Below, piece after piece: positions 1-64,000 of a stretch of 64,000 bases of DNA. Where the stretch lies: contig JAOPZF010000120.1 of NCBI GenBank assembly GCA_025964255.1, positions 1-64,000 on the forward strand, in the 5' to 3' direction. Under the pieces are notes generated by a model. It did not search any database and was not told the DNA's origin. It saw nothing but the letters and a program-made list of their open reading frames with translations. Every line of letters begins with the position of its first letter. Positions within the stretch are counted from its first letter, which is position 1. The stretch comes from Solirubrobacterales bacterium (lineage in GTDB: Bacteria > Actinomycetota > Thermoleophilia > Solirubrobacterales > 70-9). A program made the position numbers and the translations under genes.

Positions 1-1178
1 GCCGCGAGGGGGAGCGGGTGACGCCGCTCGAGCTCTTCTTCGACCTCGTCTTCGTCCTCGCGATCACCGAGTGCACCGCGCTGATGTCGCACCATCCGAG
101 GTGGACGGGACTGGCGCAGGGACTGCTGGTGCTGGGCGTGCTCTGGTGGGCCGGGGCGAGCTACGCCTGGCTGACCAGCGTGATCGACCCCGAGGCGGGC
201 GCGGTGCGCCTCGTCTTCTTCGCCGCGATGGCGGCGATGCTGATCGCGGCGATCTGCGTGCCAGAGGCGTTCGCGAACCTGGCGCTCGCCTTCGCCCTCG
301 CGATCGGCTTCTTCCGGGTTGCCCACATCGCCCTCTTCGCGATCGCCGCCGGCCCCGACGCCACGGCGCTGCGCACCTCGACCAAAGCGCTCGCCGTCTC
401 GACCGCGATCGCGGTCACCCTGCTCGCCCTCGCCTCGGCCTTCGACGGCTGGGCCCAGGCGGCGCTCTGGGTGTTGGCGCTGGCGCTCGACTTCGGCGGG
501 CCCTCCTTCTTCGGCATCGAGGGCTGGCAGCTCGTCCCCGGCCACTTCGCCGAGCGCCACGGCCTGATCATCATCATCGCCCTCGGCGAGTCGATCGTCG
601 AGATCGGCGCCGGCGCCGCCGGGCACCTCGACCTCGGGATCGGCATCGCCGCGGTGCTCGGCGTCGGCGTCGCGGCGGCGCTGTGGTGGGTGTACTTCGA
701 CGTCGTCGCGCTGATCTCGGCGCGGCGGCTCGGCGAAGCCGAGGTGGGCCGCGAGCAGAACGCGCTCGCCCGCGACTCCTACTCCTACCTGCACCTCTTC
801 CTGGTCGCCGGGATCGTGCTCACCGCCTTCGGCCTGAAAACGGTGATCCAGGGGACCGGCGAGGACCTGGGCTGGGTGCCGTCCTTCGCGCTGTCGGCCG
901 GGATCGCGCTCTACCTCCTCGGCCTGGTCGCCTTCCGCTACCGCCAACGCCGCACCTGGAACCGCTACAAACCCGTCGCCGCCGCCTGCCTGCTCGTGCT
1001 GATCCCGATCGGAACGGCGATCCCGGCCCTGGCCACTCTGGCGATTGCGACCGCCCTCCTGGCGATCTTGGTTGCCGCCGAGCACGCCGGCTACGACGAG
1101 CGCCGCGACGAGCTGCGCGCCCGCAACACGATGACCGAGGCGGAGGCCGAGCTGGTTGCCGCTGCCGAGGAGGAGTAG
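1..1178 (+). CDS. LtrA-family (low temperature requirement A) membrane protein, 5' end cut off
   Basis: Multi-pass membrane protein of the bacterial low-temperature-requirement A family; its biochemical role is not established. The visible protein opens with the family hallmark TPLELFFDLVFVLAI and carries about ten hydrophobic helices, ending in a charged Glu/Ala-rich tail. An in-frame GTG lies at 18, but the reading frame stays open to the window edge with residues REGERV before the hallmark. Family members normally have such a charged lead-in, so the true start probably lies upstream. No co-directional partner is visible before the hairpin at 1186. Family assignment is confident; function is not. 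Confidence 0.85.
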   Translation, partial: REGERVTPLELFFDLVFVLAITECTALMSHHPRWTGLAQGLLVLGVLWWAGASYAWLTSVIDPEAGAVRLVFFAAMAAMLIAAICVPEAFANLALAFALAIGFFRVAHIALFAIAAGPDATALRTSTKALAVSTAIAVTLLALASAFDGWAQAALWVLALALDFGGPSFFGIEGWQLVPGHFAERHGLIIIIALGESIVEIGAGAAGHLDLGIGIAAVLGVGVAAALWWVYFDVVALISARRLGEAEVGREQNALARDSYSYLHLFLVAGIVLTAFGLKTVIQGTGEDLGWVPSFALSAGIALYLLGLVAFRYRQRRTWNRYKPVAAACLLVLIPIGTAIPALATLAIATALLAILVAAEHAGYDERRDELRARNTMTEAEAELVAAAEEE

Positions 1179-1185
1179 GCGCCGT

Positions 1186-1214
1186 AAGGGCGCTCCCGGC
1201 CGTCTCGCGCCCTT
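1186..1214 (+). terminator. Probable intrinsic terminator after the LtrA-like gene
   Basis: A perfect 8-bp inverted repeat (AAGGGCGC / GCGCCCTT, 13-nt loop) begins 7 nt after the stop codon and is followed by GTTAGTT. The T-tract is weak but the position fits a terminator. Confidence 0.6.
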
Positions 1215-1294
1215 GTTAGTTAAGGATCTCTGAGTGGGAAAAGCGTCTACGCCGAGGCCGGACGAAAGTACGACTTCGACATACTGGCGAACCT

Positions 1295-2353
1295 ATGACG
1301 ACTTCAAACGAGGTACCCAAGGTCCTTGACGAATTGCTGCGCGTCGGCGCGCCCTCGGGATACGAGGGACCGGCCGCCGAGGTCTGGCGCAAGGCCGCCG
1401 GCTTTGCCGAGCTCTCCTACGACGGCATCGGCTCGACGATCGCCCGCGTCGGCGAGGCCGAGCCGCTGGTCGCGATCGTCGGCCACATCGACGAGATCGG
1501 CCTGATCATCACCCACATCGACGAGAAGGGCTTCCTCTGGTTCGAGCCGATCGGCGGCTGGGACCCGCAGATCCTGGTCGGCCAGCGGGTCGAGGTGACC
1601 GGCAGCGACGGTGCCGTCCCCGGCGTCGCCGGCCGCAAACCGATCCACCTCCTCGAGCCCGACCAGCGCAAGAAGGTCGTCGAACTGAAATCGATGCACA
1701 TCGACATCGGCGTCTCAGACCGCGAGGAGGCCGAGGCCCTGGTCCGCGTCGGCGACCCGATCGTGATCCGCACCGAGCCGCTGCAGGTGGCTGGCTCCCG
1801 CCTCGTCTCCAAGTCGATGGACAACCGGCTCGGTGCCTACGTCGCTCTCGAGAGCACTCGCCGCTGCGCCGAGAACGCCGGCCCGGGCGGCTCGATGGCC
1901 GGCGTCGCCGCCGTGCAGGAGGAGATCGGCCTCTTCGGCGCCCGCACCTCGGCCTTCGCGCTGAAACCGGACATCGCGGTCGCCGTCGACGTCACCCACG
2001 CGACCGACGCGCCCGGGGTCGACGAGAAGGAACTGGGCTCGCACCCGCTCGGTTCCGGCCCGGTGATCGGCCGCGGCTCGACCCTCTCGCCGAAGGTCTT
2101 TGAGCTGCTGGTCGAGACCGCCGAGGCGGAGGGGATCGAGTACTCGGTCGCCGCCAGCGGTCGCAGCACCGGAACCGACGCCGACTCGATCCAGATCGCC
2201 CGCTCGGGCATCCCGACCGGCCTGGTCTCGATCCCGCTGCGCTACATGCACTCGCCGGTCGAGATGGTCGACCTGCAGGACGTCGAGGCGGTCGTCAACC
2301 TCCTCGCGGCGTTCGGCAGCCGCATCAAAGCGGGCGTCGACCTGAGTCGTTAG
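1295..2353 (+). CDS. M42 family metallo-aminopeptidase
   Basis: Cytoplasmic dinuclear-zinc aminopeptidase of the M42 (FrvX/glutamyl aminopeptidase, TET-like) family, 352 aa, the usual family length. Expected metal and catalytic positions are visible in order: His-Asp in GHIDEIG, Asp in KSMDNR, the Glu pair in QEEIG, Asp in VDVTHA, and the final His in MHSPVE. It probably trims short peptides. The ATG at 1295 has no Shine-Dalgarno upstream. A CATACT box at 1277-1282 would place the transcript start within a few bases of the ATG, so the message may be leaderless. The gene is convergent with pepQ and overlaps its 3' end by 4 bases. Confidence 0.93.
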   Translation: MTTSNEVPKVLDELLRVGAPSGYEGPAAEVWRKAAGFAELSYDGIGSTIARVGEAEPLVAIVGHIDEIGLIITHIDEKGFLWFEPIGGWDPQILVGQRVEVTGSDGAVPGVAGRKPIHLLEPDQRKKVVELKSMHIDIGVSDREEAEALVRVGDPIVIRTEPLQVAGSRLVSKSMDNRLGAYVALESTRRCAENAGPGGSMAGVAAVQEEIGLFGARTSAFALKPDIAVAVDVTHATDAPGVDEKELGSHPLGSGPVIGRGSTLSPKVFELLVETAEAEGIEYSVAASGRSTGTDADSIQIARSGIPTGLVSIPLRYMHSPVEMVDLQDVEAVVNLLAAFGSRIKAGVDLSR

Positions 2354-3408
2354 TCGACGAAGGTCAAATCTTTGGGAAGCGAGCTGAGATTGAGGATGCC
2401 GTCGTCGGTGACGACGACGATGTCCTCGATCCGCACGCCGAGGTTCCCGGCCAGGTAGATCCCCGGCTCGACGGTGACGACTTCATTCGCCGCCAGCACG
2501 TCGTCGGAGCGAAGTGAGAGTCGCGGGCCCTCGTGGATGTCGAGGCCGACGCCGTGGCCGAGCCCGTGGCCGAAGTACTCGCCGTAGCCGGCGTCACCGA
2601 TGATCTTGCGGGCGACGTTGTCGACGTCTTCGCCCTTCTCGCCGGGGCGGATCGCGTCGAGCGAGGCGAGCTGCGCCTCCAGCACGGTCTCGTAGACCTT
2701 GCGCCCCTCGTCGCCGATGTCGCCGGTCGCGAAGGTGCGGGTGCCGTCGGAGCAGTAGCCGTCGAGCTTCGCTCCCATGTCGAAGACGACCAGCTCGCCG
2801 CGGCCGATCACCCGGTCGCCGGGCTCGGCGTGCGGCTGGGCGCCGTTGGGGCCGGCGGCGACGATCGAGTCGAAGGAGAGGGTGCCGCCGAAGCCGCGGA
2901 CCTTGGCCTCGAAGTAGTCGGCGACCTCGCGCTCGGTCTTGCCGACGAAGGCGTTTTCCAACGTCTGCTTCAGCGCCGCGTCGGCGAGCTTCGTCGCCTC
3001 GGCGATAAGGGCCAGCTCGGTCTCGTCCTTGACCCGGCGCAGCCCCTCGACCGTGCCGCCGGCGGCGACCACCTCGACGCTCTCGCCCAGTTTCTCCTCG
3101 AGTTTGGAGAAGGTGCGGACCGAGACGTGGTCGTCCTCGAAGCCGACCTTGCCGGCGAGGCGCTCGGCGATCCCGGCGAGCCAGTCGCCGGTCACGGTGA
3201 CGATCTCCCACTCGGAGACCTCGGCGGCGGCGCGCTCGGTGTAGCGGAAGTCGGTCAGGAAGACGCGGACGCCGGGGCCGCAGATCGCCGCCCCGTTGGT
3301 GCCGGTGAAGCCGGTCAGGTAACGGACGTTGGTCAGGTCGGTGACGAGGAAGCGGTCGAGCCCGCGCTCGCCGAGGACCGCCTCGAAGCGATCGCCGCGG
3401 CCGCGCAT
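2350..3408 (-). CDS. pepQ: M24 family Xaa-Pro dipeptidase/aminopeptidase
   Basis: Metallopeptidase of the pita-bread fold that removes residues next to proline in peptides. The 352-aa protein has the creatinase-like N-domain and the M24 domain with all five metal ligands: Asp in FDMGAKLDGY, Asp in CSDGTRTF, His in GHGLGHGVG, Glu in VEPGIY and Glu in RIED. It is the last gene of the aro block; its ATG overlaps the aroQ stop by one base. In many actinobacteria this position is followed by efp, but here an M42 peptidase converges instead. Confidence 0.93.
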   Translation of the reverse strand: MRGRGDRFEAVLGERGLDRFLVTDLTNVRYLTGFTGTNGAAICGPGVRVFLTDFRYTERAAAEVSEWEIVTVTGDWLAGIAERLAGKVGFEDDHVSVRTFSKLEEKLGESVEVVAAGGTVEGLRRVKDETELALIAEATKLADAALKQTLENAFVGKTEREVADYFEAKVRGFGGTLSFDSIVAAGPNGAQPHAEPGDRVIGRGELVVFDMGAKLDGYCSDGTRTFATGDIGDEGRKVYETVLEAQLASLDAIRPGEKGEDVDNVARKIIGDAGYGEYFGHGLGHGVGLDIHEGPRLSLRSDDVLAANEVVTVEPGIYLAGNLGVRIEDIVVVTDDGILNLSSLPKDLTFVD

Positions 3409-3863
3409 CAGGCCGCCACCCCGAGTTCGCGGGCGAGCACGTCTAGCGCCTCGCGGTAGCCGTCGGCGCCCTTGCCGGAGATCTTCTCGATGACCAGGCC
3501 GTCGAAGACGGAGACCTTGCGCCAGTCCTCCCGCGCGTCGACGTCGGAGAGGTGCACCTCGACAGCCGGGAGCGCGGCGACGTCGAGCGCGTCGGCGATC
3601 GCGCGGCTGTAGTGGGTCCAGGCGCCGGCGTTGATCAGCGAGGCGTCGGCAAGGTCAGGCAGTCGGTGCAGGTACTCCACGAACTCTCCCTCATGGTTGG
3701 TCTGGAAGAACAGCGGTTCGAGCCCCGCCTCGCGCGCCCAGCCGGCGATCTGATGCTCCAGCTGCGAGAGCGAGCGGCCGCCGTAGAGGTCGGGATCGCG
3801 GCGCTCGAGGATGTCGAAATTGACCCCGTGCAGGACGGCAACTCGATTTCTCGTGGTGCTCAC
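3408..3863 (-). CDS. aroQ: Type II 3-dehydroquinate dehydratase, somewhat divergent
   Basis: Third step of the shikimate pathway, dehydroquinate to 3-dehydroshikimate. The protein is 151 aa, normal for dodecameric type II enzymes. Active-site residues are conserved in slightly altered motifs. The usual NGPNLN loop reads HGVNFD (Asn kept). RRDPDLYGG keeps the Arg and the catalytic Tyr. INAGAWTH replaces the usual INPGAYTH but keeps Asn and His. EVHLSD keeps Glu and His, and AREDWR keeps the binding Arg. The start overlaps the aroK/aroB stop by 4 bases, so the two are probably translationally coupled. The Pro-to-Val and Pro-to-Ala changes are unusual but do not remove catalytic residues. Confidence 0.88.
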   Translation of the reverse strand: MSTTRNRVAVLHGVNFDILERRDPDLYGGRSLSQLEHQIAGWAREAGLEPLFFQTNHEGEFVEYLHRLPDLADASLINAGAWTHYSRAIADALDVAALPAVEVHLSDVDAREDWRKVSVFDGLVIEKISGKGADGYREALDVLARELGVAA

Positions 3864-5413
3864 TTCATCAGCTCCTTCACGGCGTCTTCGACCTTAGCGG
3901 GGTCGACCAGCTGGCCGATTCGGGGTTCGCCGGGCTCGGAGAGGAGGACGAAGCCGACGCCGGCGGCGGTCCGCTTCTTGTCGCGGCCGAGCGACTCGAT
4001 GATGTCGTCGACCTCGATCGGCACCTCGACGTGGGTCGGCAGGCCGTGCGTGGCTAGTACCGACTCGACTTCATCGCGGAGCGCCGGCGCGTCAGAGAGA
4101 CGGAGGGCCGCCAGCAGTCCCAGGCCGACCGCCTCGCCGTGTCGGTAGGCGGTGTACCCGGTCGCCGACTCGATCGCGTGGCCGACCGTGTGGCCGAGGT
4201 TGAGCACGTTGCGCAGGCCGGTGTCGCGCTCGTCGGCGGCGACGATCGCGCACTTGTAACGGGCGCAGGCGAAGATCACGTCGTCGAGCTCGGCCGGGTT
4301 CAGCTCCTTGATCGCCCGCACCCGCTCCCACAGCGCGCCGCCCGCGAGCAGCCCCGTCTTCAGCACCTCGACGAAGCCCGCCGCGAGCTCCAGTGGCGGC
4401 AGCGAGGCGAGCGTCTCGACGTCGGCGATCACCGCGGCGGGCTGCTGGAAGGCGCCCGCGTAGTTCTTGCCCTCGGGCAGGTCGACGCCGACCTTGCCGC
4501 CGTAGGCCGAGTCGACCTGGGAGACGAGCGTGGTCGGCACCTGGACCACCGGCACGCCGCGCTGGTAGAGATGGCCGACGAGCCCGGCGAGGTCGCCGAC
4601 GACACCGCCGCCGAGGGCGACGACGTGGTCGGAGCGGGTCGCGCCTTCGCGGCTCATCGCCCGGAGCACCTTCTCGGTGTTGGTGAGCGTCTTGGCCGTC
4701 TCCCCCGCTTCGATTTCGGCGGTCGCGGCGAGCGGCTCGAGCCGCTCCGCGTAGATCGGGCCGACCGAGCGATCGGTGACGAGGAAGCGGCGGCTCTCGA
4801 GCGGCCACCAGTCGGCGTCGAGCAGCCCGCGGCCGACCAGCACCGGGTACTCGCCGCCGGGCGCGCTCGCCCAGAGGAGCTTGGTGCCCGCTGGCATGTC
4901 GGCGAGGCGCCGGATCGTCGGCAAGGCGCGCCGGATCATCTGGCGATCGCCCATCGGGACGACCGCGTCGGCGAGCTCTTCGTAGAGCGGCAGACGGGTC
5001 GCGAGCAGCGTGCCGACCGACTCGGCGGAGCTCGCCAGCGGGCGATCGGAGTGGGCGATGCGGCGCCAGGCCTCGGCCGCGTCGACCTGCAGCCAGACGA
5101 CTATGTGGCGGGCCATCGCGGCGCGGATCCGCGGCGAGAGGACGCTGCCGCCGCCGAGGGCGATCGCGCCGCCGTCGTCGGCCTCCTCCAGCAACGCGCC
5201 GACCACCTCGGACTCGCGCTCGCGGAAGCCCTCCTCGCCGTGGTTCTCGAAGGCCTGCGGGATGGTCGAGCCGAAGCTCGCTTCCATCAGCTCGTCGATC
5301 TCGACCGTCGGCAGCCCTTCGCCGCGTGCCGCCGCCAGCGCGGTCGACTTGCCCGCGCCCATGAAGCCGACGAAGACGATCGAGGGCTGCCGCGACTCGC
5401 CCGCCGCACTCAC
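3860..5413 (-). CDS. aroK/aroB: Shikimate kinase / 3-dehydroquinate synthase fusion
   Basis: One 517-aa polypeptide joins two shikimate-pathway enzymes usually encoded separately. Residues about 1-165 form a shikimate kinase: P-loop GFMGAGKS, EIDELME, the substrate Arg in FRERES, ALGGGSVL, and the lid region SDRPLA. Residues about 175-517 form an NAD-dependent dehydroquinate synthase: VALGGGVVGDLAG, PTTLVSQVDSAYGGK, a metal Glu in AAGFVEVLKTG, the metal-binding NLGHTVGHAIE, and YRHGEAVGLG. The two catalyse non-consecutive steps, so fusion more likely ensures co-expression than channelling. Gene order aroE-aroC-aroK/aroB-aroQ gives four adjacent genes covering five shikimate-pathway activities. 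Confidence 0.95.
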   Translation of the reverse strand: MSAAGESRQPSIVFVGFMGAGKSTALAAARGEGLPTVEIDELMEASFGSTIPQAFENHGEEGFRERESEVVGALLEEADDGGAIALGGGSVLSPRIRAAMARHIVVWLQVDAAEAWRRIAHSDRPLASSAESVGTLLATRLPLYEELADAVVPMGDRQMIRRALPTIRRLADMPAGTKLLWASAPGGEYPVLVGRGLLDADWWPLESRRFLVTDRSVGPIYAERLEPLAATAEIEAGETAKTLTNTEKVLRAMSREGATRSDHVVALGGGVVGDLAGLVGHLYQRGVPVVQVPTTLVSQVDSAYGGKVGVDLPEGKNYAGAFQQPAAVIADVETLASLPPLELAAGFVEVLKTGLLAGGALWERVRAIKELNPAELDDVIFACARYKCAIVAADERDTGLRNVLNLGHTVGHAIESATGYTAYRHGEAVGLGLLAALRLSDAPALRDEVESVLATHGLPTHVEVPIEVDDIIESLGRDKKRTAAGVGFVLLSEPGEPRIGQLVDPAKVEDAVKELMK

Positions 5414-5429
5414 CGGGCCGCCGCCCCGC

Positions 5430-6596
5430 TCACCGCGCGTCGATCCGCGCCTTGTAGGCGTCGATCGCGCCGAGGACGTCGTCGATGTGGTCGCCGCCGA
5501 ACTTCTCCCGGTAGGCGCGCGCGAGGACCAGGCAGACCATCGCCTCGGCGACCACGGCGGCGGCCGGGACGACGGTCGAGTCGGTCCGCTCCCTCAGCGC
5601 CTGAGCTGGCTGGTGGGTTTCGGTGTCGACCGAGCGCAGCGGTTTCGTCAGCGTCGAGATCGGCTTGATTGCGGCGCGCACGGAGAGCGGCTGGCCGTTG
5701 GTCATGCCGCCCTCGAGGCCGCCGGCGCGGTTCGTTTCGCGGAAGTAGCCGTCCACCTCCGACCAGAAGATCTCATCGTGGGCTTCCGAGCCGGGTCGGG
5801 TCGCGACGTCCCAGGCTTCGCCGATCGCGACGCCCTTGATCGACTGGATCGAGGCGACCGCGCCGGCGAGGCGGCCGTCGAGGCGGTCTTCCCAGGAGAC
5901 GTGCGAGCCGAGCCCGGGGACGAGCCCGAAGGCGAGCACCTCGAAGGTGCCACCGAGGCTCTCGTTCGCCTTCCTCAGGCGGTTGATCTCCGCGACCATC
6001 TCTTTGGAGGCGTCGGGATCGAGCGTGCGGACCGGGTCGTCGTCGATCCCGGCGAAGTCGGCGGGCGTCAGGTTCTCGCGCTCGGCGGCGACGACCGAGG
6101 CGATCCGGGACACGTGACTGTGGACCTCGACGCCGAGCGCGGTGAGGAATCCGCGGGCGACCCCGCCGGCGGCAACGCGGGCGGCGGTCTCGCGGGCGCT
6201 GGCGCGCTCGAGCACGTTACGGATGTCGGTGAAGCCGTATTTCTGGGAGCCGACGAGGTCGGCGTGGCCGGGCCGCGGCAGGTGGACCTCTTCGGGCTCG
6301 AAGTCCTTGACCGGCCAGGGGTTCATCCGGTCTTCCCAGTTCTTGTAGTCGCGGTTGGCGACCAACAGGGCGATCGGGCTGCCGAGCGTACGACCGTGGC
6401 GGAGGCCGGAGCGGACCTCGACCGTGTCGGTCTCGATCCGCATGCGGCCGCCGCGCCCGTGGCCGAGCTGGCGCCGCGCCATGTCGCGGTCGAGCGCCTC
6501 GCGGTCGAGCTGCAGCCCGGCCGGGACGCCCTCGACGATCGCGGTCAGCCCAGGCCCGTGGGACTCCCCGGCGGTGGTGAATCGGAAGGCGGTCAT
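5430..6596 (-). CDS. aroC: Chorismate synthase
   Basis: Converts 5-enolpyruvylshikimate-3-phosphate to chorismate with reduced FMN. The 388-aa protein carries the family signatures GESHGPGLTAIVEGVPAG near the N-terminus, GHGRGGRMRIE, RASARETAARVAAG in the middle, and the flavin-site region around RTDSTVVPAAAVVAEAM near the C-terminus. The length is typical for bacterial enzymes. It lies 16 bases upstream of aroK/aroB and 23 bases downstream of aroE on the same strand, consistent with one operon. Confidence 0.96.
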   Translation of the reverse strand: MTAFRFTTAGESHGPGLTAIVEGVPAGLQLDREALDRDMARRQLGHGRGGRMRIETDTVEVRSGLRHGRTLGSPIALLVANRDYKNWEDRMNPWPVKDFEPEEVHLPRPGHADLVGSQKYGFTDIRNVLERASARETAARVAAGGVARGFLTALGVEVHSHVSRIASVVAAERENLTPADFAGIDDDPVRTLDPDASKEMVAEINRLRKANESLGGTFEVLAFGLVPGLGSHVSWEDRLDGRLAGAVASIQSIKGVAIGEAWDVATRPGSEAHDEIFWSEVDGYFRETNRAGGLEGGMTNGQPLSVRAAIKPISTLTKPLRSVDTETHQPAQALRERTDSTVVPAAAVVAEAMVCLVLARAYREKFGGDHIDDVLGAIDAYKARIDAR

Positions 6597-6619
6597 GAAC
6601 GTTCCACCCTATCGACCAT

Positions 6620-7414
6620 CTAGCGACGAACGGCGGTACGCATCGCCTCGATCGAGGGCTCCTCGCCGGTCCAGATACGCATCGAGAGCGCGCCCTGCTG
6701 GACCAGCATCTCGAGCCCGTCGACCGTGGTCGCGCCCGCGGCCGCGGCCGCGGCGAGCAGGGCGCTCGGCTCCTCCGTGTAGACCATGTCGAGGACGACC
6801 TGGCCGGGGACGAAGGAGTCGGCGGTGAGCGGCAGGTGCGCGAACGCGTCCTCGCCACCGAGCCCCACCGCGGTCGTATTGACGATCAGGGCGTAGTCGG
6901 CGGGGTTCGGGTGCTCCATGAATCCAACTTTGAAGTGCGCAGCCAGTTCTTCACCCTTGGACCGGGTTCGATTCCACACATCGACCTTCACCCCCGCGTC
7001 TGCCAATGCCCAGATCGCTGCCCTCGCGGCTCCACCCGCACCCAACACCAAGGCACGCTCACCATCCGGTAGGTAGGGAAGCGAACGCAGCAGGCCGCCG
7101 GCGTCGGTGTTATCGGCGACGATCAGTCCGTCGCGGAAGGTAAGCGTGTTGGCGGCGCCGATCGCGCGGGCGCTCTCGGTCGCCTCATCGGCCATCGCCA
7201 CCGCCGCCTCCTTGTGGGGCACCGTGATGTTCACCCCGGCGTACTCGCCCGCCGCCGACAGTTCGGCGATCGTCGCCTCGAAGTCCTCCGGCGACACGTC
7301 GATCGCACCGTAGGTCCACTCGCCCGCCAGGCCGAGGTCGGAGAGCGCCGCCGTCTGCATGTCCGGCGAGCGCGAGTGCGCCACCGGGTGACCGATCACC
7401 GCCAGTCCGGGCAT
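6620..7414 (-). CDS. aroE: Shikimate dehydrogenase
   Basis: NADPH-dependent reduction of 3-dehydroshikimate to shikimate. The 264-aa protein shows the substrate motif HSRSPDM near the N-terminus, the catalytic-Lys motif NITVPHKEAA, DNTDAGG, and the nucleotide fold VLGAGGAARAAIWAL. NRTRSK may favour NADP(H). It sits 4 bases after mltG in transcription order, within the aro block. Confidence 0.95.
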   Translation of the reverse strand: MPGLAVIGHPVAHSRSPDMQTAALSDLGLAGEWTYGAIDVSPEDFEATIAELSAAGEYAGVNITVPHKEAAVAMADEATESARAIGAANTLTFRDGLIVADNTDAGGLLRSLPYLPDGERALVLGAGGAARAAIWALADAGVKVDVWNRTRSKGEELAAHFKVGFMEHPNPADYALIVNTTAVGLGGEDAFAHLPLTADSFVPGQVVLDMVYTEEPSALLAAAAAAGATTVDGLEMLVQQGALSMRIWTGEEPSIEAMRTAVRR

Positions 7415-7418
7415 CGGG

Positions 7419-9410
7419 CTATTCGGTGCATTTGGACGCTTCGTACTTCTTCACGTCCACTTCGAATTCCGCTTCGGTCGCGGAGAAATTCAGCGTCTTG
7501 CAGTTCGGGCTGGTGACGAAGAAGAGGAAGTTGCTCTTCGCCGGATGCGCCGCTGCGTTGATCGTCGCCAGCCCGGGATTGGAGATCGGGCCTGGCGGAA
7601 GCCCAGCGTGGTTGCGGGTGTTGTAGGGCGATTCGCTTTCCAGTTCCGACTGGGTCAGCGGCTTGGTGTAGTTACCGGTGGCGAAGCGGACCGTCGCGTC
7701 GCTGCCGAGCGTCATCCCTTCGCGCAGCCGGTTGTAGATCACCGATGCGACCTGCTTGCGCTGGCCCGCGACTCCGGACTCGTGTTCGATGATCGAGGCG
7801 ATCGTCAGCACGTCATAGATCGTCAGGTTTTTCGAGTTCGCGTACTTCATGTTCACGTGCTTGATCTTGCGCCGGAAGTCTTCGAGCTGCAACTGGACCA
7901 GGTTCTTCACCGGCTCGTGTCGCTTCATTTCCCACGTGTCGGGGAAGAGGAACCCTTCGAGGTTCTTCGCCTTCTTGCCGCCGTACTTGGCCGGGTTGAG
8001 GTACTTCGATTTGACCGTCGCCTTCATGTAGTTGCCCTTGAGGCCGTCTTCCCTGGCGAGCTGCGCGGCCTGCTTGCGGGTATAGCCCTCGGGGATCGTC
8101 ACCGTGACGATGCCCGGCTTGGCGGCCTGTTTGGGTTCTTCGGTGAGCTCGTCGATCGCGTCGCCGTAGCTCATCCCTTCCTTCATCGTGAATTTGCCGG
8201 CGAAGAGGTCGGAGCGCTTCCCGGCGATCGTCACGCGGGCCTGGAAGAGGGTCGAGCCGGAGACGACGAAACCGTCGGAGATGACGCCCTTCTTTTCCAG
8301 CAGGGTGCCGACTTCGCCGACGCTCGAGCCCTTCGGGATGTCGACGACGACTTTGCCGTGCCCTTCGCCGACGAAGGGCTGGAAGAGCGAGTTGAGGAAG
8401 ACCAGGATGAGGATCAGGACGACGGTCGCGAGGATCCGGAACGGGTGGCGCAGCAGCGCGCCGAGGAACCCGCCGCGACGATTGCCGCCCTCGCCATGGC
8501 GGCGGCCGGTACGCGCGGCGCCGGCCATGTTCGGGTCGCCCTCGTCGTGGAAGTCCTCGTCCTCGTCGAAGCCCCAGTCGTCGCGCGGTGGCGGCGGCTC
8601 CCAGTCCCCCGCCCCGGTCCGCTCGACCGGCACAGGCAACGGCACCTGCTCGCGGCGCGGCTGGTTGGGATCGAGCTGCGGCGTTTCGGCCGTGCCCGGA
8701 CCGGGATCGGCCTGCGGCGATTCAGCCGCCTGCGCGTGCGGCGCTTCCGTCTCCGGCGGGATCGGCTCAGGGAGAGCCTGTTCCGCGGTCGGAGGAGGGG
8801 CGGCGGGGGCTTCGGCCGTGGAAGGGTCGGGCTGCTGCGGCGCGGCTTGTTCTCCCGTGGGCGGGGCGGCAGGCTGTTCGGTGGTCGGGGGACCCGCGTC
8901 CACGGGCTGTTCCCCCGTCCGTGGGACTGCGGCTGCGGGTTGTTCAGACGTCGGCGGCGCTGGCGGCGGCGCGGGCGTTTCGCCGGTCGGCGGACCGGCG
9001 GGAGCATCGCTCGCTGCATTCGCCGCCGCCGCTCCACCGGCCGCTGCCGCGCTCGCGGAGGCGGCGCGTTTTGCTTTCCGTCGTCCCAGAAGTCGTTTCC
9101 GTCCCCGCTCGGCAGGGGCACTGCTCTGTGGCTCACCACCCGGCTCTGGGACCGGGAGCGGCGGCGGGGTCACGGGCTCGGCGGGCTCGTCCCAGAACTC
9201 CTGCTCCGGGGTCCGCGGCCGGGTAGGAGGCGGTGGCTCTTTCGGCGGGGGTGGCGGCGCGGCGGCCTCCTTCTGCTTGCGCTTGGACGCCTTGCCCGCC
9301 CGCTTCGCTGCGCGTTCGCGCCGGCGCTGCTCCCGCTCGACCGCGTCGTGGTCGTTCGGGTCGATGAACGGGTCGCCGCCCGGGTATTCCGAGCCGTGTT
9401 CGTCGCTCAT
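7419..9410 (-). CDS. mltG: Endolytic murein transglycosylase MltG with a long Pro/Ala/Glu-rich cytoplasmic arm
   Basis: Inner-membrane lytic transglycosylase that cuts nascent peptidoglycan glycans. At 663 aa it is about twice the E. coli length. Residues 1 to about 320 are a low-complexity arm rich in Pro, Ala, Glu and Gln with repeated APPTGEQ-like units. A single transmembrane helix (ILATVVLILILVFLN) follows at about 320-340, then the extracytoplasmic YceG domain. The catalytic Glu lies in IASIIEHESG near residue 542, followed by VIYNRL and GSDATVRFA. Long disordered N-terminal arms are known in actinobacterial MltG proteins. The start overlaps the ruvX stop by 4 bases. Confidence 0.94.
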   Translation of the reverse strand: MSDEHGSEYPGGDPFIDPNDHDAVEREQRRRERAAKRAGKASKRKQKEAAAPPPPPKEPPPPTRPRTPEQEFWDEPAEPVTPPPLPVPEPGGEPQSSAPAERGRKRLLGRRKAKRAASASAAAAGGAAAANAASDAPAGPPTGETPAPPPAPPTSEQPAAAVPRTGEQPVDAGPPTTEQPAAPPTGEQAAPQQPDPSTAEAPAAPPPTAEQALPEPIPPETEAPHAQAAESPQADPGPGTAETPQLDPNQPRREQVPLPVPVERTGAGDWEPPPPRDDWGFDEDEDFHDEGDPNMAGAARTGRRHGEGGNRRGGFLGALLRHPFRILATVVLILILVFLNSLFQPFVGEGHGKVVVDIPKGSSVGEVGTLLEKKGVISDGFVVSGSTLFQARVTIAGKRSDLFAGKFTMKEGMSYGDAIDELTEEPKQAAKPGIVTVTIPEGYTRKQAAQLAREDGLKGNYMKATVKSKYLNPAKYGGKKAKNLEGFLFPDTWEMKRHEPVKNLVQLQLEDFRRKIKHVNMKYANSKNLTIYDVLTIASIIEHESGVAGQRKQVASVIYNRLREGMTLGSDATVRFATGNYTKPLTQSELESESPYNTRNHAGLPPGPISNPGLATINAAAHPAKSNFLFFVTSPNCKTLNFSATEAEFEVDVKKYEASKCTE

Positions 9411-9802
9411 GCTTCGCCTTTCCGCGCCAGGCTCATCAGGTAGGCCTCGAGTAGGTGCGCCGCCGCGATCGAGTCACGCGAGGCGCCCGCGCCTTCGCGC
9501 CGGCTGACGTCGGCCATGCGGCTGGTCAGTCGCTCGTCGTAGGTGTCGACCGGAATCTCGATCACTTCACCGAGCTCGGCGACGAACGCGCGCGCCAGCG
9601 CCGCCTGGGTCCCCTCCTCGCCGCTGAGGTGGACCGGCAGGCCGACGACGACGCGTTCGACCTCGCGCTCGCGAACGAGCGCCGCGACGGCGTCGGCCTC
9701 GGGCGGCTCGATCACCGGCAGGGGCGTGCAGAGGGTTCCGGTCGGATCACAGATCGCGGCGCCGATCCGGACGGTGCCGTGGTCAAGGGCGAGCACTCGC
9801 AA
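9407..9802 (-). CDS. ruvX: YqgF/RuvX family Holliday-junction resolvase-like protein
   Basis: Small RNase H-fold protein (131 aa) of the YqgF family, implicated in pre-16S rRNA 5' end processing. Motifs seen are the first acidic strand ALDHGTVRIG, VVGLPVHLSGEEG, the DERLTSRMAD region, and the C-terminal DSIAAAHLLEAYL with the last acidic residue. It lies 3 bases after alaS, the widespread alaS-ruvX-mltG order. Confidence 0.93.
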   Translation of the reverse strand: MRVLALDHGTVRIGAAICDPTGTLCTPLPVIEPPEADAVAALVREREVERVVVGLPVHLSGEEGTQAALARAFVAELGEVIEIPVDTYDERLTSRMADVSRREGAGASRDSIAAAHLLEAYLMSLARKGEA

Positions 9803-9805
9803 GCC

Positions 9806-12424
9806 TTACCCCAATTTCTCCTCGATCAAAGCCCGCGCCGCCCCCAGCGCGTCGTCGATCTTCGCCGGCTCGCGGCCGCCTGCCTGAGCCATGTCGTCGC
9901 GGCCGCCCCCGCCCCCGCCGACGACGCTCGCCGCGGTACGCACCAGCTCCGCCGCCGAGAGTCCCTTGGCGATCGCCCCGGGCGTCGCCAGCGTCACCAG
10001 CGCGACTTTGTCCTTGCCGCCGCCGGCCAGCACCTGGACGACGTCGCCGCCGAGCGTGGACTGGATCCGGTTGGCGACGTCGAGCAGCGACTTCTGGTCG
10101 GTGAGCTCGGTGGCGGCGACGAGCACCTGCACGCCTGCCAGTTCGTAGGCCTCGCCCGCCAGCCGTTTCGCTTCCTCGCCGAGCGCCTGGCGCTGCGCCT
10201 GCTCGCCCTGCGCGCCGGCCTCTTTCAGTCGCTCCGCCGCGCGCCGGGCGCCCGCGAGCGCGTCCTGCGGGTTGCCGAGCAGCTCGCCGGCCTCACGCAG
10301 TGCCGCGTCGCGGTCGCGGAAGAAGTCGATCCCGGCCGGGCCGGTGATCGCCTCGATGCGGCGCACGTTTGCGGCGCTCGAGCCCTCCCCGGTCACCTTG
10401 AAGATGCCGATCTCAGCGGTGTTGGCGACGTGCGTGCCGCCGCAGAGCTCGCGCGAGACGCCGTCGATCTCCACCACCCGCACCCACTCGCCGTATTTCT
10501 CACCGAACAGGGCCATCGCGCCGAGCGCTTCGGCCTCCGGGCGCTCCATTTCGAGCCAGCGGACCGGCGCGCTCGCCTTGATCCACTCGTTGACGCGGTC
10601 CTCGACGTCGCGCAGCTCCTCGGGGCTGAGCGACGCGCCGTGGGTGAAGTCGAAGCGTAGTTTGTCGGGACGGACCGCCGAGCCCGCCTGCCGGACGTGG
10701 GTGCCGAGTCGCTCCCTCAGCGCCGCGTGCAGGAGGTGGGTCGCGGTGTGGTTGCGCATGGTGGCGTGGCGCGTCTCGCGATCGACCACGGCCTCGACCT
10801 CGGCGCCCGCGGGGATCTCCTTCGCCTCGATCGCGACGACCTGGTCGCCGCCGACGCGGTAGACGTCGACCACCTCGGCCTCATCGCCGTCCCAGCGCAG
10901 CAGGCCCGAGTCGGCGACCTGGCCTCCACCCTCGGCGTAGAAGGGGCTCGTCTCCAGCTTCAGCAGCGCGCGCTCGCCCTGCGGCTCGATCGCCGCCACG
11001 CCGGTGGTCGCCCGCAGCGTTTCGTAGCCGACGAAGTTGCTCGGCGAGGTCGCCGCGGCGAATTTCTGGACCCGCTCGTGGGTGTCCTCGGAGCCGTGCG
11101 CGGTGGCGGCGCCGGTGCGGGCGCGCGTCCGCTGCTCCTCCATCAGCTCGACGAAGCCGTCGTCGTCGACCGCCAGGCCCTGCTCGGCGAGTAGCTCTTT
11201 GGTCAGGTCGTAAGGGAAGCCGTAGGTGTCGTGCAGTTTGAAGGCATCTTCCGCGTCGATCCAGGAGGTCTCGGACTCCTTCGCCTCGGCGATCAGCCGC
11301 TCCAGCAGCTGTTCGCCGCGCACCAGCGTGCGGCCGAAGCTCTCCTCCTCGTCGCCGACCCAGCGGGCGATGTTCTCTCGCTCGGCGGTCAGCCCCGGGT
11401 AGACCTCGCCCATCAGCTCGATCACGCGCTCGGCGAAGCGGCCGAGCCAGGGTGCCTCGAGGCCGAGCGTGTTGCCCTGCTGGATCGCCCGCCGCATGAT
11501 CCGGCGCAGGATGTAGCCGCGGTCCTCGTTCGAGGGGACGACGCCGTCGGCGATCAGGAAGGCGGCGCCACGCGAGTGGTCGGCGACGATCCGCATCGCC
11601 CTCGTCACCTCCGGCGACTCGTCGTAGGCGTGGCCGGAGAGCTCCTCGGCGAGCGCGATCAGCGGCCGCACGTGGTCGACGTCGTAGACCGAGGGGACGT
11701 CCTGGAGGATCGCCGCCATCCGGTCGAGGCCCATGCCGGTGTCGATGCTCCGCATCGGCAGCTCGGCGAGCGTGCCGTCCTCCTGCAGGTCGAAGGAGAT
11801 GAAGACGTGGTTCCAGAACTCGAGGAAGCGCTCGCCCTCGTCGCCGGGGCGTTCGTCGGCGGTGCCGAAGTCAAGGCCGCGGTCGATGTAGAGCTCCGAG
11901 CAAGGGCCGCACGGTCCGGTCGGCCCGCCCTGCCAGAAGTTGTCGCCGCGGCCCAGCGGGACGATCCGCTCGGCGGGGACGCCGGTCGCTTCCCAGATCT
12001 CGATCGCCTCGGTGTCGAGGCCGAGCCCGAGCTCCTCGTCGCCGGCGAAGACGGTCACCCAGATCTTCTCCGGATCCATGCCGAAGCCCTCGGTGGCGAG
12101 CTGCCAGCCCCAGGGGATCGACTCGGCCTTGAAGTAGTCCCCGAAGCTCCAGTTGCCGAGCATCTCGAAGAAGGTCATGTGGCGAGCGGTGTTGCCGACC
12201 TCCTCGATGTCGGTCGTGCGGAAGCATTTCTGCACGTCGGTGAGGCGCGGCGCGGGCGGCGTTTCCCGGCCGAGGAAATAGGGCTTGAAGGGCTGCATGC
12301 CGGCCGTCGTCAGCAACACGGTCGGGTCGAGCACGGAAGGCACGAGCGAGGCCGACGGCACGATCTTGTGCCCACGCTCCTCGAAGAACGCGAGGTACGT
12401 ATCGCGGATTTGTTGGGCCTTCAT
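9806..12424 (-). CDS. alaS: Alanyl-tRNA synthetase
   Basis: Class II aminoacyl-tRNA synthetase, 872 aa, normal length. The ATG at 12424 gives MKAQQIRDTYLAFFEERGHK, the standard N-terminus. The frame stays open upstream for 346 codons, but that part is an artefact opposite the mnmA region. Visible elements: the motif 2 region around CFRTTDIEEVGNTARHMTF, the editing-site HTATHLL near residue 558, the CGGTH zinc motif near 660, and the C-terminal DHHA1 segment GGGGGGRDDMAQAGG. It lies between mnmA (110-bp gap upstream) and ruvX (3-bp gap). Confidence 0.97.
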   Translation of the reverse strand: MKAQQIRDTYLAFFEERGHKIVPSASLVPSVLDPTVLLTTAGMQPFKPYFLGRETPPAPRLTDVQKCFRTTDIEEVGNTARHMTFFEMLGNWSFGDYFKAESIPWGWQLATEGFGMDPEKIWVTVFAGDEELGLGLDTEAIEIWEATGVPAERIVPLGRGDNFWQGGPTGPCGPCSELYIDRGLDFGTADERPGDEGERFLEFWNHVFISFDLQEDGTLAELPMRSIDTGMGLDRMAAILQDVPSVYDVDHVRPLIALAEELSGHAYDESPEVTRAMRIVADHSRGAAFLIADGVVPSNEDRGYILRRIMRRAIQQGNTLGLEAPWLGRFAERVIELMGEVYPGLTAERENIARWVGDEEESFGRTLVRGEQLLERLIAEAKESETSWIDAEDAFKLHDTYGFPYDLTKELLAEQGLAVDDDGFVELMEEQRTRARTGAATAHGSEDTHERVQKFAAATSPSNFVGYETLRATTGVAAIEPQGERALLKLETSPFYAEGGGQVADSGLLRWDGDEAEVVDVYRVGGDQVVAIEAKEIPAGAEVEAVVDRETRHATMRNHTATHLLHAALRERLGTHVRQAGSAVRPDKLRFDFTHGASLSPEELRDVEDRVNEWIKASAPVRWLEMERPEAEALGAMALFGEKYGEWVRVVEIDGVSRELCGGTHVANTAEIGIFKVTGEGSSAANVRRIEAITGPAGIDFFRDRDAALREAGELLGNPQDALAGARRAAERLKEAGAQGEQAQRQALGEEAKRLAGEAYELAGVQVLVAATELTDQKSLLDVANRIQSTLGGDVVQVLAGGGKDKVALVTLATPGAIAKGLSAAELVRTAASVVGGGGGGRDDMAQAGGREPAKIDDALGAARALIEEKLG

Positions 12425-12534
12425 GAGGGAGAGCCTACGGTTTGCTGACAGTTCGTGTATCGGATGTTGCGGGCTGGATCGTAGGCGGGCGGCGGGACGG
12501 TGCCGCGCTGGTCGGTCGGGGCGCGGGCGGCGGG

Positions 12535-14037
12535 CTAGGCGGCGGAAGTGATCGTGCCGTGGCCGACGATCGTCTCGCCGTCCATCAGCACCGCGGTCTG
12601 GCCCGGGGCGGCGGCGTCGAACGGCTCGGCGAGCTGCAGCTCGAGCGCCTTGTGGCGGCCCGGCGCGGCGGCGCCGAGCGTCGCGGGCAGCGTCGCCGAG
12701 TGGTAGCGCAGGCGGACGTTGTCGACCCGGGCGCCGTCGCGGTGGAGGACCGCGTCGCGGACACTGACGCGGCGCGTTTCGATGTCCTCGCGGGTGCCGA
12801 CCGTGACCGTGTTGGTTGCGGCGTCGGTGGCGACGACGTACCCAGGCTCGTTCAGCGAGACGCCGATGCCGCGGCGCTGGCCGACGGTGAAGTTGTGGTG
12901 GCCGCGATGACGGCCGAGATTGCGTCCCGCACGATCGACGACGGCACCCTCGCGGTCGACGAGGTTGCCGTGGCGCCGCAGGAAGCCCTGCTTGCCCTGG
13001 CCGGCGAGGAAGCAGAGGTCCTGCGACTCGGGCTTCTTCGCCACCGCGAGCCCGTGTCGCGTCGCCACCGCGCGCACTTCGTCCTTGGTCATGTCGGTGA
13101 GCGGGAAGCCCAGCCTCCCGAGCAGTTCCGGCGGCAACGCGGCGAGCATGTAGCTCTGATCCTTGGCCGCGTCGACACCGGCCGCGAGCAGCGGCCCTTG
13201 CTCGTCCTCGACGATCCGCGCGTAGTGCCCGGTGAGCAGCCGTGTCGCCCCCAACCGCTCCGCCAGGTCGAGCATCGCCGCGAGCCGCACTTCGCCGTTG
13301 CAGAGGATGCACGGGTTCGGCGTCTGCCCTTCGGCGTAGCCGGTGACGAACCGATCGACGACGCGTCGCCGGAAGTCGGCCTCGAGGTCGAGGGTGAAGT
13401 GCGGGATGTCGAGTGAGTGCGCCACCGCCCGTGCCCCCAGCACCGCCTCCGGCGAGCAGCAAGCCTTGGTCCCGTCGGTCTCGGGATCGGCCCAGAGCTT
13501 CACCGTGATCGCGATGACCTCGACGCCGCGCTCGCGTTCCAGGAGAGCCGCCACGGCCGAGTCGACGCCGCCGGAGACGGCCACGGCGACGCGCTCGGGT
13601 CCCAGATCAAGCGTGCCGTCTGCATTTGGGGGCGGTATGCGCCCCGAAACGCAGACGCTCGGGTCCAGCGGCAGGTTTGACGCCGCCGCGGCGCTCAGTG
13701 CGCGATGGAGCGCATCGGTCGCGAGTTGGGCGGCGTGCCGCTTGGACGAGACGAGGCCGTCTAGGAGGGCTTCGGTGTCGTCGATCGACGTCGCGGCCGC
13801 CTCAAGGACGGTGGCGCCCTCGATGGTCTCGGCCAGGGCCGCCGTGGCGGCGCGAGTGGCGCCACAGCCCTCGGTGTCGAAGGTGACCGAGGCGATCCGG
13901 CCGCCGCTCACGGTGAGGGAGAGACGGGAGACGTCGCCGCAGGCCGCGCCTCCGGCTGCACCGGTGAAGGCGTCGTCGGGCACCGGGCCGCGATGCGACT
14001 CATCGTGAAGGAAGTGGTCGAAGAGCTCCCGATCCAT
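12535..14037 (-). CDS. mnmA: IscU/NifU-like domain fused to tRNA 2-thiouridylase MnmA
   Basis: A 500-aa protein. Residues 1 to about 125 resemble an Fe-S scaffold (IscU/NifU N-domain): GAACGDVSRL with the first Cys near 34 and TEGCGATRAAT with the second near 58. Where IscU has its third Cys (an RxxC-A-L context near 100-104), this protein reads SKRHAAQL, so that ligand is absent. The rest is MnmA: the ATP loop SGGVDSAVAAL, catalytic NPCILCN near 243, GHYARI, KDQSYML and the second catalytic Cys in SQDLCF near 341. MnmA thiolates U34 of Lys/Glu/Gln tRNAs. The fused domain may accept sulfur or a cluster, which is inference. ATG 14037 is chosen because it starts the IscU-like domain; the frame is open further upstream inside the next gene. 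Confidence 0.9.
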   Translation of the reverse strand: MDRELFDHFLHDESHRGPVPDDAFTGAAGGAACGDVSRLSLTVSGGRIASVTFDTEGCGATRAATAALAETIEGATVLEAAATSIDDTEALLDGLVSSKRHAAQLATDALHRALSAAAASNLPLDPSVCVSGRIPPPNADGTLDLGPERVAVAVSGGVDSAVAALLERERGVEVIAITVKLWADPETDGTKACCSPEAVLGARAVAHSLDIPHFTLDLEADFRRRVVDRFVTGYAEGQTPNPCILCNGEVRLAAMLDLAERLGATRLLTGHYARIVEDEQGPLLAAGVDAAKDQSYMLAALPPELLGRLGFPLTDMTKDEVRAVATRHGLAVAKKPESQDLCFLAGQGKQGFLRRHGNLVDREGAVVDRAGRNLGRHRGHHNFTVGQRRGIGVSLNEPGYVVATDAATNTVTVGTREDIETRRVSVRDAVLHRDGARVDNVRLRYHSATLPATLGAAAPGRHKALELQLAEPFDAAAPGQTAVLMDGETIVGHGTITSAA

Positions 14038-15007
14038 TGGGTGAAGGGTACGGAGTGAGGATGCGCCGCAGGTCGGAGGCGACTTCTTGGGGCGTATCGC
14101 GGATGTGATCCCAGGTGATGCGGGCGATGGTGAAGCCTTCGGCGGTGAGGATCCGGTCGCCTTCGCGGTCGTCGTGGAAGGCCTTGGTCGTCTTGTGGGC
14201 GGCTCCTCCGTCGAGCTCGATCGCCACCCGCCGGTCTTCCCATAGACAGTCGATCTCATAGAAGCGACCGCGAACGGCAAGGTGGGCGTTCATCCGCGGC
14301 CGCGGGAGCCCGAAGCGATCGATCAGAGCCAGAAATGCCTCCTCGAGATCGTTGCGCGTGATCCCGACCGGCAGCTCCTTGCGCTCCGCCAGCCGGGCCA
14401 GCACAAGAGACCCCTTGCGCCCCGGATAACGCTCCAGCAGATGAGGCACCGAGAGTCGGCCGCGGAAGCCCCGGAACTCCATCTCGTTCCAGGCTCGCTC
14501 GACTTCCCGCTCCGAGCGGGTCGCCGCGAGGTCGAACATCGTCCGCGGCACCGACGTCACCGGTATCCCCCGCACCCGCACCACTTCATCCCTGAGCAGA
14601 GTTCCACGGTGAGCGACGATCCCTTTCTTGGTCTTCTTCGACCCCGGGCAGGTCACTTCGGGTTCGATGCGACTCCGGGGGTGCAGCCCCCATAACTGCC
14701 CCGCCGAGCGATGGCTAAGCACCGCGTGCGGTCCCTGGGCCAGCACCGCCGCCATCCAGCGCGACTCGACCGTCGTCGCTCGATGTCCCACGGCGTAGAC
14801 ACCTCGATGCAGACGGTTGAGGCCACCGCGCGCGATCCGCGTCTTGATCATTTTCTCGGACAAGCCCAGCTCCTGGAGCTGCCACCGTCCCACCACCCCG
14901 TGCTGCCGGCCCGCCAGCCACGCGACCTTCCGGTCAAGGGTCTCCGTGTTTAGTTCTGGTCCCTGAGGGACCAAAAGTCGACGGGCGTCTTGGCGGGGAC
15001 ATGCCAT
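14000..15007 (-). CDS. DUF559-type protein with AbiEi-like N-terminal winged helix
   Basis: About 335 aa. The N-terminal part (LAGRQHGVVGRWQLQELGLS...RLHRGVYAVGH) matches the AbiEi-type antitoxin winged-helix domain. The C-terminal part (YEIDCLWEDRRVAIELDGGAAHKTTKAFHDDREGDRIL, abbreviated here as the VAIELDGG and DREGDR motifs) is the DUF559 / very-short-patch-repair endonuclease-like fold, with the Glu-x-Asp core of that nuclease superfamily. No toxin partner is adjacent. Similar genes are often multicopy in this bacterial group. The 3' end overlaps mnmA by 38 bases. The start is uncertain: ATG 15007 is used, a TTG at 15106 is possible, and a palindrome at 14957-14973 inside the early coding region may mean the real start is further in. 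Confidence 0.7.
   Translation of the reverse strand: MACPRQDARRLLVPQGPELNTETLDRKVAWLAGRQHGVVGRWQLQELGLSEKMIKTRIARGGLNRLHRGVYAVGHRATTVESRWMAAVLAQGPHAVLSHRSAGQLWGLHPRSRIEPEVTCPGSKKTKKGIVAHRGTLLRDEVVRVRGIPVTSVPRTMFDLAATRSEREVERAWNEMEFRGFRGRLSVPHLLERYPGRKGSLVLARLAERKELPVGITRNDLEEAFLALIDRFGLPRPRMNAHLAVRGRFYEIDCLWEDRRVAIELDGGAAHKTTKAFHDDREGDRILTAEGFTIARITWDHIRDTPQEVASDLRRILTPYPSPNGSGALRPLPSR
14957..14973. repeat. Perfect inverted repeat at the 5' end of the DUF559 gene
   Basis: TGGTCCC-TGA-GGGACCA, 7-bp arms with a 3-nt spacer. Either an operator or a small hairpin; if the gene really starts downstream of it, it lies in the 5' untranslated region. Confidence 0.5.
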
Positions 15008-15029
15008 GACGCCGATGCTGCCGGGGAAA

Positions 15030-15048
15030 TGCGCACGGGTGGTGCGCA
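15030..15048. promoter_or_regulatory. Inverted repeat upstream of the DUF559 gene, possible operator
   Basis: TGCGCAC-GGGTG-GTGCGCA, 7-bp perfect arms with flanking AAA / CTT, 23-41 bases upstream of the ATG at 15007. Could be a regulator site; no experimental or comparative support available here. Confidence 0.35.
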
Positions 15049-15151
15049 CTTTGTAAGAAAAGGGGCACCAGCCCGCCGGTACCGCCTCTAGCTTTGATCC
15101 CTTCAAAAGAAGGTGGGTGCCTACTCAGAATCCCAAGGGGTCCCAAGAAAT

Positions 15152-15165
15152 CGGCTCCCGAGCCG
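15152..15165 (-). terminator. Probable terminator of the hisS-aspS operon
   Basis: CGGCTC-CC-GAGCCG hairpin flanked by AAAT on one side and TTT on the other, about 90 bases past the last gene of the operon. On the minus strand it is followed by ATTTCTTG. Confidence 0.45.
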
Positions 15166-15252
15166 TTTGTGTTGGGTCAAACGGTGAGGCGGCTCTCGTA
15201 CGGGCTCGAGCCTTCGCAAACCGTAGCACCGGAGGACCGCTGCGAAGCAGTC

Positions 15253-15549
15253 TCAGTAGTCGGGGACATCAAGGTTGCTGAGATGCATCTCAGCCTCGCT
15301 CCAGCGATCACCGGGGACGCAGAGGGAGATGTCACCGTGGCCGTAGCGGTCGAGGGGCCAGTCGGCGGTCAGCACGGCTTCGATGCCGGCCTCGGTCAGG
15401 GCCTGGTGCCATGCGCGCGCGGTCCGCACGTCGGCGAAGTCCCGGACGACCTCCCAGCGCTCGTAGAGCGGATCATCGACGTAGACCGGAGTCTGGCCGG
15501 GCCCGCGCCCAGCGGTCCATCTGCGGGGTAACCAGTCCCGCAGCGCCAT
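15253..15549 (-). CDS. Small DUF2007-like hypothetical protein
   Basis: 98 aa, no signal peptide or membrane helix. The core (VRDFADVRTARAWHQALTEAG then IEAVLTADWP and ISLCVPGD) resembles DUF2007 putative signal-transducing proteins, in which a helix is followed by short strands in a ferredoxin-like arrangement. It starts 1 base after the aspS stop, so it is the last cistron of the hisS-aspS operon. The function is unknown. Confidence 0.65.
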   Translation of the reverse strand: MALRDWLPRRWTAGRGPGQTPVYVDDPLYERWEVVRDFADVRTARAWHQALTEAGIEAVLTADWPLDRYGHGDISLCVPGDRWSEAEMHLSNLDVPDY

Positions 15550-15550
15550 C

Positions 15551-17383
15551 TCAGTGCCCGGCTTTGCCTGGTTTGTGGATGGCGACGCCGACCTCGCGCA
15601 GCTGGACCGCGTCGACCGGGGCCGGCGCGCCCGTCAGCAGGTCGAAGCCGGAGGCCGTCTTCGGGAAGGCGATCACGTCGCGGATCGTGTCCGCGTCGGC
15701 GAGACGCTGGACGAAGCGGTCGATGCCATAGGCGATTCCACCGTGCGGCGGCGCGCCGTAACGCAGCGCTTCGAGCAGGAAGCCGAAGCGCGCCTCGGCG
15801 ATCTCGGGCGCGATCCCGAGCACGTCGAAGACCTGCCCCTGCACCTTGGCGTCGTGGATACGGATCGAGCCGCCGCCGATCTCCTGTCCGTTCCAGACCA
15901 CGTCGTAGGCCTTCGACAACGCTGCGCCCGGATCGCTCGGATCGAGCTCGCCCACCGGTGAGGTGAACGGGTGGTGCATCGCGTCCCAGCGCTTCTCGGC
16001 CTCGCCGTAGAGGAAGAGCGGGAAGTCGACGATCCAGACGAGCCGGTCCTCGTTCTCGTCGATCAGGCCGAAACGCTCGCCGAGGTCGAGGCGCATCTGC
16101 CCGAGCACCGCGTCGGTGACCGGGCGCTTGTCGGCGACGAGCAGCAGCAGGTCGCCCTCCTCGGCCCCGAGCAGGCGGTTCAGCTCCGCCAGCTCGGCGT
16201 CGCTGAGGAACTTCGCCGTCGGCGAGCGCCAGCCGTCGCCCTCGCGGAACGCCCAGACGAGACCCTTGGCGCCGAGCTCCTGGGCCCGCGAGATGAAGCC
16301 GTCGAGCTCTTTGCGCGGCACCTCGCGCTTGCCGGCGTTGATCCCGCGGATCGAGCCGCCGCCCTCGAGCACCGACTTGAAGACTTTGAACTCCGTGCCC
16401 TGCAGCGCCGAGCCGAGGTCGACCAGCTCGAGGCCGAAACGCAGGTCCGGGCGGTCGGTGCCGAAGCGCTCCATCGCCTCCGCGTAGGCCATCCGCTCCA
16501 TCGGCACCGTCACCTCGGGACCGCCCACGGCGCCGAAGACGTGCGCCAGCAGCCGTTCGTTCACCTCGAGCACGTCGTCGACCCCGACGAACGACATCTC
16601 GACGTCGAGCTGGGTGAACTCCGGCTGGCGGTCGGCGCGCGTCGACTCGTCGCGGAAGCAGCGGGCGATCTGGAAGTAGCGCTCGAACCCGCTCACCATC
16701 AGCAGCTGCTTGTAGAGCTGCGGGGACTGCGGCAGCGCGTAGAAGGAGCCCTGCTGCTGGCGGCTGGGGACGAGGAAGTCGCGCGCGCCCTCCGGGGTCG
16801 AGCGGGTCAGCACCGGCGTTTCGACGTCGACGAAGCCCTCGGCGCCGAGGAACTCGCGCATCGCGCTGGTCACCCGATGGCGGAGCAGGAGCGCCTCGCG
16901 CATCGGCGCCCGACGCAGGTCGAGATAGCGGTAGCGCAGGCGCGTGTCCTCGCCGACGTCGTCGGCGTAGCCCTCGATCTGGAAGGGCGGCGTCTCCGAG
17001 TCGGCGAGCAGGTCGGCGGCCGCGATGGCGACCTCGACCTCACCGGTCGGCAGCGCCGGGTTGATCGTCTCGGCGTCGCGCCGTACGACCTTGCCGGAGA
17101 CGCTGAGCACGTCCTCGGCGCGCAGTCGGTGGGCGAGCTCGAAGGCCGGGCCGGAGGTGTCGGGGTGGAAGACGAGCTGGACGATCCCGGTGCGGTCGCG
17201 CAGGTCGATGAAGATCAGGCCGCCGTGGTCGCGCCGGCGGTTGACCCAGCCCGCGACCCGCACGTCGTCGTCGACCCGGTCGGTGAGGACCCGGCCGCAC
17301 CAGGTGTCGCGGTAGCCATTCGCGCTCGGCTCCGGCAGATCGCCCAGCGTCCGCTCCGCCCCAGCCTGCTCCGCCGAACTCAT
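15551..17383 (-). CDS. aspS: Aspartyl-tRNA synthetase
   Basis: Class IIb synthetase, 610 aa, bacterial type with the GAD insertion domain. The N-terminal OB-fold anticodon domain contains VAGWVNRRRDHGGLIFIDLRDR. Motif 2 is ARCFRDESTRADRQPEFTQLD, given here only as its core FRDE...RADRQPEF. Motif 3 is YGIDRFVQRL near the C-terminus. FTQLDVEMSF is typical. It overlaps the hisS stop by 4 bases, a common bacterial pair. Confidence 0.96.
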   Translation of the reverse strand: MSSAEQAGAERTLGDLPEPSANGYRDTWCGRVLTDRVDDDVRVAGWVNRRRDHGGLIFIDLRDRTGIVQLVFHPDTSGPAFELAHRLRAEDVLSVSGKVVRRDAETINPALPTGEVEVAIAAADLLADSETPPFQIEGYADDVGEDTRLRYRYLDLRRAPMREALLLRHRVTSAMREFLGAEGFVDVETPVLTRSTPEGARDFLVPSRQQQGSFYALPQSPQLYKQLLMVSGFERYFQIARCFRDESTRADRQPEFTQLDVEMSFVGVDDVLEVNERLLAHVFGAVGGPEVTVPMERMAYAEAMERFGTDRPDLRFGLELVDLGSALQGTEFKVFKSVLEGGGSIRGINAGKREVPRKELDGFISRAQELGAKGLVWAFREGDGWRSPTAKFLSDAELAELNRLLGAEEGDLLLLVADKRPVTDAVLGQMRLDLGERFGLIDENEDRLVWIVDFPLFLYGEAEKRWDAMHHPFTSPVGELDPSDPGAALSKAYDVVWNGQEIGGGSIRIHDAKVQGQVFDVLGIAPEIAEARFGFLLEALRYGAPPHGGIAYGIDRFVQRLADADTIRDVIAFPKTASGFDLLTGAPAPVDAVQLREVGVAIHKPGKAGH

Positions 17384-18624
17384 CCTTCGCCTCCAGTCAT
17401 CTCGCCGAGAAGATTGCCCGTGTCGGCGGCCCGCTGCTCGCCGCTCGTCATGTCGCGCAGCTGCGCGGTGCCGTCGGCCTCGAGGATCAGCACCTGCGCT
17501 GCGCCGAGCCGGTCGGCGTGTTTCAGCTGGCCCTTGAGGCCGCGCCCGCCGAGGTCCATCTCCGCCGAGAAGCCGGCGTTCCGCAGCTCGGTGACCAGCG
17601 CCATCGCCCGCCCGCGCTGCTCCTGGTCGGCGATCGCGACGAAGGCGTCGCGGCCGATCGCGGGCTCCTCCTCGTCGAGCGCCAAGAGGATCCGCTCCAT
17701 CCCCGCCGCCCAGCCGACCGCCGGGGTGGCCGGCCCGCCGAGCTGCTCGATCAGCCCGTCGTAGCGCCCGCCGCCGCCGATCTCCGAAACCGAGCCGAGC
17801 GCGTCGCAGACGAAGCTGAAGATGGTGCGGGTGTAGTAGTCGATCCCGCGCACGAGGGTCGCGTCGAGCTCGTAGTCGATCCCGGCCGCGTCGAGCAGCG
17901 AGCGGACCTCGGCGAAGTGCTCGGCGTCTTCCTCCGACAGCGCCTCGAGGATCGTCGGCGCGCTCGCCATCACGCCCTTGACGCCCTCGTCGTCGGAGTC
18001 GAAGGCGCGCAGCGGGTTGATGTCGATGCGCTCGCGCACGTCCGCGGTGAGGTCGCCCTCGTGCGTGTGCAGGTGCGCCTTCAGCTCCTCCAGGTAGGCG
18101 GCGCGGGCCCCCAGCGAGCCGAGGCTTCCCAGCCGCAGCACCACCCCGGGCACACCGAGCTCCCCGAGCAGGTCGCTCAGCAGCATGATCACCTCGGCGT
18201 CGGCGAGCGGCGAGGCGGTCCCGATCGCCTCGATCCCGAGCTGGTGGAACTGGCGGTAACGCCCCGCCTGCGGACGCTCGTGGCGGAAGAACGGCCCGTA
18301 GTAGGAGAGCTTCACCGGCTGCGCCAGTTTGTGCATCCCGTGCTCGAGGTAGGCGCGGCAGATCGGCGCCGTCCCCTCCGGACGCAGGGTCAGGCTGCGT
18401 TCCCCTTTGTCCTCGAAGGTGAACATCTCCTTGCGGACGATGTCGGTCGATTTGCCGACCCCGCGTTCGAAGAGGTCGGTGTGCTCGAAGGTCGGGGTCT
18501 GGATCGTCTCGTAGCCGGCCCGCTCGAAGATCCCCGCCGCGACGGCCTGGATGTGGGCCCGCGCGCGCATCGGCGCGGGGAGCACGTCGAAGGTGCCGCG
18601 GGGTGCCTGGAACTTTGCTGCCAT
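17380..18624 (-). CDS. hisS: Histidyl-tRNA synthetase
   Basis: Class IIa synthetase, 414 aa. Recognisable elements are PRGTFDVLPAP at the N-terminus, motif 2 LRPEGTAPICRAYLEHGM, the histidine-A motif LVRGIDYYTRTIFSFV, GGGGRYDGLI, motif 3 in PAVGWAAGMERILLAL, and a C-terminal anticodon domain. It overlaps aspS by 4 bases. A 36-bp gap separates it from the upstream hydrolase gene, so transcription may continue through. Confidence 0.96.
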   Translation of the reverse strand: MAAKFQAPRGTFDVLPAPMRARAHIQAVAAGIFERAGYETIQTPTFEHTDLFERGVGKSTDIVRKEMFTFEDKGERSLTLRPEGTAPICRAYLEHGMHKLAQPVKLSYYGPFFRHERPQAGRYRQFHQLGIEAIGTASPLADAEVIMLLSDLLGELGVPGVVLRLGSLGSLGARAAYLEELKAHLHTHEGDLTADVRERIDINPLRAFDSDDEGVKGVMASAPTILEALSEEDAEHFAEVRSLLDAAGIDYELDATLVRGIDYYTRTIFSFVCDALGSVSEIGGGGRYDGLIEQLGGPATPAVGWAAGMERILLALDEEEPAIGRDAFVAIADQEQRGRAMALVTELRNAGFSAEMDLGGRGLKGQLKHADRLGAAQVLILEADGTAQLRDMTSGEQRAADTGNLLGEMTGGEG

Positions 18625-18660
18625 CTCGCTGGCGACCTTAGCTTGCGCGGGCGGCTCGGC

Positions 18661-19305
18661 TCAGGGAGCCGTGGCCTGAAGGAACGGATTCGTCGCCCGC
18701 TCGGCACCGAGCGTCGTGATCCCCATATGACCGGGATGGACGACGGTCGTGTCCGCGTGCGAGTCGAGCAGCGTTGCGATCGAGCCGGCGAGGGTCGGCC
18801 AGTCGCCGCCGGGCAGGTCGACGCGGCCGACCGAGCCCTGGAAGAGGACGTCGCCGGAGAAGATCGCGTCCTCCCCGCGGACCGAATAGGTGACGTGACC
18901 AGGGCTGTGACCCGGGGTGAAGATGACGTCCAGCGCCAGCCCGGCGAGCTCCAGCGTCTCGCCGCCGGCGACGGTCTCCTCGGCGTCCCAGCTCTCGTAC
19001 GGGCCGAAGCCCTCGAAGGGGACGAAGGACATGATGTCGGCGAGCACCGCTTTCTCCAGCACCGGCACGTAGACGGGCGCGCCGGTCGCGCGGGCGAGCG
19101 GCGCCACGGCACCGACGTGGTCGAAGTGCGTGTGGGTGAGGAGGATCGCGTCGACCTCGGCACCCGTCGCCTCGATCGCCGCGAGCAGCCGCTCGGGCTC
19201 CTCGCCGGGATCGACGACGACCAGCTTGTCGCCGCCCTCGGGCCGGACCAGGAAAGCGTTCTCGGCGATCGGCCCGACCGTCAGCATCTCGACGTCGAGC
19301 GCCAA
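18661..19305 (-). CDS. Metallo-beta-lactamase-fold hydrolase (glyoxalase II-like)
   Basis: 214 aa. Carries the zinc motif THTHFDHVG, the His of GHSPGHVTYS, Asp in FSGDVLFQGSVGR, and a C-terminal His in VHPGHMG: the pattern of YcbL/hydroxyacylglutathione-hydrolase-like proteins. The substrate cannot be read from sequence; a thioester or similar small metabolite is likely from the family. The stop lies 36 bases before hisS, a neighbourhood also seen in other bacteria. Confidence 0.88.
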   Translation of the reverse strand: MALDVEMLTVGPIAENAFLVRPEGGDKLVVVDPGEEPERLLAAIEATGAEVDAILLTHTHFDHVGAVAPLARATGAPVYVPVLEKAVLADIMSFVPFEGFGPYESWDAEETVAGGETLELAGLALDVIFTPGHSPGHVTYSVRGEDAIFSGDVLFQGSVGRVDLPGGDWPTLAGSIATLLDSHADTTVVHPGHMGITTLGAERATNPFLQATAP

Positions 19306-19306
19306 G

Positions 19307-19681
19307 CTAGGACTTCCCTTCGCGGTCGCGGATCCGCTGCCGCTCGCGTTTGCGCCACATCGAGAGGTCGATGTAGTAGCCGGTCGGGATGTAGAAGACG
19401 AGCATGAAGAGGCCGAAGATCAACGAGACGGGGACCGGCCGTTTGAAGAGCACGAGCAGGATCAGGACGAAGATCACCGCGGCGCCTGCGCCGCGGATCG
19501 CGGAGCCTTTCCAGGTCGGCGGCAGGTCCCGCTTTTTCGACGCGGCACTCTTGCCTTTGGAGCCGGCGCGCGCTTTCGCCTCCTCGCGGGTGCGCGGGCG
19601 GGCGCGGCGGCCGGTGGTGTCGATGCGGCCGCCCTGGGTGCCGCGATGCTTGCGACGACGCTTGTTGCTGCTTTGGGCCAT
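19307..19681 (-). CDS. Small basic membrane protein, unknown function
   Basis: 124 aa. Residues 1 to about 55 are strongly basic (Lys/Arg-rich, KRRRKHRGTQGG) and probably cytosolic or RNA/ribosome-associating. Two hydrophobic helices follow (GAAVIFVLILLVLF and LIFGLFMLVFYIP), then a basic tail. It lies 1 base after the hydrolase in opposite reading order and 9 bases from the formiminotransferase, so it belongs to the same transcription unit. No named family recognised. Confidence 0.75.
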   Translation of the reverse strand: MAQSSNKRRRKHRGTQGGRIDTTGRRARPRTREEAKARAGSKGKSAASKKRDLPPTWKGSAIRGAGAAVIFVLILLVLFKRPVPVSLIFGLFMLVFYIPTGYYIDLSMWRKRERQRIRDREGKS

Positions 19682-19690
19682 GGGGTGAAT

Positions 19691-20581
19691 TTAATCGGTC
19701 GGGGCCGCGAGGCGCCGCTCGATCACGTGTTGCCCCGGATCGAAGCCGCGGATCGGCACGTCGGCGGGGTAGTCGACGAGGGCGCCGGCGGGGATCAACC
19801 CGACCAGCTCCGCCTCGACCGGCCGCGCCCCGAGCGGCGCCGCCAGCCCGCGGATGTCCTCGACCACGGTGGCGAGGGTCGTCGTCAGCGGGTCGTGGAC
19901 GTTGGTCGACACCTGGGCGCGGCCGCTCGACAGCATCAGGCCGATCGCCCGCACGCCGGGCAGCCCTCCCCCGGCCTCGCGCAGTTCGGCGGCGACGACG
20001 CGGACGGCGTCGAGGTCGGCGCCCTCGAGCTCGACGTTGAACGCGGCGAGCGGCGGGCGCGCCGTGACCAGAGTGGCGCCGGCGCGCGGGTGCGGCAGCG
20101 GCGGCCCGAAGTCGGGGCGCAGCTCCCCTCCCTGCATCCGCAGCCAAAGCTCGGTCAGCCCGCCGTTGCGGAAGTAGGCGCGCTCGGTATGGCCAGGCTC
20201 GCGCGCCAACTCGCCGTAGAGGAAGACCGGGATACCGAGGCCGCCGATCTGGCCGGCGATCGCGACCGCCTCGGTGCGCGCCGCCGCGTGGTCCTCCTCA
20301 CGCAGCCAGACCAGCGGGCAGACGTCGAGCGCCCCGATCGCCGGGTGGGCGCCGTGGTAATCCGACATGTCGATCGCTTCGGCCGCCTCGGCGGCGCCGG
20401 CGAGCAGCGACTCGGCCAGTCCGCCGGCCTCGCCGGCGATCGTGAAGACGCTGCGCCCGTGGTCGGTATCGGTGTGGAAGTCGAGGACGCGGGCGGAGCG
20501 GCCGAACGCCTCGCCGAGCCGCCCGAGCGCCTCCTCGTCGCCGGCCGTCGAGACGTTGGGGACGGCGAGCAGGTCGGGCAT
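19691..20581 (-). CDS. ftcD: Glutamate formimidoyltransferase
   Basis: Transfers the formimino group of N-formimino-glutamate to tetrahydrofolate (histidine breakdown, one-carbon supply). The 296-aa protein corresponds to the formiminotransferase part only; the cyclodeaminase domain of the animal enzyme is absent. Family features: VPNVSTAGD at the N-terminus, DHGRSVFTIAG, the DYHGAHPAIGALDVCPLVWL stretch (catalytic His region), and VFLYGELAREPGHTE. No hut genes are next to it, so its role may be in folate metabolism. Confidence 0.9.
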   Translation of the reverse strand: MPDLLAVPNVSTAGDEEALGRLGEAFGRSARVLDFHTDTDHGRSVFTIAGEAGGLAESLLAGAAEAAEAIDMSDYHGAHPAIGALDVCPLVWLREEDHAAARTEAVAIAGQIGGLGIPVFLYGELAREPGHTERAYFRNGGLTELWLRMQGGELRPDFGPPLPHPRAGATLVTARPPLAAFNVELEGADLDAVRVVAAELREAGGGLPGVRAIGLMLSSGRAQVSTNVHDPLTTTLATVVEDIRGLAAPLGARPVEAELVGLIPAGALVDYPADVPIRGFDPGQHVIERRLAAPTD

Positions 20582-20591
20582 CGTCAGCCGC

Positions 20592-21548
20592 TCAGATCAG
20601 CAGCTCGCCGCCGCCGAGGATCGCCTCACCGTCGATTTCGACGGTCGGTTCCTTGATCACGACGTCGAGGTGGACGGGCACCTGGATCGTGCCGCCGATC
20701 CCCGCCGAGGCGCCGAAGGCGACGTGTGCGGTGCCGAAGATCTTCTCGTCCTCGAGGATGTTGCCGGTGAGGATCGCCTCTTCGTTGGTGCCGATCCCGA
20801 GCTCGGCGACGTTGGTGCCGTCGGGGCCGTGCACGGTCAGCAGTTCCATCAGCCGGGCGCCCTGGTCGCCGGTCGCGCCGGTGAGGTGACCGCCCTCGAT
20901 GGTCAGGTGGACGGGTGACTCGACCAGGCCGATCGCGGCGATCGAGCCGTCGACCACCAGCGTGCCCTCGGCGGTCCCTTCGACCGGCGCGATGAACCCC
21001 TCGCCGCAGGGCAGGTTGCCGAAGGCGCCCTTGGCGGTTAGTTCGCCGGCGTCGACGATCCCCTCGCGGCCCTCGAGCGAGAAGCGCAGGTCACTGCCGT
21101 TGCGGTCGGTGATACGCGCCTCGGAGCCGGCGTTGAGCACGTTGACGATCGCCCAGCCGCGCCGGCGCATCTCGTCGAGGTCGCCGTTCATAAGGCGGGC
21201 CAGCATCTCTTCGGTGACGCCGGGCAGCGTCGCGATCCGCACGCCGGCGTCGCTCGCCGCTTTACGCGCCGCGGTATGGGAGAGCGACTGGATGGTCGGC
21301 GCGAGGACCACGTCGGCGGCGCTCATCGCCGCGGCGACCGGGCGCGGCGGCTCAGCGGCGTGCGACTCGCGCTCGGAGATCACGGCCAACGTCGCGTCGG
21401 CCCCGTCTCCCTGCGCCTCGATCCGCATCAAGGCCCCGATCTCTTCCGTCACCGGGTTGCAGATCACCAGGACCTCCTCACCTGCGGACACCCCCATGCA
21501 TTGCCTGACGACCGTCCGCACCGCGCTGTCGAGATCCGCTCCGCTCAC
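20592..21548 (-). CDS. M29-type (AmpS/aminopeptidase T-like) metallopeptidase
   Basis: 318 aa, thermophilic-type aminopeptidase family. Conserved C-terminal features are LPCGEGFIAPVEG, AELGIGTNEEA, EDEKIFGTAHVAFG and VHLDVVIKEPTVEIDG, which hold the Glu, His and Asp metal ligands. It is shorter than M29 proteins with a full N-domain (about 410 aa), matching the compact COG2309 branch. It is the first gene of the minus-strand series leading to hisS, 10 bases before ftcD. Confidence 0.82.
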   Translation of the reverse strand: MSGADLDSAVRTVVRQCMGVSAGEEVLVICNPVTEEIGALMRIEAQGDGADATLAVISERESHAAEPPRPVAAAMSAADVVLAPTIQSLSHTAARKAASDAGVRIATLPGVTEEMLARLMNGDLDEMRRRGWAIVNVLNAGSEARITDRNGSDLRFSLEGREGIVDAGELTAKGAFGNLPCGEGFIAPVEGTAEGTLVVDGSIAAIGLVESPVHLTIEGGHLTGATGDQGARLMELLTVHGPDGTNVAELGIGTNEEAILTGNILEDEKIFGTAHVAFGASAGIGGTIQVPVHLDVVIKEPTVEIDGEAILGGGELLI

Positions 21549-21593
21549 GCGCTCACCCTAGACGATCGAACCCCGGCCTCAGCACCCCCGGAT

Positions 21594-21610
21594 GACGTGC
21601 CTGGCACGTC
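21594..21610. repeat. Perfect inverted repeat in the intergenic region
   Basis: GACGTGCC-T-GGCACGTC, 8-bp arms around a single base, with extra partial symmetry outside. It lies 46-62 bases upstream of the M29 peptidase start, so it may be an operator. The rest of 21549-21721 shows no gene. Confidence 0.4.
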
Positions 21611-21721
21611 GCATCTCGGCGTCCTCGGCCTTGCCTTTGCAACCAGCAGAGGCTGCGCCCTGCGTCCTTGATCTGCTCGGCCACGCCCGCCCCCGGTGCA
21701 CTGAAACCAGGATTCGACCGT

Positions 21722-21949
21722 CTAGCTCGCAGGGTCGTCGTCATGCCGGTGCCCGATCGCCCATCCCATGAACCAGATCAACCCGACCAGCACGATCCCG
21801 AAACCGACGAACGGCGGCAGCCACCCTTTGTGCCGCCCGATCCCGAGCACCAACACGATCCCCGCATCGACCGCCAACAGCATCCCGACGAAGACCGGCC
21901 GCAGCGTCGCCCAGCCCCACATTTCCGGTCCATCAGAACCGCCGGCCAT
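21722..21949 (-). CDS. Small membrane protein, unknown function
   Basis: 75 aa with two hydrophobic helices (FVGMLLAVDAGIVLVLGIG and FVGFGIVLVGLIWFMGW) separated by a short basic loop, and a charged HRHDDD tail. No family recognised. It stands alone between the tRNA and the peptidase gene. Confidence 0.6.
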   Translation of the reverse strand: MAGGSDGPEMWGWATLRPVFVGMLLAVDAGIVLVLGIGRHKGWLPPFVGFGIVLVGLIWFMGWAIGHRHDDDPAS

Positions 21950-21983
21950 CTTCCAAGCATGGCATCGCTACTATGCGCTCCCC

Positions 21984-22057
21984 GCCGGAGTAGCTCAGCT
22001 GGTTAGAGCAGCGGAATCATAATCCGCGTGTCGGGGGTTCGAGTCCCTCCTCCGGCA
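21984..22057 (+). tRNA. tRNA-Met (CAT anticodon), probably elongator
   Basis: Full cloverleaf: acceptor GCCGGAG/CTCCGGC, D-arm GCTC...GAGC, anticodon stem GCGGA/TCCGC with loop ATCATAA (anticodon CAT), variable loop GTGTC, T-arm GGGGG-TTCGAGT-CCCTC, discriminator A. CCA is not encoded. The acceptor is fully paired at 1-72, unlike initiator tRNA. A tRNA-Ile2 (CAT with lysidine) cannot be fully excluded from sequence alone. Confidence 0.92.
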
Positions 22058-22117
22058 TCCCCTGGGACTGGTCCTCTTCGGCCTCGCCGTGGTCACCGCC
22101 CCGGCTAATTCGCGCGC

Positions 22118-22519
22118 CTACGGATAGCTACAGTGCAGTCGCTTGTGGGCGCGTTCGTAGACCGTGCGGGTGGACGGGTTGTCGGGGTGGCGCTCCCCGA
22201 AGGCGAGAAAGGTCCAGATGAATCCGCCACCAGAGTCCTGGGCCAGTTGGAAAACGAACCCAAAGGGAGCCTCAGATGCTCCCTGCCGACCCAGCGGCAC
22301 GTAGAGCTTCATGCACCCTGGAAGTCTGGTTGCGTCCGCGCCGTAGGCCTCGCACTTCAGGAGACCGGCAACTGCCGGCGACGCCTCGATCTCGCTGCGG
22401 GCGCGTTCGCCTTGAGTACGTGCCGGTGAGCGCTCCCTCAACCGCTCGACCTCCTCGCGCCACTCCTTCTCGCCGAACTCGATTGGGATTTCGGCGGGGC
22501 TCAGTCCTCTAACGGCCAT
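22118..22519 (-). CDS. Hypothetical protein, possible toxin of a toxin-antitoxin-like pair
   Basis: 133 aa from ATG 22519 (a GTG at 22528 is also possible). No signal peptide. Charged N-terminal helix (EKEWREEVERLRERS), then strands such as MKLYVPLG, FGFVFQL and FIWTFLAFGERHP, ending in STRTVYERAHKRLHCSYP. The strand-rich core and basic Arg/His C-terminus recall small ribosome-targeting or RelE-like toxins, but no family is firmly recognised. A 73-aa gene lies 56 bases upstream on the same strand, the usual antitoxin-toxin order. The gene ends 60 bp from the tRNA-Met. Confidence 0.55.
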   Translation of the reverse strand: MAVRGLSPAEIPIEFGEKEWREEVERLRERSPARTQGERARSEIEASPAVAGLLKCEAYGADATRLPGCMKLYVPLGRQGASEAPFGFVFQLAQDSGGGFIWTFLAFGERHPDNPSTRTVYERAHKRLHCSYP

Positions 22520-22575
22520 GCCTCGCACTCTCCCAGAAGCCCACGCTGACCCCTCGGGGGTGTTCGGGCTAGCCG

Positions 22576-22797
22576 CTAGCCCTCGCCATCGGTTGGTAGA
22601 TCCCCGGCGATCCGCTCAAAATCCTCCGCCGAGGCGGGCTTCCAGCCCCGCTCGGCGTAGAGCTCCGAGACGGGCGTGATCGGCGGCTCGAGGGTCAAAC
22701 CGCCGCCCTCGCGGGCCGGTACGACCTCGTAACGACGCCCGTCGATTTCGACCAGCTCGCCAACGTGAAGATCAAGCTTCTTAACCGTGGTAGCCAC
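22576..22797 (-). CDS. Small hypothetical protein, possible antitoxin
   Basis: 73 aa. The N-terminal half (LDLHVGELVEIDGRRYEVVP) is strand-like. The C-terminal half (LTLEPPITPVSELYAERG then DFERIAGDLPTDGEG) resembles the extended acidic tails of small antitoxins. It lies directly upstream of the 133-aa gene. The assignment rests on size, order and style only. It is divergent from the K+ channel gene, so the short spacer must hold both promoters. Confidence 0.5.
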   Translation of the reverse strand: MATTVKKLDLHVGELVEIDGRRYEVVPAREGGGLTLEPPITPVSELYAERGWKPASAEDFERIAGDLPTDGEG

Positions 22798-22845
22798 AGC
22801 TCAATGGTAGCCGGACCCGACGACCCGTCGGCCCGATTAGGGAGG

Positions 22846-23619
22846 ATGACTGCCGTGGAGGTGGGGGTGTCTGTCGAGCCGCGCGCGGCAAGGGCGCAGC
22901 GGATGCAGGACCGGTTCGAATGGCCGGTCGTCGTCGCTGCGCTCTTGACGGTCCCGATCCTGGTCATCCAAGAGTCCGACTTCGGGGAACCGTGGGAAGT
23001 GGTCGCCTCGATCCTCAACTGGGGCACCTGGCTCGTGTTCCTCACCGAGGCCGTGGTCATGCTGTCGGTCGTCCCCGATCGACGCCGCTGGCTGCGTCAC
23101 CACCTGATCGACCTCGCCGTGGTGGTGATCACGCCTCCCTTCGCGCCGCAGGCGTGGCAAAACGGACGCCTCTTCCGGCTGATACGCCTACTGCGCCTGG
23201 TCCGGGTCGCCGCGCTTCGACGCCTGCTCTCGCTGGAGGGCATGAAATATGCCGCGGCGGTCGCGGTCGGCACCGTGATCGTCGGCGGCGCAGTCTTCGC
23301 CAGCGTCGAAGAAACCACCAAAGAAGGGGTGGCAATCTCAACGTGGGACGGGATCTGGTGGGCCGTTACGACGGTCACCACCGTCGGCTACGGAGACATC
23401 TACCCCGAAAGCACCGCCGGTCGGATCATCGCGATCACGATCATGCTGGTCGGGATCGGGTTCGTCGCTCTTCTCACCGCATTCATCGCCGACCGTTTCA
23501 TCAACGTGCAGGCCGGGACCGAGGCGAAAGAGGATCTGATCCTCGCAGAGTTGCGCTCGATCAGCGCTCGACTCGAAGTGCTCGAAGACGCCGCGCGACA
23601 GTCGGACGGTGGCCGATGA
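22846..23619 (+). CDS. Voltage-sensor-type potassium channel
   Basis: About 257 aa, six-helix K+ channel. S1-S3-like helices are followed by an S4-like segment with Arg at every third position (RLFRLIRLLRLVR), then the pore helix and the filter TTVGYGDIYP near residue 180, an inner helix, and a short coiled C-terminus (EDLILAELRSISARLEVLED). It conducts K+ across the plasma membrane, probably in membrane-potential control. Start choice: ATG 22846 touches GGGAGG directly; GTG 22855 has better spacing (9 nt) to the same ribosome-binding site and may be the real start. Confidence 0.9.
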   Translation: MTAVEVGVSVEPRAARAQRMQDRFEWPVVVAALLTVPILVIQESDFGEPWEVVASILNWGTWLVFLTEAVVMLSVVPDRRRWLRHHLIDLAVVVITPPFAPQAWQNGRLFRLIRLLRLVRVAALRRLLSLEGMKYAAAVAVGTVIVGGAVFASVEETTKEGVAISTWDGIWWAVTTVTTVGYGDIYPESTAGRIIAITIMLVGIGFVALLTAFIADRFINVQAGTEAKEDLILAELRSISARLEVLEDAARQSDGGR

Positions 23620-23979
23620 CGGACGTATGAACGATGCTTAAGCGCACCCATGGCACGGACCTCCTCGTCCCGCGCACAGCCGGGTGAGGCGGGACCGGCA
23701 CCGGCTCCCTCCAGGCGTGGGAACCGGTGCTGTCGTCCCTCTTGTTACTGGCCCTTCGCGATGGACACAGCGGGCACCAGGACCGCAGTCGCGGACATCT
23801 TCATCACGTCACCCCCCTCCCGATTAGGCGAACGAGTCGTTGTTATTCGCCTTGGCGGACCGGGATGTTTGGACTGCGAGTTTCAAAAGCTTTGACGAAA
23901 CCGCGCATAAATCCGCTTCGTCGGATTGATTCGACGGTATGGTCTAGGTCGTTCCACCACTTGAGGAGGGGATGAGCAA
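23620..23979. other. Intergenic stretch without a convincing intact gene
   Basis: 360 bases between the channel and the regulator gene. An AGGCGAA/TTCGCCT inverted repeat lies at 23826-23852. CGTCG-N8-CGACG at 23919-23936 lies about 45 bases before the regulator ATG and may be its operator. On the minus strand at 23804-23745, a good ribosome-binding site (GGAGGGGGG) is followed by a 19-codon frame with a signal-peptide-like start (MKMSATAVLVPAVS) that stops early, possibly a remnant of a secreted-protein gene. Confidence 0.5.
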
Positions 23980-24567
23980 ATGGCGCCAACGACCAAAAAG
24001 CGGAAACGTCTCGAAACCACGCTGGCGGCGGCGGTCGCCCATCCGATCCGGAGCAAGTGCCTGGTGATCCTGGCCGAGCGCGTGGCGAGTCCGGCCGAAA
24101 TTGCGCGCCAGCTTCACCTCGACGTCAGCAAGGTCGGCTATCACGTGAGCGCGCTCTCCGATGCCCACCTGATCGAAGAAATCGGCAGTCGCCCCGTCCG
24201 TGGCGCCGTCGAGCACTTTTACCGTGCGGTCCAACTTCCGATTGTCGATAGCGACCAGATGGGCGCCTACACCGAGCAGGAGCGTCGGATCGTCGCCGAA
24301 AGCATCCTCTCGATCCACGCCGCCAATGCGGCCCATTCGCTTGAGGACGGTACTTATCTGGAGCGGCCCGACAGCCACCTCACCCGCCTCGCCTTCAACA
24401 TCGACGAGGAGGGTTGGGGTGAAGCCACCACCGCCTACCTGGAACTCTACGAGCGGATCTTCGAGATCCAGGAGGCCGCTGCGGCGCGGATGACGGACGG
24501 GGACGAGAAACCCTTCCGGGTCATCAGCTTCCAGAGCCTCTTCGAGATTCCGATGAAGCCTGAGTAG
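23980..24567 (+). CDS. Winged-helix (ArsR/HTH_20-like) transcriptional regulator
   Basis: 195 aa. The N-terminal domain HPIRSKCLVILAERVASPAEIARQL...VSKVGYHVSAL is a classic ArsR-type helix-turn-helix (no Cys metal site visible). The C-terminal half is helical (AYLELYERIFEIQEAAAARM), probably for dimerisation or ligand binding. A strong ribosome-binding site (GAGGAGGGG) precedes the ATG. This family is typically multicopy in soil actinobacteria. The adjacent decayed camelysin-like genes may have been its targets; that is inference. Confidence 0.85.
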   Translation: MAPTTKKRKRLETTLAAAVAHPIRSKCLVILAERVASPAEIARQLHLDVSKVGYHVSALSDAHLIEEIGSRPVRGAVEHFYRAVQLPIVDSDQMGAYTEQERRIVAESILSIHAANAAHSLEDGTYLERPDSHLTRLAFNIDEEGWGEATTAYLELYERIFEIQEAAAARMTDGDEKPFRVISFQSLFEIPMKPE

Positions 24568-24687
24568 ATCCTCACAGAATCGGCGGAATCCAAACGCCGT
24601 TCATACCCTTTTCTCAATCTCGCTGCCGATGCAGGAGCCGTAGTCAGACAGCGATGACGGTTGTGCGCCCTCGAAAAGGGTTGTGGA

Positions 24688-25167
24688 ATGAGCAACCGAT
24701 CGAAGGTTCTGCGCACGTTCCTGCGCTGGGCATAGTTGCCTGCATCGCGGGAGCAGGCGTGTTTTCAGCGTTCTCGAGCCAGACCGATAACCCCGGAACA
24801 TCATCACCGCGGGTACGGTGAAACTCGAAGACAACGACGGCGGTACCGCCCTCTACGCGATCACCGTCGCCAAACCCGGTGACACGAAAACGTCGTGCAT
24901 CAAGGTCAGCTACGTCGGCTCCCCGGCGTCGACGGTCAACACTGTTCACGCCGTCGACGATCGGCGAACTCGGTCCCTACGTCAACCTCAAAGTAGAAGC
25001 GGGCACGCAGGCAACCCTCCACCTTCCCGACCGGCCAGACCAAAATGGAAACGAACAACTCGGTCGTCTACAGGTTCACCGCAACGCTGTCCTCGAGCGC
25101 GCCCGAACCGGCGCAGGGCAAATCGACCGGCTCTCCCATCATCCGTTGGGAAGCTCAGAACCAGTAA
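24688..25167 (+). pseudogene. Decayed camelysin/TasA-like (SipW-type signal peptide) gene, copy 1
   Basis: Three frames read in turn give one coherent protein: MSNRSKVLRTF, then LGIVACIAGAGVFSAFSSQTD, then TAGTVKLEDNDGGTALYAI with KPGDTKTSCIKVSYVGS, then LFTPSTIGELGPYVNLKVEAG, then NNSVVYRFTATLSSS ending in IIRWEAQNQ and TAA at 25165. The order matches actinobacterial camelysin/TasA-like secreted proteins. Single-base losses are visible near 24723 and near 24798, with further shifts near 24950 and between about 25020 and 25040. A sequencing error would have to occur four times, so decay is more likely. Confidence 0.7.
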
Positions 25168-25665
25168 CTGTCTGAACACCCAGGTCGGATAACCGAGGCC
25201 CCCGAAGTAGCGAAGGAGGAGCGCACCTACGAATTCACCGCGACGCTCCCCGAAGCCGGTGAACCGCGCTTCCGGAAACGCGGCGCGGGGAGCTTCGACC
25301 ACCGTCGCCTACTCCTGGGTCGCGAGCGAAGTGACCGGGGAAGAATCCGAAGAAGGCGGGAAGAGGCCCGGCGACGAACTCAGTGCGCCGGAGAGCAAGG
25401 GCGGCGGCCAGAGCGAAGGCAACGGCGGCGTGCGCGGCGAAGTGCCGCTGCTCAAACTGACCCTGCCGAAGAGGCGTGGACGCCTCACCGCATGGACCAA
25501 CTGCACCATGTACGGCGCCTGCCGCATCCCCGCTCGATGCGCGCCTGGATGCGAGCGACCCCCGGGCCGGAGCGTCTCCGCGCCCGCCTCCGCTTCACCG
25601 CCGTCGCCCTCGACGGCGAGCGGGACGTGGTCCGCAAGGTGGACCGCCTCCGCCACCATCGCTGA
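25168..25665 (+). pseudogene. Decayed camelysin/TasA-like gene, copy 2 (C-terminal remnant)
   Basis: Only the distal part of a second, longer family member remains. It reads ERTYEFTATLPEAGE, then a shift to AARGASTTVAYSWVASEVTG, then an acidic/Gly linker, GEVPLLKLTLPKRRGRLTAWTNC, and after another shift RATPGPERLRARLRFTAVAL, ending RKVDRLRHHR with TGA at 25663. The N-terminal signal and first half are missing, consistent with a deletion that joined the ends of two tandem paralogs. Confidence 0.6.
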
Positions 25666-25694
25666 ATTTGTATCCAAAAACGATTGATCAACAA

Positions 25695-25723
25695 TTGAAC
25701 CTTGTGGTCAATCGATCTATCTT
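25695..25723 (+). promoter_or_regulatory. Sigma70-type promoter giving a leaderless transcript
   Basis: TTGAAC (25695-25700), 17-bp spacer, TATCTT (25718-25723). The next gene's ATG is at 25730, just where transcription would start, and there is no Shine-Dalgarno. The surrounding AT-rich segment also contains an imperfect inverted repeat GATTGATCA...TGGTCAATC (25683-25713). Confidence 0.65.
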
Positions 25724-25729
25724 TTGAAA

Positions 25730-27064
25730 ATGAAAAACCGTCCGCGAAGTTTCTCCCGTCTTGTCCCTCTACTCGTCGCGTTAGCCGCGCTCACCGGCCT
25801 GATCGTGGCGGTCGCCTCGGCAGACGCGACCACCGCGACCAGCCCGCCGATTGAACCGCTGACCCCCAGTGAGAACGCCGGCGTTCAAGCGAGCGCCGAA
25901 CCGCTCGCGGTCACCTTCACCTGTCCGGCCTTCGCCGCCGAAGAAGGCGAAGTGATCGAAGAACCTGAAGAAGAAGCGGTCGAAGAAACCCTCGAAGAAA
26001 GAAAAGAACGCGCGGAACGGGAACTGCAACAAATAAAAGAAGAAGAAGAAGGCGTTGTCTTCCCTGAAGAAGGAGTCGTTCCGCCGGTTGTCCTGCGCGA
26101 ACCGCCGGTCCTAGGCGGCGGCGAAGAATACGGCGTCCACTTCTCCACCTCCTTCACCACCGACAAATTCGGCCAGCTGGGCACCACCGGCTTCGGCGAA
26201 GCGGGCGAAGGCTCCTCGGAACCGATCAAAGGCTCCGCCGCCCAGTGCAGCTCGGAACTCGAACTGCCGACCAAACCGGTCCCCGCGGCGCTCTACGAAG
26301 GCCGCATCTACTGGCAGGTCTTCCGCGAATCGGCGTTCGGCGAAAACGGGGTCGAAGTCGGCCCGGTCCACTCGTTCATGGTCTTTCCCTTCATCGAACT
26401 ACCGGAACTCATCTTCCGCGAACAGATCTTCGCGGGGTACCTGACCAAGGTCGGCTTCGACTATGAAGCCGAACTCGGCGGCGCGGTCGTGCAGCTGCAG
26501 GAATGGGAAAACGGCGCCTGGAAAACGATTGCCGAAGCGCCCGGCAGCAACGGCGGCGAAAACGCCTTCTACGTGAAGCCGAAGAAGGCAGGGCGGCACG
26601 TGTTCCGGCCGCTGGTCCTCGGCGGCGCCCAGCCGCAGGGGCTCGAATCGGTGTCGAAGGTGGTCCGCAAGCCGACCAAGCAGCGCGTCACCAGCGCCGC
26701 CGACGACGGCAGCTACCTCGCCGCGAGCGGGAAAGAACGGGAAGAATGGCCGATCGAATTCAGCGTCGCGAGCAACGGGACGGTGCTCCGCAACCTGAAT
26801 GTCGAAGCCGAAACGACCTGTAAAGGCCCGACCAAAGCGCAGGACGTGAAGCTCGAAGTCCCCGCCCACCTGCGGAACGCGAAGATCGCGCCTGACGGCA
26901 CGGTCTTTGGCGTGACCAAATCCGCAGCGCCCGAAGAATGGACGGTGACGCTCACCGGCAGCATCTTCCAAGGACGCTTCCAGGGCGAACTGAAGACCAG
27001 CCACGCCAATTGCACCGGCTACCGGACAATCGACGCGGTGCTGCAGAAGCCGAAGAAGAAATAG
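25730..27064 (+). CDS. Secreted protein with Glu-rich linker, unknown function
   Basis: 444 aa. Signal peptide at residues about 1-31 (basic MKNRPRSFSR, then LVPLLVALAALTGLIVAVASA, cut here to its core LLVALAALTGLIVAV, cleavage after ASA). A Glu-rich, probably coiled segment follows at about 70-110, then beta-rich domains with Trp/Tyr patterns (YWQVFRESAFG, VQLQEWENGAWKTIAEAPG) typical of fibronectin/Ig-like extracellular repeats. Glutamate is almost always GAA in this gene although the genome is GC-rich. No enzymatic motif is seen. ATG 25730 is preferred over TTG 25724 because of promoter placement. Confidence 0.8.
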   Translation: MKNRPRSFSRLVPLLVALAALTGLIVAVASADATTATSPPIEPLTPSENAGVQASAEPLAVTFTCPAFAAEEGEVIEEPEEEAVEETLEERKERAERELQQIKEEEEGVVFPEEGVVPPVVLREPPVLGGGEEYGVHFSTSFTTDKFGQLGTTGFGEAGEGSSEPIKGSAAQCSSELELPTKPVPAALYEGRIYWQVFRESAFGENGVEVGPVHSFMVFPFIELPELIFREQIFAGYLTKVGFDYEAELGGAVVQLQEWENGAWKTIAEAPGSNGGENAFYVKPKKAGRHVFRPLVLGGAQPQGLESVSKVVRKPTKQRVTSAADDGSYLAASGKEREEWPIEFSVASNGTVLRNLNVEAETTCKGPTKAQDVKLEVPAHLRNAKIAPDGTVFGVTKSAAPEEWTVTLTGSIFQGRFQGELKTSHANCTGYRTIDAVLQKPKKK

Positions 27065-27114
27065 ACGCGTAGACACAAGCGGACGACTATCGCCGGCGGC
27101 TAGAGTCGCCGGCG

Positions 27115-27396
27115 ATGGTCCATGAATCGCTCGACTCCGCCCACGGCCTCTACGCGATCGGCGCGGTCGTCCTGATCCTCGGCATCATCGCCGCGGTCGC
27201 CGGCTCGCTGATCAAGCGGCGCCTCGACGAAGAGAATCGGGACGAGCGCTACGTCCGCGAACGGCGCGGCGAAGACGTCGTCGCGGTCGAGCCGCCGCGG
27301 ATCGCCAACCTCTTGCAGTACTCCGGTTTCGTGCTCGGAGCGATCGGGATCGTGGTCCTGATCATCGGCTGGACGGTCGCGCCAGGCAAGCCGTAG
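27115..27396 (+). CDS. Small two-helix membrane protein, unknown function
   Basis: 93 aa with two hydrophobic helices (AIGAVVLILGIIAAVAGSLI and SGFVLGAIGIVVLIIGWTVA) joined by a charged cytosolic loop (KRRLDEENRDERYVRERRGE). No recognised domain. It stands alone, 50 bp after the secreted-protein gene and 15 bp from the convergent hydrolase gene. Confidence 0.7.
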   Translation: MVHESLDSAHGLYAIGAVVLILGIIAAVAGSLIKRRLDEENRDERYVRERRGEDVVAVEPPRIANLLQYSGFVLGAIGIVVLIIGWTVAPGKP

Positions 27397-27411
27397 TCCC
27401 CGCCGAAGGAC

Positions 27412-28242
27412 CTAAGCGGCGGCGCTGGTCGTCGCCAGGATCGCCGCGGCGACCGCGTCCGGCTCGAGCGCCATCGGCGCGTGGGCGCAGTCGGGGACGA
27501 TCGTCACCTGGGCGCCGGGATGAAACCGCGCGAGGACCTCGGCATTACCCGGCGGCACCACGGTGTCGACGGAGCCGTGGACGACGGCGACCGGGATGCT
27601 GGGATCGGAGAGCGGGAGCGGGTCCGGACGCCCGTGCCACTCGCGAAGCGTTTCCTCCTGCATGAAGAGCACCCGCGCGGGGAGCTCGGCGCGCGCGGCG
27701 GCGACGATCTCGCCGAAGCGCTCGTCGGCTTCGGCGGCACGGTCGGGCGGGAAGAGCAGTGAGATCAGCCGCGTCGCCTGTTCGCGAGGCGTGCCCGAGT
27801 GGTCGACCAGTTCGCGGGCGACCTCAGGCGCGCCGTTGACGCAATCGGGCCCGCCGGTGTGGGTGGAGATCAGGCCGGCCGAGGTGATCCGATCGGGAAT
27901 GGCGCGGACCAGCGACTGGGCGACGAACCCGCCCATCGACCAACCGACCAGCGCCACTCGCTCGATCGCCAGTGCGTCGAGTAGGGCGGCCATGTCGGCG
28001 GTCATCCCCTCCACCCCGCCGACGGTGTCGTCGGTGGCGATCGGCGAGGCGCCGAGGCCGATGTTGTCGGGACAGATCACCCGGTGGTCCGCGGCAAGCA
28101 GTCCGAGGAAGGCCGGGTCCCAGTCCGCGCCGGTCGGCGCGTAGCCGTTGATCAGCAGGAGTGGCGGCCCGTCACCGAACGCCCGCCAGGCGATCTGACG
28201 CCCGGGCCGCACCTCGACCGTGCCGGCCCCCTCCCCGCTCAC
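27412..28242 (-). CDS. Alpha/beta hydrolase
   Basis: 276 aa, cytosolic. The oxyanion-hole region is LLINGYAPTGADW. The nucleophile elbow is GWSMGGFVAQ, the acid lies in HGSVDTVVPP and the catalytic His in PDCAHAPM. This is a complete Ser-Asp-His triad of the 3-oxoadipate enol-lactonase/esterase type; the substrate is not predictable. The start overlaps the dtd stop by 4 bases, so the two genes are co-transcribed. Confidence 0.9.
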   Translation of the reverse strand: MSGEGAGTVEVRPGRQIAWRAFGDGPPLLLINGYAPTGADWDPAFLGLLAADHRVICPDNIGLGASPIATDDTVGGVEGMTADMAALLDALAIERVALVGWSMGGFVAQSLVRAIPDRITSAGLISTHTGGPDCVNGAPEVARELVDHSGTPREQATRLISLLFPPDRAAEADERFGEIVAAARAELPARVLFMQEETLREWHGRPDPLPLSDPSIPVAVVHGSVDTVVPPGNAEVLARFHPGAQVTIVPDCAHAPMALEPDAVAAAILATTSAAA

Positions 28243-28679
28243 GCCTTCTCCTCGGGCGCCTCGACCTCGACCTCGACCGTCACCGGCCCGTCATTGATCA
28301 GCGCCACGCCCATGCAGGCGCCGAAGACCCCCTTCTTGGCGCCGGTCCTCTCGCAGAAGCGGTCGTACAGCGGCTCCGCGTCCTCGGGCCGGGCGGCCTT
28401 GATGTAGCTCGGCCGCGTGCCCTTGCGCGTGTCACCGTAGAGCGTGAACTGGCTGACGCAGAGGATCTCCCGCTCCGGCCCGAGCGGCTCGTTCATCTTC
28501 CCCTCGGCGTCATCGAAGATCCGCAGCGCCAGGACCTTTTCGGCGAGCCGGTCGCACTCGACCTCGGTGTCCCCAACCTTCACCCCGAGCAGCACCACCA
28601 TCCCCGCCTTGATCTGCGCGACCCGCGTCCCCTCGACGTCGACCGCCGCCTGGCTGCAACGTTGCACGAGCGCCCGCAT
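28239..28679 (-). CDS. dtd: D-aminoacyl-tRNA deacylase
   Basis: Removes D-amino acids wrongly attached to tRNA. 146 aa from ATG 28679 (MRALVQRCSQAAV), the normal family length; the frame extends upstream but only as an artefact. Signature motifs present are the SQFTLYGDTRKG strand-turn with RPSY following, and the C-terminal GVFGACMGVALINDGPVT, which corresponds to the conserved NxGPVT active-site motif. It is co-transcribed with the downstream hydrolase. Confidence 0.95.
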   Translation of the reverse strand: MRALVQRCSQAAVDVEGTRVAQIKAGMVVLLGVKVGDTEVECDRLAEKVLALRIFDDAEGKMNEPLGPEREILCVSQFTLYGDTRKGTRPSYIKAARPEDAEPLYDRFCERTGAKKGVFGACMGVALINDGPVTVEVEVEAPEEKA

Positions 28680-28740
28680 CGTCGCGCAGTCTAGGGACGC
28701 CGCGCGCCACCGTGATCGTCCAAACAAATAACTTTCACTC

Positions 28741-29730
28741 GTGGCCGGGGGGACCATCGAGATCGAGCGTGAGCGCTCCGCGCCCGAATTGGTCTCGACG
28801 ACCTTCTCGGTCTACCAACGCTTTCCACTCCTCTTCCTGATCCTCGCCGCGGGTGTCGTCGTGCCGTACGAGCTGATCGTCCTCGCGGTCACCGGGGCCG
28901 GCCCGCTTTCGCTTCGCGAAGTGAGCGGCACGACCAGCCTGATCCTGGACGTGATCGACATGTTCCTGATCGGACCGCTGATCTCGGCGCTTCACGTTCA
29001 CGCGGTTCAGGAGATCCGTGATGGCACTCAGCCGCGGCTCGCGTCGGTCGCCTCGAAGGCCGTGACTGTCCTGCCGGTCGTGATCGCCGCCGTCATCATC
29101 AGCTGGCTCGGGATCATCCTCGGCTTCGTCGCATTGATCGTGCCAGGCATCCTGCTGTCGCTGCGGTGGGCTGTAGTCGCGCAGTCGGCGGCGCTCGAGC
29201 GCGGTAGCTGGACCGACGCTCTGCGGCGGAGCTCCGAGCTGACGCGAAAGAACTACTGGCACGTATTCGGACTGCTCTTCCTGGTCGGAGTGATCAGCGC
29301 AGTAGTCACGTACGGGCTGGTAAGGGCCTTCGGTCACCCGTCAACGACGGTCGCCTCCTTCGTGGCGGGGACCGCGTTGCAGACCGTCGTCCGCTCCTTC
29401 ACCGCGCTCGCCACCGCCCTCCTCTACTTCGACCTGACGGCACGTAGTCGGACGATGGCCGGATCGGCGGCGGACGAGAAGGCGCCACCCGATCCCGAGT
29501 GGGACGTCCCGCCCACCGGCCACCCGCTCGACCCGAACAGCTGGTCCGACGAGGACCGGCCGCCGGGCTGGTACGTCGATCCGAACTCTCCCTGGGTCAT
29601 GCGCTACTGGGCGGCCGACGGCACACCGACCTGGAGTAAGCGCTCGACGAAGACTCCCCGCGACGTCTTGGCGAAATGGAAAAAGGACCCGGCAGCCGCA
29701 CGGCGCCGCGAAGAAGAAGATCGGGACTAG
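28741..29730 (+). CDS. Multi-pass membrane protein with C-terminal DUF2510 domain
   Basis: 329 aa. About six hydrophobic helices between residues 25 and 240 (for example LLFLILAAGVVVPYELIVLAV and the glycine-rich LGIILGFVALIVPGILLSL) resemble the DUF7544/GlpQ-membrane-domain group. A Pro-rich linker leads to DUF2510 (PPGWYVDPNSPWVMRYWAAD), a Trp-rich motif common in actinobacterial membrane proteins, and a basic tail. It starts at GTG 28741; a TAACTT box at 28729-28734 would make the message leaderless. It is divergent from dtd and its 3' end overlaps the next gene by 4 bases. Confidence 0.8.
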   Translation: MAGGTIEIERERSAPELVSTTFSVYQRFPLLFLILAAGVVVPYELIVLAVTGAGPLSLREVSGTTSLILDVIDMFLIGPLISALHVHAVQEIRDGTQPRLASVASKAVTVLPVVIAAVIISWLGIILGFVALIVPGILLSLRWAVVAQSAALERGSWTDALRRSSELTRKNYWHVFGLLFLVGVISAVVTYGLVRAFGHPSTTVASFVAGTALQTVVRSFTALATALLYFDLTARSRTMAGSAADEKAPPDPEWDVPPTGHPLDPNSWSDEDRPPGWYVDPNSPWVMRYWAADGTPTWSKRSTKTPRDVLAKWKKDPAAARRREEEDRD

Positions 29731-30899
29731 GGACGCTTCGGGCGCGACTGCGGAGCCTGGTGCTTCGCCTTGTGGCGCCCGTGCCGCGGTTTCGGTTTGG
29801 CCTTGTGGCGCTTCACGCAGCGCTGCTTGCCGTGGACCTTGCGCTTGACGAAGTTGCGCTTGCACTTCAGCGGCTTCTTCGCGACCGGCGGGGGGATCGG
29901 GGTCGCCGGCGCCGGCAGGGCGGTGAGGGATGCGTCGATGTTGTTGACGATCGCCGGCGGAGTGATCTCGATCAGCGCGGCGGAGGCGAAGGTCGATTGG
30001 CCTCCCCACCATTGGGTCGGAAAGGAGTTGGGGCCTTCGGTGCCGGACGGTTCGGGCGAGAAGACGACCTTGTAAGACCCAGGCCAGACGCGCATGAACC
30101 GGTAGGCGCCGGAGCTCGGAGTGTGGACACACCCCAATGGAATCGGCGAGGCCGCCATCGTGACGCAGACCTGAACTCCGCCAAGCGGAGCGCCGGTCGC
30201 GGCCAGGCGGACGGTCCCGGCGATCTGGCCGCCCGGTCCGAGCGCAGCGTTCACCGTCTTGTCTTCTCCGGAAAAGACTTCGAAGGCGCCGCCGGAATAC
30301 GCTTCGGAAACCACGTCGACCACCGCGTCCTGAGCGTAGAAATAGAGGTTCCAGACGCCTCCTGCCAGACCGTCGATGACGTATTCGCCGGCCGCGTCGC
30401 TCCTCGCGCATCGTTCGATTTCGCCTGAGGTCGCGCATGCTTCGACTTCGCCGACCGGCAGCCCCGTCGCCGATGCGGCGACGATTCCTCTGATCGTGGC
30501 GCCCGGGACGAGCGTGGCGTCGACGCCACCCCTAGTTTCGCCGCCGGTCACGGACAGCGGCTCCGCTTGGTTCCAGGTCGGCGCGTTATGCCAAAACTGC
30601 GTTACGAAATTGCCGATCGGCCAGAAGCCGACCTGGTACTTACCTTCCGGCAAATTGGGGACTACATAGGGCCCGCCGTCGGGCAACGGGACGCATTCGT
30701 AACTGCTTTCGTCGACCGCCCTGGCGCAAACTTCCATTTCGCCGATCGGTTTGCCGTCTTCTGCGCTCACCGTGCCGGCGATGCTCCCGGTTTCGCCTTC
30801 GGCTGCCATCGCACTCGCAGGCAGCGCAAGCAATAGCACGCTGAGCAGGAGCGGGAGGAAAAATCGCCGGAAATTGGCACAATCGGGTCGACCCTTCAT
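29727..30899 (-). CDS. Secreted protein with three CarboxypepD_reg-like beta-sandwich repeats
   Basis: 390 aa. Signal peptide at about 1-33 (FLPLLLSVLLLALPASAMA). Three repeats follow, beginning GSIAGTVSAEDGKPIGEMEV, ATIRGIVAASATGLPVGEVE and GQIAGTVRLAATGAPLGGVQ, each with a Tyr-x-pattern ending like GEYVIDGLAGG. These are carboxypeptidase-regulatory-like folds of extracellular proteins. The C-terminus is a basic tail with CKRNFVKRKVHGKQRCVK, a pattern seen at the end of surface proteins in this bacterial group. Glutamate codons are GAA throughout. There are no catalytic residues; an adhesive or structural role is possible. Confidence 0.8.
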   Translation of the reverse strand: MKGRPDCANFRRFFLPLLLSVLLLALPASAMAAEGETGSIAGTVSAEDGKPIGEMEVCARAVDESSYECVPLPDGGPYVVPNLPEGKYQVGFWPIGNFVTQFWHNAPTWNQAEPLSVTGGETRGGVDATLVPGATIRGIVAASATGLPVGEVEACATSGEIERCARSDAAGEYVIDGLAGGVWNLYFYAQDAVVDVVSEAYSGGAFEVFSGEDKTVNAALGPGGQIAGTVRLAATGAPLGGVQVCVTMAASPIPLGCVHTPSSGAYRFMRVWPGSYKVVFSPEPSGTEGPNSFPTQWWGGQSTFASAALIEITPPAIVNNIDASLTALPAPATPIPPPVAKKPLKCKRNFVKRKVHGKQRCVKRHKAKPKPRHGRHKAKHQAPQSRPKRP

Positions 30900-30958
30900 C
30901 GAGCGAGTATAGGTACGTACCTTGACCGCCTAGACGGATTAACGGCTAGAGAAACGGG

Positions 30959-31828
30959 TCAGCCGAAGAACTCGAGCGCGCGCTTGGCGACCAGGTCCGG
31001 TTTCTCGTCGGCGATGAAGTGGCCGCAGCCGGGGACCAGCTCGACCTGCATGTCGTCGGCGTGGTGTTGGTAGCCGGCGAGGAACTGGGGACGCAGGGCG
31101 GTGTCGTCGGTGCCGAAGAGGAGCCGGGTGGGGACGGTGAGACGGTCGTGGGCGTAGCGGCCGCGGAGGATCGCGGGCGACTCGTGGAGTTGGAAGACCC
31201 GGTACATCTGGACGCAGGCCCGGGCGCGGTCGGGCTCGGCCAGGTTGTCGGCGAAGGAACGGAGGGTCGCCTCGTCCCAGTTGCCGCGGACGGTCGAGCC
31301 GCCGACGAGGACTTTGGGCACGAGCTTGCCGCTGGTGTGGGCGCGGTAGCCGATCAACGGTGCGGCGATCACCAACTGGTACCAGAAGCGCCAGATCTGG
31401 GGGACCGCTGCGCGGAGGTCCACCCATGGGGTGAGGATGTTCAGTGACAGGTACTGCGAGAAGCGCTCGGGCGCTCGCAGGCACAAGAGGAAGCCGATCC
31501 AGCCGCCCCAGTCGTGGCCGACCAGCTTCACCCGCTGAAGGTCGAGCGCATCGAGCACGGCGAGGATGTCGGTGGCCAGGTTCTCCTTCTCGTAGCCGTC
31601 GCGCGGCGCGTCCGACCAGCCGAAGCCGCGCAGGTCGATCGCGATCGCCCGGTACCCCGCCACCGCCAACCGCGGCATCAGGTCACGCCACTCGTACCAG
31701 TGCTGTGGCCAGCCGTGCAGGCAGAGGACGACATCGTCGCCCTCCCCCGCTTCGGCTACGTGGAACCGCAGGCCACGCGCCTCGACCCAGCGGTGGCGGA
31801 CGCCGTCTACTACCGGCGGCTCCGCCAC
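30959..31828 (-). CDS. Alpha/beta hydrolase, epoxide-hydrolase/haloalkane-dehalogenase type
   Basis: 289 aa. HGWPQHWYEWR is the typical HGxP oxyanion motif of epoxide hydrolases. The nucleophile is Asp in GHDWGGWIGFLL, and the catalytic His lies in VPGCGHFIADEKP near the C-terminus. The fold is cytosolic. An aspartate nucleophile separates it from the serine hydrolase at 27412. It lies 28 bases after thrC on the same strand. Confidence 0.88.
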   Translation of the reverse strand: MAEPPVVDGVRHRWVEARGLRFHVAEAGEGDDVVLCLHGWPQHWYEWRDLMPRLAVAGYRAIAIDLRGFGWSDAPRDGYEKENLATDILAVLDALDLQRVKLVGHDWGGWIGFLLCLRAPERFSQYLSLNILTPWVDLRAAVPQIWRFWYQLVIAAPLIGYRAHTSGKLVPKVLVGGSTVRGNWDEATLRSFADNLAEPDRARACVQMYRVFQLHESPAILRGRYAHDRLTVPTRLLFGTDDTALRPQFLAGYQHHADDMQVELVPGCGHFIADEKPDLVAKRALEFFG

Positions 31829-31856
31829 GCGCCAGGCCCCCGCGCCGTCGCTCTGT

Positions 31857-33164
31857 CTAGGCGACGGTCGTCGCGGTGCGGCGGAACTCTTCGAGCTGCT
31901 CGCCCATCGAATCGAGGTTGCAGGCGACCATTTCCGGCCAGGCCTTGTCCGGGTGGTCGGCGATCGTCTTCAGGCCGTTGCCGGAGATCACCGCGACGAC
32001 CGTCTCGTCCGGGGCGATCTTGCCCTGGGCAGCGAGCTGGCCGACCGTGGCGATCGTGGTGCCGCCGGCGGGCTCGGTGAGGATGCCCTCGGTGGCGCCG
32101 AGCAGGTCGATCGCCTCCCAGATCTCCGGGTCCGACGGCGTCGCCGCCGAGCCGCCGCGGGTGCGGACGGCATCGACGACCAGCGGGCCGTCACCGGGCG
32201 AGCCGATCGCCAACGAGTGGGCGGCGGTGTCCGGGGTCTGCGGCTCGATCTCGCCGCCCTCGAGGATCGCCGTGGCGATCGGGTCACAACCGCCCGCTTG
32301 GGCGATGTTGATCCGGCTGCCCGAGGTCTCGGCGAGGCCGACGATTTCCAGCTCGTTGAGCCCCTTGTGGACGCGCGAGGAGAGCGTGCCGCCGGCGGCC
32401 GGGATCACCCAGTGGTCGGGCGAGGTCCAGCCGAGCTCCTCGACGACCTCGAAGGCCATCGTCTTCGCCCCCTCGGCGTAGAACGGACGCAGGGTGATGT
32501 TGGCGAACTCGATCCCGCTCGCCAGCGAGAGCTCACGACAGGCGCGGTTGGCCTGGTCGTAATTGCCGTCGAGCTGACAGACCTGGGCGCCGAGGGCGCG
32601 ACAGGCTTTCGCCTTCCCCTTCTCCATGTTGCCGGGGTAGAAGACGTAGGCGGTGGCGCCGGCCTTGGCGGCGAGCGCCGCGACCGCGGTCCCGACGTTG
32701 CCGGTCGACACGCAGCCGATCTCGTCTTTGCCCAGCTCCAGCAGACGGGCGATCGACATGCTGACGACGCGGTCCTTGTAGGAGAGCGACGGGCGGTTGG
32801 TCGAGTCGTCCTTCAGATACAGGTTCTTCAGGCCGAACTCGGCGCCGAGCCGGTCGGCCTTGATCAGCGGCGTTTTGCCGGCGAACTGGCCGACCCGCGC
32901 CTGGGCGTCCGCCGATGTGATCGGCAGCAGCTCCTCGAAGCGCCAGATGTTCCAAGGACGACCCTCGAGGCCACGCTCGGCGATCGCCGCGGTGGCGCGC
33001 TCATAGTCGTAATCGATGTCGAGGCCGTCGCCGCAGGCCGGGCACTTGAAGGCCCGCTCTTCCAATGGGGCACGGTAGCCACAGTCCCGGCAGACGAGTT
33101 CCGTCGCGCAGGAACTGGTTCGACGGCCGATAGGCCCCCCCAGACGCTGCGTGTCGTTGCTCAT
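31857..33164 (-). CDS. thrC: Threonine synthase with N-terminal zinc ribbon
   Basis: PLP enzyme converting O-phosphohomoserine to threonine. 435 aa. Residues about 20-50 hold CRDCGYRAPLEERAFKCPAC, a CxxC...CxxC zinc ribbon found in some thrC proteins. The PLP lysine lies in SLSYKDRVVS, and the phosphate loop region in STGNVGTAVAALAAKAG. PAAGGTLSS and ISGNGLKT complete the pattern. A clear AAGGAGG ribosome-binding site sits 7 bases before ATG 33164 and is directly abutted by a compact structured leader, suggesting regulation at translation initiation. An upstream promoter is listed separately. Confidence 0.92.
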   Translation of the reverse strand: MSNDTQRLGGPIGRRTSSCATELVCRDCGYRAPLEERAFKCPACGDGLDIDYDYERATAAIAERGLEGRPWNIWRFEELLPITSADAQARVGQFAGKTPLIKADRLGAEFGLKNLYLKDDSTNRPSLSYKDRVVSMSIARLLELGKDEIGCVSTGNVGTAVAALAAKAGATAYVFYPGNMEKGKAKACRALGAQVCQLDGNYDQANRACRELSLASGIEFANITLRPFYAEGAKTMAFEVVEELGWTSPDHWVIPAAGGTLSSRVHKGLNELEIVGLAETSGSRINIAQAGGCDPIATAILEGGEIEPQTPDTAAHSLAIGSPGDGPLVVDAVRTRGGSAATPSDPEIWEAIDLLGATEGILTEPAGGTTIATVGQLAAQGKIAPDETVVAVISGNGLKTIADHPDKAWPEMVACNLDSMGEQLEEFRRTATTVA

Positions 33165-33171
33165 CTAACTT

Positions 33172-33235
33172 CCTCCTTGGCTACCGCCGAAGCGGCTTGA
33201 TTTTGGCGCGGCGCCCTCATGGGAGCCGCGTAACC
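33172..33235 (-). promoter_or_regulatory. Structured thrC leader: candidate riboswitch or translational control element
   Basis: The minus-strand RNA forms a three-way junction. P1 is GGUUA/UAGCC (33231-33235 with 33179-33183). P2 is CGCGGC/GCCGCG with an inner CCC-AUGA-GGG (33207-33230). P3 is CCGC-UUCG-GCGG (33184-33195). P1 ends exactly where the AAGGAGG ribosome-binding site (33172-33178) begins, with no unpaired bases between P1 and P2 or P3 and an A-rich 10- to 11-nt strand between P2 and P3. I do not match it to a known SAM, cobalamin, glycine or SAH class. Confidence 0.5.
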
Positions 33236-33251
33236 GCGACCTCAGCACTCC

Positions 33252-33279
33252 AAGGTAGCGGACGCGTCGGTGTTCTCAA
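33252..33279 (-). promoter_or_regulatory. Probable thrC promoter
   Basis: On the minus strand TTGAGA (33274-33279), 16-bp spacer, TACCTT (33252-33257). The start point would fall near 33245, giving an 80-nt leader that includes the whole three-way junction. Confidence 0.5.
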
Positions 33280-33373
33280 GCGGGAGCGGTGTTTTGTCTG
33301 TGGAACGGTTGTCTGCGCGCCGCGACGATGCGCGGGTGATTCGCGATAAGCATCGGCATCAGAGGCGACCGAA

Positions 33374-33634
33374 TTGACCCCGCAGGAGCGCTTCGCCCAG
33401 AACCTCCGTCGTCGCCGTCTGGCGGTCGGGATCTCGCAGGAGGAGCTCGGCGAACGCACCGACCTGCACCGGACCGAGATCTCGCTGCTCGAGCGGGCCG
33501 GGCGCGAACCGCGCTTCGCCACGCTGCTGAAGCTCTGCGGGGCGCTCGGCACGTCGCCGAACGACCTCTGTGCGGGAACCGGCTGGGACCACGTGAAGCG
33601 CGTCTTCACGGTCGAGCCGCCCGCCGCGGACTGA
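33374..33634 (+). CDS. Small XRE-type helix-turn-helix regulator
   Basis: 86 aa. The protein is almost entirely one lambda-repressor-like domain: FAQNLRRRRLAVGISQEELGER then LHRTEISLLERAGREPRFATLLKLCGALGTSPNDLCAG. The start is TTG 33374 because no ATG or GTG fits before the domain. It has no effector domain, so it may act as a simple repressor or antitoxin-like protein. It is convergent with the minus-strand RNA/LeuRS region, and the strong hairpin at 33693-33729 lies 58 bases after its stop. Confidence 0.88.
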   Translation: MTPQERFAQNLRRRRLAVGISQEELGERTDLHRTEISLLERAGREPRFATLLKLCGALGTSPNDLCAGTGWDHVKRVFTVEPPAAD

Positions 33635-33692
33635 GCGGCCGTCCGGGACAGCGCAGCGGAGCCGGCCCGCGATGGCGGACCGGCGCCGCGTG

Positions 33693-33891
33693 CTTCTCGT
33701 CACCGGGGCCCCGGTCCGGTGACGAGAAGAGATTTGAGGCGGGGCGGCGCCGACTGCGCGTCGGCGCCTTGGGATCGGGTCGTGACGAACTCTGATCCCG
33801 CTCAGCACCAGGTCCTCCTTTGCCACCCCAAGGCGGTTTCCCCGTCTGAGATTGGCCCCGCCTCTGCCTGTCGGTTGATCCCCCGACAGGG
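33693..33891 (-). ncRNA. Candidate structured non-coding RNA downstream of the LeuRS-like gene
   Basis: On the minus strand the segment starts with hairpin CCTGTCGG/CCGACAGG (33867-33890). GAGGCGGGG (33856-33864) then pairs over more than 100 nt with CCCCGCCTC (33736-33744), a perfect 9-bp long-range helix. Inside are CTCAG/CTGAG (33801-33805 with 33846-33850), GGGATC/GATCCC (33771-33799), and a 9-bp hairpin GGCGCCGAC/GTCGGCGCC (33746-33768). The end is a 14-bp perfect hairpin CTTCTCGTCACCGG/CCGGTGACGAGAAG (33693-33729). A promoter fits at the expected distance. I do not recognise SRP RNA, tmRNA, RNase P or 6S RNA hallmarks. It is also the 354-base gene-free gap between the XRE gene and the LeuRS gene. 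Confidence 0.5.
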
Positions 33892-33897
33892 ATTCCA

Positions 33898-33926
33898 TTC
33901 ATAACAGACCGAGTTGGAGCAATCAA
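33898..33926 (-). promoter_or_regulatory. Sigma70-type promoter for the candidate RNA
   Basis: On the minus strand TTGATT (33921-33926), exactly 17-bp spacer, TATGAA (33898-33903). The predicted start, about 33891, is the first base before the hairpin at 33890-33867. Confidence 0.6.
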
Positions 33927-33988
33927 GGCTGCCTGAACAAAAGGATCCCCCTGCGTTTAGGAACGAGACGAGCACCTTTTCCGCACCA

Positions 33989-36232
33989 CTAGGAGGCTGC
34001 GGTGACGGCGTCCTCGGCGGCGACGGCGATCGTGCTCGCATCGGGCCAGACGCCCGGCAGGTCGTCGCTGGTGAAGCGGCCGGAGTTGATCAAGATCCCC
34101 TCGGCGGCGTGCGGGGCGAACGGCTGCAGGGCGCGCGCAACGAGCAGGATCGCAGCGACCAGCGCCTCGGCATCCGCGGTGTCGAGCTGGCCCTTCTTCT
34201 TCAGCTGTTGCTCGAACTGCTGGATCCGCTCGAAAAGGCGGGTCAGGTTGCGGATCGCCTTGTGCATCTGCAGGTTGGCGGTGTCATCGGCGATCCGCTG
34301 CAGCCCGTTCTCGCACCAGCCGCGCAGCTTCTCCCGCTGTTTCTCGGTCGCCGCCGCCTTCTCCGGATCGTGCTTGGAGCCCTCGAGCTCGACCATTCGA
34401 TCGTGCGCGTAGATCCAGAAGCTGCGGAGGAATTTGTTGGCGAAGCGGATCGCCGCGTCGGACCAGTTCAGCGTCTTCGCCGGCCCCGCCGCCCAGAGGA
34501 CGGCGACGCGGATCGTGTCGGCGCCGAACTGACCCACCAGCTCGTCAGGGTTGACGACGTTGCCGAGGTGCTTCGACATCTTGCGACCCTCCGAGATCAC
34601 CATCTCGTGGAAGAGGCAGCCCTCGAACGGCTCGCCGTCGGTCATGTAGGCGAACTCGCCGTGGTCGCGCAGCGCCTTGGTGACGACCCGCTGGTCGAAG
34701 ACGAAGTTGCCGGAGTCGCCACCGGCGACGAGGCGCTCGGCGGGCAGCCACTTCTTCGACTCGGGGTGGGTGAACATCTGCGTCGCCCGGTCCTCCGGCG
34801 GCAGCGTCGCCGGGACCCAGAGGAAGAGCGCGTCGAAGTGGCAGTCGAGCGTGTCGGTCTCCCGCTTCGCCGGCTTCCCGCAGACGGGGCACTCGACGTC
34901 GACGAAGTCGGAGCGCTCGGCGAGCGGATTCCCTTCGCCGGTCGCCACCAGGTCGCGCGGGAGGACGACGGGCAGGTCGGCCTCGGGCACCGGCACCGGC
35001 CCGTGGTCGGGGCAGTGGATGACCGGGATCGGCGTCCCCCAGGAGCGCTGGCGGGAGATCGAGAAGTCGTTGGCGCGGTAGCGCTTCGCCTCCTGAGCAC
35101 CGGCGACCGGCGCGCTCGGCGGCGGTGCGTCGTCGGCGGGGACCTCCCCCACCTCGACACGGTCGACGCGCTCGGCGATGTCGCGGTCGGCCTCGTCGAC
35201 CGCCGGGATGCCAAGGACGGCGGCGGGGCCGTAGCGGGCGTCGACCAGCGGCGAGACCAGCAGGGGAAGCTCGCCCTTCGGCCCGGAGACCGTCAGACCC
35301 GTGCCGATGACCGGGACCTCTTTGGCGTCGCGGGCGCTCCGCTCCCAGCCGCCCGAGCGCAGCTGCTCGAGCTGCTCGCGCACCTCGCCGGCGGCCAGCG
35401 TCTCCACCAACGGGTGCCGCGGCGAGAGCAGGACGAAGGTCGCCAGGCCCGCGGCGTCCGCGTGCGGCGTGAAGACGGTCAGCGGCCCGTCGGGTCCGTC
35501 GACCTCGAACTCGACCCCGTCGGTGCGCCCGAGGATGAAGCGCTGCGAGGCGAGCGCCAGGTCGTCCCACGGCTGCGCCTCGAGCTTCGCCATGTTGGCG
35601 TCGTTCTCCTCAAGATAAGGCGTGATCTTCAGGAACCAGGTCGGCTTGCGGATCAGCCGCACCTCGTTGTGGCAGCGCCAGCAGGTGCCGCCCTCCTCGA
35701 CCTGGATCGTCGCCAGCGTCGTCTGGCAGGTGTCGCACCAATCGACGGTCGCATCGTCGAGGTAGATCAGCCCCATGTCGTAGAGGGTCAGGAAGAGCCA
35801 CTGCGACCAGCGGTACTGGCCCTCGTCGGAGCTGTAGAAGACGCGGTCGTAGTCGAAGCTGTAGCCGAGTCGCTTCATCTGCTCGAGCATCCGCTCGCCG
35901 CACTGCTCGACCCACTCGGCGGCGGGGATCTGGCGCTCGATCGCGGCGAGCTCGGCGGGCAATCCGAAGGCGTCGAAGCCGAAGCCCATCAGCACGTCAC
36001 GGCCGCGGGCGCGCTGGAAACGGGCGTAGGCGTCGCCGATCGTGTAGTCGCGGACGTGGCCCATGTGCAGGTTGCCCGAGGTGAACGGGCTCGAGGACTT
36101 GACGTAGACGCCGCGCTCGCCATCGGCGGGTGGCGTGGGCGCGTCATAGTCGCCGCGGTCGATCCACGCGGCCTGCCGCTCGGTCTCGATCCGGGCAGCG
36201 TCGTAGGGCGGCTTGCGGGCGTTCTCGGTCAT
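33989..36232 (-). CDS. Divergent leucyl-tRNA synthetase (LeuRS-like class I synthetase)
   Basis: 747 aa from ATG 36232. The class I signatures are SGNLHMGHVRDY near residue 57 and KMSKHLGN near 550 (KMSKS with His last), with FDAFGLPAE and a CWRCHNEV zinc knuckle. It differs from standard bacterial LeuRS in four ways. The editing-domain motif TTRPDT reads TPHADA near 255. The GAVM/AVPAHDERD segment reads AAVLGIPAVDEADRD. The YVGGAEHA region reads RLVAGGDSGN. The protein ends at WPDASTIAV, before the usual VQVNGK C-terminal domain. It is therefore about 100 aa short and probably editing-deficient. It may be the only LeuRS of a divergent lineage or a specialised paralog. Confidence 0.8.
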   Translation of the reverse strand: MTENARKPPYDAARIETERQAAWIDRGDYDAPTPPADGERGVYVKSSSPFTSGNLHMGHVRDYTIGDAYARFQRARGRDVLMGFGFDAFGLPAELAAIERQIPAAEWVEQCGERMLEQMKRLGYSFDYDRVFYSSDEGQYRWSQWLFLTLYDMGLIYLDDATVDWCDTCQTTLATIQVEEGGTCWRCHNEVRLIRKPTWFLKITPYLEENDANMAKLEAQPWDDLALASQRFILGRTDGVEFEVDGPDGPLTVFTPHADAAGLATFVLLSPRHPLVETLAAGEVREQLEQLRSGGWERSARDAKEVPVIGTGLTVSGPKGELPLLVSPLVDARYGPAAVLGIPAVDEADRDIAERVDRVEVGEVPADDAPPPSAPVAGAQEAKRYRANDFSISRQRSWGTPIPVIHCPDHGPVPVPEADLPVVLPRDLVATGEGNPLAERSDFVDVECPVCGKPAKRETDTLDCHFDALFLWVPATLPPEDRATQMFTHPESKKWLPAERLVAGGDSGNFVFDQRVVTKALRDHGEFAYMTDGEPFEGCLFHEMVISEGRKMSKHLGNVVNPDELVGQFGADTIRVAVLWAAGPAKTLNWSDAAIRFANKFLRSFWIYAHDRMVELEGSKHDPEKAAATEKQREKLRGWCENGLQRIADDTANLQMHKAIRNLTRLFERIQQFEQQLKKKGQLDTADAEALVAAILLVARALQPFAPHAAEGILINSGRFTSDDLPGVWPDASTIAVAAEDAVTAAS

Positions 36233-36273
36233 GCAATCAACGTTAGCTGAGGTGCCAAGCGCCACAGCGCCGC

Positions 36274-36702
36274 TCAGGTGAAGGTCCAGAGCTTGTTGCC
36301 GAGGAAGTTGAACGGCATCGCGACGGCGACGGCGACCGCCTGGGCGCCGAGTTCGCCCATCCCCGAGCGGACCAGCAACTCGAGCACGACCAGGTTGATC
36401 ACCAGGCAGGCGATCGAGACGGCGAGGAAGCGGGCCGCCTGCAGGTGCGCGAGCCCCTCCCCCGGGCCGAAGGTCCAGTAGCGGTTCCAGAGGAAGTTGC
36501 TGGTCACGGCGACGCAGAAGGCGCCGATCGCGGCGACCGCGTGGTAGACGCCGAGGTTGCCGGAGAGGAAGGCGAAGACGCCGAGGTTGATCAGGTAGCC
36601 GGAGCCGCCGACGACGCCGAACTTGAGCAGCTGGAGCCAGCTATCGCGGCTGCGGGCAGCGGCGCCGAGGCGGACAGCGAGCGTGTTCTGGGCGTCGCTC
36701 AT
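36274..36702 (-). CDS. GtrA-family membrane protein
   Basis: 142 aa with four hydrophobic helices. GVVGGSGYLINLGVFAFLS and FLWNRYWTF match the GtrA family, whose members help move polyprenyl-linked sugars across the membrane or assist glycosyltransferases. It lies 4 bases after the GT39 gene on the same strand; the pair probably works on lipid-linked sugars for a surface glycan. Confidence 0.9.
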   Translation of the reverse strand: MSDAQNTLAVRLGAAARSRDSWLQLLKFGVVGGSGYLINLGVFAFLSGNLGVYHAVAAIGAFCVAVTSNFLWNRYWTFGPGEGLAHLQAARFLAVSIACLVINLVVLELLVRSGMGELGAQAVAVAVAMPFNFLGNKLWTFT

Positions 36703-36706
36703 CGCC

Positions 36707-38317
36707 TCACGCTTCCGCCGCCCGGCGCGCCGCGAGCGCGTGCGAGGGAGCCGTCCGGGCGTGCTCGCCGAGCGTGCCGCGGCTCGCGGGCGGCCCGTCG
36801 AGGACGGTCGTGTTGGTGGCGTAGCCGGTCTGCAGGGCGTCTAGTTCGTGCATCCAGAGGTGGACAGATTTGGACGAGACGTAGCGGGCGATGGTCAGGC
36901 GGCTCACTCGCAAGACCGCCGCCAGGTGGAACGTGGTCGGAAGGCTAGCCGGATGCTCGGCGACGTTCCGCTTGCCGACCAGGTCGACTTCCCGCACGGC
37001 TTCGCCGCCGCCGTACCAGCGCATCGCGCCGTCGGCGAGGTACCAGCGCAGCGGGTCGCCGGCGAGCCGCCAGCTGACGATCGCGCGCGGCACCCGGGCC
37101 GGGCGGCGGGCCGTCGCGACCCCGCGGTAGTCGGGGCGCTGGAGGTTCGGCGTCTGCGTGACGTAGACGTCGAAGGCGAGCCAGTAGGCGCAGAGGGCCA
37201 CCGCGACCAGCACCCCGGCGAGGCGCCCCCGCGTGGCGCCGAGGCCGAGGGCGACGACCGCGGCGAGCGGGACCAGCGCCGGCAGCAGGTTGCGCTCGAC
37301 CACGTAGTCCTTGCCGGCGAGCGCCGCCGCTCCCGCCAGGGCGAGGACGCCGAGGCCGACGACCAGCGCGATCGCCCCGCCCCGTCGCTCCCGCCGCGTG
37401 CCGAGCGCAAGCAGGGCGAGCGCCGCCAGGCCGACCCCGATCGCGGGCAGCACCGCGTAGTGGACCCGCGGCGGCTCGGCGATCACGTGGCCGGTTTCGC
37501 CGATCAGGAAGCTGACCCCGGTCTGGAAGAAGCGCTCGCCGAGCGCGCTTTCTTCGATCCAGCCGATGTGGTTCGGGTTGGTCTGCGCGGCGATCAGCGG
37601 CAGCAGCGCGGCGCCCGCGGCGCCGACCGCGGCGAGCGCCGGCAGCACCGCCTTCCAACGGTGGCGCAGGGCGACCGCCAGCCAGATCGCCTCGATCCCG
37701 ACGGCGAAGAAGGCGAAGTAGTGGCTGCCGAGGGCGAGGGCCGAGGCCAGGGCCCAGAGCGCCACTTCGCGTGGACGGCCGCCGCTGTCCAACGCCCGCA
37801 GGAAGAAGAGGAACGAGAGCGCGCCGAAGAAGACGAGCAGCGCGTAGGAGCGGGCCTCCTGCGAGTACCAGATCAGCATCGGGTTGAAGGCGAGGAGGCC
37901 GGCGAGGATGAGGCCGACGCGACGGCTCGCGAGCTGCCGGCCGATCGGATAGCCGAGCGCGACGGTCAGCGTCCCGAACAGCGCCGAGAGCGAGCGGATC
38001 CCCCATTCGTCGCGACCGAAGGCGCGCGCCCATCCCCAGGCGAGGACGTAGTAGAGCGGCGGGTTCGACTCGCTCGACTCCACCTCGTGCAGCATGTGGC
38101 CGAAGCTGCCGGGGATCACCCGCATCACGGTGATCACCTCGTCGTGGTGGAAGCTCTGGACGCCGAGCGGGGCGAAGCGGATCGCCGCCCCGGCGGCGGT
38201 CAGTCCGGCGACCGCGGCGACGAGCGCCCAGCGGCGCGCGGACGCTTCGTCCTGCGGGAGGTCGAGCGCCAGCGGGGCGCCTGATGAGGCCGGGATGCCG
38301 GCGGCGGAGCTGCTCAT
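36707..38317 (-). CDS. Family 39-type membrane glycosyltransferase
   Basis: 536 aa, about eleven transmembrane helices. FAPLGVQSFHHDEVITVMRV contains the paired acidic residue expected in the first outer loop of GT-C enzymes. NPPLYYVLAWGWARAFG and SLSALFGTLTVALGYPIGRQLASRR (given here only as its start SLSALFGTLTVALGYPIG) match PMT_2/ArnT-type transferases using polyprenyl-phosphate sugars. The C-terminal 170 residues form a soluble outer domain. Paired with GtrA and followed upstream by a GH92 mannosidase. Confidence 0.88.
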   Translation of the reverse strand: MSSSAAGIPASSGAPLALDLPQDEASARRWALVAAVAGLTAAGAAIRFAPLGVQSFHHDEVITVMRVIPGSFGHMLHEVESSESNPPLYYVLAWGWARAFGRDEWGIRSLSALFGTLTVALGYPIGRQLASRRVGLILAGLLAFNPMLIWYSQEARSYALLVFFGALSFLFFLRALDSGGRPREVALWALASALALGSHYFAFFAVGIEAIWLAVALRHRWKAVLPALAAVGAAGAALLPLIAAQTNPNHIGWIEESALGERFFQTGVSFLIGETGHVIAEPPRVHYAVLPAIGVGLAALALLALGTRRERRGGAIALVVGLGVLALAGAAALAGKDYVVERNLLPALVPLAAVVALGLGATRGRLAGVLVAVALCAYWLAFDVYVTQTPNLQRPDYRGVATARRPARVPRAIVSWRLAGDPLRWYLADGAMRWYGGGEAVREVDLVGKRNVAEHPASLPTTFHLAAVLRVSRLTIARYVSSKSVHLWMHELDALQTGYATNTTVLDGPPASRGTLGEHARTAPSHALAARRAAEA

Positions 38318-38354
38318 GGAACCAGCAGATTGCGCCTCTCAGCTAAATCCAAGA

Positions 38355-40790
38355 TTAGAGCGAGCAGGCGACCTTCGGGGCGGACGTGGCGGGGCCGTAG
38401 GACGGTGGCAGCTGACCGTTCTGGGCCCAGCGGGTCGGATGGTCCGTCAGTTCGAAGCCGAGGGTGCCGCCGGCGGCGAGTTCGCAGTAAGTCGTCCAGG
38501 GACGGTCATGGACGTGGCCGTCGAGGTGGAGGGCGGCGACGTAAGGGGCGGCCGCCGGTGCGGGCGCCTTGCCGTGGCGGGCGGTCCCGGGCGCCAGGAT
38601 CGTCAGCTTCTTGCCATGGGCGAGGCGCACCTCGGCGCGGCCGAAGAGCGGCGCGCCGAGCGCCAGGGTCCCGGTCCCGGGTTGCGCCGGGTAGAGGCCG
38701 AGAGCGCCGAAGACGTACCAGGCCGAGAGCGTCCCGAGGTCGTCGTTGCCGGGGTAGCCGGCCGGGGTCGGGCTGTAGAGGCGGAGCCCGCGGCGGACCG
38801 CCGCCTGCGTCTTCCACGGCCGTCGAAGCCAGTCGTAGAGCCAGGGCGTCTCCAGGGTGGGCTCGTCGCCGAGCAGGGCGTGGTCGGTGTGCGTCCCTCC
38901 CGCGCCGGCGTTGAGGACCTGGAGGAAGGAGTCGAGTCGCGCCGCCGCCTTGGTCGGCCCGCCCATCCGGTGGATGAGGCCGGCCGGGTCCTGGGGGACC
39001 ATCCAGCTGTACTGCGCGGCGTCGCCCTCGACGAACCCGCCACCTTGAAGTGGGTCGTAGGGGTTCGGGAAGGCGCCGCTCGCGAAGCGCGGCTCGATCA
39101 GGCCGCTCGCCGGGTCGAAGAGATTGCGCCAGTTGGCGGCGCGGGCGATGAACTGGTCATAGGTCGCGGCTGCGCCGCTCCGCGCCGAGAGCTGGGCGAT
39201 CGCGAAGTCGTCGACCGCGTACTCGAGCGTCGTCGCCGCCGAGCCCCAGACCGCCGTCTGGCTGCCGTAGATCGAGTTGGCGTTGCGGACGTTGGTGTCT
39301 TCGTCGAAGGGGACGTAACCGTGTTCGAGGTACCCGGCCAACCCCTGCCGCTCGACGTATTCGCCGTTCGGACTCTGGCACGGTTCGGTCGCTCCGCGGA
39401 CCATCGCGGCGAGCGCCGCGCCGCGGTCGAAGTGGTCGGCGCCGAAGGCCGCGGCGGCGGCGATCATCGGGTCGGCCGAGTCGCCGACCATCGTCATCGA
39501 CTGGCCGTTGGCGTAGGGCCAGCGCGGCAGGCAGCCCGACTGTTCGGCGTCGGCGACGAGCGACTGCATCATGTCGGAGGCCCTCCGCGGCTCGATCAGG
39601 GCGAGCAGCGGGATCTCGGTCCGGTAGACGTCCCAGCCGGAGAAGTCGGCGTACTGGGTGCGGCCGTGGGCCTGATGCACGGCGCCGTCCATGCCGATGT
39701 AGTCGCCGCCGACATCGTTGAAGGTGCGCGGCGCGAGCAGCGCGTGGTAGAGCGCCGTGTAGAAGGTGCGGACGTCGCGGTTCGAGCCGCCGCTGACCTT
39801 GACTTTGTTGAGCGCCTGATCCCAGCGTTCCCGCGCCGCCGCACGTATCGCGCCGAAGCCATGGCCCGCGCTTTCGGCGCGGAGCGCCGCACGGGCTCCG
39901 GCGACCGAGACGAAGGAGATGCCGACGCGGACCGCGACGGTGCGATCGCCGCGGGTGTCGAAGGTCGCGTAGGCGCCGGCGCGCGCCGTTACCTTGGGGT
40001 TGGTCGCTGGGGCCTGGGTGTCGGAGGCGGCTTCGCTCCCCGGTTCGAGCTCCCCTTCGGTCCAGGTCCCCGAGGCGGCAAAGGGGCGGGCGAAGCGAGC
40101 GGCGAAGTAGACCTTGTAGCGCGAGCGCTGGCCGCAGAAGAGGCCGCTGCGGGCGCTACCGCTGATTTCGCGAGCGCCCGGGTCGATCTGGACCGCCGCT
40201 TCGTCGTCGGGCTGGGCAGATCCCCCGGCGTTGATGAGGACGCTCGCGTGCGGGCTCGCCGGGAAGGTGAAACGGCCGAAGCCGGTGCGCGTGGTCGCGG
40301 TCAGAGCGATGCCGATCGGGCCGCCTCGCTTCGGCTGGAGCTCGACCGAGTAAAAGCCGGGTGAACCGCTCTCCGACTTATGCGAGAACCCCGGCTCGAA
40401 CTGCCCCGCCAGCCCCGGCCCCGGGTGGGGCGCGGGTGATCCGCTCAGCGCTTCGGTGGTCGGGACGAACGGGAAGTCACCGTAGACGGCGCAGCCCGCG
40501 CCGCTCAGGTGGGTGAGGCTGAAGCCGGTGACGTGGTGGTCGCGATAGTCGTAGCCGCCCGAGTGAGGCGCCGCCGGGGTCGTGTCGGGGCTCCACTGGA
40601 GCATCCCGAACGGCAGCGTCGCCCCCGGGTAGTTGTGGCCGCCGCCGAAGGTGTGCGGACCGGGGCGGGTCCCGGCGAAGACATCGACCTTCGCCGCCGG
40701 GTCGGCGGTCGCGCCGGCGACCGCGATCAGCCAGAGCGCGGCGGCCAAGGTGAGGATGTTTCGGATGTTCCGCGTAATGTCCCGTCTCAT
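38355..40790 (-). CDS. Secreted GH92 family alpha-mannosidase
   Basis: Ca2+-dependent exo-alpha-mannosidase family, 811 aa from ATG 40790. A signal peptide (NILTLAAALWLIAVAGATA) is followed by the GH92 N-domain (GGGHNYPGATLPFGMLQWSP, GFSLTHLSGAGC). The catalytic C-domain contains YADFSGWDVYRTEIPLLAL, TTLEYAVDDFAIAQL, GDAAQYSWMVPQD and NDDLGTLSAWYVFGALGLYP, the family's acid/base and metal-binding signatures. It probably trims extracellular mannose-containing glycans. Its ATG shares the CATG at 40788-40791 with the divergent gene, so its promoter must lie inside that gene. Confidence 0.93.
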   Translation of the reverse strand: MRRDITRNIRNILTLAAALWLIAVAGATADPAAKVDVFAGTRPGPHTFGGGHNYPGATLPFGMLQWSPDTTPAAPHSGGYDYRDHHVTGFSLTHLSGAGCAVYGDFPFVPTTEALSGSPAPHPGPGLAGQFEPGFSHKSESGSPGFYSVELQPKRGGPIGIALTATTRTGFGRFTFPASPHASVLINAGGSAQPDDEAAVQIDPGAREISGSARSGLFCGQRSRYKVYFAARFARPFAASGTWTEGELEPGSEAASDTQAPATNPKVTARAGAYATFDTRGDRTVAVRVGISFVSVAGARAALRAESAGHGFGAIRAAARERWDQALNKVKVSGGSNRDVRTFYTALYHALLAPRTFNDVGGDYIGMDGAVHQAHGRTQYADFSGWDVYRTEIPLLALIEPRRASDMMQSLVADAEQSGCLPRWPYANGQSMTMVGDSADPMIAAAAAFGADHFDRGAALAAMVRGATEPCQSPNGEYVERQGLAGYLEHGYVPFDEDTNVRNANSIYGSQTAVWGSAATTLEYAVDDFAIAQLSARSGAAATYDQFIARAANWRNLFDPASGLIEPRFASGAFPNPYDPLQGGGFVEGDAAQYSWMVPQDPAGLIHRMGGPTKAAARLDSFLQVLNAGAGGTHTDHALLGDEPTLETPWLYDWLRRPWKTQAAVRRGLRLYSPTPAGYPGNDDLGTLSAWYVFGALGLYPAQPGTGTLALGAPLFGRAEVRLAHGKKLTILAPGTARHGKAPAPAAAPYVAALHLDGHVHDRPWTTYCELAAGGTLGFELTDHPTRWAQNGQLPPSYGPATSAPKVACSL

Positions 40791-41427
40791 GCGGCTGAGG
40801 AAGGCAACCTTGGCGGCGCTGGTCCTGACCGGCGCGGCCGTCGCCCTGGCGATCGTATTCGGGGGCGGTAAAAGCACGGAAAAGGCGAAAGCCGCGGAAC
40901 CGAATCCAGGCCAGCCGACGGTCTCGATCATCTCGCCCCGCAACGGCGAGGTGCAGCCGACCCACGCGGTGGTGGTGAAGGTCGGCATCGAAAACTTTCA
41001 GTTGGCGCCGGCGAGCTTCGGCGAAGAGCCCGAACTCGGCGAGGGCGGCCTGCGCTTCAGCCTCAACCGCGTCCCCAACTGCGTCGATCCCGAAAAGCTC
41101 GAAAAAGCGATCAAGAGCCCGACCGGCAAGGAACGCCTGCAGGGCCAGTCGATGGACTTCCCGAAGAACGCCGGGCCGAACGGGGTCCTCGCCGAACGGG
41201 AAGGGACCGAGGGGAAGTCCTCCCCGGCGACGCGGCCGGAGATCTTCTACCACCAGCTGCCGCCGGGCTTCTACCGCCTGATCGTCAGCCTCGCGCAGAA
41301 CAACGGCACGCCGTTGAGCTACCACGCGGTCACCAACTTCCAGATCCTGCAGAAACCCGGGCACCACTACAAAAAGTGCGAACCCGGAAAGGTCAGCAGC
41401 GCCAAGGCCGCTGCAAGCCTCGAATAG
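40789..41427 (+). CDS. Exported or membrane-anchored protein with DUF4399-like Ig fold
   Basis: 212 aa from ATG 40789. N-terminal hydrophobic helix (LAALVLTGAAVALAIVFGGG) acts as signal anchor. A beta-sandwich domain begins VSIISPRNGEVQPTHAVVVK and ends FYRLIVSLAQNNGTPLSYHA, like DUF4399-type periplasmic domains. A TAATGT box at 40775-40780 lies 8 bases before the ATG, so the transcript may be leaderless. The GH92 gene diverges with overlapping start codons. An earlier ATG at 40777 would give a longer N-terminus. Confidence 0.75.
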   Translation: MRLRKATLAALVLTGAAVALAIVFGGGKSTEKAKAAEPNPGQPTVSIISPRNGEVQPTHAVVVKVGIENFQLAPASFGEEPELGEGGLRFSLNRVPNCVDPEKLEKAIKSPTGKERLQGQSMDFPKNAGPNGVLAEREGTEGKSSPATRPEIFYHQLPPGFYRLIVSLAQNNGTPLSYHAVTNFQILQKPGHHYKKCEPGKVSSAKAAASLE

Positions 41428-41444
41428 CCCAATACTTCACTTTG

Positions 41445-41450
41445 TATAGT
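41445..41450 (+). promoter_or_regulatory. -10 box of a leaderless promoter for the ABC exporter
   Basis: TATAGT 8 bases before ATG 41459 with no Shine-Dalgarno between. A good -35 hexamer is not visible at 17 bp. Confidence 0.5.
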
Positions 41451-41458
41451 TGGTGGTA

Positions 41459-43252
41459 ATGCGTACGTACCGCCGGCTGATGGGTTTCCTGCGTCCTTAC
41501 AGGCTCCAACTGTGGGGATCGTTGGCCTTCGCCTGGGCCGCGATGGGCATGACGGTGCTGATCCCGTGGCTGATCGGCCAGGCGATCAACGCGATCCACG
41601 AAGAAAAGAAGGCCAACCTCCTTCCCCTCGCGGCGGTGATCCTCGGCGCCGCGATCCTGCGCATGGGCCTCACCGTGGTCCGGCGCCTGGTCGCGGGCAA
41701 AGTCTCCCTGGCGGTCGAATTCGACCTGCGCCAGATGTTCTACGCCCACCTGCAGAAGCTCGAGCTCGGCTTCTTCGACAGCCAGCAGACCGGGCAGCTG
41801 ATGTCGCGGGCGACGGTCGACCTGGGGGCGATCCGCTTCTTCCTCGGCTACGGCCTGATCTTCATCACCCAGAACCTGCTGACGATCGTCCTCGCCTCGA
41901 CCGTAATGTTCATCATCAACCCGCTGCTGGCGGCGCTGGCGCTGATCCCGGCGCCGTTCGTCGTCTGGGTCGCCTCGCGCTACAACCGGATCTCGCGGCC
42001 GGCCGTCCAGGAGGTGTCCCAGCGGGTCGCCGAACTGACCGCGGAGGCCGAGGAGAACGTCTCCGGCATCCGCATCGTCAAGGCCTTCGCCCGGGAGGAA
42101 TTCCAGCTGCACCGCTTCCAGCGGGCGGTCAAGCGGGTCTTCGATCAGTCGATCTATTCAACCCGGCTGCAGGCCTTCTTCTCGCCGCTGATCGGCCTGC
42201 TGCCGCAGATGGGGATCGCGCTGGTCCTGCTGATCGGCGGGCGGATGGTGATCGAAGGCAACCTCGAACTCGGCAACTTCACCACCTTCTACATCTACAT
42301 GGTGATGCTCGCCGGGCCGCTGCGGATGCTCGGCGTGGCGATGGGGATGGCGCAGCGGGCGGTCGCCTCGGGCAACCGGATGTTCGAGATCATCGACCGC
42401 GAACCGGAGATCCAGAGCCCGGCCGATCCGACCCCGCTTCCCGCCGCCGGCGGCGGCCGGGTGGAGCTGCGCGACGTGACGCTCCGCTACGCCTCGGCGC
42501 CGAGCTCCGAAAACGAGTCGGTCCCGGCGCTACACGACGTCTCGCTCGAAGTCGAGTCCGGCAAGACGGTGGCGCTGGTCGGGCCGTCGGGCTCGGGCAA
42601 GACGAGCCTCGTCGCGTTGATCGCGCGGCTCTATGACCCGAGCCAGGGCGAGGTGCTGGTCGACGGCGTCGACGTCCGCGACGTCGATCTGGCGCAGCTG
42701 CGCTCCGAGATCGCCTTCGTCGCCGACGACAGCTTCCTCTTCACCGCCTCGGTCGCCGACAACATCGCCTACGCCCGCGGGAGCGCCAGTCGCGAGGACG
42801 TCGAAGCGGCGGCGCGCCTCGCCCAGGCCGACTCGTTCATCCGCGAACTGCCCGACGGCTACGACACCCGCGTCGGCGAGCGCGGCCTGACGCTTTCGGG
42901 CGGCCAGCGCCAACGCGTGGCGATCGCCCGCGCCCTGCTCGCCGATCCGCGGATCCTGATCCTCGACGACGCCACCTCCTCGGTCGACGCGACCACCGAG
43001 TCGGCGATCAAAGGCGGGCTGCGCGAAGCGATGGCCGGGCGGACGACCTTCATCATCGCCCACCGCCTCTCGACCGTCTCGCTCGCCGACGAGATCATCG
43101 TCCTCGACCACGGTGCGATCGTCGACCGCGGCACCCACGAGGAGTTGATGGAGGGCTGCGGCTTCTACCGCGAGATCGCCGAGCACGGCCTCGCCGACTC
43201 GGTCTTCCTACAGGCTGACCTCGAGGAGCGCGAGGAGGTGGCTCGACTGTGA
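41459..43252 (+). CDS. ABC exporter half-transporter 1 (degenerate Walker B)
   Basis: 597 aa: six-helix ABC exporter membrane domain (about 1-320) and ATPase domain with Walker A GPSGSGKTSL, signature LSGGQRQRVAIARALLADP, and H-loop IIAHRLS. Walker B reads ILILDDATSSVD, with Asp where the catalytic Glu normally sits. Half-transporters with this change pair with a partner that has the Glu. The next gene (4-base overlap) is such a partner, so the two should form a heterodimer. The exported substrate is unknown. Confidence 0.92.
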   Translation: MRTYRRLMGFLRPYRLQLWGSLAFAWAAMGMTVLIPWLIGQAINAIHEEKKANLLPLAAVILGAAILRMGLTVVRRLVAGKVSLAVEFDLRQMFYAHLQKLELGFFDSQQTGQLMSRATVDLGAIRFFLGYGLIFITQNLLTIVLASTVMFIINPLLAALALIPAPFVVWVASRYNRISRPAVQEVSQRVAELTAEAEENVSGIRIVKAFAREEFQLHRFQRAVKRVFDQSIYSTRLQAFFSPLIGLLPQMGIALVLLIGGRMVIEGNLELGNFTTFYIYMVMLAGPLRMLGVAMGMAQRAVASGNRMFEIIDREPEIQSPADPTPLPAAGGGRVELRDVTLRYASAPSSENESVPALHDVSLEVESGKTVALVGPSGSGKTSLVALIARLYDPSQGEVLVDGVDVRDVDLAQLRSEIAFVADDSFLFTASVADNIAYARGSASREDVEAAARLAQADSFIRELPDGYDTRVGERGLTLSGGQRQRVAIARALLADPRILILDDATSSVDATTESAIKGGLREAMAGRTTFIIAHRLSTVSLADEIIVLDHGAIVDRGTHEELMEGCGFYREIAEHGLADSVFLQADLEEREEVARL

Positions 43253-45144
43253 GGCGGCGCCGAGACGACGGGCCGACGGCGCGCGAGGAACGCGTGGCCG
43301 CGGCCGAGCGCGGCGAGAACCCGCTGCGCAACATCGCGATGCTCTTCGGCGCGATCTGGCGGACGCTGCGTGGCGCCGACCAGCGCGGCCGTAAGGTGCG
43401 CTGGTTGATCGGCCTGCTGAAGCCCTACCGCATGCGGATGGCGCTGATGTTCGTCGCCCTGCTGATCGAGACCGGCGCCGGCCTGGCGCCGCCGTTCCTC
43501 GCCGGCCGCGCGATCGACGCGGGAATCGAAACGGGCGACCTGAGCGCGCTCGACTGGATCGTCGCCGCCTTCATCGGCGTCTCGATCCTCTACGCGATCG
43601 CCACCTACGCGGAGACCTACCTCGTCGGCTGGGTCGGCACCCGCACCCTGCAGGATCTGCGCGAGCACATCTTTACCCACATCCAGGGGATGTCGATCGG
43701 CTTCTTCACCCGCAACAGGCCAGGCGTCCTGATCTCGCGGATGACCAACGACGTCGAAGCGCTGCAGCAACTGGTCACCGACGGGGTGGTGACGATCTTC
43801 TCCAGCTCGCTGACCCTGATCGGGGTCGTCGTGATCCTCGTGGTGCTCGACCTGAAGCTGGCGCTGATCACCTTCCTCACCTTCCCGCTGCTCCTGATCG
43901 CGAGCTTCATCTTCCGGATCGCCTCGGCGGGTGCCTATCGGGCGACGCGCGAGCGGATCGCCGCCGTGACCGCCTACCTGCAGGAGAGCCTCAGCGGTGT
44001 GCGGGTGGTGCGCAGCTTCGGCCAGGAGCCGCGCCACGTCGACGAGCTGACCGCGCTGAACGAGGCCAACCGCCAGGTCAACATGAAGACGGTCTACCTC
44101 AACGCCGCCTACTTCCCGGCGGTCGAACTGCTGGCCGCGATCGGCACCTCGGTGATCCTCCTCTACGGCGGCACGCAGGCGATCAACGGCGCGCTCGAAA
44201 TCGGCGTGATCGTCTCCTTCGTCGCCTACCTGACGACGTTCTTCGAACCGATCCAGGAACTCTCCCAGCTGTACACGACCTACCAGTCCGGGATGGCGGC
44301 GCTCGACAAGATCTTCGACCTGCTCGACACCGAGCCGGACATGATCGACGCGCCGGGGGCGATCGACCCGGGGCGGATCCGCGGGGAGATCGAGCTCGAC
44401 GACGTCTGGTTCTCCTACTCCGACGAGACGGACCCGGCGAAGGTTCCGGAGGAGGAGTGGGTGCTCGAAGGGGTCGACCTGCACGTGCCGCCGGGGCAGA
44501 CGCTGGCGTTGGTCGGCGCGACCGGGGCCGGGAAGTCGACCTTCGCCAAGCTCGTCGCCCGCTTCTACGACCCGCAGAAGGGGCGCGTCCTGGTCGACGG
44601 CCACGACCTCAAGGGCGTGCAGCAGAAGGCGCTACGGCGCCAGCTCGGGATCGTGCCGCAGGAGGGCTTCCTGTTCAGTGGGAGCGTCCGCGAAAACCTC
44701 GCCTTCGGTCGCCCCGAGGCGACCCTCGAGGAAATCGAGGACGCGATCGCGACGGTCGGCGCGACCGACTTCGTCAACGCCCTGCCCGACGGGATCGAGA
44801 CCCAGGTCGGCGAGCGCGGCGTCACCCTCTCGGCGGGCCAGCGCCAACTGATCGCCTTCGCCCGCGCCCTCCTCGCCGAGCCCCGCATCCTGATCCTCGA
44901 CGAGGCGACCTCCAACGTCGACGTGCGGACCGAGAAAACGATCGAGAAAGGCCTCGAACTCCTCCTCCACGGCCGCACGGCGATCGTCATCGCCCACCGC
45001 CTCTCCACCATCCGCCGCGCCGGCAAGATCGTCGTCCTCGAACACGGCAGCATCGTCGAGCAAGGCACCCACGACGAGCTCATCGCCGCCGAGGGCGTCT
45101 ACGCGAAGCTCTACGGCGCCTGGGAAGAGAACGCCGCGGCGTAG
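43249..45144 (+). CDS. ABC exporter half-transporter 2 (intact Walker B)
   Basis: 631 aa. A charged N-terminal extension of about 55 residues precedes the six-helix membrane domain. The ATPase domain has Walker A GATGAGKSTF, Walker B ILILDEATSNVD with Glu, and H-loop VIAHRLS, but the signature is LSAGQRQLIAFARALL (Ala for Gly). The degenerate signature here and the degenerate Walker B of partner 1 fall in the same composite ATP site, as in known heterodimeric exporters with one inactive site. Starts at GTG inside the previous gene's stop (GTGA). Confidence 0.93.
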   Translation: MRRRRDDGPTAREERVAAAERGENPLRNIAMLFGAIWRTLRGADQRGRKVRWLIGLLKPYRMRMALMFVALLIETGAGLAPPFLAGRAIDAGIETGDLSALDWIVAAFIGVSILYAIATYAETYLVGWVGTRTLQDLREHIFTHIQGMSIGFFTRNRPGVLISRMTNDVEALQQLVTDGVVTIFSSSLTLIGVVVILVVLDLKLALITFLTFPLLLIASFIFRIASAGAYRATRERIAAVTAYLQESLSGVRVVRSFGQEPRHVDELTALNEANRQVNMKTVYLNAAYFPAVELLAAIGTSVILLYGGTQAINGALEIGVIVSFVAYLTTFFEPIQELSQLYTTYQSGMAALDKIFDLLDTEPDMIDAPGAIDPGRIRGEIELDDVWFSYSDETDPAKVPEEEWVLEGVDLHVPPGQTLALVGATGAGKSTFAKLVARFYDPQKGRVLVDGHDLKGVQQKALRRQLGIVPQEGFLFSGSVRENLAFGRPEATLEEIEDAIATVGATDFVNALPDGIETQVGERGVTLSAGQRQLIAFARALLAEPRILILDEATSNVDVRTEKTIEKGLELLLHGRTAIVIAHRLSTIRRAGKIVVLEHGSIVEQGTHDELIAAEGVYAKLYGAWEENAAA

Positions 45145-45152
45145 GGGCTCCG

Positions 45153-45239
45153 GGGCGCTCAGGGCGGGCGCCCGAAGCTGAAAGGGGCGGGGGCCGTCTC
45201 GACCACGGCGCGGGCAGGCTGTGGCCGTGGCCGAGACGG
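45153..45239. terminator. Strong hairpins after the ABC exporter genes
   Basis: GGGCGC/GCGCCC at 45153-45173, then a long stem at 45194-45239: CCGTCTCG/CGAGACGG plus an inner CCACGGC/GCCGTGG, about 15 bp with one mismatch. They lie between convergent genes, so they may stop transcription from both sides. No T-tract is present. Confidence 0.45.
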
Positions 45240-45305
45240 GGCCGGGAGTGCGGGAAGACGTCACAGGCTCAGGCGGAACGCCACGGTTCCACAACGCCTC
45301 CCCGA

Positions 45306-45351
45306 CGACTGGTCACTTAGGCCCCCTATGGGGGTGACAAGTGACCAGTCG
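45306..45351. repeat. 12-bp perfect palindromic stem with inner hairpin
   Basis: CGACTGGTCACT (45306-45317) pairs with AGTGACCAGTCG (45340-45351); the loop carries CCCCC-TAT-GGGGG. It has the same plan as the element at 58520-58556. With the hairpins before it, this accounts for most of the roughly 300-bp gap 45145-45442, which holds no gene. Confidence 0.6.
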
Positions 45352-45442
45352 TGCCTACGCCTGATGTGGACCTATGACGTTCTCGGCGAAACCCGCCCGG
45401 GACGCAACTCGGACGGCCGCAACGGGCCGAACCACCCAAGGA

Positions 45443-46195
45443 TCAGCCGGGACCGATGCCGCCGGATTCGTTGCTTTCTTCCGGCGCCACTTCCGTCGGG
45501 GGCACTTCTTCGATTTCGCCGCCGGCGCCGCCCGTTTCGGGGGCGACTTCTTCTACTTCCGGAGCTATTTCTTCTTCCGGGATGAATTCTTCTTCGGGGG
45601 CGACTTCTTCTTCGGGCAGGGATTCGATGCCGCCGGATTCTTCCGGGACTACTTCTTCTTCGGCCGCCGGGGGGACGGATTCGGGGCTGGGTTCGGGAGC
45701 GTGCGGGGCTTCGGCGCAGGCTTCGAAGCCATAGACCGCCGCCTGCTGCTGGAATTCTTCAAGGGCCGGCCCCGATTCCTGGGCCGCTTCTTCCTCGGCG
45801 ACGAGGTCTTCTTCCTCGCCGGCTTTTTTGAGGTCGCCCTCGACCATCGCCAGTTTTTCGGCCGCCCCCATGAATTCGGAGTAGCCGTCCTTTTCGCCCG
45901 GCTGGCCGAGCCGCTGGATGCTCTCGACCATTCCGGTGTAGAGGTTGGCGACCTGGGTCGTCTGGACAGAGGCTTCGGCGGCCGATTCTTCGGTCGACCC
46001 GACCGCCGTGTTCACCTCGGCACAGATCGCGTCGCCCTGGCTGATGAAGCCCGCTTTCGAGAGCTTCGGCGCCGTCGTCTTCTTCTTCGCCGTGGTGGTC
46101 GTCGTGCTCGAGCTGCCACCACCGCCGCACCCCGCGACAACGAGGGCGACGATGAATAGCGCCAAGGGCGCAAGGAGGAAGTGCCGGAACCGCAT
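45443..46195 (-). CDS. Glu/Pro-rich lipoprotein
   Basis: 250 aa. Lipobox VVAGCGGGG gives a lipid-anchored Cys near residue 22, followed by a Ser/Thr linker. The region about 45-165 is helical (CAEVNTAVGSTEESAAEASV). The last 90 residues are a low-complexity Glu/Pro tail (EEEVAPEEEFIPEEE), strongly acidic. Glutamate is encoded by GAA almost exclusively. It may bind cations or the cell wall outside the membrane; no enzymatic motif. Confidence 0.85.
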   Translation of the reverse strand: MRFRHFLLAPLALFIVALVVAGCGGGGSSSTTTTTAKKKTTAPKLSKAGFISQGDAICAEVNTAVGSTEESAAEASVQTTQVANLYTGMVESIQRLGQPGEKDGYSEFMGAAEKLAMVEGDLKKAGEEEDLVAEEEAAQESGPALEEFQQQAAVYGFEACAEAPHAPEPSPESVPPAAEEEVVPEESGGIESLPEEEVAPEEEFIPEEEIAPEVEEVAPETGGAGGEIEEVPPTEVAPEESNESGGIGPG

Positions 46196-46227
46196 GAGCT
46201 ATCGAAGCTAGCAGCGACTTCGGACTA

Positions 46228-46298
46228 CTGCGCCCCAGGGACTCGAACCCCGACTACCTGGTCCAGAACCAGACGTGCTGCCATTACACCAGGGCGCA
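46228..46298 (-). tRNA. tRNA-Gln (CTG)
   Basis: Minus strand: acceptor TGCGCCC/GGGCGCA, D-arm GTGT...GCAC, anticodon stem TCTGG/CCAGG with loop TTCTGGA (anticodon CTG), variable TAGTC, T-arm GGGGT-TCGAGT-CCCTG, discriminator G as in tRNA-Gln. CCA not encoded. Confidence 0.93.
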
Positions 46299-46317
46299 AC
46301 GCTGCTTCGTAGGATAA

Positions 46318-47547
46318 CTAGAGGCTCGACAGATTGGCGGTTGCGTCCGCGATCCGGTCCGTCGCGCCCGAGATGTCGACGCCTCCGTAGATCATCCGGC
46401 GGGCTTCGGCGAGGTCTTCGGAGCGGCCCAGGCTGAGGCATCCGGCGACCCTGCCGCCCTTCAGGTACCAGACCGAGAACTCGCCGTCGGCGCGGGAGCC
46501 GCGCCAGATCTCCTGCTCCCAGTCGGCCGCCGGGCCGACGTACTCGAGGCTCGCCCAGTCATCGAGGTCGCTGAAGAAGTAGGGGACGACGTCGTAGTCG
46601 GCGTCCGCCCCGAGCATGTTCTTCGCCGCGTGCATCCCCTGCTGCATCGCCACGTCCCAGTGCTCGACCCGGATCCGCCTTCCGTGGACGACGCTGTCGT
46701 AGCTGCAGACGTCACCTGCCGCGTAGATCCCCGGCGCCGAGGTCCGGAGCTTGGAGTCGCAGATGATCCCGTTGTCGCACTCGAGCCCGGCCCGCTGCGC
46801 CAGCATCATGTCGGGCCGCACGCCGGCGCCGACGACGACCATGTCGCATTCGAAAGCCTTGCCGCTCTCGGTCAGCACCGAGGAGACCCGGCCGTCGCCC
46901 TCGAAGGCGCTGACCGACTCGCCGCCGACGAAGGTCACGCCGTGCTCTTCGAGCCCTTCTTGGAGGAAGCGCCCGGCATCGTCACCGAAGGTGCGCGAGA
47001 GCGCGATCTCCTCGAGGGCGACCATCGTGCAGTCGGCGCCGCGCGCCGCCAGCGAGGCGGCCACCTCGGCGGCGATGTAGCTGCCGCCGACCAGCACCAC
47101 CCGCCCCGCCTTCTCGGCGTCCTCACGGATCGCGTCGGCGTTGCCGTAGGCGCGCAGGTAGTGGATGCCCTCGTTCTCGGCACCCTCGATCCGCAGGATG
47201 TTGACGTTCGACCCCGTCGCCAGCAGCGCCTGGCCGAACCCGACCTCGATCCCGCCCTGCAGTTTCGCCGTCTTCGTCTCGGCGTCGATCGACATCACGT
47301 TCTTGCCGGTCGCGAGCTCGACATCGCTGCGCTCGTACCAGGTGGGGTCGTTGACGTAAGCGTCGGCGCGCGAGGCGTCTCCGCGCAGGTACTCCTTCGA
47401 GAGCGGCGGCCGTTCGTAGGGCGGCTCGGGCTCCCGGCCCACCAACAGGATCGATCCCTCGGCGCCTTGCTTACGCAGCTCCGAGGCGCAGCTCGCCCCG
47501 GCCAATCCACCGCCGACGAGCAGGAAGTCGACCTCGCGGTCAGCCAC
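46318..47547 (-). CDS. FAD-dependent NAD(P)H reductase (ferredoxin-reductase-like)
   Basis: 409 aa. FAD-binding GGGLAGASCASELRKQG, substrate-side PYERPPLSKEYL, NAD(P)-binding VVLVGGSYIAAEVAASLAARG and second FAD motif GIYAAGDVCSYDS put it in the rubredoxin/ferredoxin reductase or AIF-like group. It overlaps the TrkA gene's stop by 8 bases, the last gene of the permease operon. The electron acceptor is unknown; the context suggests a link between transport and redox state, which is inference. Confidence 0.9.
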   Translation of the reverse strand: MADREVDFLLVGGGLAGASCASELRKQGAEGSILLVGREPEPPYERPPLSKEYLRGDASRADAYVNDPTWYERSDVELATGKNVMSIDAETKTAKLQGGIEVGFGQALLATGSNVNILRIEGAENEGIHYLRAYGNADAIREDAEKAGRVVLVGGSYIAAEVAASLAARGADCTMVALEEIALSRTFGDDAGRFLQEGLEEHGVTFVGGESVSAFEGDGRVSSVLTESGKAFECDMVVVGAGVRPDMMLAQRAGLECDNGIICDSKLRTSAPGIYAAGDVCSYDSVVHGRRIRVEHWDVAMQQGMHAAKNMLGADADYDVVPYFFSDLDDWASLEYVGPAADWEQEIWRGSRADGEFSVWYLKGGRVAGCLSLGRSEDLAEARRMIYGGVDISGATDRIADATANLSSL

Positions 47548-48223
47548 CCGGGACGCCGCCGTCCCCTCCGGGTCCGAACAGGACCTTCAGCTCGTCCTCC
47601 TTGCCCGGGTCGAGCACGGCCAAGACCTCGTCGCCTTCCTCGAGCACGGTGTCGGCGTTGGGGACGAAGCCCTTGCCCGCGCGCAGCACCGAGATCAGCA
47701 GCGACCCCTCGGGCATGTGCAGGTCGCCGACCCGCCGCCCGGTCACGCCGGAGTCCTTGCCGAGCAGCATCTCGATGATCTCCAGCTGCTCCTCTTGCAG
47801 GTCGAGCAGGTGGACCAGGCCGTACTCGGGCACCTCGTGCTCGAGCAGGCGAAGAATGAGATCGGTCGCCGAGACCGACGGTTTGATCCCGAGCAGGTCG
47901 AAGTGCTGACGATTCCGCGGGTTGTTGACGCGGGCGATGATCTGGTCGACGAGGTACTTCTCACGGGCGACCTGGCAGATCAGCATGTTGTCCTCGTCGT
48001 CGCCGGTGACCGCGATCACCATGTCGGCGCGCTGGATCCCGGCCCGCTCGAGCACCCAGAGCTCGGAGGCGTCGCCGTAGGAGACGTTGTGCTCGAGCTC
48101 CTGCTCGACCGTCAGGTAGCGGCGCCGATCGCTCTCGATCAGCGTCACCTCGTGGTCCTTCTCAAGCAGCTCTCGGGCGAGGTTCCAACCGACCTTGCCG
48201 GCGCCGACGACGATGATGTACAC
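47540..48223 (-). CDS. TrkA-type RCK protein (N and C domains), CeoC-like
   Basis: 227 aa from GTG 48223. Rossmann motif VVGAGKVGWNLARELLE and Asp/Glu of LIESDRR bind NAD(H); ICQVAREKYLVDQIIARVNNP is typical TrkA-N. Residues about 140-215 form a TrkA-C domain (GSLLISVLRAGKGFVPNADT, GDEVLAVLDPGKE). Gating subunit of K+ transport systems. A GGGGAGG site precedes the GTG, inside the previous gene's 3' end. Start choice discards a 48-codon upstream extension lacking similarity. Confidence 0.9.
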   Translation of the reverse strand: MYIIVVGAGKVGWNLARELLEKDHEVTLIESDRRRYLTVEQELEHNVSYGDASELWVLERAGIQRADMVIAVTGDDEDNMLICQVAREKYLVDQIIARVNNPRNRQHFDLLGIKPSVSATDLILRLLEHEVPEYGLVHLLDLQEEQLEIIEMLLGKDSGVTGRRVGDLHMPEGSLLISVLRAGKGFVPNADTVLEEGDEVLAVLDPGKEDELKVLFGPGGDGGVPGG

Positions 48224-48225
48224 CG

Positions 48226-48708
48226 CTACGCCTCCCCGTCCGAAGCGCTCTCCAGCGCTTCCTCGGACCCGGCGGCGGGGCGCGCCGTGGAGTCGCGGAC
48301 CGCCGTCTCCAGCATGTCGATCGCGACCCGGGTCGGGCAGACCGTCTGCAGGCCCTGCCGCGCGTACCACTCGGCCCGCAGCGGGTCGAGCACCCGCGCG
48401 ATCACGTTCGGCACGCCGTAGCGGCGTTTGGCGATCTGGGAGATGATGATGTTGGTGTTGTCGCCGTCGGTCGAGGCGATGAAGACGTCGGCCTGGTCGA
48501 TCCCCGCGGCCTCGAGCGCCTCGGCCTCGAGCCCGGCGCCGACCGTGAACTGGCCGCCCAGGTCCTCCCAGCTCTTCTCCAGCCCGACCTCGAGCCGCGC
48601 GTGCGACTCGGGGTCCTCGTCGAGTGCCGAAACGGTGTGGCCTTCGCGGAGCATCGCCCGCGCGACCGAACTGCCGACGCGGCCGCAGCCGACGATCAGG
48701 ATGAACAT
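48226..48708 (-). CDS. TrkA-type RCK protein (N domain only), CeoB-like
   Basis: 160 aa. FILIVGCGRVGSSVARAMLREGH is the NAD(H) Rossmann motif; ASTDGDNTNIIISQIAKRRYG and NVIARVLDP complete TrkA-N. No TrkA-C domain. It is followed 2 bases later by the full-length TrkA gene, matching the ceoB-ceoC order of mycobacteria, where an APC-type membrane protein gene is also adjacent. The two RCK proteins probably act together on the neighbouring transporters. Confidence 0.9.
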   Translation of the reverse strand: MFILIVGCGRVGSSVARAMLREGHTVSALDEDPESHARLEVGLEKSWEDLGGQFTVGAGLEAEALEAAGIDQADVFIASTDGDNTNIIISQIAKRRYGVPNVIARVLDPLRAEWYARQGLQTVCPTRVAIDMLETAVRDSTARPAAGSEEALESASDGEA

Positions 48709-48737
48709 GCGGCGGATACTAGAACGGAGGGCATGCC

Positions 48738-50750
48738 CTAGCGGTCCCGGTCGTCGTCTTCTTCGATCACGATGTCCCCGGGGACCTCGCCGGCGGGCAC
48801 GCTTTCGGGCTCCGGCGGCGCCGTGAGCAGCACCCGGCAGGGGGCTTTTTTGAGGACGTACTCGGTTGCCGAGCCGATCTCGGCGGGCCGCGCCGCGCCG
48901 ATGCCACCGAACCTGCCGCCGCCGCGGATCTTGCTCGGCGGCTCGGCGCCGATCACGATCGCCTCCGAGCCCAGGCGGCGCGCCGCCTCGACGATCCCGG
49001 CCCCGGTCTTGCGGGCGCGGATCACCTCGGTCGAGACCTCGACGTCCTCGTACTCCTCCCCCACCTCGCGCGCCCGCTCCAGAGCGCGCCGCGCCTGCGC
49101 CTCGCGCTCGGGCGGCAGCGCGGCGTCGAGCGGCTCGGTCAGCGGCACCTCGATCACGTAGATCAGCTCCAGCCGCGACTCGCCCTCGCCGCCGGCGTCC
49201 TCGCTCTCGGCGGCGGCTAGCCGGCCCGCGGTGGCGACGATGTCGTCATCGAGCTTGGTCCCGAAGACCGGCACCAGCAGGTTCGAGAACTCGACCTCGG
49301 GGATCTGCTTGGTCAGCGCCGCCTCGCCGACCGAGACCCGCTTGGTCAGGGACGTCCCCTCGACGTACTTGCGGTAGACGACGTAGAAGAGCAGGCCGAA
49401 GGCCATCCAGCCGATCCCCACCCAGCGGGCGGTGGTGTGGAAGGCGAGCACGCTGAGGAAGGCGAGGAAGCTGGCGAGCGCCGCGATCATCGCCGGGATC
49501 GGCAGTTCGGCCGGGCCCCAGGCCATCCCCCAGGGGATGCGGAAGGGCCGCTTCTTGTCCGGCATCGTCACCCGCAAACGGATGATCGAGAGGTGGGCGA
49601 TCGTGATCGCCAGCGTCGCGCCGAAGGCGTAGAGGCCGGCCAGAATCTTGATGTTGGTCGGGATCACGAGACCGAGCGCGATCAGCCCGCAGATCGTGAT
49701 CGCGACGTACGGCGTCGCCCGGCGGCGGTGCAGTTTGCCGAGCCAACTGGGGATCTGGCGGTTGATCGCCAGCGTGTACGTGTGCCTGGAGACACCGAGC
49801 ATCGAGGTCGTCGCCGCCCAGAAGAGGACCGGCGCGGCGACCAGCGCCACCATCCAGCGCATGATCTCGCGGAGCCAGTGCGGATGGAAGGCGGAGACGA
49901 CGCCGAGTACCGGGTCCTGGATGTACTGGCCGCCGAGCGCCGTCTCGGGGCCGTGCGGGCCGGCGACGACGGGTACCGCCATCAGCGCGATCGCCGCCAT
50001 TCCGGCGTAGACCAGCGGCACCGCTATGGCCCCGAGCGAGGCGATCCGTTTGAGGTCGCGGCGGCTCACTTCGATGTCCGGGGCGAGGTCGGAGGCCGCC
50101 TCGATCCCGGCGTAGGCGAGCATCGCGATGACCGCCGCGTAGATGATGTCCTTGGCGTTCGGGTGGCTGAAGAGGTGGATCTGTTCCGTCAGCCGGTCGG
50201 GGTGCATCACGACGACCACGCCGACGGCGATCACCATCAGCTGTAGCGCCAGGTCGGCGAGCGCGAGGAAGGCGAGCGAGCGCTGCTGCCCACGCCCGGT
50301 CACGTTGAAGATGTTCAGCGTGCAGGCGCCGAAGATGACGATCGCGGCGACTACGATTTCGGCGCCTTTGTCGTCGAAGCCGCTCCAGATCGGCACGAGG
50401 TAGTGCGGCACGCTGATCGCCGCCAGCGCGATGACGATCAGGTAATCGAGCAGGATCGCCCAGGCGGCGATGAAGGCGACGAGCTCGTTGAAGGCGTGGC
50501 GGGCGAAGGCCGAGGAGCCGCCACGCTCGCGGAACATCGCGCCGCCCTCGACGTAGGAGAGCGTCGTCAGGCCGAAGAGCAGGCCGGCGACGAGGAAGAT
50601 GAGCGGGGTGAGACCGAGGCCGCGCTCGGCGACGACACCGAGCGAGAAGTAGATCGAGAAGCCGACCGCCGAGTAGGCGGCAGCGAAGAGCCAGGGCACG
50701 CCGAGGCCGCGCCGCAATTTGCCCTTGCGGGCCGCGTGCGGGACCTTCAT
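48738..50750 (-). CDS. APC-superfamily permease fused to UspA-like domain (copy 2)
   Basis: 670 aa. About twelve transmembrane helices (first helix AAYSAVGFSIYFSLGVVAERG; FARHAFNELVAFIAAWAILLDYL) form an APC permease. Residues after about 470 form a UspA-like cytosolic domain (FSNLLVPVFGTKLDDDIVATA, IVIGAEPPSK, VLKKAPCRVLLT), with a further acidic tail. The operon also encodes TrkA/RCK proteins, so K+ or amino acid uptake controlled by nucleotide or adenine signals is likely by analogy; the substrate is not provable. Starts in a 4-base overlap with the small membrane gene. Confidence 0.88.
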   Translation of the reverse strand: MKVPHAARKGKLRRGLGVPWLFAAAYSAVGFSIYFSLGVVAERGLGLTPLIFLVAGLLFGLTTLSYVEGGAMFRERGGSSAFARHAFNELVAFIAAWAILLDYLIVIALAAISVPHYLVPIWSGFDDKGAEIVVAAIVIFGACTLNIFNVTGRGQQRSLAFLALADLALQLMVIAVGVVVVMHPDRLTEQIHLFSHPNAKDIIYAAVIAMLAYAGIEAASDLAPDIEVSRRDLKRIASLGAIAVPLVYAGMAAIALMAVPVVAGPHGPETALGGQYIQDPVLGVVSAFHPHWLREIMRWMVALVAAPVLFWAATTSMLGVSRHTYTLAINRQIPSWLGKLHRRRATPYVAITICGLIALGLVIPTNIKILAGLYAFGATLAITIAHLSIIRLRVTMPDKKRPFRIPWGMAWGPAELPIPAMIAALASFLAFLSVLAFHTTARWVGIGWMAFGLLFYVVYRKYVEGTSLTKRVSVGEAALTKQIPEVEFSNLLVPVFGTKLDDDIVATAGRLAAAESEDAGGEGESRLELIYVIEVPLTEPLDAALPPEREAQARRALERAREVGEEYEDVEVSTEVIRARKTGAGIVEAARRLGSEAIVIGAEPPSKIRGGGRFGGIGAARPAEIGSATEYVLKKAPCRVLLTAPPEPESVPAGEVPGDIVIEEDDDRDR

Positions 50751-50938
50751 CGCAGCGAACGGCTCGCGATCCAGTAGCGGCCGACGCCGACGGCGACAAA
50801 GAGGATTCCCAGGATGAAGCCGATCGAGATCGGACTGCCACCGTGGGCGATGGTCGCGATCAGGATCGCCAGGCCGACGACGACGAAGATCAGCGAGAAG
50901 CCGCGGATCGCCGAGTGGTAGAAGTTCTCGCGGTTCAC
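50747..50938 (-). CDS. Small two-helix membrane protein inside the permease operon
   Basis: 63 aa from GTG 50938. GFSLIFVVVGLAILIATIAHGG and PISIGFILGILFVAVGVGRYW (shown as cores FSLIFVVVGLAILIAT and IGFILGILFVAVGVG) are two membrane helices. It overlaps both neighbours by 4 bases, a sign of translational coupling. It may be an accessory subunit of the flanking permeases. No family known to me. Confidence 0.75.
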   Translation of the reverse strand: MNRENFYHSAIRGFSLIFVVVGLAILIATIAHGGSPISIGFILGILFVAVGVGRYWIASRSLR

Positions 50939-52851
50939 GGCGTCGCCACCTCGGCGAACGCGACGACCGGGGTGCCGGCGGGCTTGTCGGGCGGTTCGGA
51001 GACGACGATGACGCGGCAGGGACGCTCGCCGAGGATCGTCTGCAGCATCTTGTCGTACTGCGGCACGTTGCCTCGGTAGCGCAGCCCGACGATGATCGCC
51101 GCCGCTTTGATCTCCTCCGCCTCCTCGGCGACCGAGTAGCCCGACTGTCCCGGCCGCACGCGGGCGACGTGGCCGGTGACCCGGGCGCCGCCGATCAGCT
51201 TCGCCTCCTCGATCCGCCGCTGCGCTTCGCCCTCGGCGTCGGGCAGGTCGGCATCCAGCGGCAGGTCGGTGGGCACGGTCATCATCGAGTGGACGTGGAT
51301 GCCGCGGCGCCGTTTGGAGGCGAGTTTGATCGCCGTGGCGACCATCTCCGGCGAGAACGATTCGTCGTCCTCGAAGGCGACCAGGACCGAGCGGTACTCG
51401 ACCTCCTCGACCCCGAGCGGTTCCGGCGTCACCACCTTCACCGTGCGGGTCAGGGGCAGCCCCTGGTTGCGTCGGTAGAGGACGTAGATGGTGATCCCGA
51501 GGATCATCCAGCCGGTGCCGACGAAGAGCGTCGAGGGATTCAGTGCCATCACCACGACCCAGGCGGCGAAGGTGCCGAGGCCGCCGAAGACCGCGGTCAG
51601 GGGTAAGTCGAAGCCGAACGCGCGGACGTTCAGCGGCGGCTTCCAGGGGCGTTCGAGATCGCCCTGGCTCTTGCGCAGTTTGATCACCGAGATGTGGGCG
51701 ATCGTGAACGACAGCATCGCGCCGAACGAGTAGAGCGTCGCGAGGAAGTTGGTCTTGCCGGGAAGCATCGTGATGATCGCGACGCCGGCGAAGATGATGA
51801 TCGCGATGTAGGGGGTGCGGTACTTCGGGTGGACCTGGCGCAGGCCCTCGGGCAGCTGCCGGTGCTGGCCCATCGAGTAGGTGAGCCGGGAGACGCCGAT
51901 CAGCCCGGCATTGGTCGCGATCAAGAGGATCACCGCGGCGAGGATGCCGACGTAGTAGCGGAGGATTTCGGTCGGGCCGCCCGAGAGCCCGAGGTTCTCG
52001 ACGATGCCGAGGATCGGGTCGTCGGCGTATTTGGTGCCGAGCAGCGTGTGGTAGCCGGAGCCGACCGTGTTGTGGACGACCGGCATCGCCGACAGCGCGA
52101 CGATCGGGATCAGCAGGTAGAGGCCGAGCACCGCGGCGACGACGAGGCCCGCCGCGCGAGGAACCGTCTTCGTCGCTTCCTTGGCCTCCTCGGACATGTT
52201 CGAGATCGTCTCGATGCCGGTGTAGGCGATCATCGAGACCGCGATTCCGAGGGCGAATTTGCTCCAACTCGGGGCTACGCCGAGGTGGATGTTGTCGATC
52301 AGGACGTGCGGGCTGAGCACGAGGACGACGCCGATCCCGACCAGCACGACCTGGGTGGCGAGGTCGGCGACCGCGAGGACGAGGTTGAGTTTCGAGGACT
52401 CCTCGGTGCCGCGGATGTTGAGCGCGGCGAGGCCGACGACCAGCGCCGCACCACCGATCACGTCGCCAGGGCTGTGCCCCAGCGCGGGCCAGAAGACGGC
52501 GAGGTAGTGGGGCACGAAGAAGGCCGAGATCGCGACCGTGATCGTGTAGTTCAGCATCTGCCCCCAGGCCGCGATGAAGCTGACGAACTCGTTGAAGGCG
52601 TGGCGGGCGAAGCTAGAGGAGCCACCGGCCTCGGGGTACATCACGGTCGCCTCGGCGTAGCTGGCGGCGGTGGCGGCGAAGATCAGCCCGGAGATGACGA
52701 AGGCGACCGGCGTCAGGCCGAGCGCGAAGGCGGCGGTGACGCCGAGGGCGTAGTAGATCGATGAGCCGACGTTGCCGTAGGCGGCGGAGAACAGGGCCCC
52801 GACGCCATGGACTCGACTCAGCGATTCGTCTCGAGGGATTCGCTGGGCCAT
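50935..52851 (-). CDS. APC-superfamily permease fused to UspA-like domain (copy 1)
   Basis: 638 aa, twelve-helix permease of the same type as copy 2: GALFSAAYGNVGSSIYYALG, FARHAFNEFVSFIAAWGQML, and IAYTGIETISNMSEEAKEAT (a conserved loop). The C-terminal UspA-like domain has YRSVLVAFEDDESFSPEMVA, AAAIIVGLRYRGN and ILGERPCRVIVVSEPP. First gene of the operon. The two permeases are clear paralogs and may form a heteromer or have split substrate ranges. ATG 52851 lacks a strong ribosome-binding site. Confidence 0.88.
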   Translation of the reverse strand: MAQRIPRDESLSRVHGVGALFSAAYGNVGSSIYYALGVTAAFALGLTPVAFVISGLIFAATAASYAEATVMYPEAGGSSSFARHAFNEFVSFIAAWGQMLNYTITVAISAFFVPHYLAVFWPALGHSPGDVIGGAALVVGLAALNIRGTEESSKLNLVLAVADLATQVVLVGIGVVLVLSPHVLIDNIHLGVAPSWSKFALGIAVSMIAYTGIETISNMSEEAKEATKTVPRAAGLVVAAVLGLYLLIPIVALSAMPVVHNTVGSGYHTLLGTKYADDPILGIVENLGLSGGPTEILRYYVGILAAVILLIATNAGLIGVSRLTYSMGQHRQLPEGLRQVHPKYRTPYIAIIIFAGVAIITMLPGKTNFLATLYSFGAMLSFTIAHISVIKLRKSQGDLERPWKPPLNVRAFGFDLPLTAVFGGLGTFAAWVVVMALNPSTLFVGTGWMILGITIYVLYRRNQGLPLTRTVKVVTPEPLGVEEVEYRSVLVAFEDDESFSPEMVATAIKLASKRRRGIHVHSMMTVPTDLPLDADLPDAEGEAQRRIEEAKLIGGARVTGHVARVRPGQSGYSVAEEAEEIKAAAIIVGLRYRGNVPQYDKMLQTILGERPCRVIVVSEPPDKPAGTPVVAFAEVATP

Positions 52852-52958
52852 CTAGGAAGGACAGATGAAGGTATTCGACACTTCTTTATCCGAATATACG
52901 CGCGTCAGGAGCGCTCTCCGCTGCCGGAGGAGCCGGGTCAGGCCGGGAAGCTAGCCGC

Positions 52959-54344
52959 TCAGCCGGCCGCGTGCTTCCGTCGCCGCGGGGCGGGGACGGT
53001 GAAATGGACCACCGCGGGCCCCGCGCCGGTCGCCCCATTGGCCCCCGCAAGCACCCGGAAGACGTGCTTTCCAGGCTTTAATCCCTTCGACGTGAACGGA
53101 GAGGAGCAGGCCTTGTAGCCCTTGCCATCGACCGCGCATTTGAACTTCGCGCCCTTGGTGGCGGACCGGAAGCGGAAGGTGACCGCGGCCGGCCGCGAGT
53201 CGACCCGATGGCCGATGATCTCGACGACCGGAGCGTTCCGGACGCGGGACGGCGGCGAAGGCGCAGGTTCGGCCCCGGGCTGGGCCACCGTCGTGCCCGA
53301 GGGCAGTGAGACCTGGGGCAGCGGGTAGCCGGGGCCGGGTTTCAGTTTCTCGGCGACCGTCAACTCGAAGGAGCCCATCTCGGGTTCACCCGGCGTCCCG
53401 GAGGAGCCCTTGCCGTCGACCGCGATCATGTAGTTCGTCCCGCCGACGACGGGGACGTGGACCGCGACGAGCGATTCCGCCGACGATCCGATCGGGGTCA
53501 AGGAGCCCACCGCATCGCCGGTGTAGACGGCGACGACTCCCGGCACGCCGACCCCCGTGCCGATCGCCGCTTCGCCGGTTTCGGGGGCGACCCAGGAGAA
53601 CCAGACCGAGGCGCCGCCGGGCTCGCCGGCATGTTCGGGCTCGCCGGGCTGCTTGGTCGCGCCCCAGTTGTATCCCTGTACCTGAGTGAGGAAGCCGCGG
53701 TTGCCATCCGGTTCTTCGAAGGTCGGGTGTTCGATCGGCGTCGCGGCTTCGAAGTTGTCATTCGGCGGCACCGGGGTCGCTTCGATCGTCAGCTTGATTT
53801 CGCCTTCGACGACCGGCCGGGGCGGTTCCGGGTCACCCGGCGGCGCGGGCACGTAGAAGCCGTTGCCGTCGGCGGCGATCGCGTAGTGGTGACCCGCGTG
53901 GGCGCGGAAGGTGTAGGTCTTGCCCATCTCGAAGAGGCAGCTCGGCCCTTCGTCGGCGTTGCCTTCGGCGACTCGCGCGAGGGTCGCCAGTTCGGTCCCT
54001 TCGAAGACCGCGACGACGGAGGCGATCGGGCTCTGGCACGTGCTCACGGTCACCCACTCGGTCGCCGACGCTTCCCAGGCCCACCAGATCGAGTGGCCGG
54101 CGCTGCCGAGGGGGCCGAGGCTCGGTTCGCCGGCCTCGCGCGTCGCTTCGACGTTCGACTCGCTGACTTGGATCGGCAGCGGCCCGGTGAGCGGCGCGCG
54201 GTTGGCGAAGTGGTCGTTGGCCGGGGCCGCCATCGCGGCCGGGGCGAGGACGCCGAGCGAGGCGCCGACGGCGATCGCGGCGCAGATGCCGATCGCGCGG
54301 AGGTGTCGTGAGGGACCAAGTCTCAAGGCGCGAGAAACATACAT
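52959..54344 (-). CDS. Secreted protein with two PPC-like domains and an Ig-like domain
   Basis: 461 aa. Signal peptide at about 1-40 (ending PAAMAAPANDHF). Two domains each open with an NDNF-type motif (ANDHFANRAPLTGP and PNDNFEAATPIEHP) and contain WWAWEASATEWV or WFSWVAPETGEA, typical of bacterial pre-peptidase C-terminal-like beta domains. A final Ig-like domain reads VTFRFRSATKGAKFKCAVDG and SSPFTSKGLKPGKHVFRVLA. Basic tail RRRKHAAG. A structural or adhesive cell-surface role; no catalytic residues seen. Confidence 0.82.
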   Translation of the reverse strand: MYVSRALRLGPSRHLRAIGICAAIAVGASLGVLAPAAMAAPANDHFANRAPLTGPLPIQVSESNVEATREAGEPSLGPLGSAGHSIWWAWEASATEWVTVSTCQSPIASVVAVFEGTELATLARVAEGNADEGPSCLFEMGKTYTFRAHAGHHYAIAADGNGFYVPAPPGDPEPPRPVVEGEIKLTIEATPVPPNDNFEAATPIEHPTFEEPDGNRGFLTQVQGYNWGATKQPGEPEHAGEPGGASVWFSWVAPETGEAAIGTGVGVPGVVAVYTGDAVGSLTPIGSSAESLVAVHVPVVGGTNYMIAVDGKGSSGTPGEPEMGSFELTVAEKLKPGPGYPLPQVSLPSGTTVAQPGAEPAPSPPSRVRNAPVVEIIGHRVDSRPAAVTFRFRSATKGAKFKCAVDGKGYKACSSPFTSKGLKPGKHVFRVLAGANGATGAGPAVVHFTVPAPRRRKHAAG

Positions 54345-54366
54345 CGCGCTCAGGGGACTTGTGTGC

Positions 54367-54711
54367 TCAGGCGCCGTCGCGCAGGATCACGTCGACCAGG
54401 CCGGGGAAGCGGCTCTCGAGGTCCTCGCGGCGGAGGCTCACGATCCGGTTCGTGCCGGCCGCCCGGGAGCGGGTGACGCCCGCCTCGCGCAGCTGCCGCA
54501 GGTGGTAGCTGGCGGTCGACCTGGGCAGGCCGAGACGGTCGTAGAGGTCGGTGCAGATCATCTCGCCTTCGGCGTCGACCTCCCGCACCATCTCGATCCG
54601 GACCGGGTCGCCGAGCGCCCGCATGATCGTCGCCAGATCGAACGAATCGACCTCGGGATGGCGGATCCGCTCGGGGCGTGAGGACTTCGTCACAGAAGCT
54701 TTGACGGACAT
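54367..54711 (-). CDS. ArsR-family regulator
   Basis: 114 aa from ATG 54711. Winged helix: LATIMRALGDPVRIEMVREVD, then ICTDLYDRLGLPRSTASYHLRQL and VTRSRAAGTNRIVSLRRED. There is one Cys, in the ICTDLY helix, without the CxC motif, so it probably does not sense metals through the classic site. It is divergent from an MFS exporter with a palindrome between, so it probably represses both genes. Confidence 0.88.
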   Translation of the reverse strand: MSVKASVTKSSRPERIRHPEVDSFDLATIMRALGDPVRIEMVREVDAEGEMICTDLYDRLGLPRSTASYHLRQLREAGVTRSRAAGTNRIVSLRREDLESRFPGLVDVILRDGA

Positions 54712-54735
54712 GGCGACATGGTACAACTATGGAAC

Positions 54736-54751
54736 TTCCAAAACTTTGGAA
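54736..54751. promoter_or_regulatory. Operator-like palindrome between the ArsR and MFS genes
   Basis: TTCCAAA-AC-TTTGGAA, perfect 7-bp arms, within a GGAAC...GGAACT context, centred 21-36 bases from both start codons. It is the natural candidate site for the ArsR-like protein. Confidence 0.65.
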
Positions 54752-54772
54752 CTAACAAACCAGGAGCCGCCG

Positions 54773-56020
54773 ATGTTGTCCGCCAGCTTCCCCGCTTCCC
54801 GCCACCCGCTCTCTCGCCACGCCGCCTACCTGCTCGCCGCGGCGACGATCGGCCTGGCCCTGTTCTCTTCCGGCACCCCCTCCCCGCTCTACGGCACCTA
54901 CAGCCAGCTCTGGGGCTTCGACTCGATCGTCCTGACGCTGGTCTACGCGACCTACGCATTCGGCGTGCTCCTCAGCCTCCTGCTCGCCGGGCGGCTCTCC
55001 GACGAGGTCGGCCGGCGTCCGGTCCTGATCGTCTCGATGGCGGCGCTCGTCGTCGCGACGATCCCCTTCATGCTCGCCGACTCGGTCATCTGGCTCTTCG
55101 TCGCCCGCGCGATCCAGGGTCTCGCCACCGGCCTCGCGCTGAGCGCCGCCAGCGCCGCGCTGCTCGACCTCCATCCGAAACGTGACCCGGTCTCGGTCAG
55201 CCTCGCCAACGGCGTCGCCTCGACGATCGGGATGGGGACCGGCGTGATCATCTCGGCCGCGATCGTCCAGTTCCTCCCCGCCCCGCGGGTTCTCCCCTAC
55301 GTCCTCCTACTGATCCTCTTCCTCGGCTTCCTGGTCGCCGCCTGGCGGATGAAGGAGCCGGTCGAGGTCGCTCCTGGCGCCCACTTCCACCTCACCCCGC
55401 AGCGGCCCTCCGTGCCCGCGGTCGCCCGCCGCCCCTTCATCCTGGCGTCGCTCGCGGTGATCTCCTCCTGGTCGATCGCCGGGCTGTTCCTGTCGCTCGG
55501 GCCGGAGCTCTCGGCACTCGTCTACAAGTCCGACACCCACCTGATCAGCGGCATCGGAATCGTCATGCTGGCGCTGTCGGCGGCGGTCTCGCAGGTCGCC
55601 TTCGGGCGCTGGGCGCCATACCGCGCGGCCGCGATCGGCTCGCTGGCCCTGGCGGCCGGGATGGGCCTGATCGTCGCCGCGGCGGCGGCCGACTCGGCGG
55701 TCCTCTTCACGATCGGCGCGATCGTCACCGGCGCCGGCTTCGGCGTCGCCTTCCTCGGCGGCCTTCGCGCCCTCTCGAGCGCGATCCCGCCCGAGCACCG
55801 AGCGGCGACGATGTCGGCCTTCTACCTCGTGGCTTACGGCGCGCTGTCGATCCCGGCCGTGATCGCGGGCTTCGTCGTCGAACCGCTCGGCGTCCGCGAG
55901 ACCTTCGAGATCTTCGGCTCGGTGATCATCGTCATCGCCCTGCTGGTGACCGCGGAGGCCTGGCGTCAGCGCCCGCGCTCAACCGTCCGGGCGCGCGAGC
56001 TCGCCACCCAGCCGGGCTAG
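54773..56020 (+). CDS. Major facilitator superfamily exporter
   Basis: 415 aa, twelve hydrophobic helices. Motif A-like GRLSDEVGRRPVLIV between helices 2 and 3 and GLATGLALSAASAALLD fit drug/metabolite efflux permeases. The ATG at 54773 follows CAGGAG at 8-nt spacing; the longer frame upstream overlaps the regulator and is not real. Divergent from the ArsR gene, so probably inducible by a compound sensed by that regulator. Confidence 0.92.
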   Translation: MLSASFPASRHPLSRHAAYLLAAATIGLALFSSGTPSPLYGTYSQLWGFDSIVLTLVYATYAFGVLLSLLLAGRLSDEVGRRPVLIVSMAALVVATIPFMLADSVIWLFVARAIQGLATGLALSAASAALLDLHPKRDPVSVSLANGVASTIGMGTGVIISAAIVQFLPAPRVLPYVLLLILFLGFLVAAWRMKEPVEVAPGAHFHLTPQRPSVPAVARRPFILASLAVISSWSIAGLFLSLGPELSALVYKSDTHLISGIGIVMLALSAAVSQVAFGRWAPYRAAAIGSLALAAGMGLIVAAAAADSAVLFTIGAIVTGAGFGVAFLGGLRALSSAIPPEHRAATMSAFYLVAYGALSIPAVIAGFVVEPLGVRETFEIFGSVIIVIALLVTAEAWRQRPRSTVRARELATQPG

Positions 56021-56030
56021 CCACCGGTGC

Positions 56031-56069
56031 GTTCGCAGTTTCCCGCGCTATCCGCGGGTTTCTGCGAAC
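56031..56069. terminator. Bidirectional terminator-like palindrome
   Basis: GTTCGCAG-TTT-CCCGCG-CTATC-CGCGGG-TTT-CTGCGAAC, symmetric with two T3 stretches. It fills almost the whole gap between the convergent MFS and DUF218 genes. Confidence 0.65.
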
Positions 56070-56879
56070 TCAACCGGTGCGGCGGAAGCGGTCGGCCGCG
56101 GCGTCCAGGTGGGCGGCCGCGGGAGTCGTGTCCGGTGACCCCGCCGGGGGCGTGCCCTCGGGAGGCGCCGGGCCCCAGCTTTCGCGGCCGTCGGAGGTCT
56201 GGATCGGGATCCGTTGGCCCGCCGTGGCGGGGGTGTCGACGGTCGTGTCCCAGATCGCCTTGACCCGGGCGAAGACCTCTCGGACCGCGCTGCGTTTCCC
56301 CTGGTAGCCCCAGTGGTGCTGGTCGGCGAGCAGGCCGGTGACGTGGATCCCGGCGGCTTCGGCGAGGTAGAGCGCGCGCGGCATGTGGAAGCCCTGGGTG
56401 ACGACGACGGCGTTCTGGATGTTGAAGATCGAACGGGCCCGAACCATCGTCGCCCAGGTGTCGAAGCCCGCGTGGTCCTCGAAGATGTCTTCCGGCTTCA
56501 CCCCTTCGCGGACGAGCGCCTTGCGCATCGTGTCGGGCTCGTCGTAGGCCCAGGTGTGGTGGTCGCCGGAGACGAGGATCTTGCCGACCTTGCCGGCGTG
56601 CCAGAGCTGCGAGGCCTCTTTGACGCGATCGGCGAGCATGCCGCTCATGTGGCCGTTCCGCTGGACCAGGGCGCCGGGGACGATCGCGATTTCGGCGGGC
56701 GGCACGTCGGCGACTTCGTCGGTCGCCTCGCCGCTGGTCGAGAGCAGGATGTAGGCGTTCGAGCCGAGGACGACCAGGCAGAGCAGCGCGAAGAGCCCGG
56801 TCACGCCGCCGACCGTCTTCGGAAAGCGCCGCCAAGGCCAGGTGATCATCCGCCAAACGCTGAGAAGCCCCCGCTTCAT
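56070..56879 (-). CDS. DUF218/SanA-like membrane protein
   Basis: 269 aa from ATG 56879. One N-terminal transmembrane helix (GGVTGLFALLCLVVLGSNAYI) then an outer DUF218 domain: AEIAIVPGALVQRNG, ILVSGDHHTWAYDEPDTMRK, GFDTWATMVRA and VVVTQGFHMPRALYLAEA. SanA/YdcF/ElyC proteins act in cell-envelope homeostasis and are linked to vancomycin permeability. The C-terminal 40 residues are Pro/Ala-rich. The frame extends upstream only as an artefact. Confidence 0.9.
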   Translation of the reverse strand: MKRGLLSVWRMITWPWRRFPKTVGGVTGLFALLCLVVLGSNAYILLSTSGEATDEVADVPPAEIAIVPGALVQRNGHMSGMLADRVKEASQLWHAGKVGKILVSGDHHTWAYDEPDTMRKALVREGVKPEDIFEDHAGFDTWATMVRARSIFNIQNAVVVTQGFHMPRALYLAEAAGIHVTGLLADQHHWGYQGKRSAVREVFARVKAIWDTTVDTPATAGQRIPIQTSDGRESWGPAPPEGTPPAGSPDTTPAAAHLDAAADRFRRTG

Positions 56880-56952
56880 CGGTGTGAGGCTAGCAACGGT
56901 ACCCGCGGACCCGGCTGCGGCCAGTGCCCCGCAACGCCTGGCGCACCCGCCT

Positions 56953-56976
56953 GTCTTTACCCGATCGGGTAAAGAC
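56953..56976. promoter_or_regulatory. Perfect 24-bp palindrome, strong operator candidate
   Basis: Half site GTCTTTACCCGA is followed directly by its exact reverse complement TCGGGTAAAGAC, no spacer. A second shorter palindrome CCTGATCAGG lies at 56984-56993. Both sit 88-128 bases upstream of the arylsulfotransferase-like ATG and 74-114 upstream of the DUF218 ATG on the other strand. Confidence 0.65.
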
Positions 56977-57080
56977 CCATAAACCTGATCAGGATTATCA
57001 AGAAGGGGTAGAGAGTCCCGCTTGGCCGTCCCGGCCGGCCCGGACACAGCTAGGGACACAAGGAAAGGAATTCTCACCCC

Positions 57081-58442
57081 ATGAACCACTCATCCCCGTC
57101 GATTCCGCTTCGCAAGGCGCATCGGCGCCTGCGCGCACTGACCGCCGCGGTCGCCACCGCCGCGGTCGCGGCACTGGCCACCGGAGGCGCGCTCGCGAGC
57201 TCCGCGGCCGCCGACACCCCCACCGCTCCCCCACCGGTGACGGTCCTCACCCATGGCAGCAATATCGGTAAGGGCGACTTCTTCGTCTCGCCCTTCGGCG
57301 GCACGGCGACCTACGCCAATGGCCCCGAGATCCTCGACCAGAACGGCAACGTCGTCTGGTTCAAGGCGGTGCCGGCGGGCCAGGAGGCCTCCGACTTCCG
57401 CACCCAGACCTACCAGGGCAAGCCGGTCCTCACCTGGTGGCAGGGCACCGGCCTCGGCGGCCTCGCCCAAGGCACCGACTACATCTACAACGACAAGTAC
57501 CAGCAGATCGCTGCGGTGCAGGCGGGCAACGGGCTGAGCGCCGACGGCCACGAGTTCCTGATCACGCCGCAGAACACGGCGCTGATCCTCGCCTACACGA
57601 CGGCGACGGCCGACCTCACCTCGATCGGCGGCCCGGCCAACCAGACCGTGATCGACGGGGTCGTCCAGGAAATCGACATCAAGACCGGCAAGGTCCTGTT
57701 CGAATGGAACAGCGCCGACCACGTCCCCTACTCGCAGTCCGAGCAGCCGCTACCGGCCTCGCCGAGCTCCCCGTGGGACTGGTTCCACATCAACGCCGTC
57801 AAGCAGGACACCGACGGCAACCTGCTGATCGACGCTCGTGACACCTGGACGTCCTACAAGGTCGACCGTCACAGCGGGCAGATCATCTGGCAGCTCGGCG
57901 GCAAGGCGAGCCGGAACAACTTCAACATCCAGGCCGCTCCCGGCCAGGTGCTGAACAAAGCGGGCGTGATCACCGCCTGGCAGCACGATTTCGAGGCGCA
58001 GGGCAACGGCATCTACACCTTCTTCGACAACGAGTCGGCGGGGGTTGCCAACACCGGAGTCGACGCGACGGCCCAGTTCGGCTTCAGCCGCGCCGTGACG
58101 GTGAAGCTCGACCAGCGCACGCACACCGCGACGCTGATCAACTCGTTCAACCAGCCGGAGGGCCTGACCGCCCCCTCGCAGGGCAACAGCCAGCGGACTC
58201 CCGAGGGCAACACCGTCGTCGGATGGGGCTCACTCCCCTACTGGTCGGAGTTCTCCCCGAGCGGCCAACTGCTCTACAACGCCCAGTTCCCGACCGGCGT
58301 GAACAGCTACCGCGCCTACCTGCTCCCCTGGAACCCGAGCAGCAGCTCCGGCGGCCATGGCGGCCCCGGCTACCACCCCGGTGGAGGCTGGAACCACGGC
58401 CACGGCCCCGACTACAACCCGAGCCACAACCACCATCACTAA
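57081..58442 (+). CDS. Secreted arylsulfotransferase-like protein with Gly/His-rich tail
   Basis: 453 aa. A signal peptide (about 1-44, ending SSAAADTP) is followed by a beta-propeller-like domain of the Arylsulfotran_2/ASST family: YANGPEILDQNGNVVWFKAV, VVQEIDIKTGKVLFEWNSAD, DWFHINAVKQDTDGNLLIDA and ITAWQHDFEAQGNGIYTFFD. Members transfer sulfate between phenols, but the family also has uncharacterised branches. Catalytic His could be those of DWFHINA and WQHDFE. The last 35 residues are Gly/His-rich (HGPDYNPSHNHHH), suggesting metal binding. Ribosome-binding AAGGAAAGG lies before the ATG. Confidence 0.85.
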   Translation: MNHSSPSIPLRKAHRRLRALTAAVATAAVAALATGGALASSAAADTPTAPPPVTVLTHGSNIGKGDFFVSPFGGTATYANGPEILDQNGNVVWFKAVPAGQEASDFRTQTYQGKPVLTWWQGTGLGGLAQGTDYIYNDKYQQIAAVQAGNGLSADGHEFLITPQNTALILAYTTATADLTSIGGPANQTVIDGVVQEIDIKTGKVLFEWNSADHVPYSQSEQPLPASPSSPWDWFHINAVKQDTDGNLLIDARDTWTSYKVDRHSGQIIWQLGGKASRNNFNIQAAPGQVLNKAGVITAWQHDFEAQGNGIYTFFDNESAGVANTGVDATAQFGFSRAVTVKLDQRTHTATLINSFNQPEGLTAPSQGNSQRTPEGNTVVGWGSLPYWSEFSPSGQLLYNAQFPTGVNSYRAYLLPWNPSSSSGGHGGPGYHPGGGWNHGHGPDYNPSHNHHH

Positions 58443-58461
58443 CTAGGGCCAGCACTGACCC

Positions 58462-58497
58462 AAGCGCCCGTCGCTCGAAAGAGCGGCGGGCGCTTTT
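58462..58497 (+). terminator. Intrinsic terminator
   Basis: AAGCGCCCG...CGGGCGCTT stem with CGCTC-GAAA-GAGCG inside (GAAA loop), followed by TTT. About 20 bp after the stop at 58442. Confidence 0.85.
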
Positions 58498-58519
58498 GCG
58501 TTGGGCGCGAACCTAACCC

Positions 58520-58556
58520 GTTGTCCTTAGTCACCCACAGGGCTACTAAGGACAAC
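58520..58556. repeat. 12-bp perfect palindromic stem with inner hairpin, second copy of the plan at 45306
   Basis: GTTGTCCTTAGT (58520-58531) pairs with ACTAAGGACAAC (58545-58556); the loop has CCC-ACA-GGG. Sited 22 bp past the hppA stop between convergent genes. Confidence 0.6.
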
Positions 58557-58577
58557 AGGTTGCGGCGCCACTTCGGT

Positions 58578-60659
58578 TCAGAAATGGACGATCGGGATGA
58601 TCAGGATCGCGACGATGTTGGCCACCTTGATCATCGGGTTGATCGCCGGCCCCGCAGTGTCCTTGTACGGATCGCCGACCGTGTCGCCGGTCACCGAGGC
58701 GGCGTGGGCCTCGGAGCCCTTGCCGCCATAGGCGCCGTCCTCGATCAGCTTCTTCGCGTTGTCCCAGGCGCCGCCGCCGGCGGTCATCGAGATCGCGACG
58801 AAGAGGCCGACCACGATCACGCCGATCAGCAGGCCGCCGAGCGCGTCGACGCTGAGCAGGCCGACAATCACCGGCACGACGATCGGAATCAGGGCGGGCA
58901 GGATCATCTCTTTCTGAGCCGCCGCAGTGACGATCGCCACGGTCCGCCCGTACTCGGGTTTTTCCGTCCCCTCGAGGATCCCCGGGTGCTCGCGGAACTG
59001 TTTTCGCACCTCCTCGACCACCTGGCCCCCGGTTCTCCCGACCGCCTCGATCGCGAAGGCGACGAAGAGGTAGACCATCATCCCGCCGATGATCAGCCCA
59101 ATCAGAACGTCCGGGCTGGTCAGGTGGAATAACGAGTTCAGGTTGTAGCCCGCCGGGGCTTCGGCTCTCAGTTCCTCGCGGAACGCCGCGAAGAGGACGA
59201 GCGCGGCGAGCGCGGCCGACCCGATCGCGTAGCCCTTGGTCACCGCCTTGGTGGTGTTGCCGACCGCGTCGAGCGGGTCGGTGACGTTGCGCACCGCCTC
59301 CGGCATGTCGGCCATCTCGGCGATCCCGCCCGCGTTGTCGGTGATCGGCCCGAAGGCGTCGAGCGCGACGATCAACCCGCAGAGCGAGAGCTGGCCGACG
59401 ACCGCTATCCCGATCCCGTAGATGCCCGCCAGGTCGTTGGCGGCGAGGATCGCGAGGGCGATCACCAGCGCCGGCGCCGCCGTCGACTGGAAGCCCTGGG
59501 CGAGGCCGGCGATGATGTTCGTCGCGTGCCCGGTCTGCGACGCCGCGGCGATGCTTTTCACCGGCCGGAACCGGGTCGCCGTATAAAATTCGGTGATCCC
59601 GAAGAGCAGCGCGGTGACGGCGATGCCGATCACGGCGCAGAGCCAGAGCTCGGCCACGCTCACGGAGCTGGCCCCCGCGTTGGCGAAGCCGACCCGGAGC
59701 GGTTCGCTCATCATCCAGTGGGTGATCGGGTAGAACGCGGCGATCGAGAGTACCGCCGAGACGAGCAGCCCGCGGTACAGCGCGCCCTCGACCCTGTCGG
59801 AGGTCGTGCGCACGGCGAAGGCGCCGATGATCGAGGCGATGATCGCCACCCCGCCGAGCACGATCGGATAGATCGCCACCTCGCGGGCGAATTCCTGGTT
59901 GAAGGTGAGGACGCCGAGCAGCATCACGGCGACCGTCGTGACCGCGTAGGTCTCGAACAGGTCGGCCGCCATCCCCGCGCAGTCGCCGACGTTGTCGCCC
60001 ACGTTGTCGGCGATCACCGCCGGGTTGCGGGGATCGTCCTCGGGGATCCCCGCCTCGACCTTGCCGACCAGGTCGGCGCCGACATCGGCGGCCTTGGTGA
60101 AGATGCCGCCGCCGAGCCGGGCGAAGACCGAGATCAGCGAACCGCCGAACCCGAGCCCGATCAGCGCATCGACCGCGTCCTTGTCCCCCGTGCCGGTGAT
60201 CACGAGGATCCCGTAGTAGCCGGCGACGCCGAGCAGCGCCAGGCCGACGACGAGCAGGCCGGTGACCGAGCCGCCTTTGAAGGCGACGTCGAGCGCCGGT
60301 GGCACACCGCCCCGTGCCGCCTCGGCGACGCGCGCGTTGGCGCGCACCGAGACGTTCATGCCGATGAATCCGGTCGCGCCGGAGAGCGAGGCGCCGATCA
60401 GGAACCCGATCGCCGTCTTGTAGTTCTGCAGCAGCAACAGCAGCACCGCGATCGGCACCGCGACCGCGGCGATGATCGTGTACTGCCGGGTCAGGTAGGC
60501 CTGCGCCCCTTCCTGTACCGCCCCTGAGATTTCCCGCATGCGGTCGTTGCCGGGCGATTTGGCAAGCAACCGCTGGGTGATCAACAGTCCATATGCAACT
60601 GCGGCCCCAGCACAAACGAGTGCGACGACCACGCCATATTCCCTGAGAAAGCTGGTCAA
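58578..60659 (-). CDS. hppA: Membrane H+-pumping pyrophosphatase, K+-independent type
   Basis: Hydrolyses pyrophosphate to pump protons. 693 aa, about sixteen helices. Active-site loops: [22 protein letters not shown] (core [12 protein letters not shown]), [19 protein letters not shown], and [10 protein letters not shown]. The K+-dependence site reads [10 protein letters not shown] with Lys, where K+-dependent enzymes carry Ala (GNTTAA), so it should be K+-independent. TTG start with GGAG 7 bases before. Upstream of the start on the same strand are the rex/ligase genes, with a palindrome (60734-60759) between. Confidence 0.93.
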
Positions 60660-60733
60660 GTCACTTCTCCTCCGGTGGTGTGTAACCCGCCGGCGAGCCT
60701 ACCCCGAAATCGCGAAGTTTGAGCGAATTGTCT

Positions 60734-60759
60734 CTTTTGTCGGAGTTTTCCTACAAAAG
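60734..60759. repeat. Near-perfect palindrome between hppA and the ligase gene
   Basis: CTTTTGT-C-GGA-GTTT-TCC-T-ACAAAAG, one mismatch pair. It could be the terminator of the ligase gene or an operator of hppA; it does not match the Rex consensus (TTGTG-N8-CACAA). Confidence 0.45.
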
Positions 60760-60776
60760 GGGTGGGACGGGGAGAC

Positions 60777-61919
60777 CTAGGTCGGCGACCGGCCGTAAGT
60801 GCGGGCCGTCTCGGCAACCGCGTCGCGGTAAGCGGCCTCCAACGAGCCGGCCGACTCCACCGCGGCACGGAAGCGTTCGCTGCCGCCTTCGTCCGGGAGG
60901 TCGACGTCGATGCCGAGCGCGGCGCGGGCCGGCGCGGTCCAGCCGAGCAGTCCGTCGAGGTAGGCGCGCGTCTCGACCTCCTCCCCGGTCCGGAAGTCGA
61001 TCAGCTTGCCGGCGAGGCCGTAGCGGATCGCCCGCCAGAGGTTCTCCTCGATCTCCCGGTCGGCGAGCGGCGCGGCGGCGGTGCCCTCGTCGAGATCGAT
61101 CGCAGTTTGCGCGACGCAGGCGACGATCAGGCCGGCGAGCGCGCTCCCGTCCTCGCCACGCGTCTGCGCATCGCAGATCCGCACCTCGACCGTGCCGAAG
61201 CTGTGATGCGGGCGCACGCTCCACCAGAGCTGGGTCGACTCGACCACCGAGTTCGTCCGCTGCAGCAGGTCGACGAAGCCCGCGTATGTGTCCCAGTCGA
61301 CGAACGGCGAGGGGACGCCGCAGCGGGGGAAGGTCCGGGTGAAGATCTCCGAGCGCACGCTTGCCAGGCCGGAGTCGCGGCGGTCGAGGTAGGGCGAGTT
61401 GGCGGAAAGCGCGAGCAGCGGCGGCAGCAGCTCCCGCATCCGGTCGCAGACGACGATCGCCCGGTCGGCCCCGCGCACGCCGACGTGGACGTGGAGGCTC
61501 CAGGTGTTGTTGCGCTGGGCGACGTAGCCGAGTTCTTCGCGCAGCCGGCTGTAATGGGGCGTGTCGATGATCGTCTGGTCGAGGTAGCTCCCCCAGGGGT
61601 GCGTGCCCATCGCGCCTAGCGCCAGGCCCATCGAGTCGACCAGGGCGAAGAGGCGGGCGCGGCGCTCCGCTTGGAGGGCGACGGCCTCGGCGAAGGTCTC
61701 GGCGCGGCCGGAGCGGATCTCGACCTCCGAGGCGATCAGCTCCCCCGCCGCCGAATCGGCCAGCACCTCATCGAGGTCGCAGGCCGCCTTGACGTCCTCG
61801 TAGCGGTGCGCCAGCTCGAGCGTCTCGGGGTCGAGGATCGCGAACTCCTCCTCCAGCCCGATGGTGAAGTCGGTCGACTCCTCGAACCGCTCACGGGCGT
61901 CGTGCAGGTCCAACGTCAA
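60777..61919 (-). CDS. Glutamate-cysteine ligase-like carboxylate-amine ligase (GCS2/YbdK family)
   Basis: 380 aa of the GCS2 family: FTIGLEEEFAILDPET (first metal loop), ALGAMGTHPWGSY, TWSLHVHVGVRGADRA, LLPPLLALSANSPY and SFGTVEVRICDAQTRGED. Members make gamma-glutamyl amides, including gamma-glutamylcysteine; the exact amine is not given by sequence. The gene follows rex by 18 bp, next to a glutaredoxin-like gene, so a thiol-redox role is likely. Confidence 0.9.
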   Translation of the reverse strand: MTLDLHDARERFEESTDFTIGLEEEFAILDPETLELAHRYEDVKAACDLDEVLADSAAGELIASEVEIRSGRAETFAEAVALQAERRARLFALVDSMGLALGAMGTHPWGSYLDQTIIDTPHYSRLREELGYVAQRNNTWSLHVHVGVRGADRAIVVCDRMRELLPPLLALSANSPYLDRRDSGLASVRSEIFTRTFPRCGVPSPFVDWDTYAGFVDLLQRTNSVVESTQLWWSVRPHHSFGTVEVRICDAQTRGEDGSALAGLIVACVAQTAIDLDEGTAAAPLADREIEENLWRAIRYGLAGKLIDFRTGEEVETRAYLDGLLGWTAPARAALGIDVDLPDEGGSERFRAAVESAGSLEAAYRDAVAETARTYGRSPT

Positions 61920-61937
61920 GAGATCAGCTCGGGGCCC

Positions 61938-62606
61938 TCAGGCCAGGTAGAAGTACAGCGCGTAGAGCAGGTCGACCGCCGGGCTGGAGGTGTGGACGGT
62001 CACCTCCGGCGGCACCTGCAGCAGCTGCTCGGAGTAGTTGAAGATGATTTTGACGCCGGCTCCCACCAGCTTGTCGGCGACCCCCTGGGCGGCGGCGGCG
62101 GGGACCGCCAGCACCCCGACGACCACCTCCTCGTCGGCGATGATCTGCGCCAGGTCGTCGTCTAGCGGCCGCACCGTGACGTCGCCAATCTCTGTGCCGA
62201 CCTTCTCCTCGTCGACGTCGAAGACGGCGACGACCTGGAAGCCGTGGTCGGCGAAGATCGCCGAGGAGGCGATCGCCTGGCCGAGGTGACCGGCGCCGAA
62301 GAGCGCGAGGTTGTGTTGGCCCGCGGTGCGGAGGATCTTGCGGATCTCCGAGACCAGCGAGTCGACGTTGTAGCCGACGCCGCGCTTGCCGAACTTGCCG
62401 AAGCCGGAGAGGTCACGGCGGATCTGCGTCGGGTTGATGTGGGTGTACTCGGAGAGCTCCTGCGAGGAGATCGTCTCCCGTCCCATCTTGCGCGCTTGAG
62501 TCAGCACCTGCAGGTAGCGCGAGAGGCGCGCCGCCACTCCCAGTGAAAGGCGCTCGCCTTCGACCGGAAGCCCGGCTGCCTGGATCTCGTCGATCAAGTC
62601 GGCCAT
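61938..62606 (-). CDS. rex: Redox-sensing transcriptional repressor Rex
   Basis: Binds NAD(H) and represses respiratory and fermentative genes when NADH is low. 222 aa from ATG 62606. The winged helix (RLSRYLQVLTQARKMG, SSQELSEYTHINPTQIRRDL) is followed by FGKFGKRGVGYNV and the Rossmann motif LALFGAGHLGQAIASS. The C-terminal helix (VDLLYALYFYLA) forms the domain-swapped dimer. It overlaps the glutaredoxin-like gene by 13 bases. No Rex operator is seen in this window. Confidence 0.95.
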   Translation of the reverse strand: MADLIDEIQAAGLPVEGERLSLGVAARLSRYLQVLTQARKMGRETISSQELSEYTHINPTQIRRDLSGFGKFGKRGVGYNVDSLVSEIRKILRTAGQHNLALFGAGHLGQAIASSAIFADHGFQVVAVFDVDEEKVGTEIGDVTVRPLDDDLAQIIADEEVVVGVLAVPAAAAQGVADKLVGAGVKIIFNYSEQLLQVPPEVTVHTSSPAVDLLYALYFYLA

Positions 62607-62869
62607 GCCCCCACAGTATCGAGCCTGGCACGCACGGCCGCGTCGTCGTATACAAGCTCGGAGGCGACGATTCCGTCGATCTCGATCACCGGGATGCGCT
62701 CGAGGTGGCGGCGCAGCAGCAGTTCGTTGCTCTCGATGTCGACCTCGTGCAGCTCGAAGCGGTAGCCCTCGTCGTGCAGACCGACGAGTCTCTCGATCGC
62801 CTTCTCGCAGAGATGGCATTCCGGGCGGGAGTAGATGAGGACCTTCGCGAGGTCGTCAGTGTTCGTCAT
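62594..62869 (-). CDS. Glutaredoxin-like protein (DUF836)
   Basis: 91 aa, thioredoxin fold. YSRPECHLCEKAIERL carries a CxxC active site, and RIPVIEIDG has the cis-Pro. It overlaps rex by 13 bases and tsaD by 4, so translation is coupled; a redox role next to Rex is plausible. Confidence 0.85.
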   Translation of the reverse strand: MTNTDDLAKVLIYSRPECHLCEKAIERLVGLHDEGYRFELHEVDIESNELLLRRHLERIPVIEIDGIVASELVYDDAAVRARLDTVGAWPT

Positions 62870-63876
62870 GAGGCGGCCGCCATCTTTTCGCCGGTGGCGA
62901 AGGCGTCGAAGCCGAGGTAGTCGGGATAGGCCACCGGGGTCGCCCAGCGGGCAGCGGAGCCGATCATCGCCGCGTTGTCGGTGCAGAGGGTGATCGGGAC
63001 GAGCTTCAGCGCGATCCCCTGGCTGGCGCAGAGGCGGGCGACGGCGTCGCGCAGCGGGCCGTTGGCGGCGACACCGCCGCCGAGCGCGACCGCCTCCCAG
63101 TGGCCCTTCTTCAGCGCCCGCTTCAGCTTCGCGACGAGCTGATCGACGACCGCTTTCTGGAAGGAGGCGGCGAGGTCGGCGCGGCGGTCGGCGACGCCGT
63201 CGGGGCCGAGCTCCCGGCAGCGGTAGACGAGCGACGTCTTGAGGCCGGAGAAGGAGAAGTCGAGGCCGGGGTCGCGCTGCATCGCGACCGGCATCTCGAA
63301 CGCCTCCGGGTCACCGCTCTCGGCCTCCTTCTGGATCGCCGGACCGCCCGGGTAGCCGAGGCCGAGCAGGCGGGCCGACTTGTCGAAGGCCTCCCCGGCG
63401 GCGTCATCGAGGGTCTGGCCGAGCAGCTCGTAGCGCTCGTGGTCTCCGACCGCGGCGAGCAGGGTGTGGCCGCCGGAGGCGACGAGGCAGAGGAAGGGTG
63501 GCTCGAGCGGCTCGGGCTCGAGGAAGTTGGCGGCGACGTGACCCTGCAGGTGGTCGACCGGGATCAGCGGCAGCCGGCGCGCGGCGGCGATCGCCTTGGC
63601 GGTCGAGATCCCGACCAGCAGCGCGCCGATCAGCCCCGGCCCGGCGGTCGCCGCGACCGCGTCGATGTCGTCCAGGGTCACCCCGGCCTCTCCCAGGGCG
63701 GCCTCGACCACCGGCGCGGCCAGCTCGAGGTGGTGGCGCGCCGCGATCTCAGGGACGACGCCGCCGAAGCCGGCGTGGGCGGCGGCCTGCGAGGAGATCA
63801 CGTTCGACAGGATCCGGCCGCCGTCGAGCACGGCGGCGCAGGTGTCATCGCAGGACGTCTCGACAGCAAGGATCAC
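62866..63876 (-). CDS. tsaD: tRNA N6-adenosine threonylcarbamoyltransferase
   Basis: Makes t6A37 in ANN-decoding tRNAs. 336 aa: ETSCDDTCAAVLDGG at the N-terminus, metal His pair in VDHLQGHVAANFL, LVASGGHTLL, GLGYPGGPAIQ, and the last metal Asp in CTDNAAMIGSA. Normal length. 16 bases after rimI. Confidence 0.96.
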   Translation of the reverse strand: MILAVETSCDDTCAAVLDGGRILSNVISSQAAAHAGFGGVVPEIAARHHLELAAPVVEAALGEAGVTLDDIDAVAATAGPGLIGALLVGISTAKAIAAARRLPLIPVDHLQGHVAANFLEPEPLEPPFLCLVASGGHTLLAAVGDHERYELLGQTLDDAAGEAFDKSARLLGLGYPGGPAIQKEAESGDPEAFEMPVAMQRDPGLDFSFSGLKTSLVYRCRELGPDGVADRRADLAASFQKAVVDQLVAKLKRALKKGHWEAVALGGGVAANGPLRDAVARLCASQGIALKLVPITLCTDNAAMIGSAARWATPVAYPDYLGFDAFATGEKMAAAS

Positions 63877-63892
63877 GGCGCCTTCCGGTCTA

Positions 63893-64000
63893 TCAGTCCA
63901 GCCACATGATCAGCGCGTCCTCGCCGTTGTCGTGGTAGTAGCGAGGACGGACGCCGGCGGAGCGGAAGCCGAAGTATTCGTACATGCCGATCGCGCGCTG
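63893..64000 (-). CDS. rimI: Ribosomal protein alanine acetyltransferase RimI, 3' end only
   Basis: Only the last 35 residues are in the window. They read QRAIGMYEYFGFRSAGVR then RYYHDNGEDALIMWLD and a stop, the typical C-terminus of RimI/GNAT acetyltransferases. The rest lies beyond the window edge. It precedes tsaD as in many bacteria. Confidence 0.85.
   Translation of the reverse strand, partial: QRAIGMYEYFGFRSAGVRPRYYHDNGEDALIMWLD

What the first reader, a model, noticed from the sequence alone, without database searches (positions are those of the whole stretch)
33693..33891. Candidate unrecognised structured RNA with its own promoter, next to a divergent LeuRS
About 200 nt of gene-free DNA holds a 17-bp-spaced TTGATT/TATGAA promoter, a start-proximal 8-bp hairpin, a perfect 9-bp long-range helix (33856-33864 with 33736-33744) closing a multibranch region with three inner helices, and a perfect 14-bp terminal hairpin. 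Such nested, perfectly complementary helices in one orientation with a correctly placed promoter are hard to get by chance. I cannot match it to SRP, tmRNA, RNase P or 6S RNA.
Basis: partly seen in the sequence, partly recalled or inferred. Interest (0 to 1): 0.7.

Follow-up and report, generated by a model that had tools for sequence, protein, structure and literature searches.

The report
New structured RNA beside divergent LeuRS
This stretch encodes a real, previously uncatalogued small RNA with its own conserved promoter and a fold confirmed by compensating mutations in related soil actinobacteria; what it does in the cell is not yet known.

Summary
The finding holds. On the minus strand at 33891-33736 lies an independently promoted, non-coding structured RNA with no Rfam match even at E<=10. 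A full or partial copy is found in 11 of 12 genomes of its Solirubrobacterales genus (9 complete, 1 with an assembly gap, 1 truncated), and a diverged homologue in one genome of a sister genus. On 8 distinct sequences, 97.4% of base-pair cells pair and 18 pairs show changes on both sides (0/500 shuffles; partners slid by 1-3 columns pair at <=46%). G-U cells outnumber A-C cells 42 to 8, supporting minus-strand transcription. The promoter is nearly invariant. A 32-nt core in helix P2 has one substitution in the genus. It holds AAAGGAGG, a perfect complement of the 16S anti-SD, inside two mutually exclusive hairpins of equal predicted energy.

Corrections: the 14-bp 'terminal hairpin' exists in one subclade only and lacks a U-tract; the long-range helix is 10 bp. 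The neighbour is a second LeuRS with an altered editing motif and no C-terminal domain, beside a normal LeuRS elsewhere. I read the RNA as trans-acting through its P2 core; docking on the 30S anti-SD is my leading but weak guess (about 0.3). Transcription is untested.

The parts
33921..33926 (-). -35 element TTGATT of the RNA's promoter
   Evidence: sequence; CTTGATTG in all 10 genus members that keep the region, TTGACT in the sister-genus homologue
33897..33906 (-). extended -10 element TGTTATGAAT, 17 bp between the hexamers
   Evidence: identical in all 11 loci, including the sister genus
33736..33891 (-). conserved structured ncRNA (P0 hairpin plus P1-P4 multibranch domain), modelled by R1 and R2
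   Evidence: G000:C135:33736-33891:-; covariation; fold z -6.0 for the 199-nt form
33867..33890 (-). P0, 5' start-proximal hairpin (8 bp, loop GGGAUCAA)
   Evidence: 3 pairs with changes on both sides among the genus
33855..33864 (-). P1, 5' strand of the closing helix GAGGCGGGGC
   Evidence: pairs with 33745-33736; 98.7% of cells paired, 4 pairs with changes on both sides (one of these sequences, L010, is shifted by a base in that alignment)
33736..33745 (-). P1, 3' strand of the closing helix GCCCCGCCUC
33801..33850 (-). P2 arm carrying the near-invariant core
   Evidence: helices 3 and 4: 3 pairs with changes on both sides
33811..33842 (-). near-invariant 32-nt core GGGAAACCGCCUUGGGGUGGCAAAGGAGGACC; two alternative hairpins; AAAGGAGG complementary to 16S CCUCCUUU
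   Evidence: one substitution among the complete genus copies; alternative hairpins -4.3 kcal/mol each; 16S 3' end read in this genome
33771..33799 (-). P3 arm with conserved CGUCAYGA inner part
   Evidence: 5 pairs with changes on both sides
33746..33768 (-). P4 hairpin
   Evidence: 3 pairs with changes on both sides
33693..33729 (-). 14-bp palindrome downstream of the RNA; subclade-specific, possibly a two-way terminator
   Evidence: only copy of this pattern in the genome; present in L001-L006, absent in L007-L010; no T-run
33989..36265 (-). divergent second leucyl-tRNA synthetase (758 aa) upstream of the RNA
   Evidence: below the TIGR00396 cut-off, 436 against 548 bits; editing TTRPDT replaced by TPHADA and no C-terminal domain; canonical LeuRS at G000:C36
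33374..33634 (+). 86-aa XRE-type helix-turn-helix protein, convergent with the RNA
   Evidence: HTH_3, E 4e-13; conserved in the genus
31857..33164 (-). threonine-synthase-like gene, next gene on the RNA's strand
   Evidence: TIGR00260 thrC above cut-off

Best explanation
The locus encodes an autonomous, single-copy, trans-acting structured ncRNA of about 160-200 nt, transcribed from its own sigma-70-type extended -10 promoter on the minus strand. A 5' hairpin covers the start, the 10-bp P1 helix closes a junction of three arms, and arm P2 presents a near-invariant 32-nt domain that is the likely functional site. SHOWN: structure, strand preference, conservation, conserved promoter sequence, absence of coding potential, absence from Rfam. 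INFERRED: transcription, trans action, and function through the P2 core. Most likely mechanism (about 0.3): the core toggles between two equally stable hairpins. In one, CCGCC pairs with GGUGG and AAAGGAGG is free; in the other, CCGCCUU pairs with AAGGAGG and the motif is hidden. When free, it docks on the 16S anti-SD tail or on a protein that recognises it, so the RNA would tune translation in trans. The stated confidence is for the autonomous structured ncRNA, not for this last step.
For: Fold z -6.0. A structure-blind MAFFT alignment plus RNAalifold already gives 8 pairs with changes on both sides. A model built from 4 close relatives only finds sequences it was not built from: window 149 bits, L007/L008 98, L009 81, L010 50. 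On the resulting alignment 97.4% of cells pair and 18 pairs have changes on both sides, 0/500 shuffles, slid controls <=46%. G-U 42 against A-C 8 cells. Promoter conserved. Copy lengths and core positions vary by non-triplet amounts and no frame is open throughout, so non-coding. The RNA lies between convergent genes with its own promoter, so no obvious cis target. No conserved full-length antisense target besides itself. 16S tail GGCTGGATCACCTCCTTTCT read in this genome; no start codon follows the SD-like motif except one GUG in the window copy.
Against: No transcript data. Covariation rests on 8 distinct sequences of one genus, aligned with a model fitted to the structure. The sister-genus homologue keeps the architecture but has AAGGGAAAG instead of AAAGGAGG although its 16S tail is the same, which weakens the anti-SD step. 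Folding of whole copies favours the hidden state in L001 and L009, the GGUGG state in L007, and is mixed in others. One genome (G004) lacks the RNA and one (G003) carries a truncated copy, so it appears dispensable.
Confidence: 0.8

Rival explanations
1. The RNA is a dedicated partner of the neighbouring divergent LeuRS (an RNP, or a non-canonical substrate or regulator of an editing-defective LeuRS without its C-terminal domain).
For: RNA found only in genera that carry LeuRS2 and only beside it. The sister-genus homologue is also directly downstream of LeuRS2. Other LeuRS paralogues or LeuRS-like genes in G019, G316 and G369 lie beside a different structured RNA, a tRNA with a ~140-nt D-loop insert.
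Against: The whole gene order around the locus is conserved, so linkage says little. LeuRS2 persists without an intact RNA beside it in G003, G004 and G026 and in two further genera. No tRNA-like acceptor, T-arm or CCA was seen; ARAGORN finds nothing.
Confidence: 0.2
2. It is a cis-acting leader or attenuator of the downstream threonine-synthase-like gene.
For: Same strand, next gene downstream; in another genus LeuRS2 and the thrC-like gene are directly adjacent.
Against: A convergent XRE gene lies between them in the genus; about 570 nt separate the RNA from the gene.
Confidence: 0.06
3. No functional RNA: GC-rich intergenic DNA with chance complementarity plus a terminator between convergent genes.
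For: GC-rich genome; two genomes lack an intact copy.
Against: Compensatory changes in six of the seven modelled helices (the short inner P3 helix varies on one side only), near-invariant core and promoter.
Confidence: 0.03
4. The RNA encodes a small protein (from the ATG in the -10 region, or from the SD-like motif).
For: A 179-aa ORF starts at 33898; a perfect SD sequence is present.
Against: Non-triplet length differences between copies, stops in homologues, no conserved start codon after the SD-like motif.
Confidence: 0.03

Closest known systems
6S RNA (RF00013) and other abundant stand-alone bacterial ncRNAs
   Same: Similar size, own promoter, intergenic, single copy
   Different: Not a long hairpin with a central bubble; a separate Rfam 6S match sits at 15061-15214; no Rfam similarity here
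T-box riboswitches (RF00230)
   Same: Found near an aminoacyl-tRNA synthetase gene; contains a GGGGUGGC-like stretch (recalled resemblance only)
   Different: Lies downstream of LeuRS with its own promoter, and a convergent gene follows; no Rfam match
Orphan structured RNA candidates from comparative genomics (e.g. PMC2864571, PMC6429828)
   Same: Covarying intergenic RNA with a conserved core and unknown function
   Different: Very narrow range (one genus plus one sister-genus genome); not in Rfam 15
Duplicated LeuRS paralogues: Sulfolobaceae LeuRS-I and haloarchaeal LeuRS2 (reviewed in PMC9437257)
   Same: Second LeuRS beside a canonical one; LeuRS-I has a disrupted CP1 editing domain and an altered C-terminus
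   Different: Bacterial, and accompanied by a structured RNA gene; aminoacylation not tested

Membership tests
6S RNA | match to RF00013 above gathering score | tested here: not met
   no match at 33600-34000 even at E<=10; the 6S match of this window is at 15061-15214
SRP RNA | RF00169 match | tested here: not met
   no match here; the genome's SRP RNA is G000:C242:19205-19303
tmRNA | RF00023 match with tRNA-like domain and tag ORF | tested here: not met
   no match here; tmRNA at G000:C122:34-395; ARAGORN none here
RNase P RNA | match to an RNase P covariance model | tested here: not met
   no match at E<=10; location of the real RNase P RNA was not looked up
T-box riboswitch | RF00230 match and position upstream of the regulated gene | tested here: not met
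   no match; RNA lies downstream of LeuRS with a convergent gene next
tRNA-like RNA | acceptor stem, T-arm and CCA | tested here: not met
   ARAGORN finds none; no T-arm consensus seen by inspection
stand-alone structured ncRNA | covarying secondary structure | tested here: met
stand-alone structured ncRNA | own promoter | tested here: met
   extended -10 promoter sequence conserved in 11 loci; activity not tested
stand-alone structured ncRNA | stable transcript | not testable with these tools
   no expression data
intrinsic terminator (14-bp palindrome) | stem followed by a U-tract | tested here: not met
   no terminator-like site in 33500-34100

The most novel reading that the evidence does not exclude
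The RNA forms a dedicated ribonucleoprotein with, or is a non-canonical substrate of, an editing-defective LeuRS paralogue, as one instance of a wider pattern in Thermoleophilia in which LeuRS paralogues are genetically paired with unusual structured RNAs (including tRNAs with large D-loop inserts).
Probability: 0.18. Interest if true: 0.88.

Novelty: new variant of a known kind. Interest (0 to 1): 0.58.

Why it matters
It is an RNA family absent from Rfam 15, with an experimentally tractable near-invariant 32-nt domain and a promoter that predicts its 5' end. If the P2 core really exposes and hides a perfect anti-SD complement, it would be a stand-alone RNA that touches the ribosome by Shine-Dalgarno mimicry. 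If it partners the LeuRS paralogue, it would give a role to a class of duplicated synthetases whose function is unknown.

Tried and rejected
Rfam at gathering and at E<=10: nothing. Core pattern outside the genus: three class-wide near-matches and one exact genome contigs match in a Chloroflexota genome have no RNA context. Phage and plasmid collections: no match; viral contigs: none. Palindrome as a repeated element: rejected, single site in the genome. Coding RNA: rejected. Long antisense target of the core: only the RNA locus itself matches exactly in four genomes. R2 hit in G017 (24.5 bits): rejected, no core or promoter. Homology between this RNA and the giant tRNAs of other LeuRS paralogues: no R2 hit. 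A 32-nt invariant run inside the LeuRS2 gene was checked as a possible pairing site and is a conserved protein motif, FDYDRVFYSSD, with biased codons.

Full report
Setting. The window is contig C135 of a 4.0-Mb draft genome. Exact matches to the RNA's core in other records are titled Solirubrobacterales or Thermoleophilia MAGs, or just Actinobacteria/Actinomycetota MAGs, so the host is an uncultured member of that group (inference). Gene order on the minus strand, downstream direction: glycosyltransferase-like ORF, GtrA-like ORF, divergent LeuRS (33989-36265), the RNA, then a convergent 86-aa XRE gene (33374-33634, +), then a threonine-synthase-like gene (31857-33164) (the first two labels come from sequence inspection, not from a database search).

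Observation. The minus strand 33891-33693 folds at -116.2 kcal/mol, z -6.0, with no shuffle of 200 as stable. Rfam 15 has no match at gathering score and only sub-threshold noise at E<=10.

Conservation. Ten of the eleven other genomes of the genus have a DNA match. Complete copies are in G000, G001, G002, G005-G010; G011 has an assembly gap in the middle; G003 keeps the core and the 3' part but lacks the promoter and the 5' half; G004 has LeuRS2 directly followed by the XRE gene, with no RNA. A 32-nt core, GGGAAACCGCCUUGGGGUGGCAAAGGAGGACC, carries one substitution in the genus (GAAA to GGAA in L010). Class-wide pattern search with up to 3 mismatches finds it only in this genus, plus three near-matches without RNA context. 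Model R1 finds no other genus in the family at E<=1.

Structure. RNAalifold on a structure-blind alignment of 8 copies already shows 8 pairs with changes on both sides. A covariance model built only from L002-L005 recovers the more distant copies with 50-149 bits. On the model-based alignment 97.4% of cells are paired, 18 pairs have changes on both sides and the covariation score is 0.367; none of 500 shuffles reaches these values and partners slid by 1-3 columns give 33-46%. Compensatory changes occur in P0, P1, P2, P3 and P4. This alignment is fitted to the structure, but L001, L007, L009 and L010 did not contribute to the model. G-U pairs outnumber A-C combinations 42 to 8, which favours minus-strand transcription. 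Copies differ in length and core position by non-triplet amounts and no frame is open in all, so the RNA is not a coding sequence.

Promoter and end. CTTGATTG, a 17-nt spacer between the hexamers and TGTTATGAAT are conserved in all ten genus members that keep the region and, with TTGACT, in the sister-genus homologue. The -10 box is an extended type. The strict consensus scan missed it because TATGAA lacks the final T it demands. The 14-bp palindrome 33693-33729 is present only in L001-L006 and lacks a U-tract; it is the only site with that pattern in the genome. P1 is followed by a pyrimidine-rich tail in the copies read, so the transcript may end soon after P1 (inference).

A homologue outside the genus. 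In G019 (sister genus g9) R1 gives a weak hit (17.1 bits, E 0.033) exactly downstream of the LeuRS2 orthologue. The sequence has the same promoter, a 5' hairpin, a GAGGCGGGG closing helix and a P2 arm whose core reads GGUAGGCAAGGGAAAGUCC. After inclusion of this sequence the model R2 scores it 76 bits, partly by construction. Among 37 genomes searched with R2 (most with LeuRS2-like genes, six controls without), no further convincing copy appeared; a 24.5-bit hit in G017 lacks core and promoter.

The neighbour. The 758-aa LeuRS is a paralogue: the same genome has a canonical 840-aa LeuRS (33% identity over the aligned part). It keeps HMGH and KMSK, but the editing motif TTRPDT reads TPHADA, the protein stops before the C-terminal domain, and it scores below the NCBI leuS cut-off. 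LeuRS2-like genes are patchy in the class: 37 of 399 genomes, 7 of 128 genera at E<=1e-90. In genus g34 they are directly followed by the threonine-synthase-like gene without an RNA. The RNA has never been seen away from LeuRS2, but since the whole neighbourhood is conserved this linkage is weak evidence of partnership.

Mechanism. The near-invariant core suggests that P2 is the functional site, displayed by a variable but structurally conserved scaffold. Within the core two hairpins compete: CCGCC with GGUGG, or CCGCCUU with AAGGAGG; both evaluate to -4.3 kcal/mol with the closing pairs, and whole-RNA partition functions favour one or the other depending on the species. AAAGGAGG is fully complementary to the 16S tail CCUCCUUU read in this genome, and no conserved start codon follows it. 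The most likely specific mechanism, at about 0.3, is therefore switchable docking on the 30S anti-SD or on a protein recognising that motif. Against it, the sister-genus homologue reads AAGGGAAAG with the same 16S tail. The chief rival is partnership with LeuRS2 (about 0.2). Both are inference; what is shown is the RNA itself.

Novelty. It is a new RNA family by Rfam 15 and by the papers searched; most subscription literature and preprints could not be searched.

Noticed in passing
L102:3420-3633, L135 (minus strand, directly after its LeuRS-like gene), L149 about 1250-1555: Three genomes (G019, G316, G369) carry a tRNA gene with a ~140-nt insert in the D-loop (acceptor GCGTCCG, anticodon loop CUUUGGN or CUUUCAA), directly after a LeuRS paralogue in G019 and G316 and directly before a LeuRS-like ORF without an obvious KMSKS in G369. 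ARAGORN did not report the G019 copy. A possible new kind of tRNA-derived RNA paired with LeuRS paralogues.
   Followed up: partly
window 33989-36265 (-): Second LeuRS with a degenerate editing motif and no C-terminal domain; patchy across the class and adjacent to a threonine-synthase-like gene in genus g34.
   Followed up: partly
window 15061-15214 (-): 6S RNA match (RF00013, 55.2 bits, above gathering).
   Followed up: no
L098:2287-2484 (-): Remnant of a LeuRS2 C-terminal part just downstream of the RNA homologue in G019, suggesting duplication or replacement of the LeuRS2-RNA unit.
   Followed up: no
window 33693-33729: 14-bp palindrome with strongly conserved arms in one subclade, between convergent genes, without a T-run; single site in the genome.
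   Followed up: partly
L007, L008, L010, just upstream of and overlapping the -35 of the RNA: An inverted AGCAA...TTGCT-like repeat overlaps the -35 region in the divergent subclade; possibly an operator, perhaps for the neighbouring XRE protein (seen by eye).
   Followed up: no
L101:3062-3140 (G003): Truncated RNA locus that lost promoter and 5' half but keeps CCTTGGGGTGGCAAAGGAGGACC intact; recent decay or an assembly artefact at hairpins.
   Followed up: no
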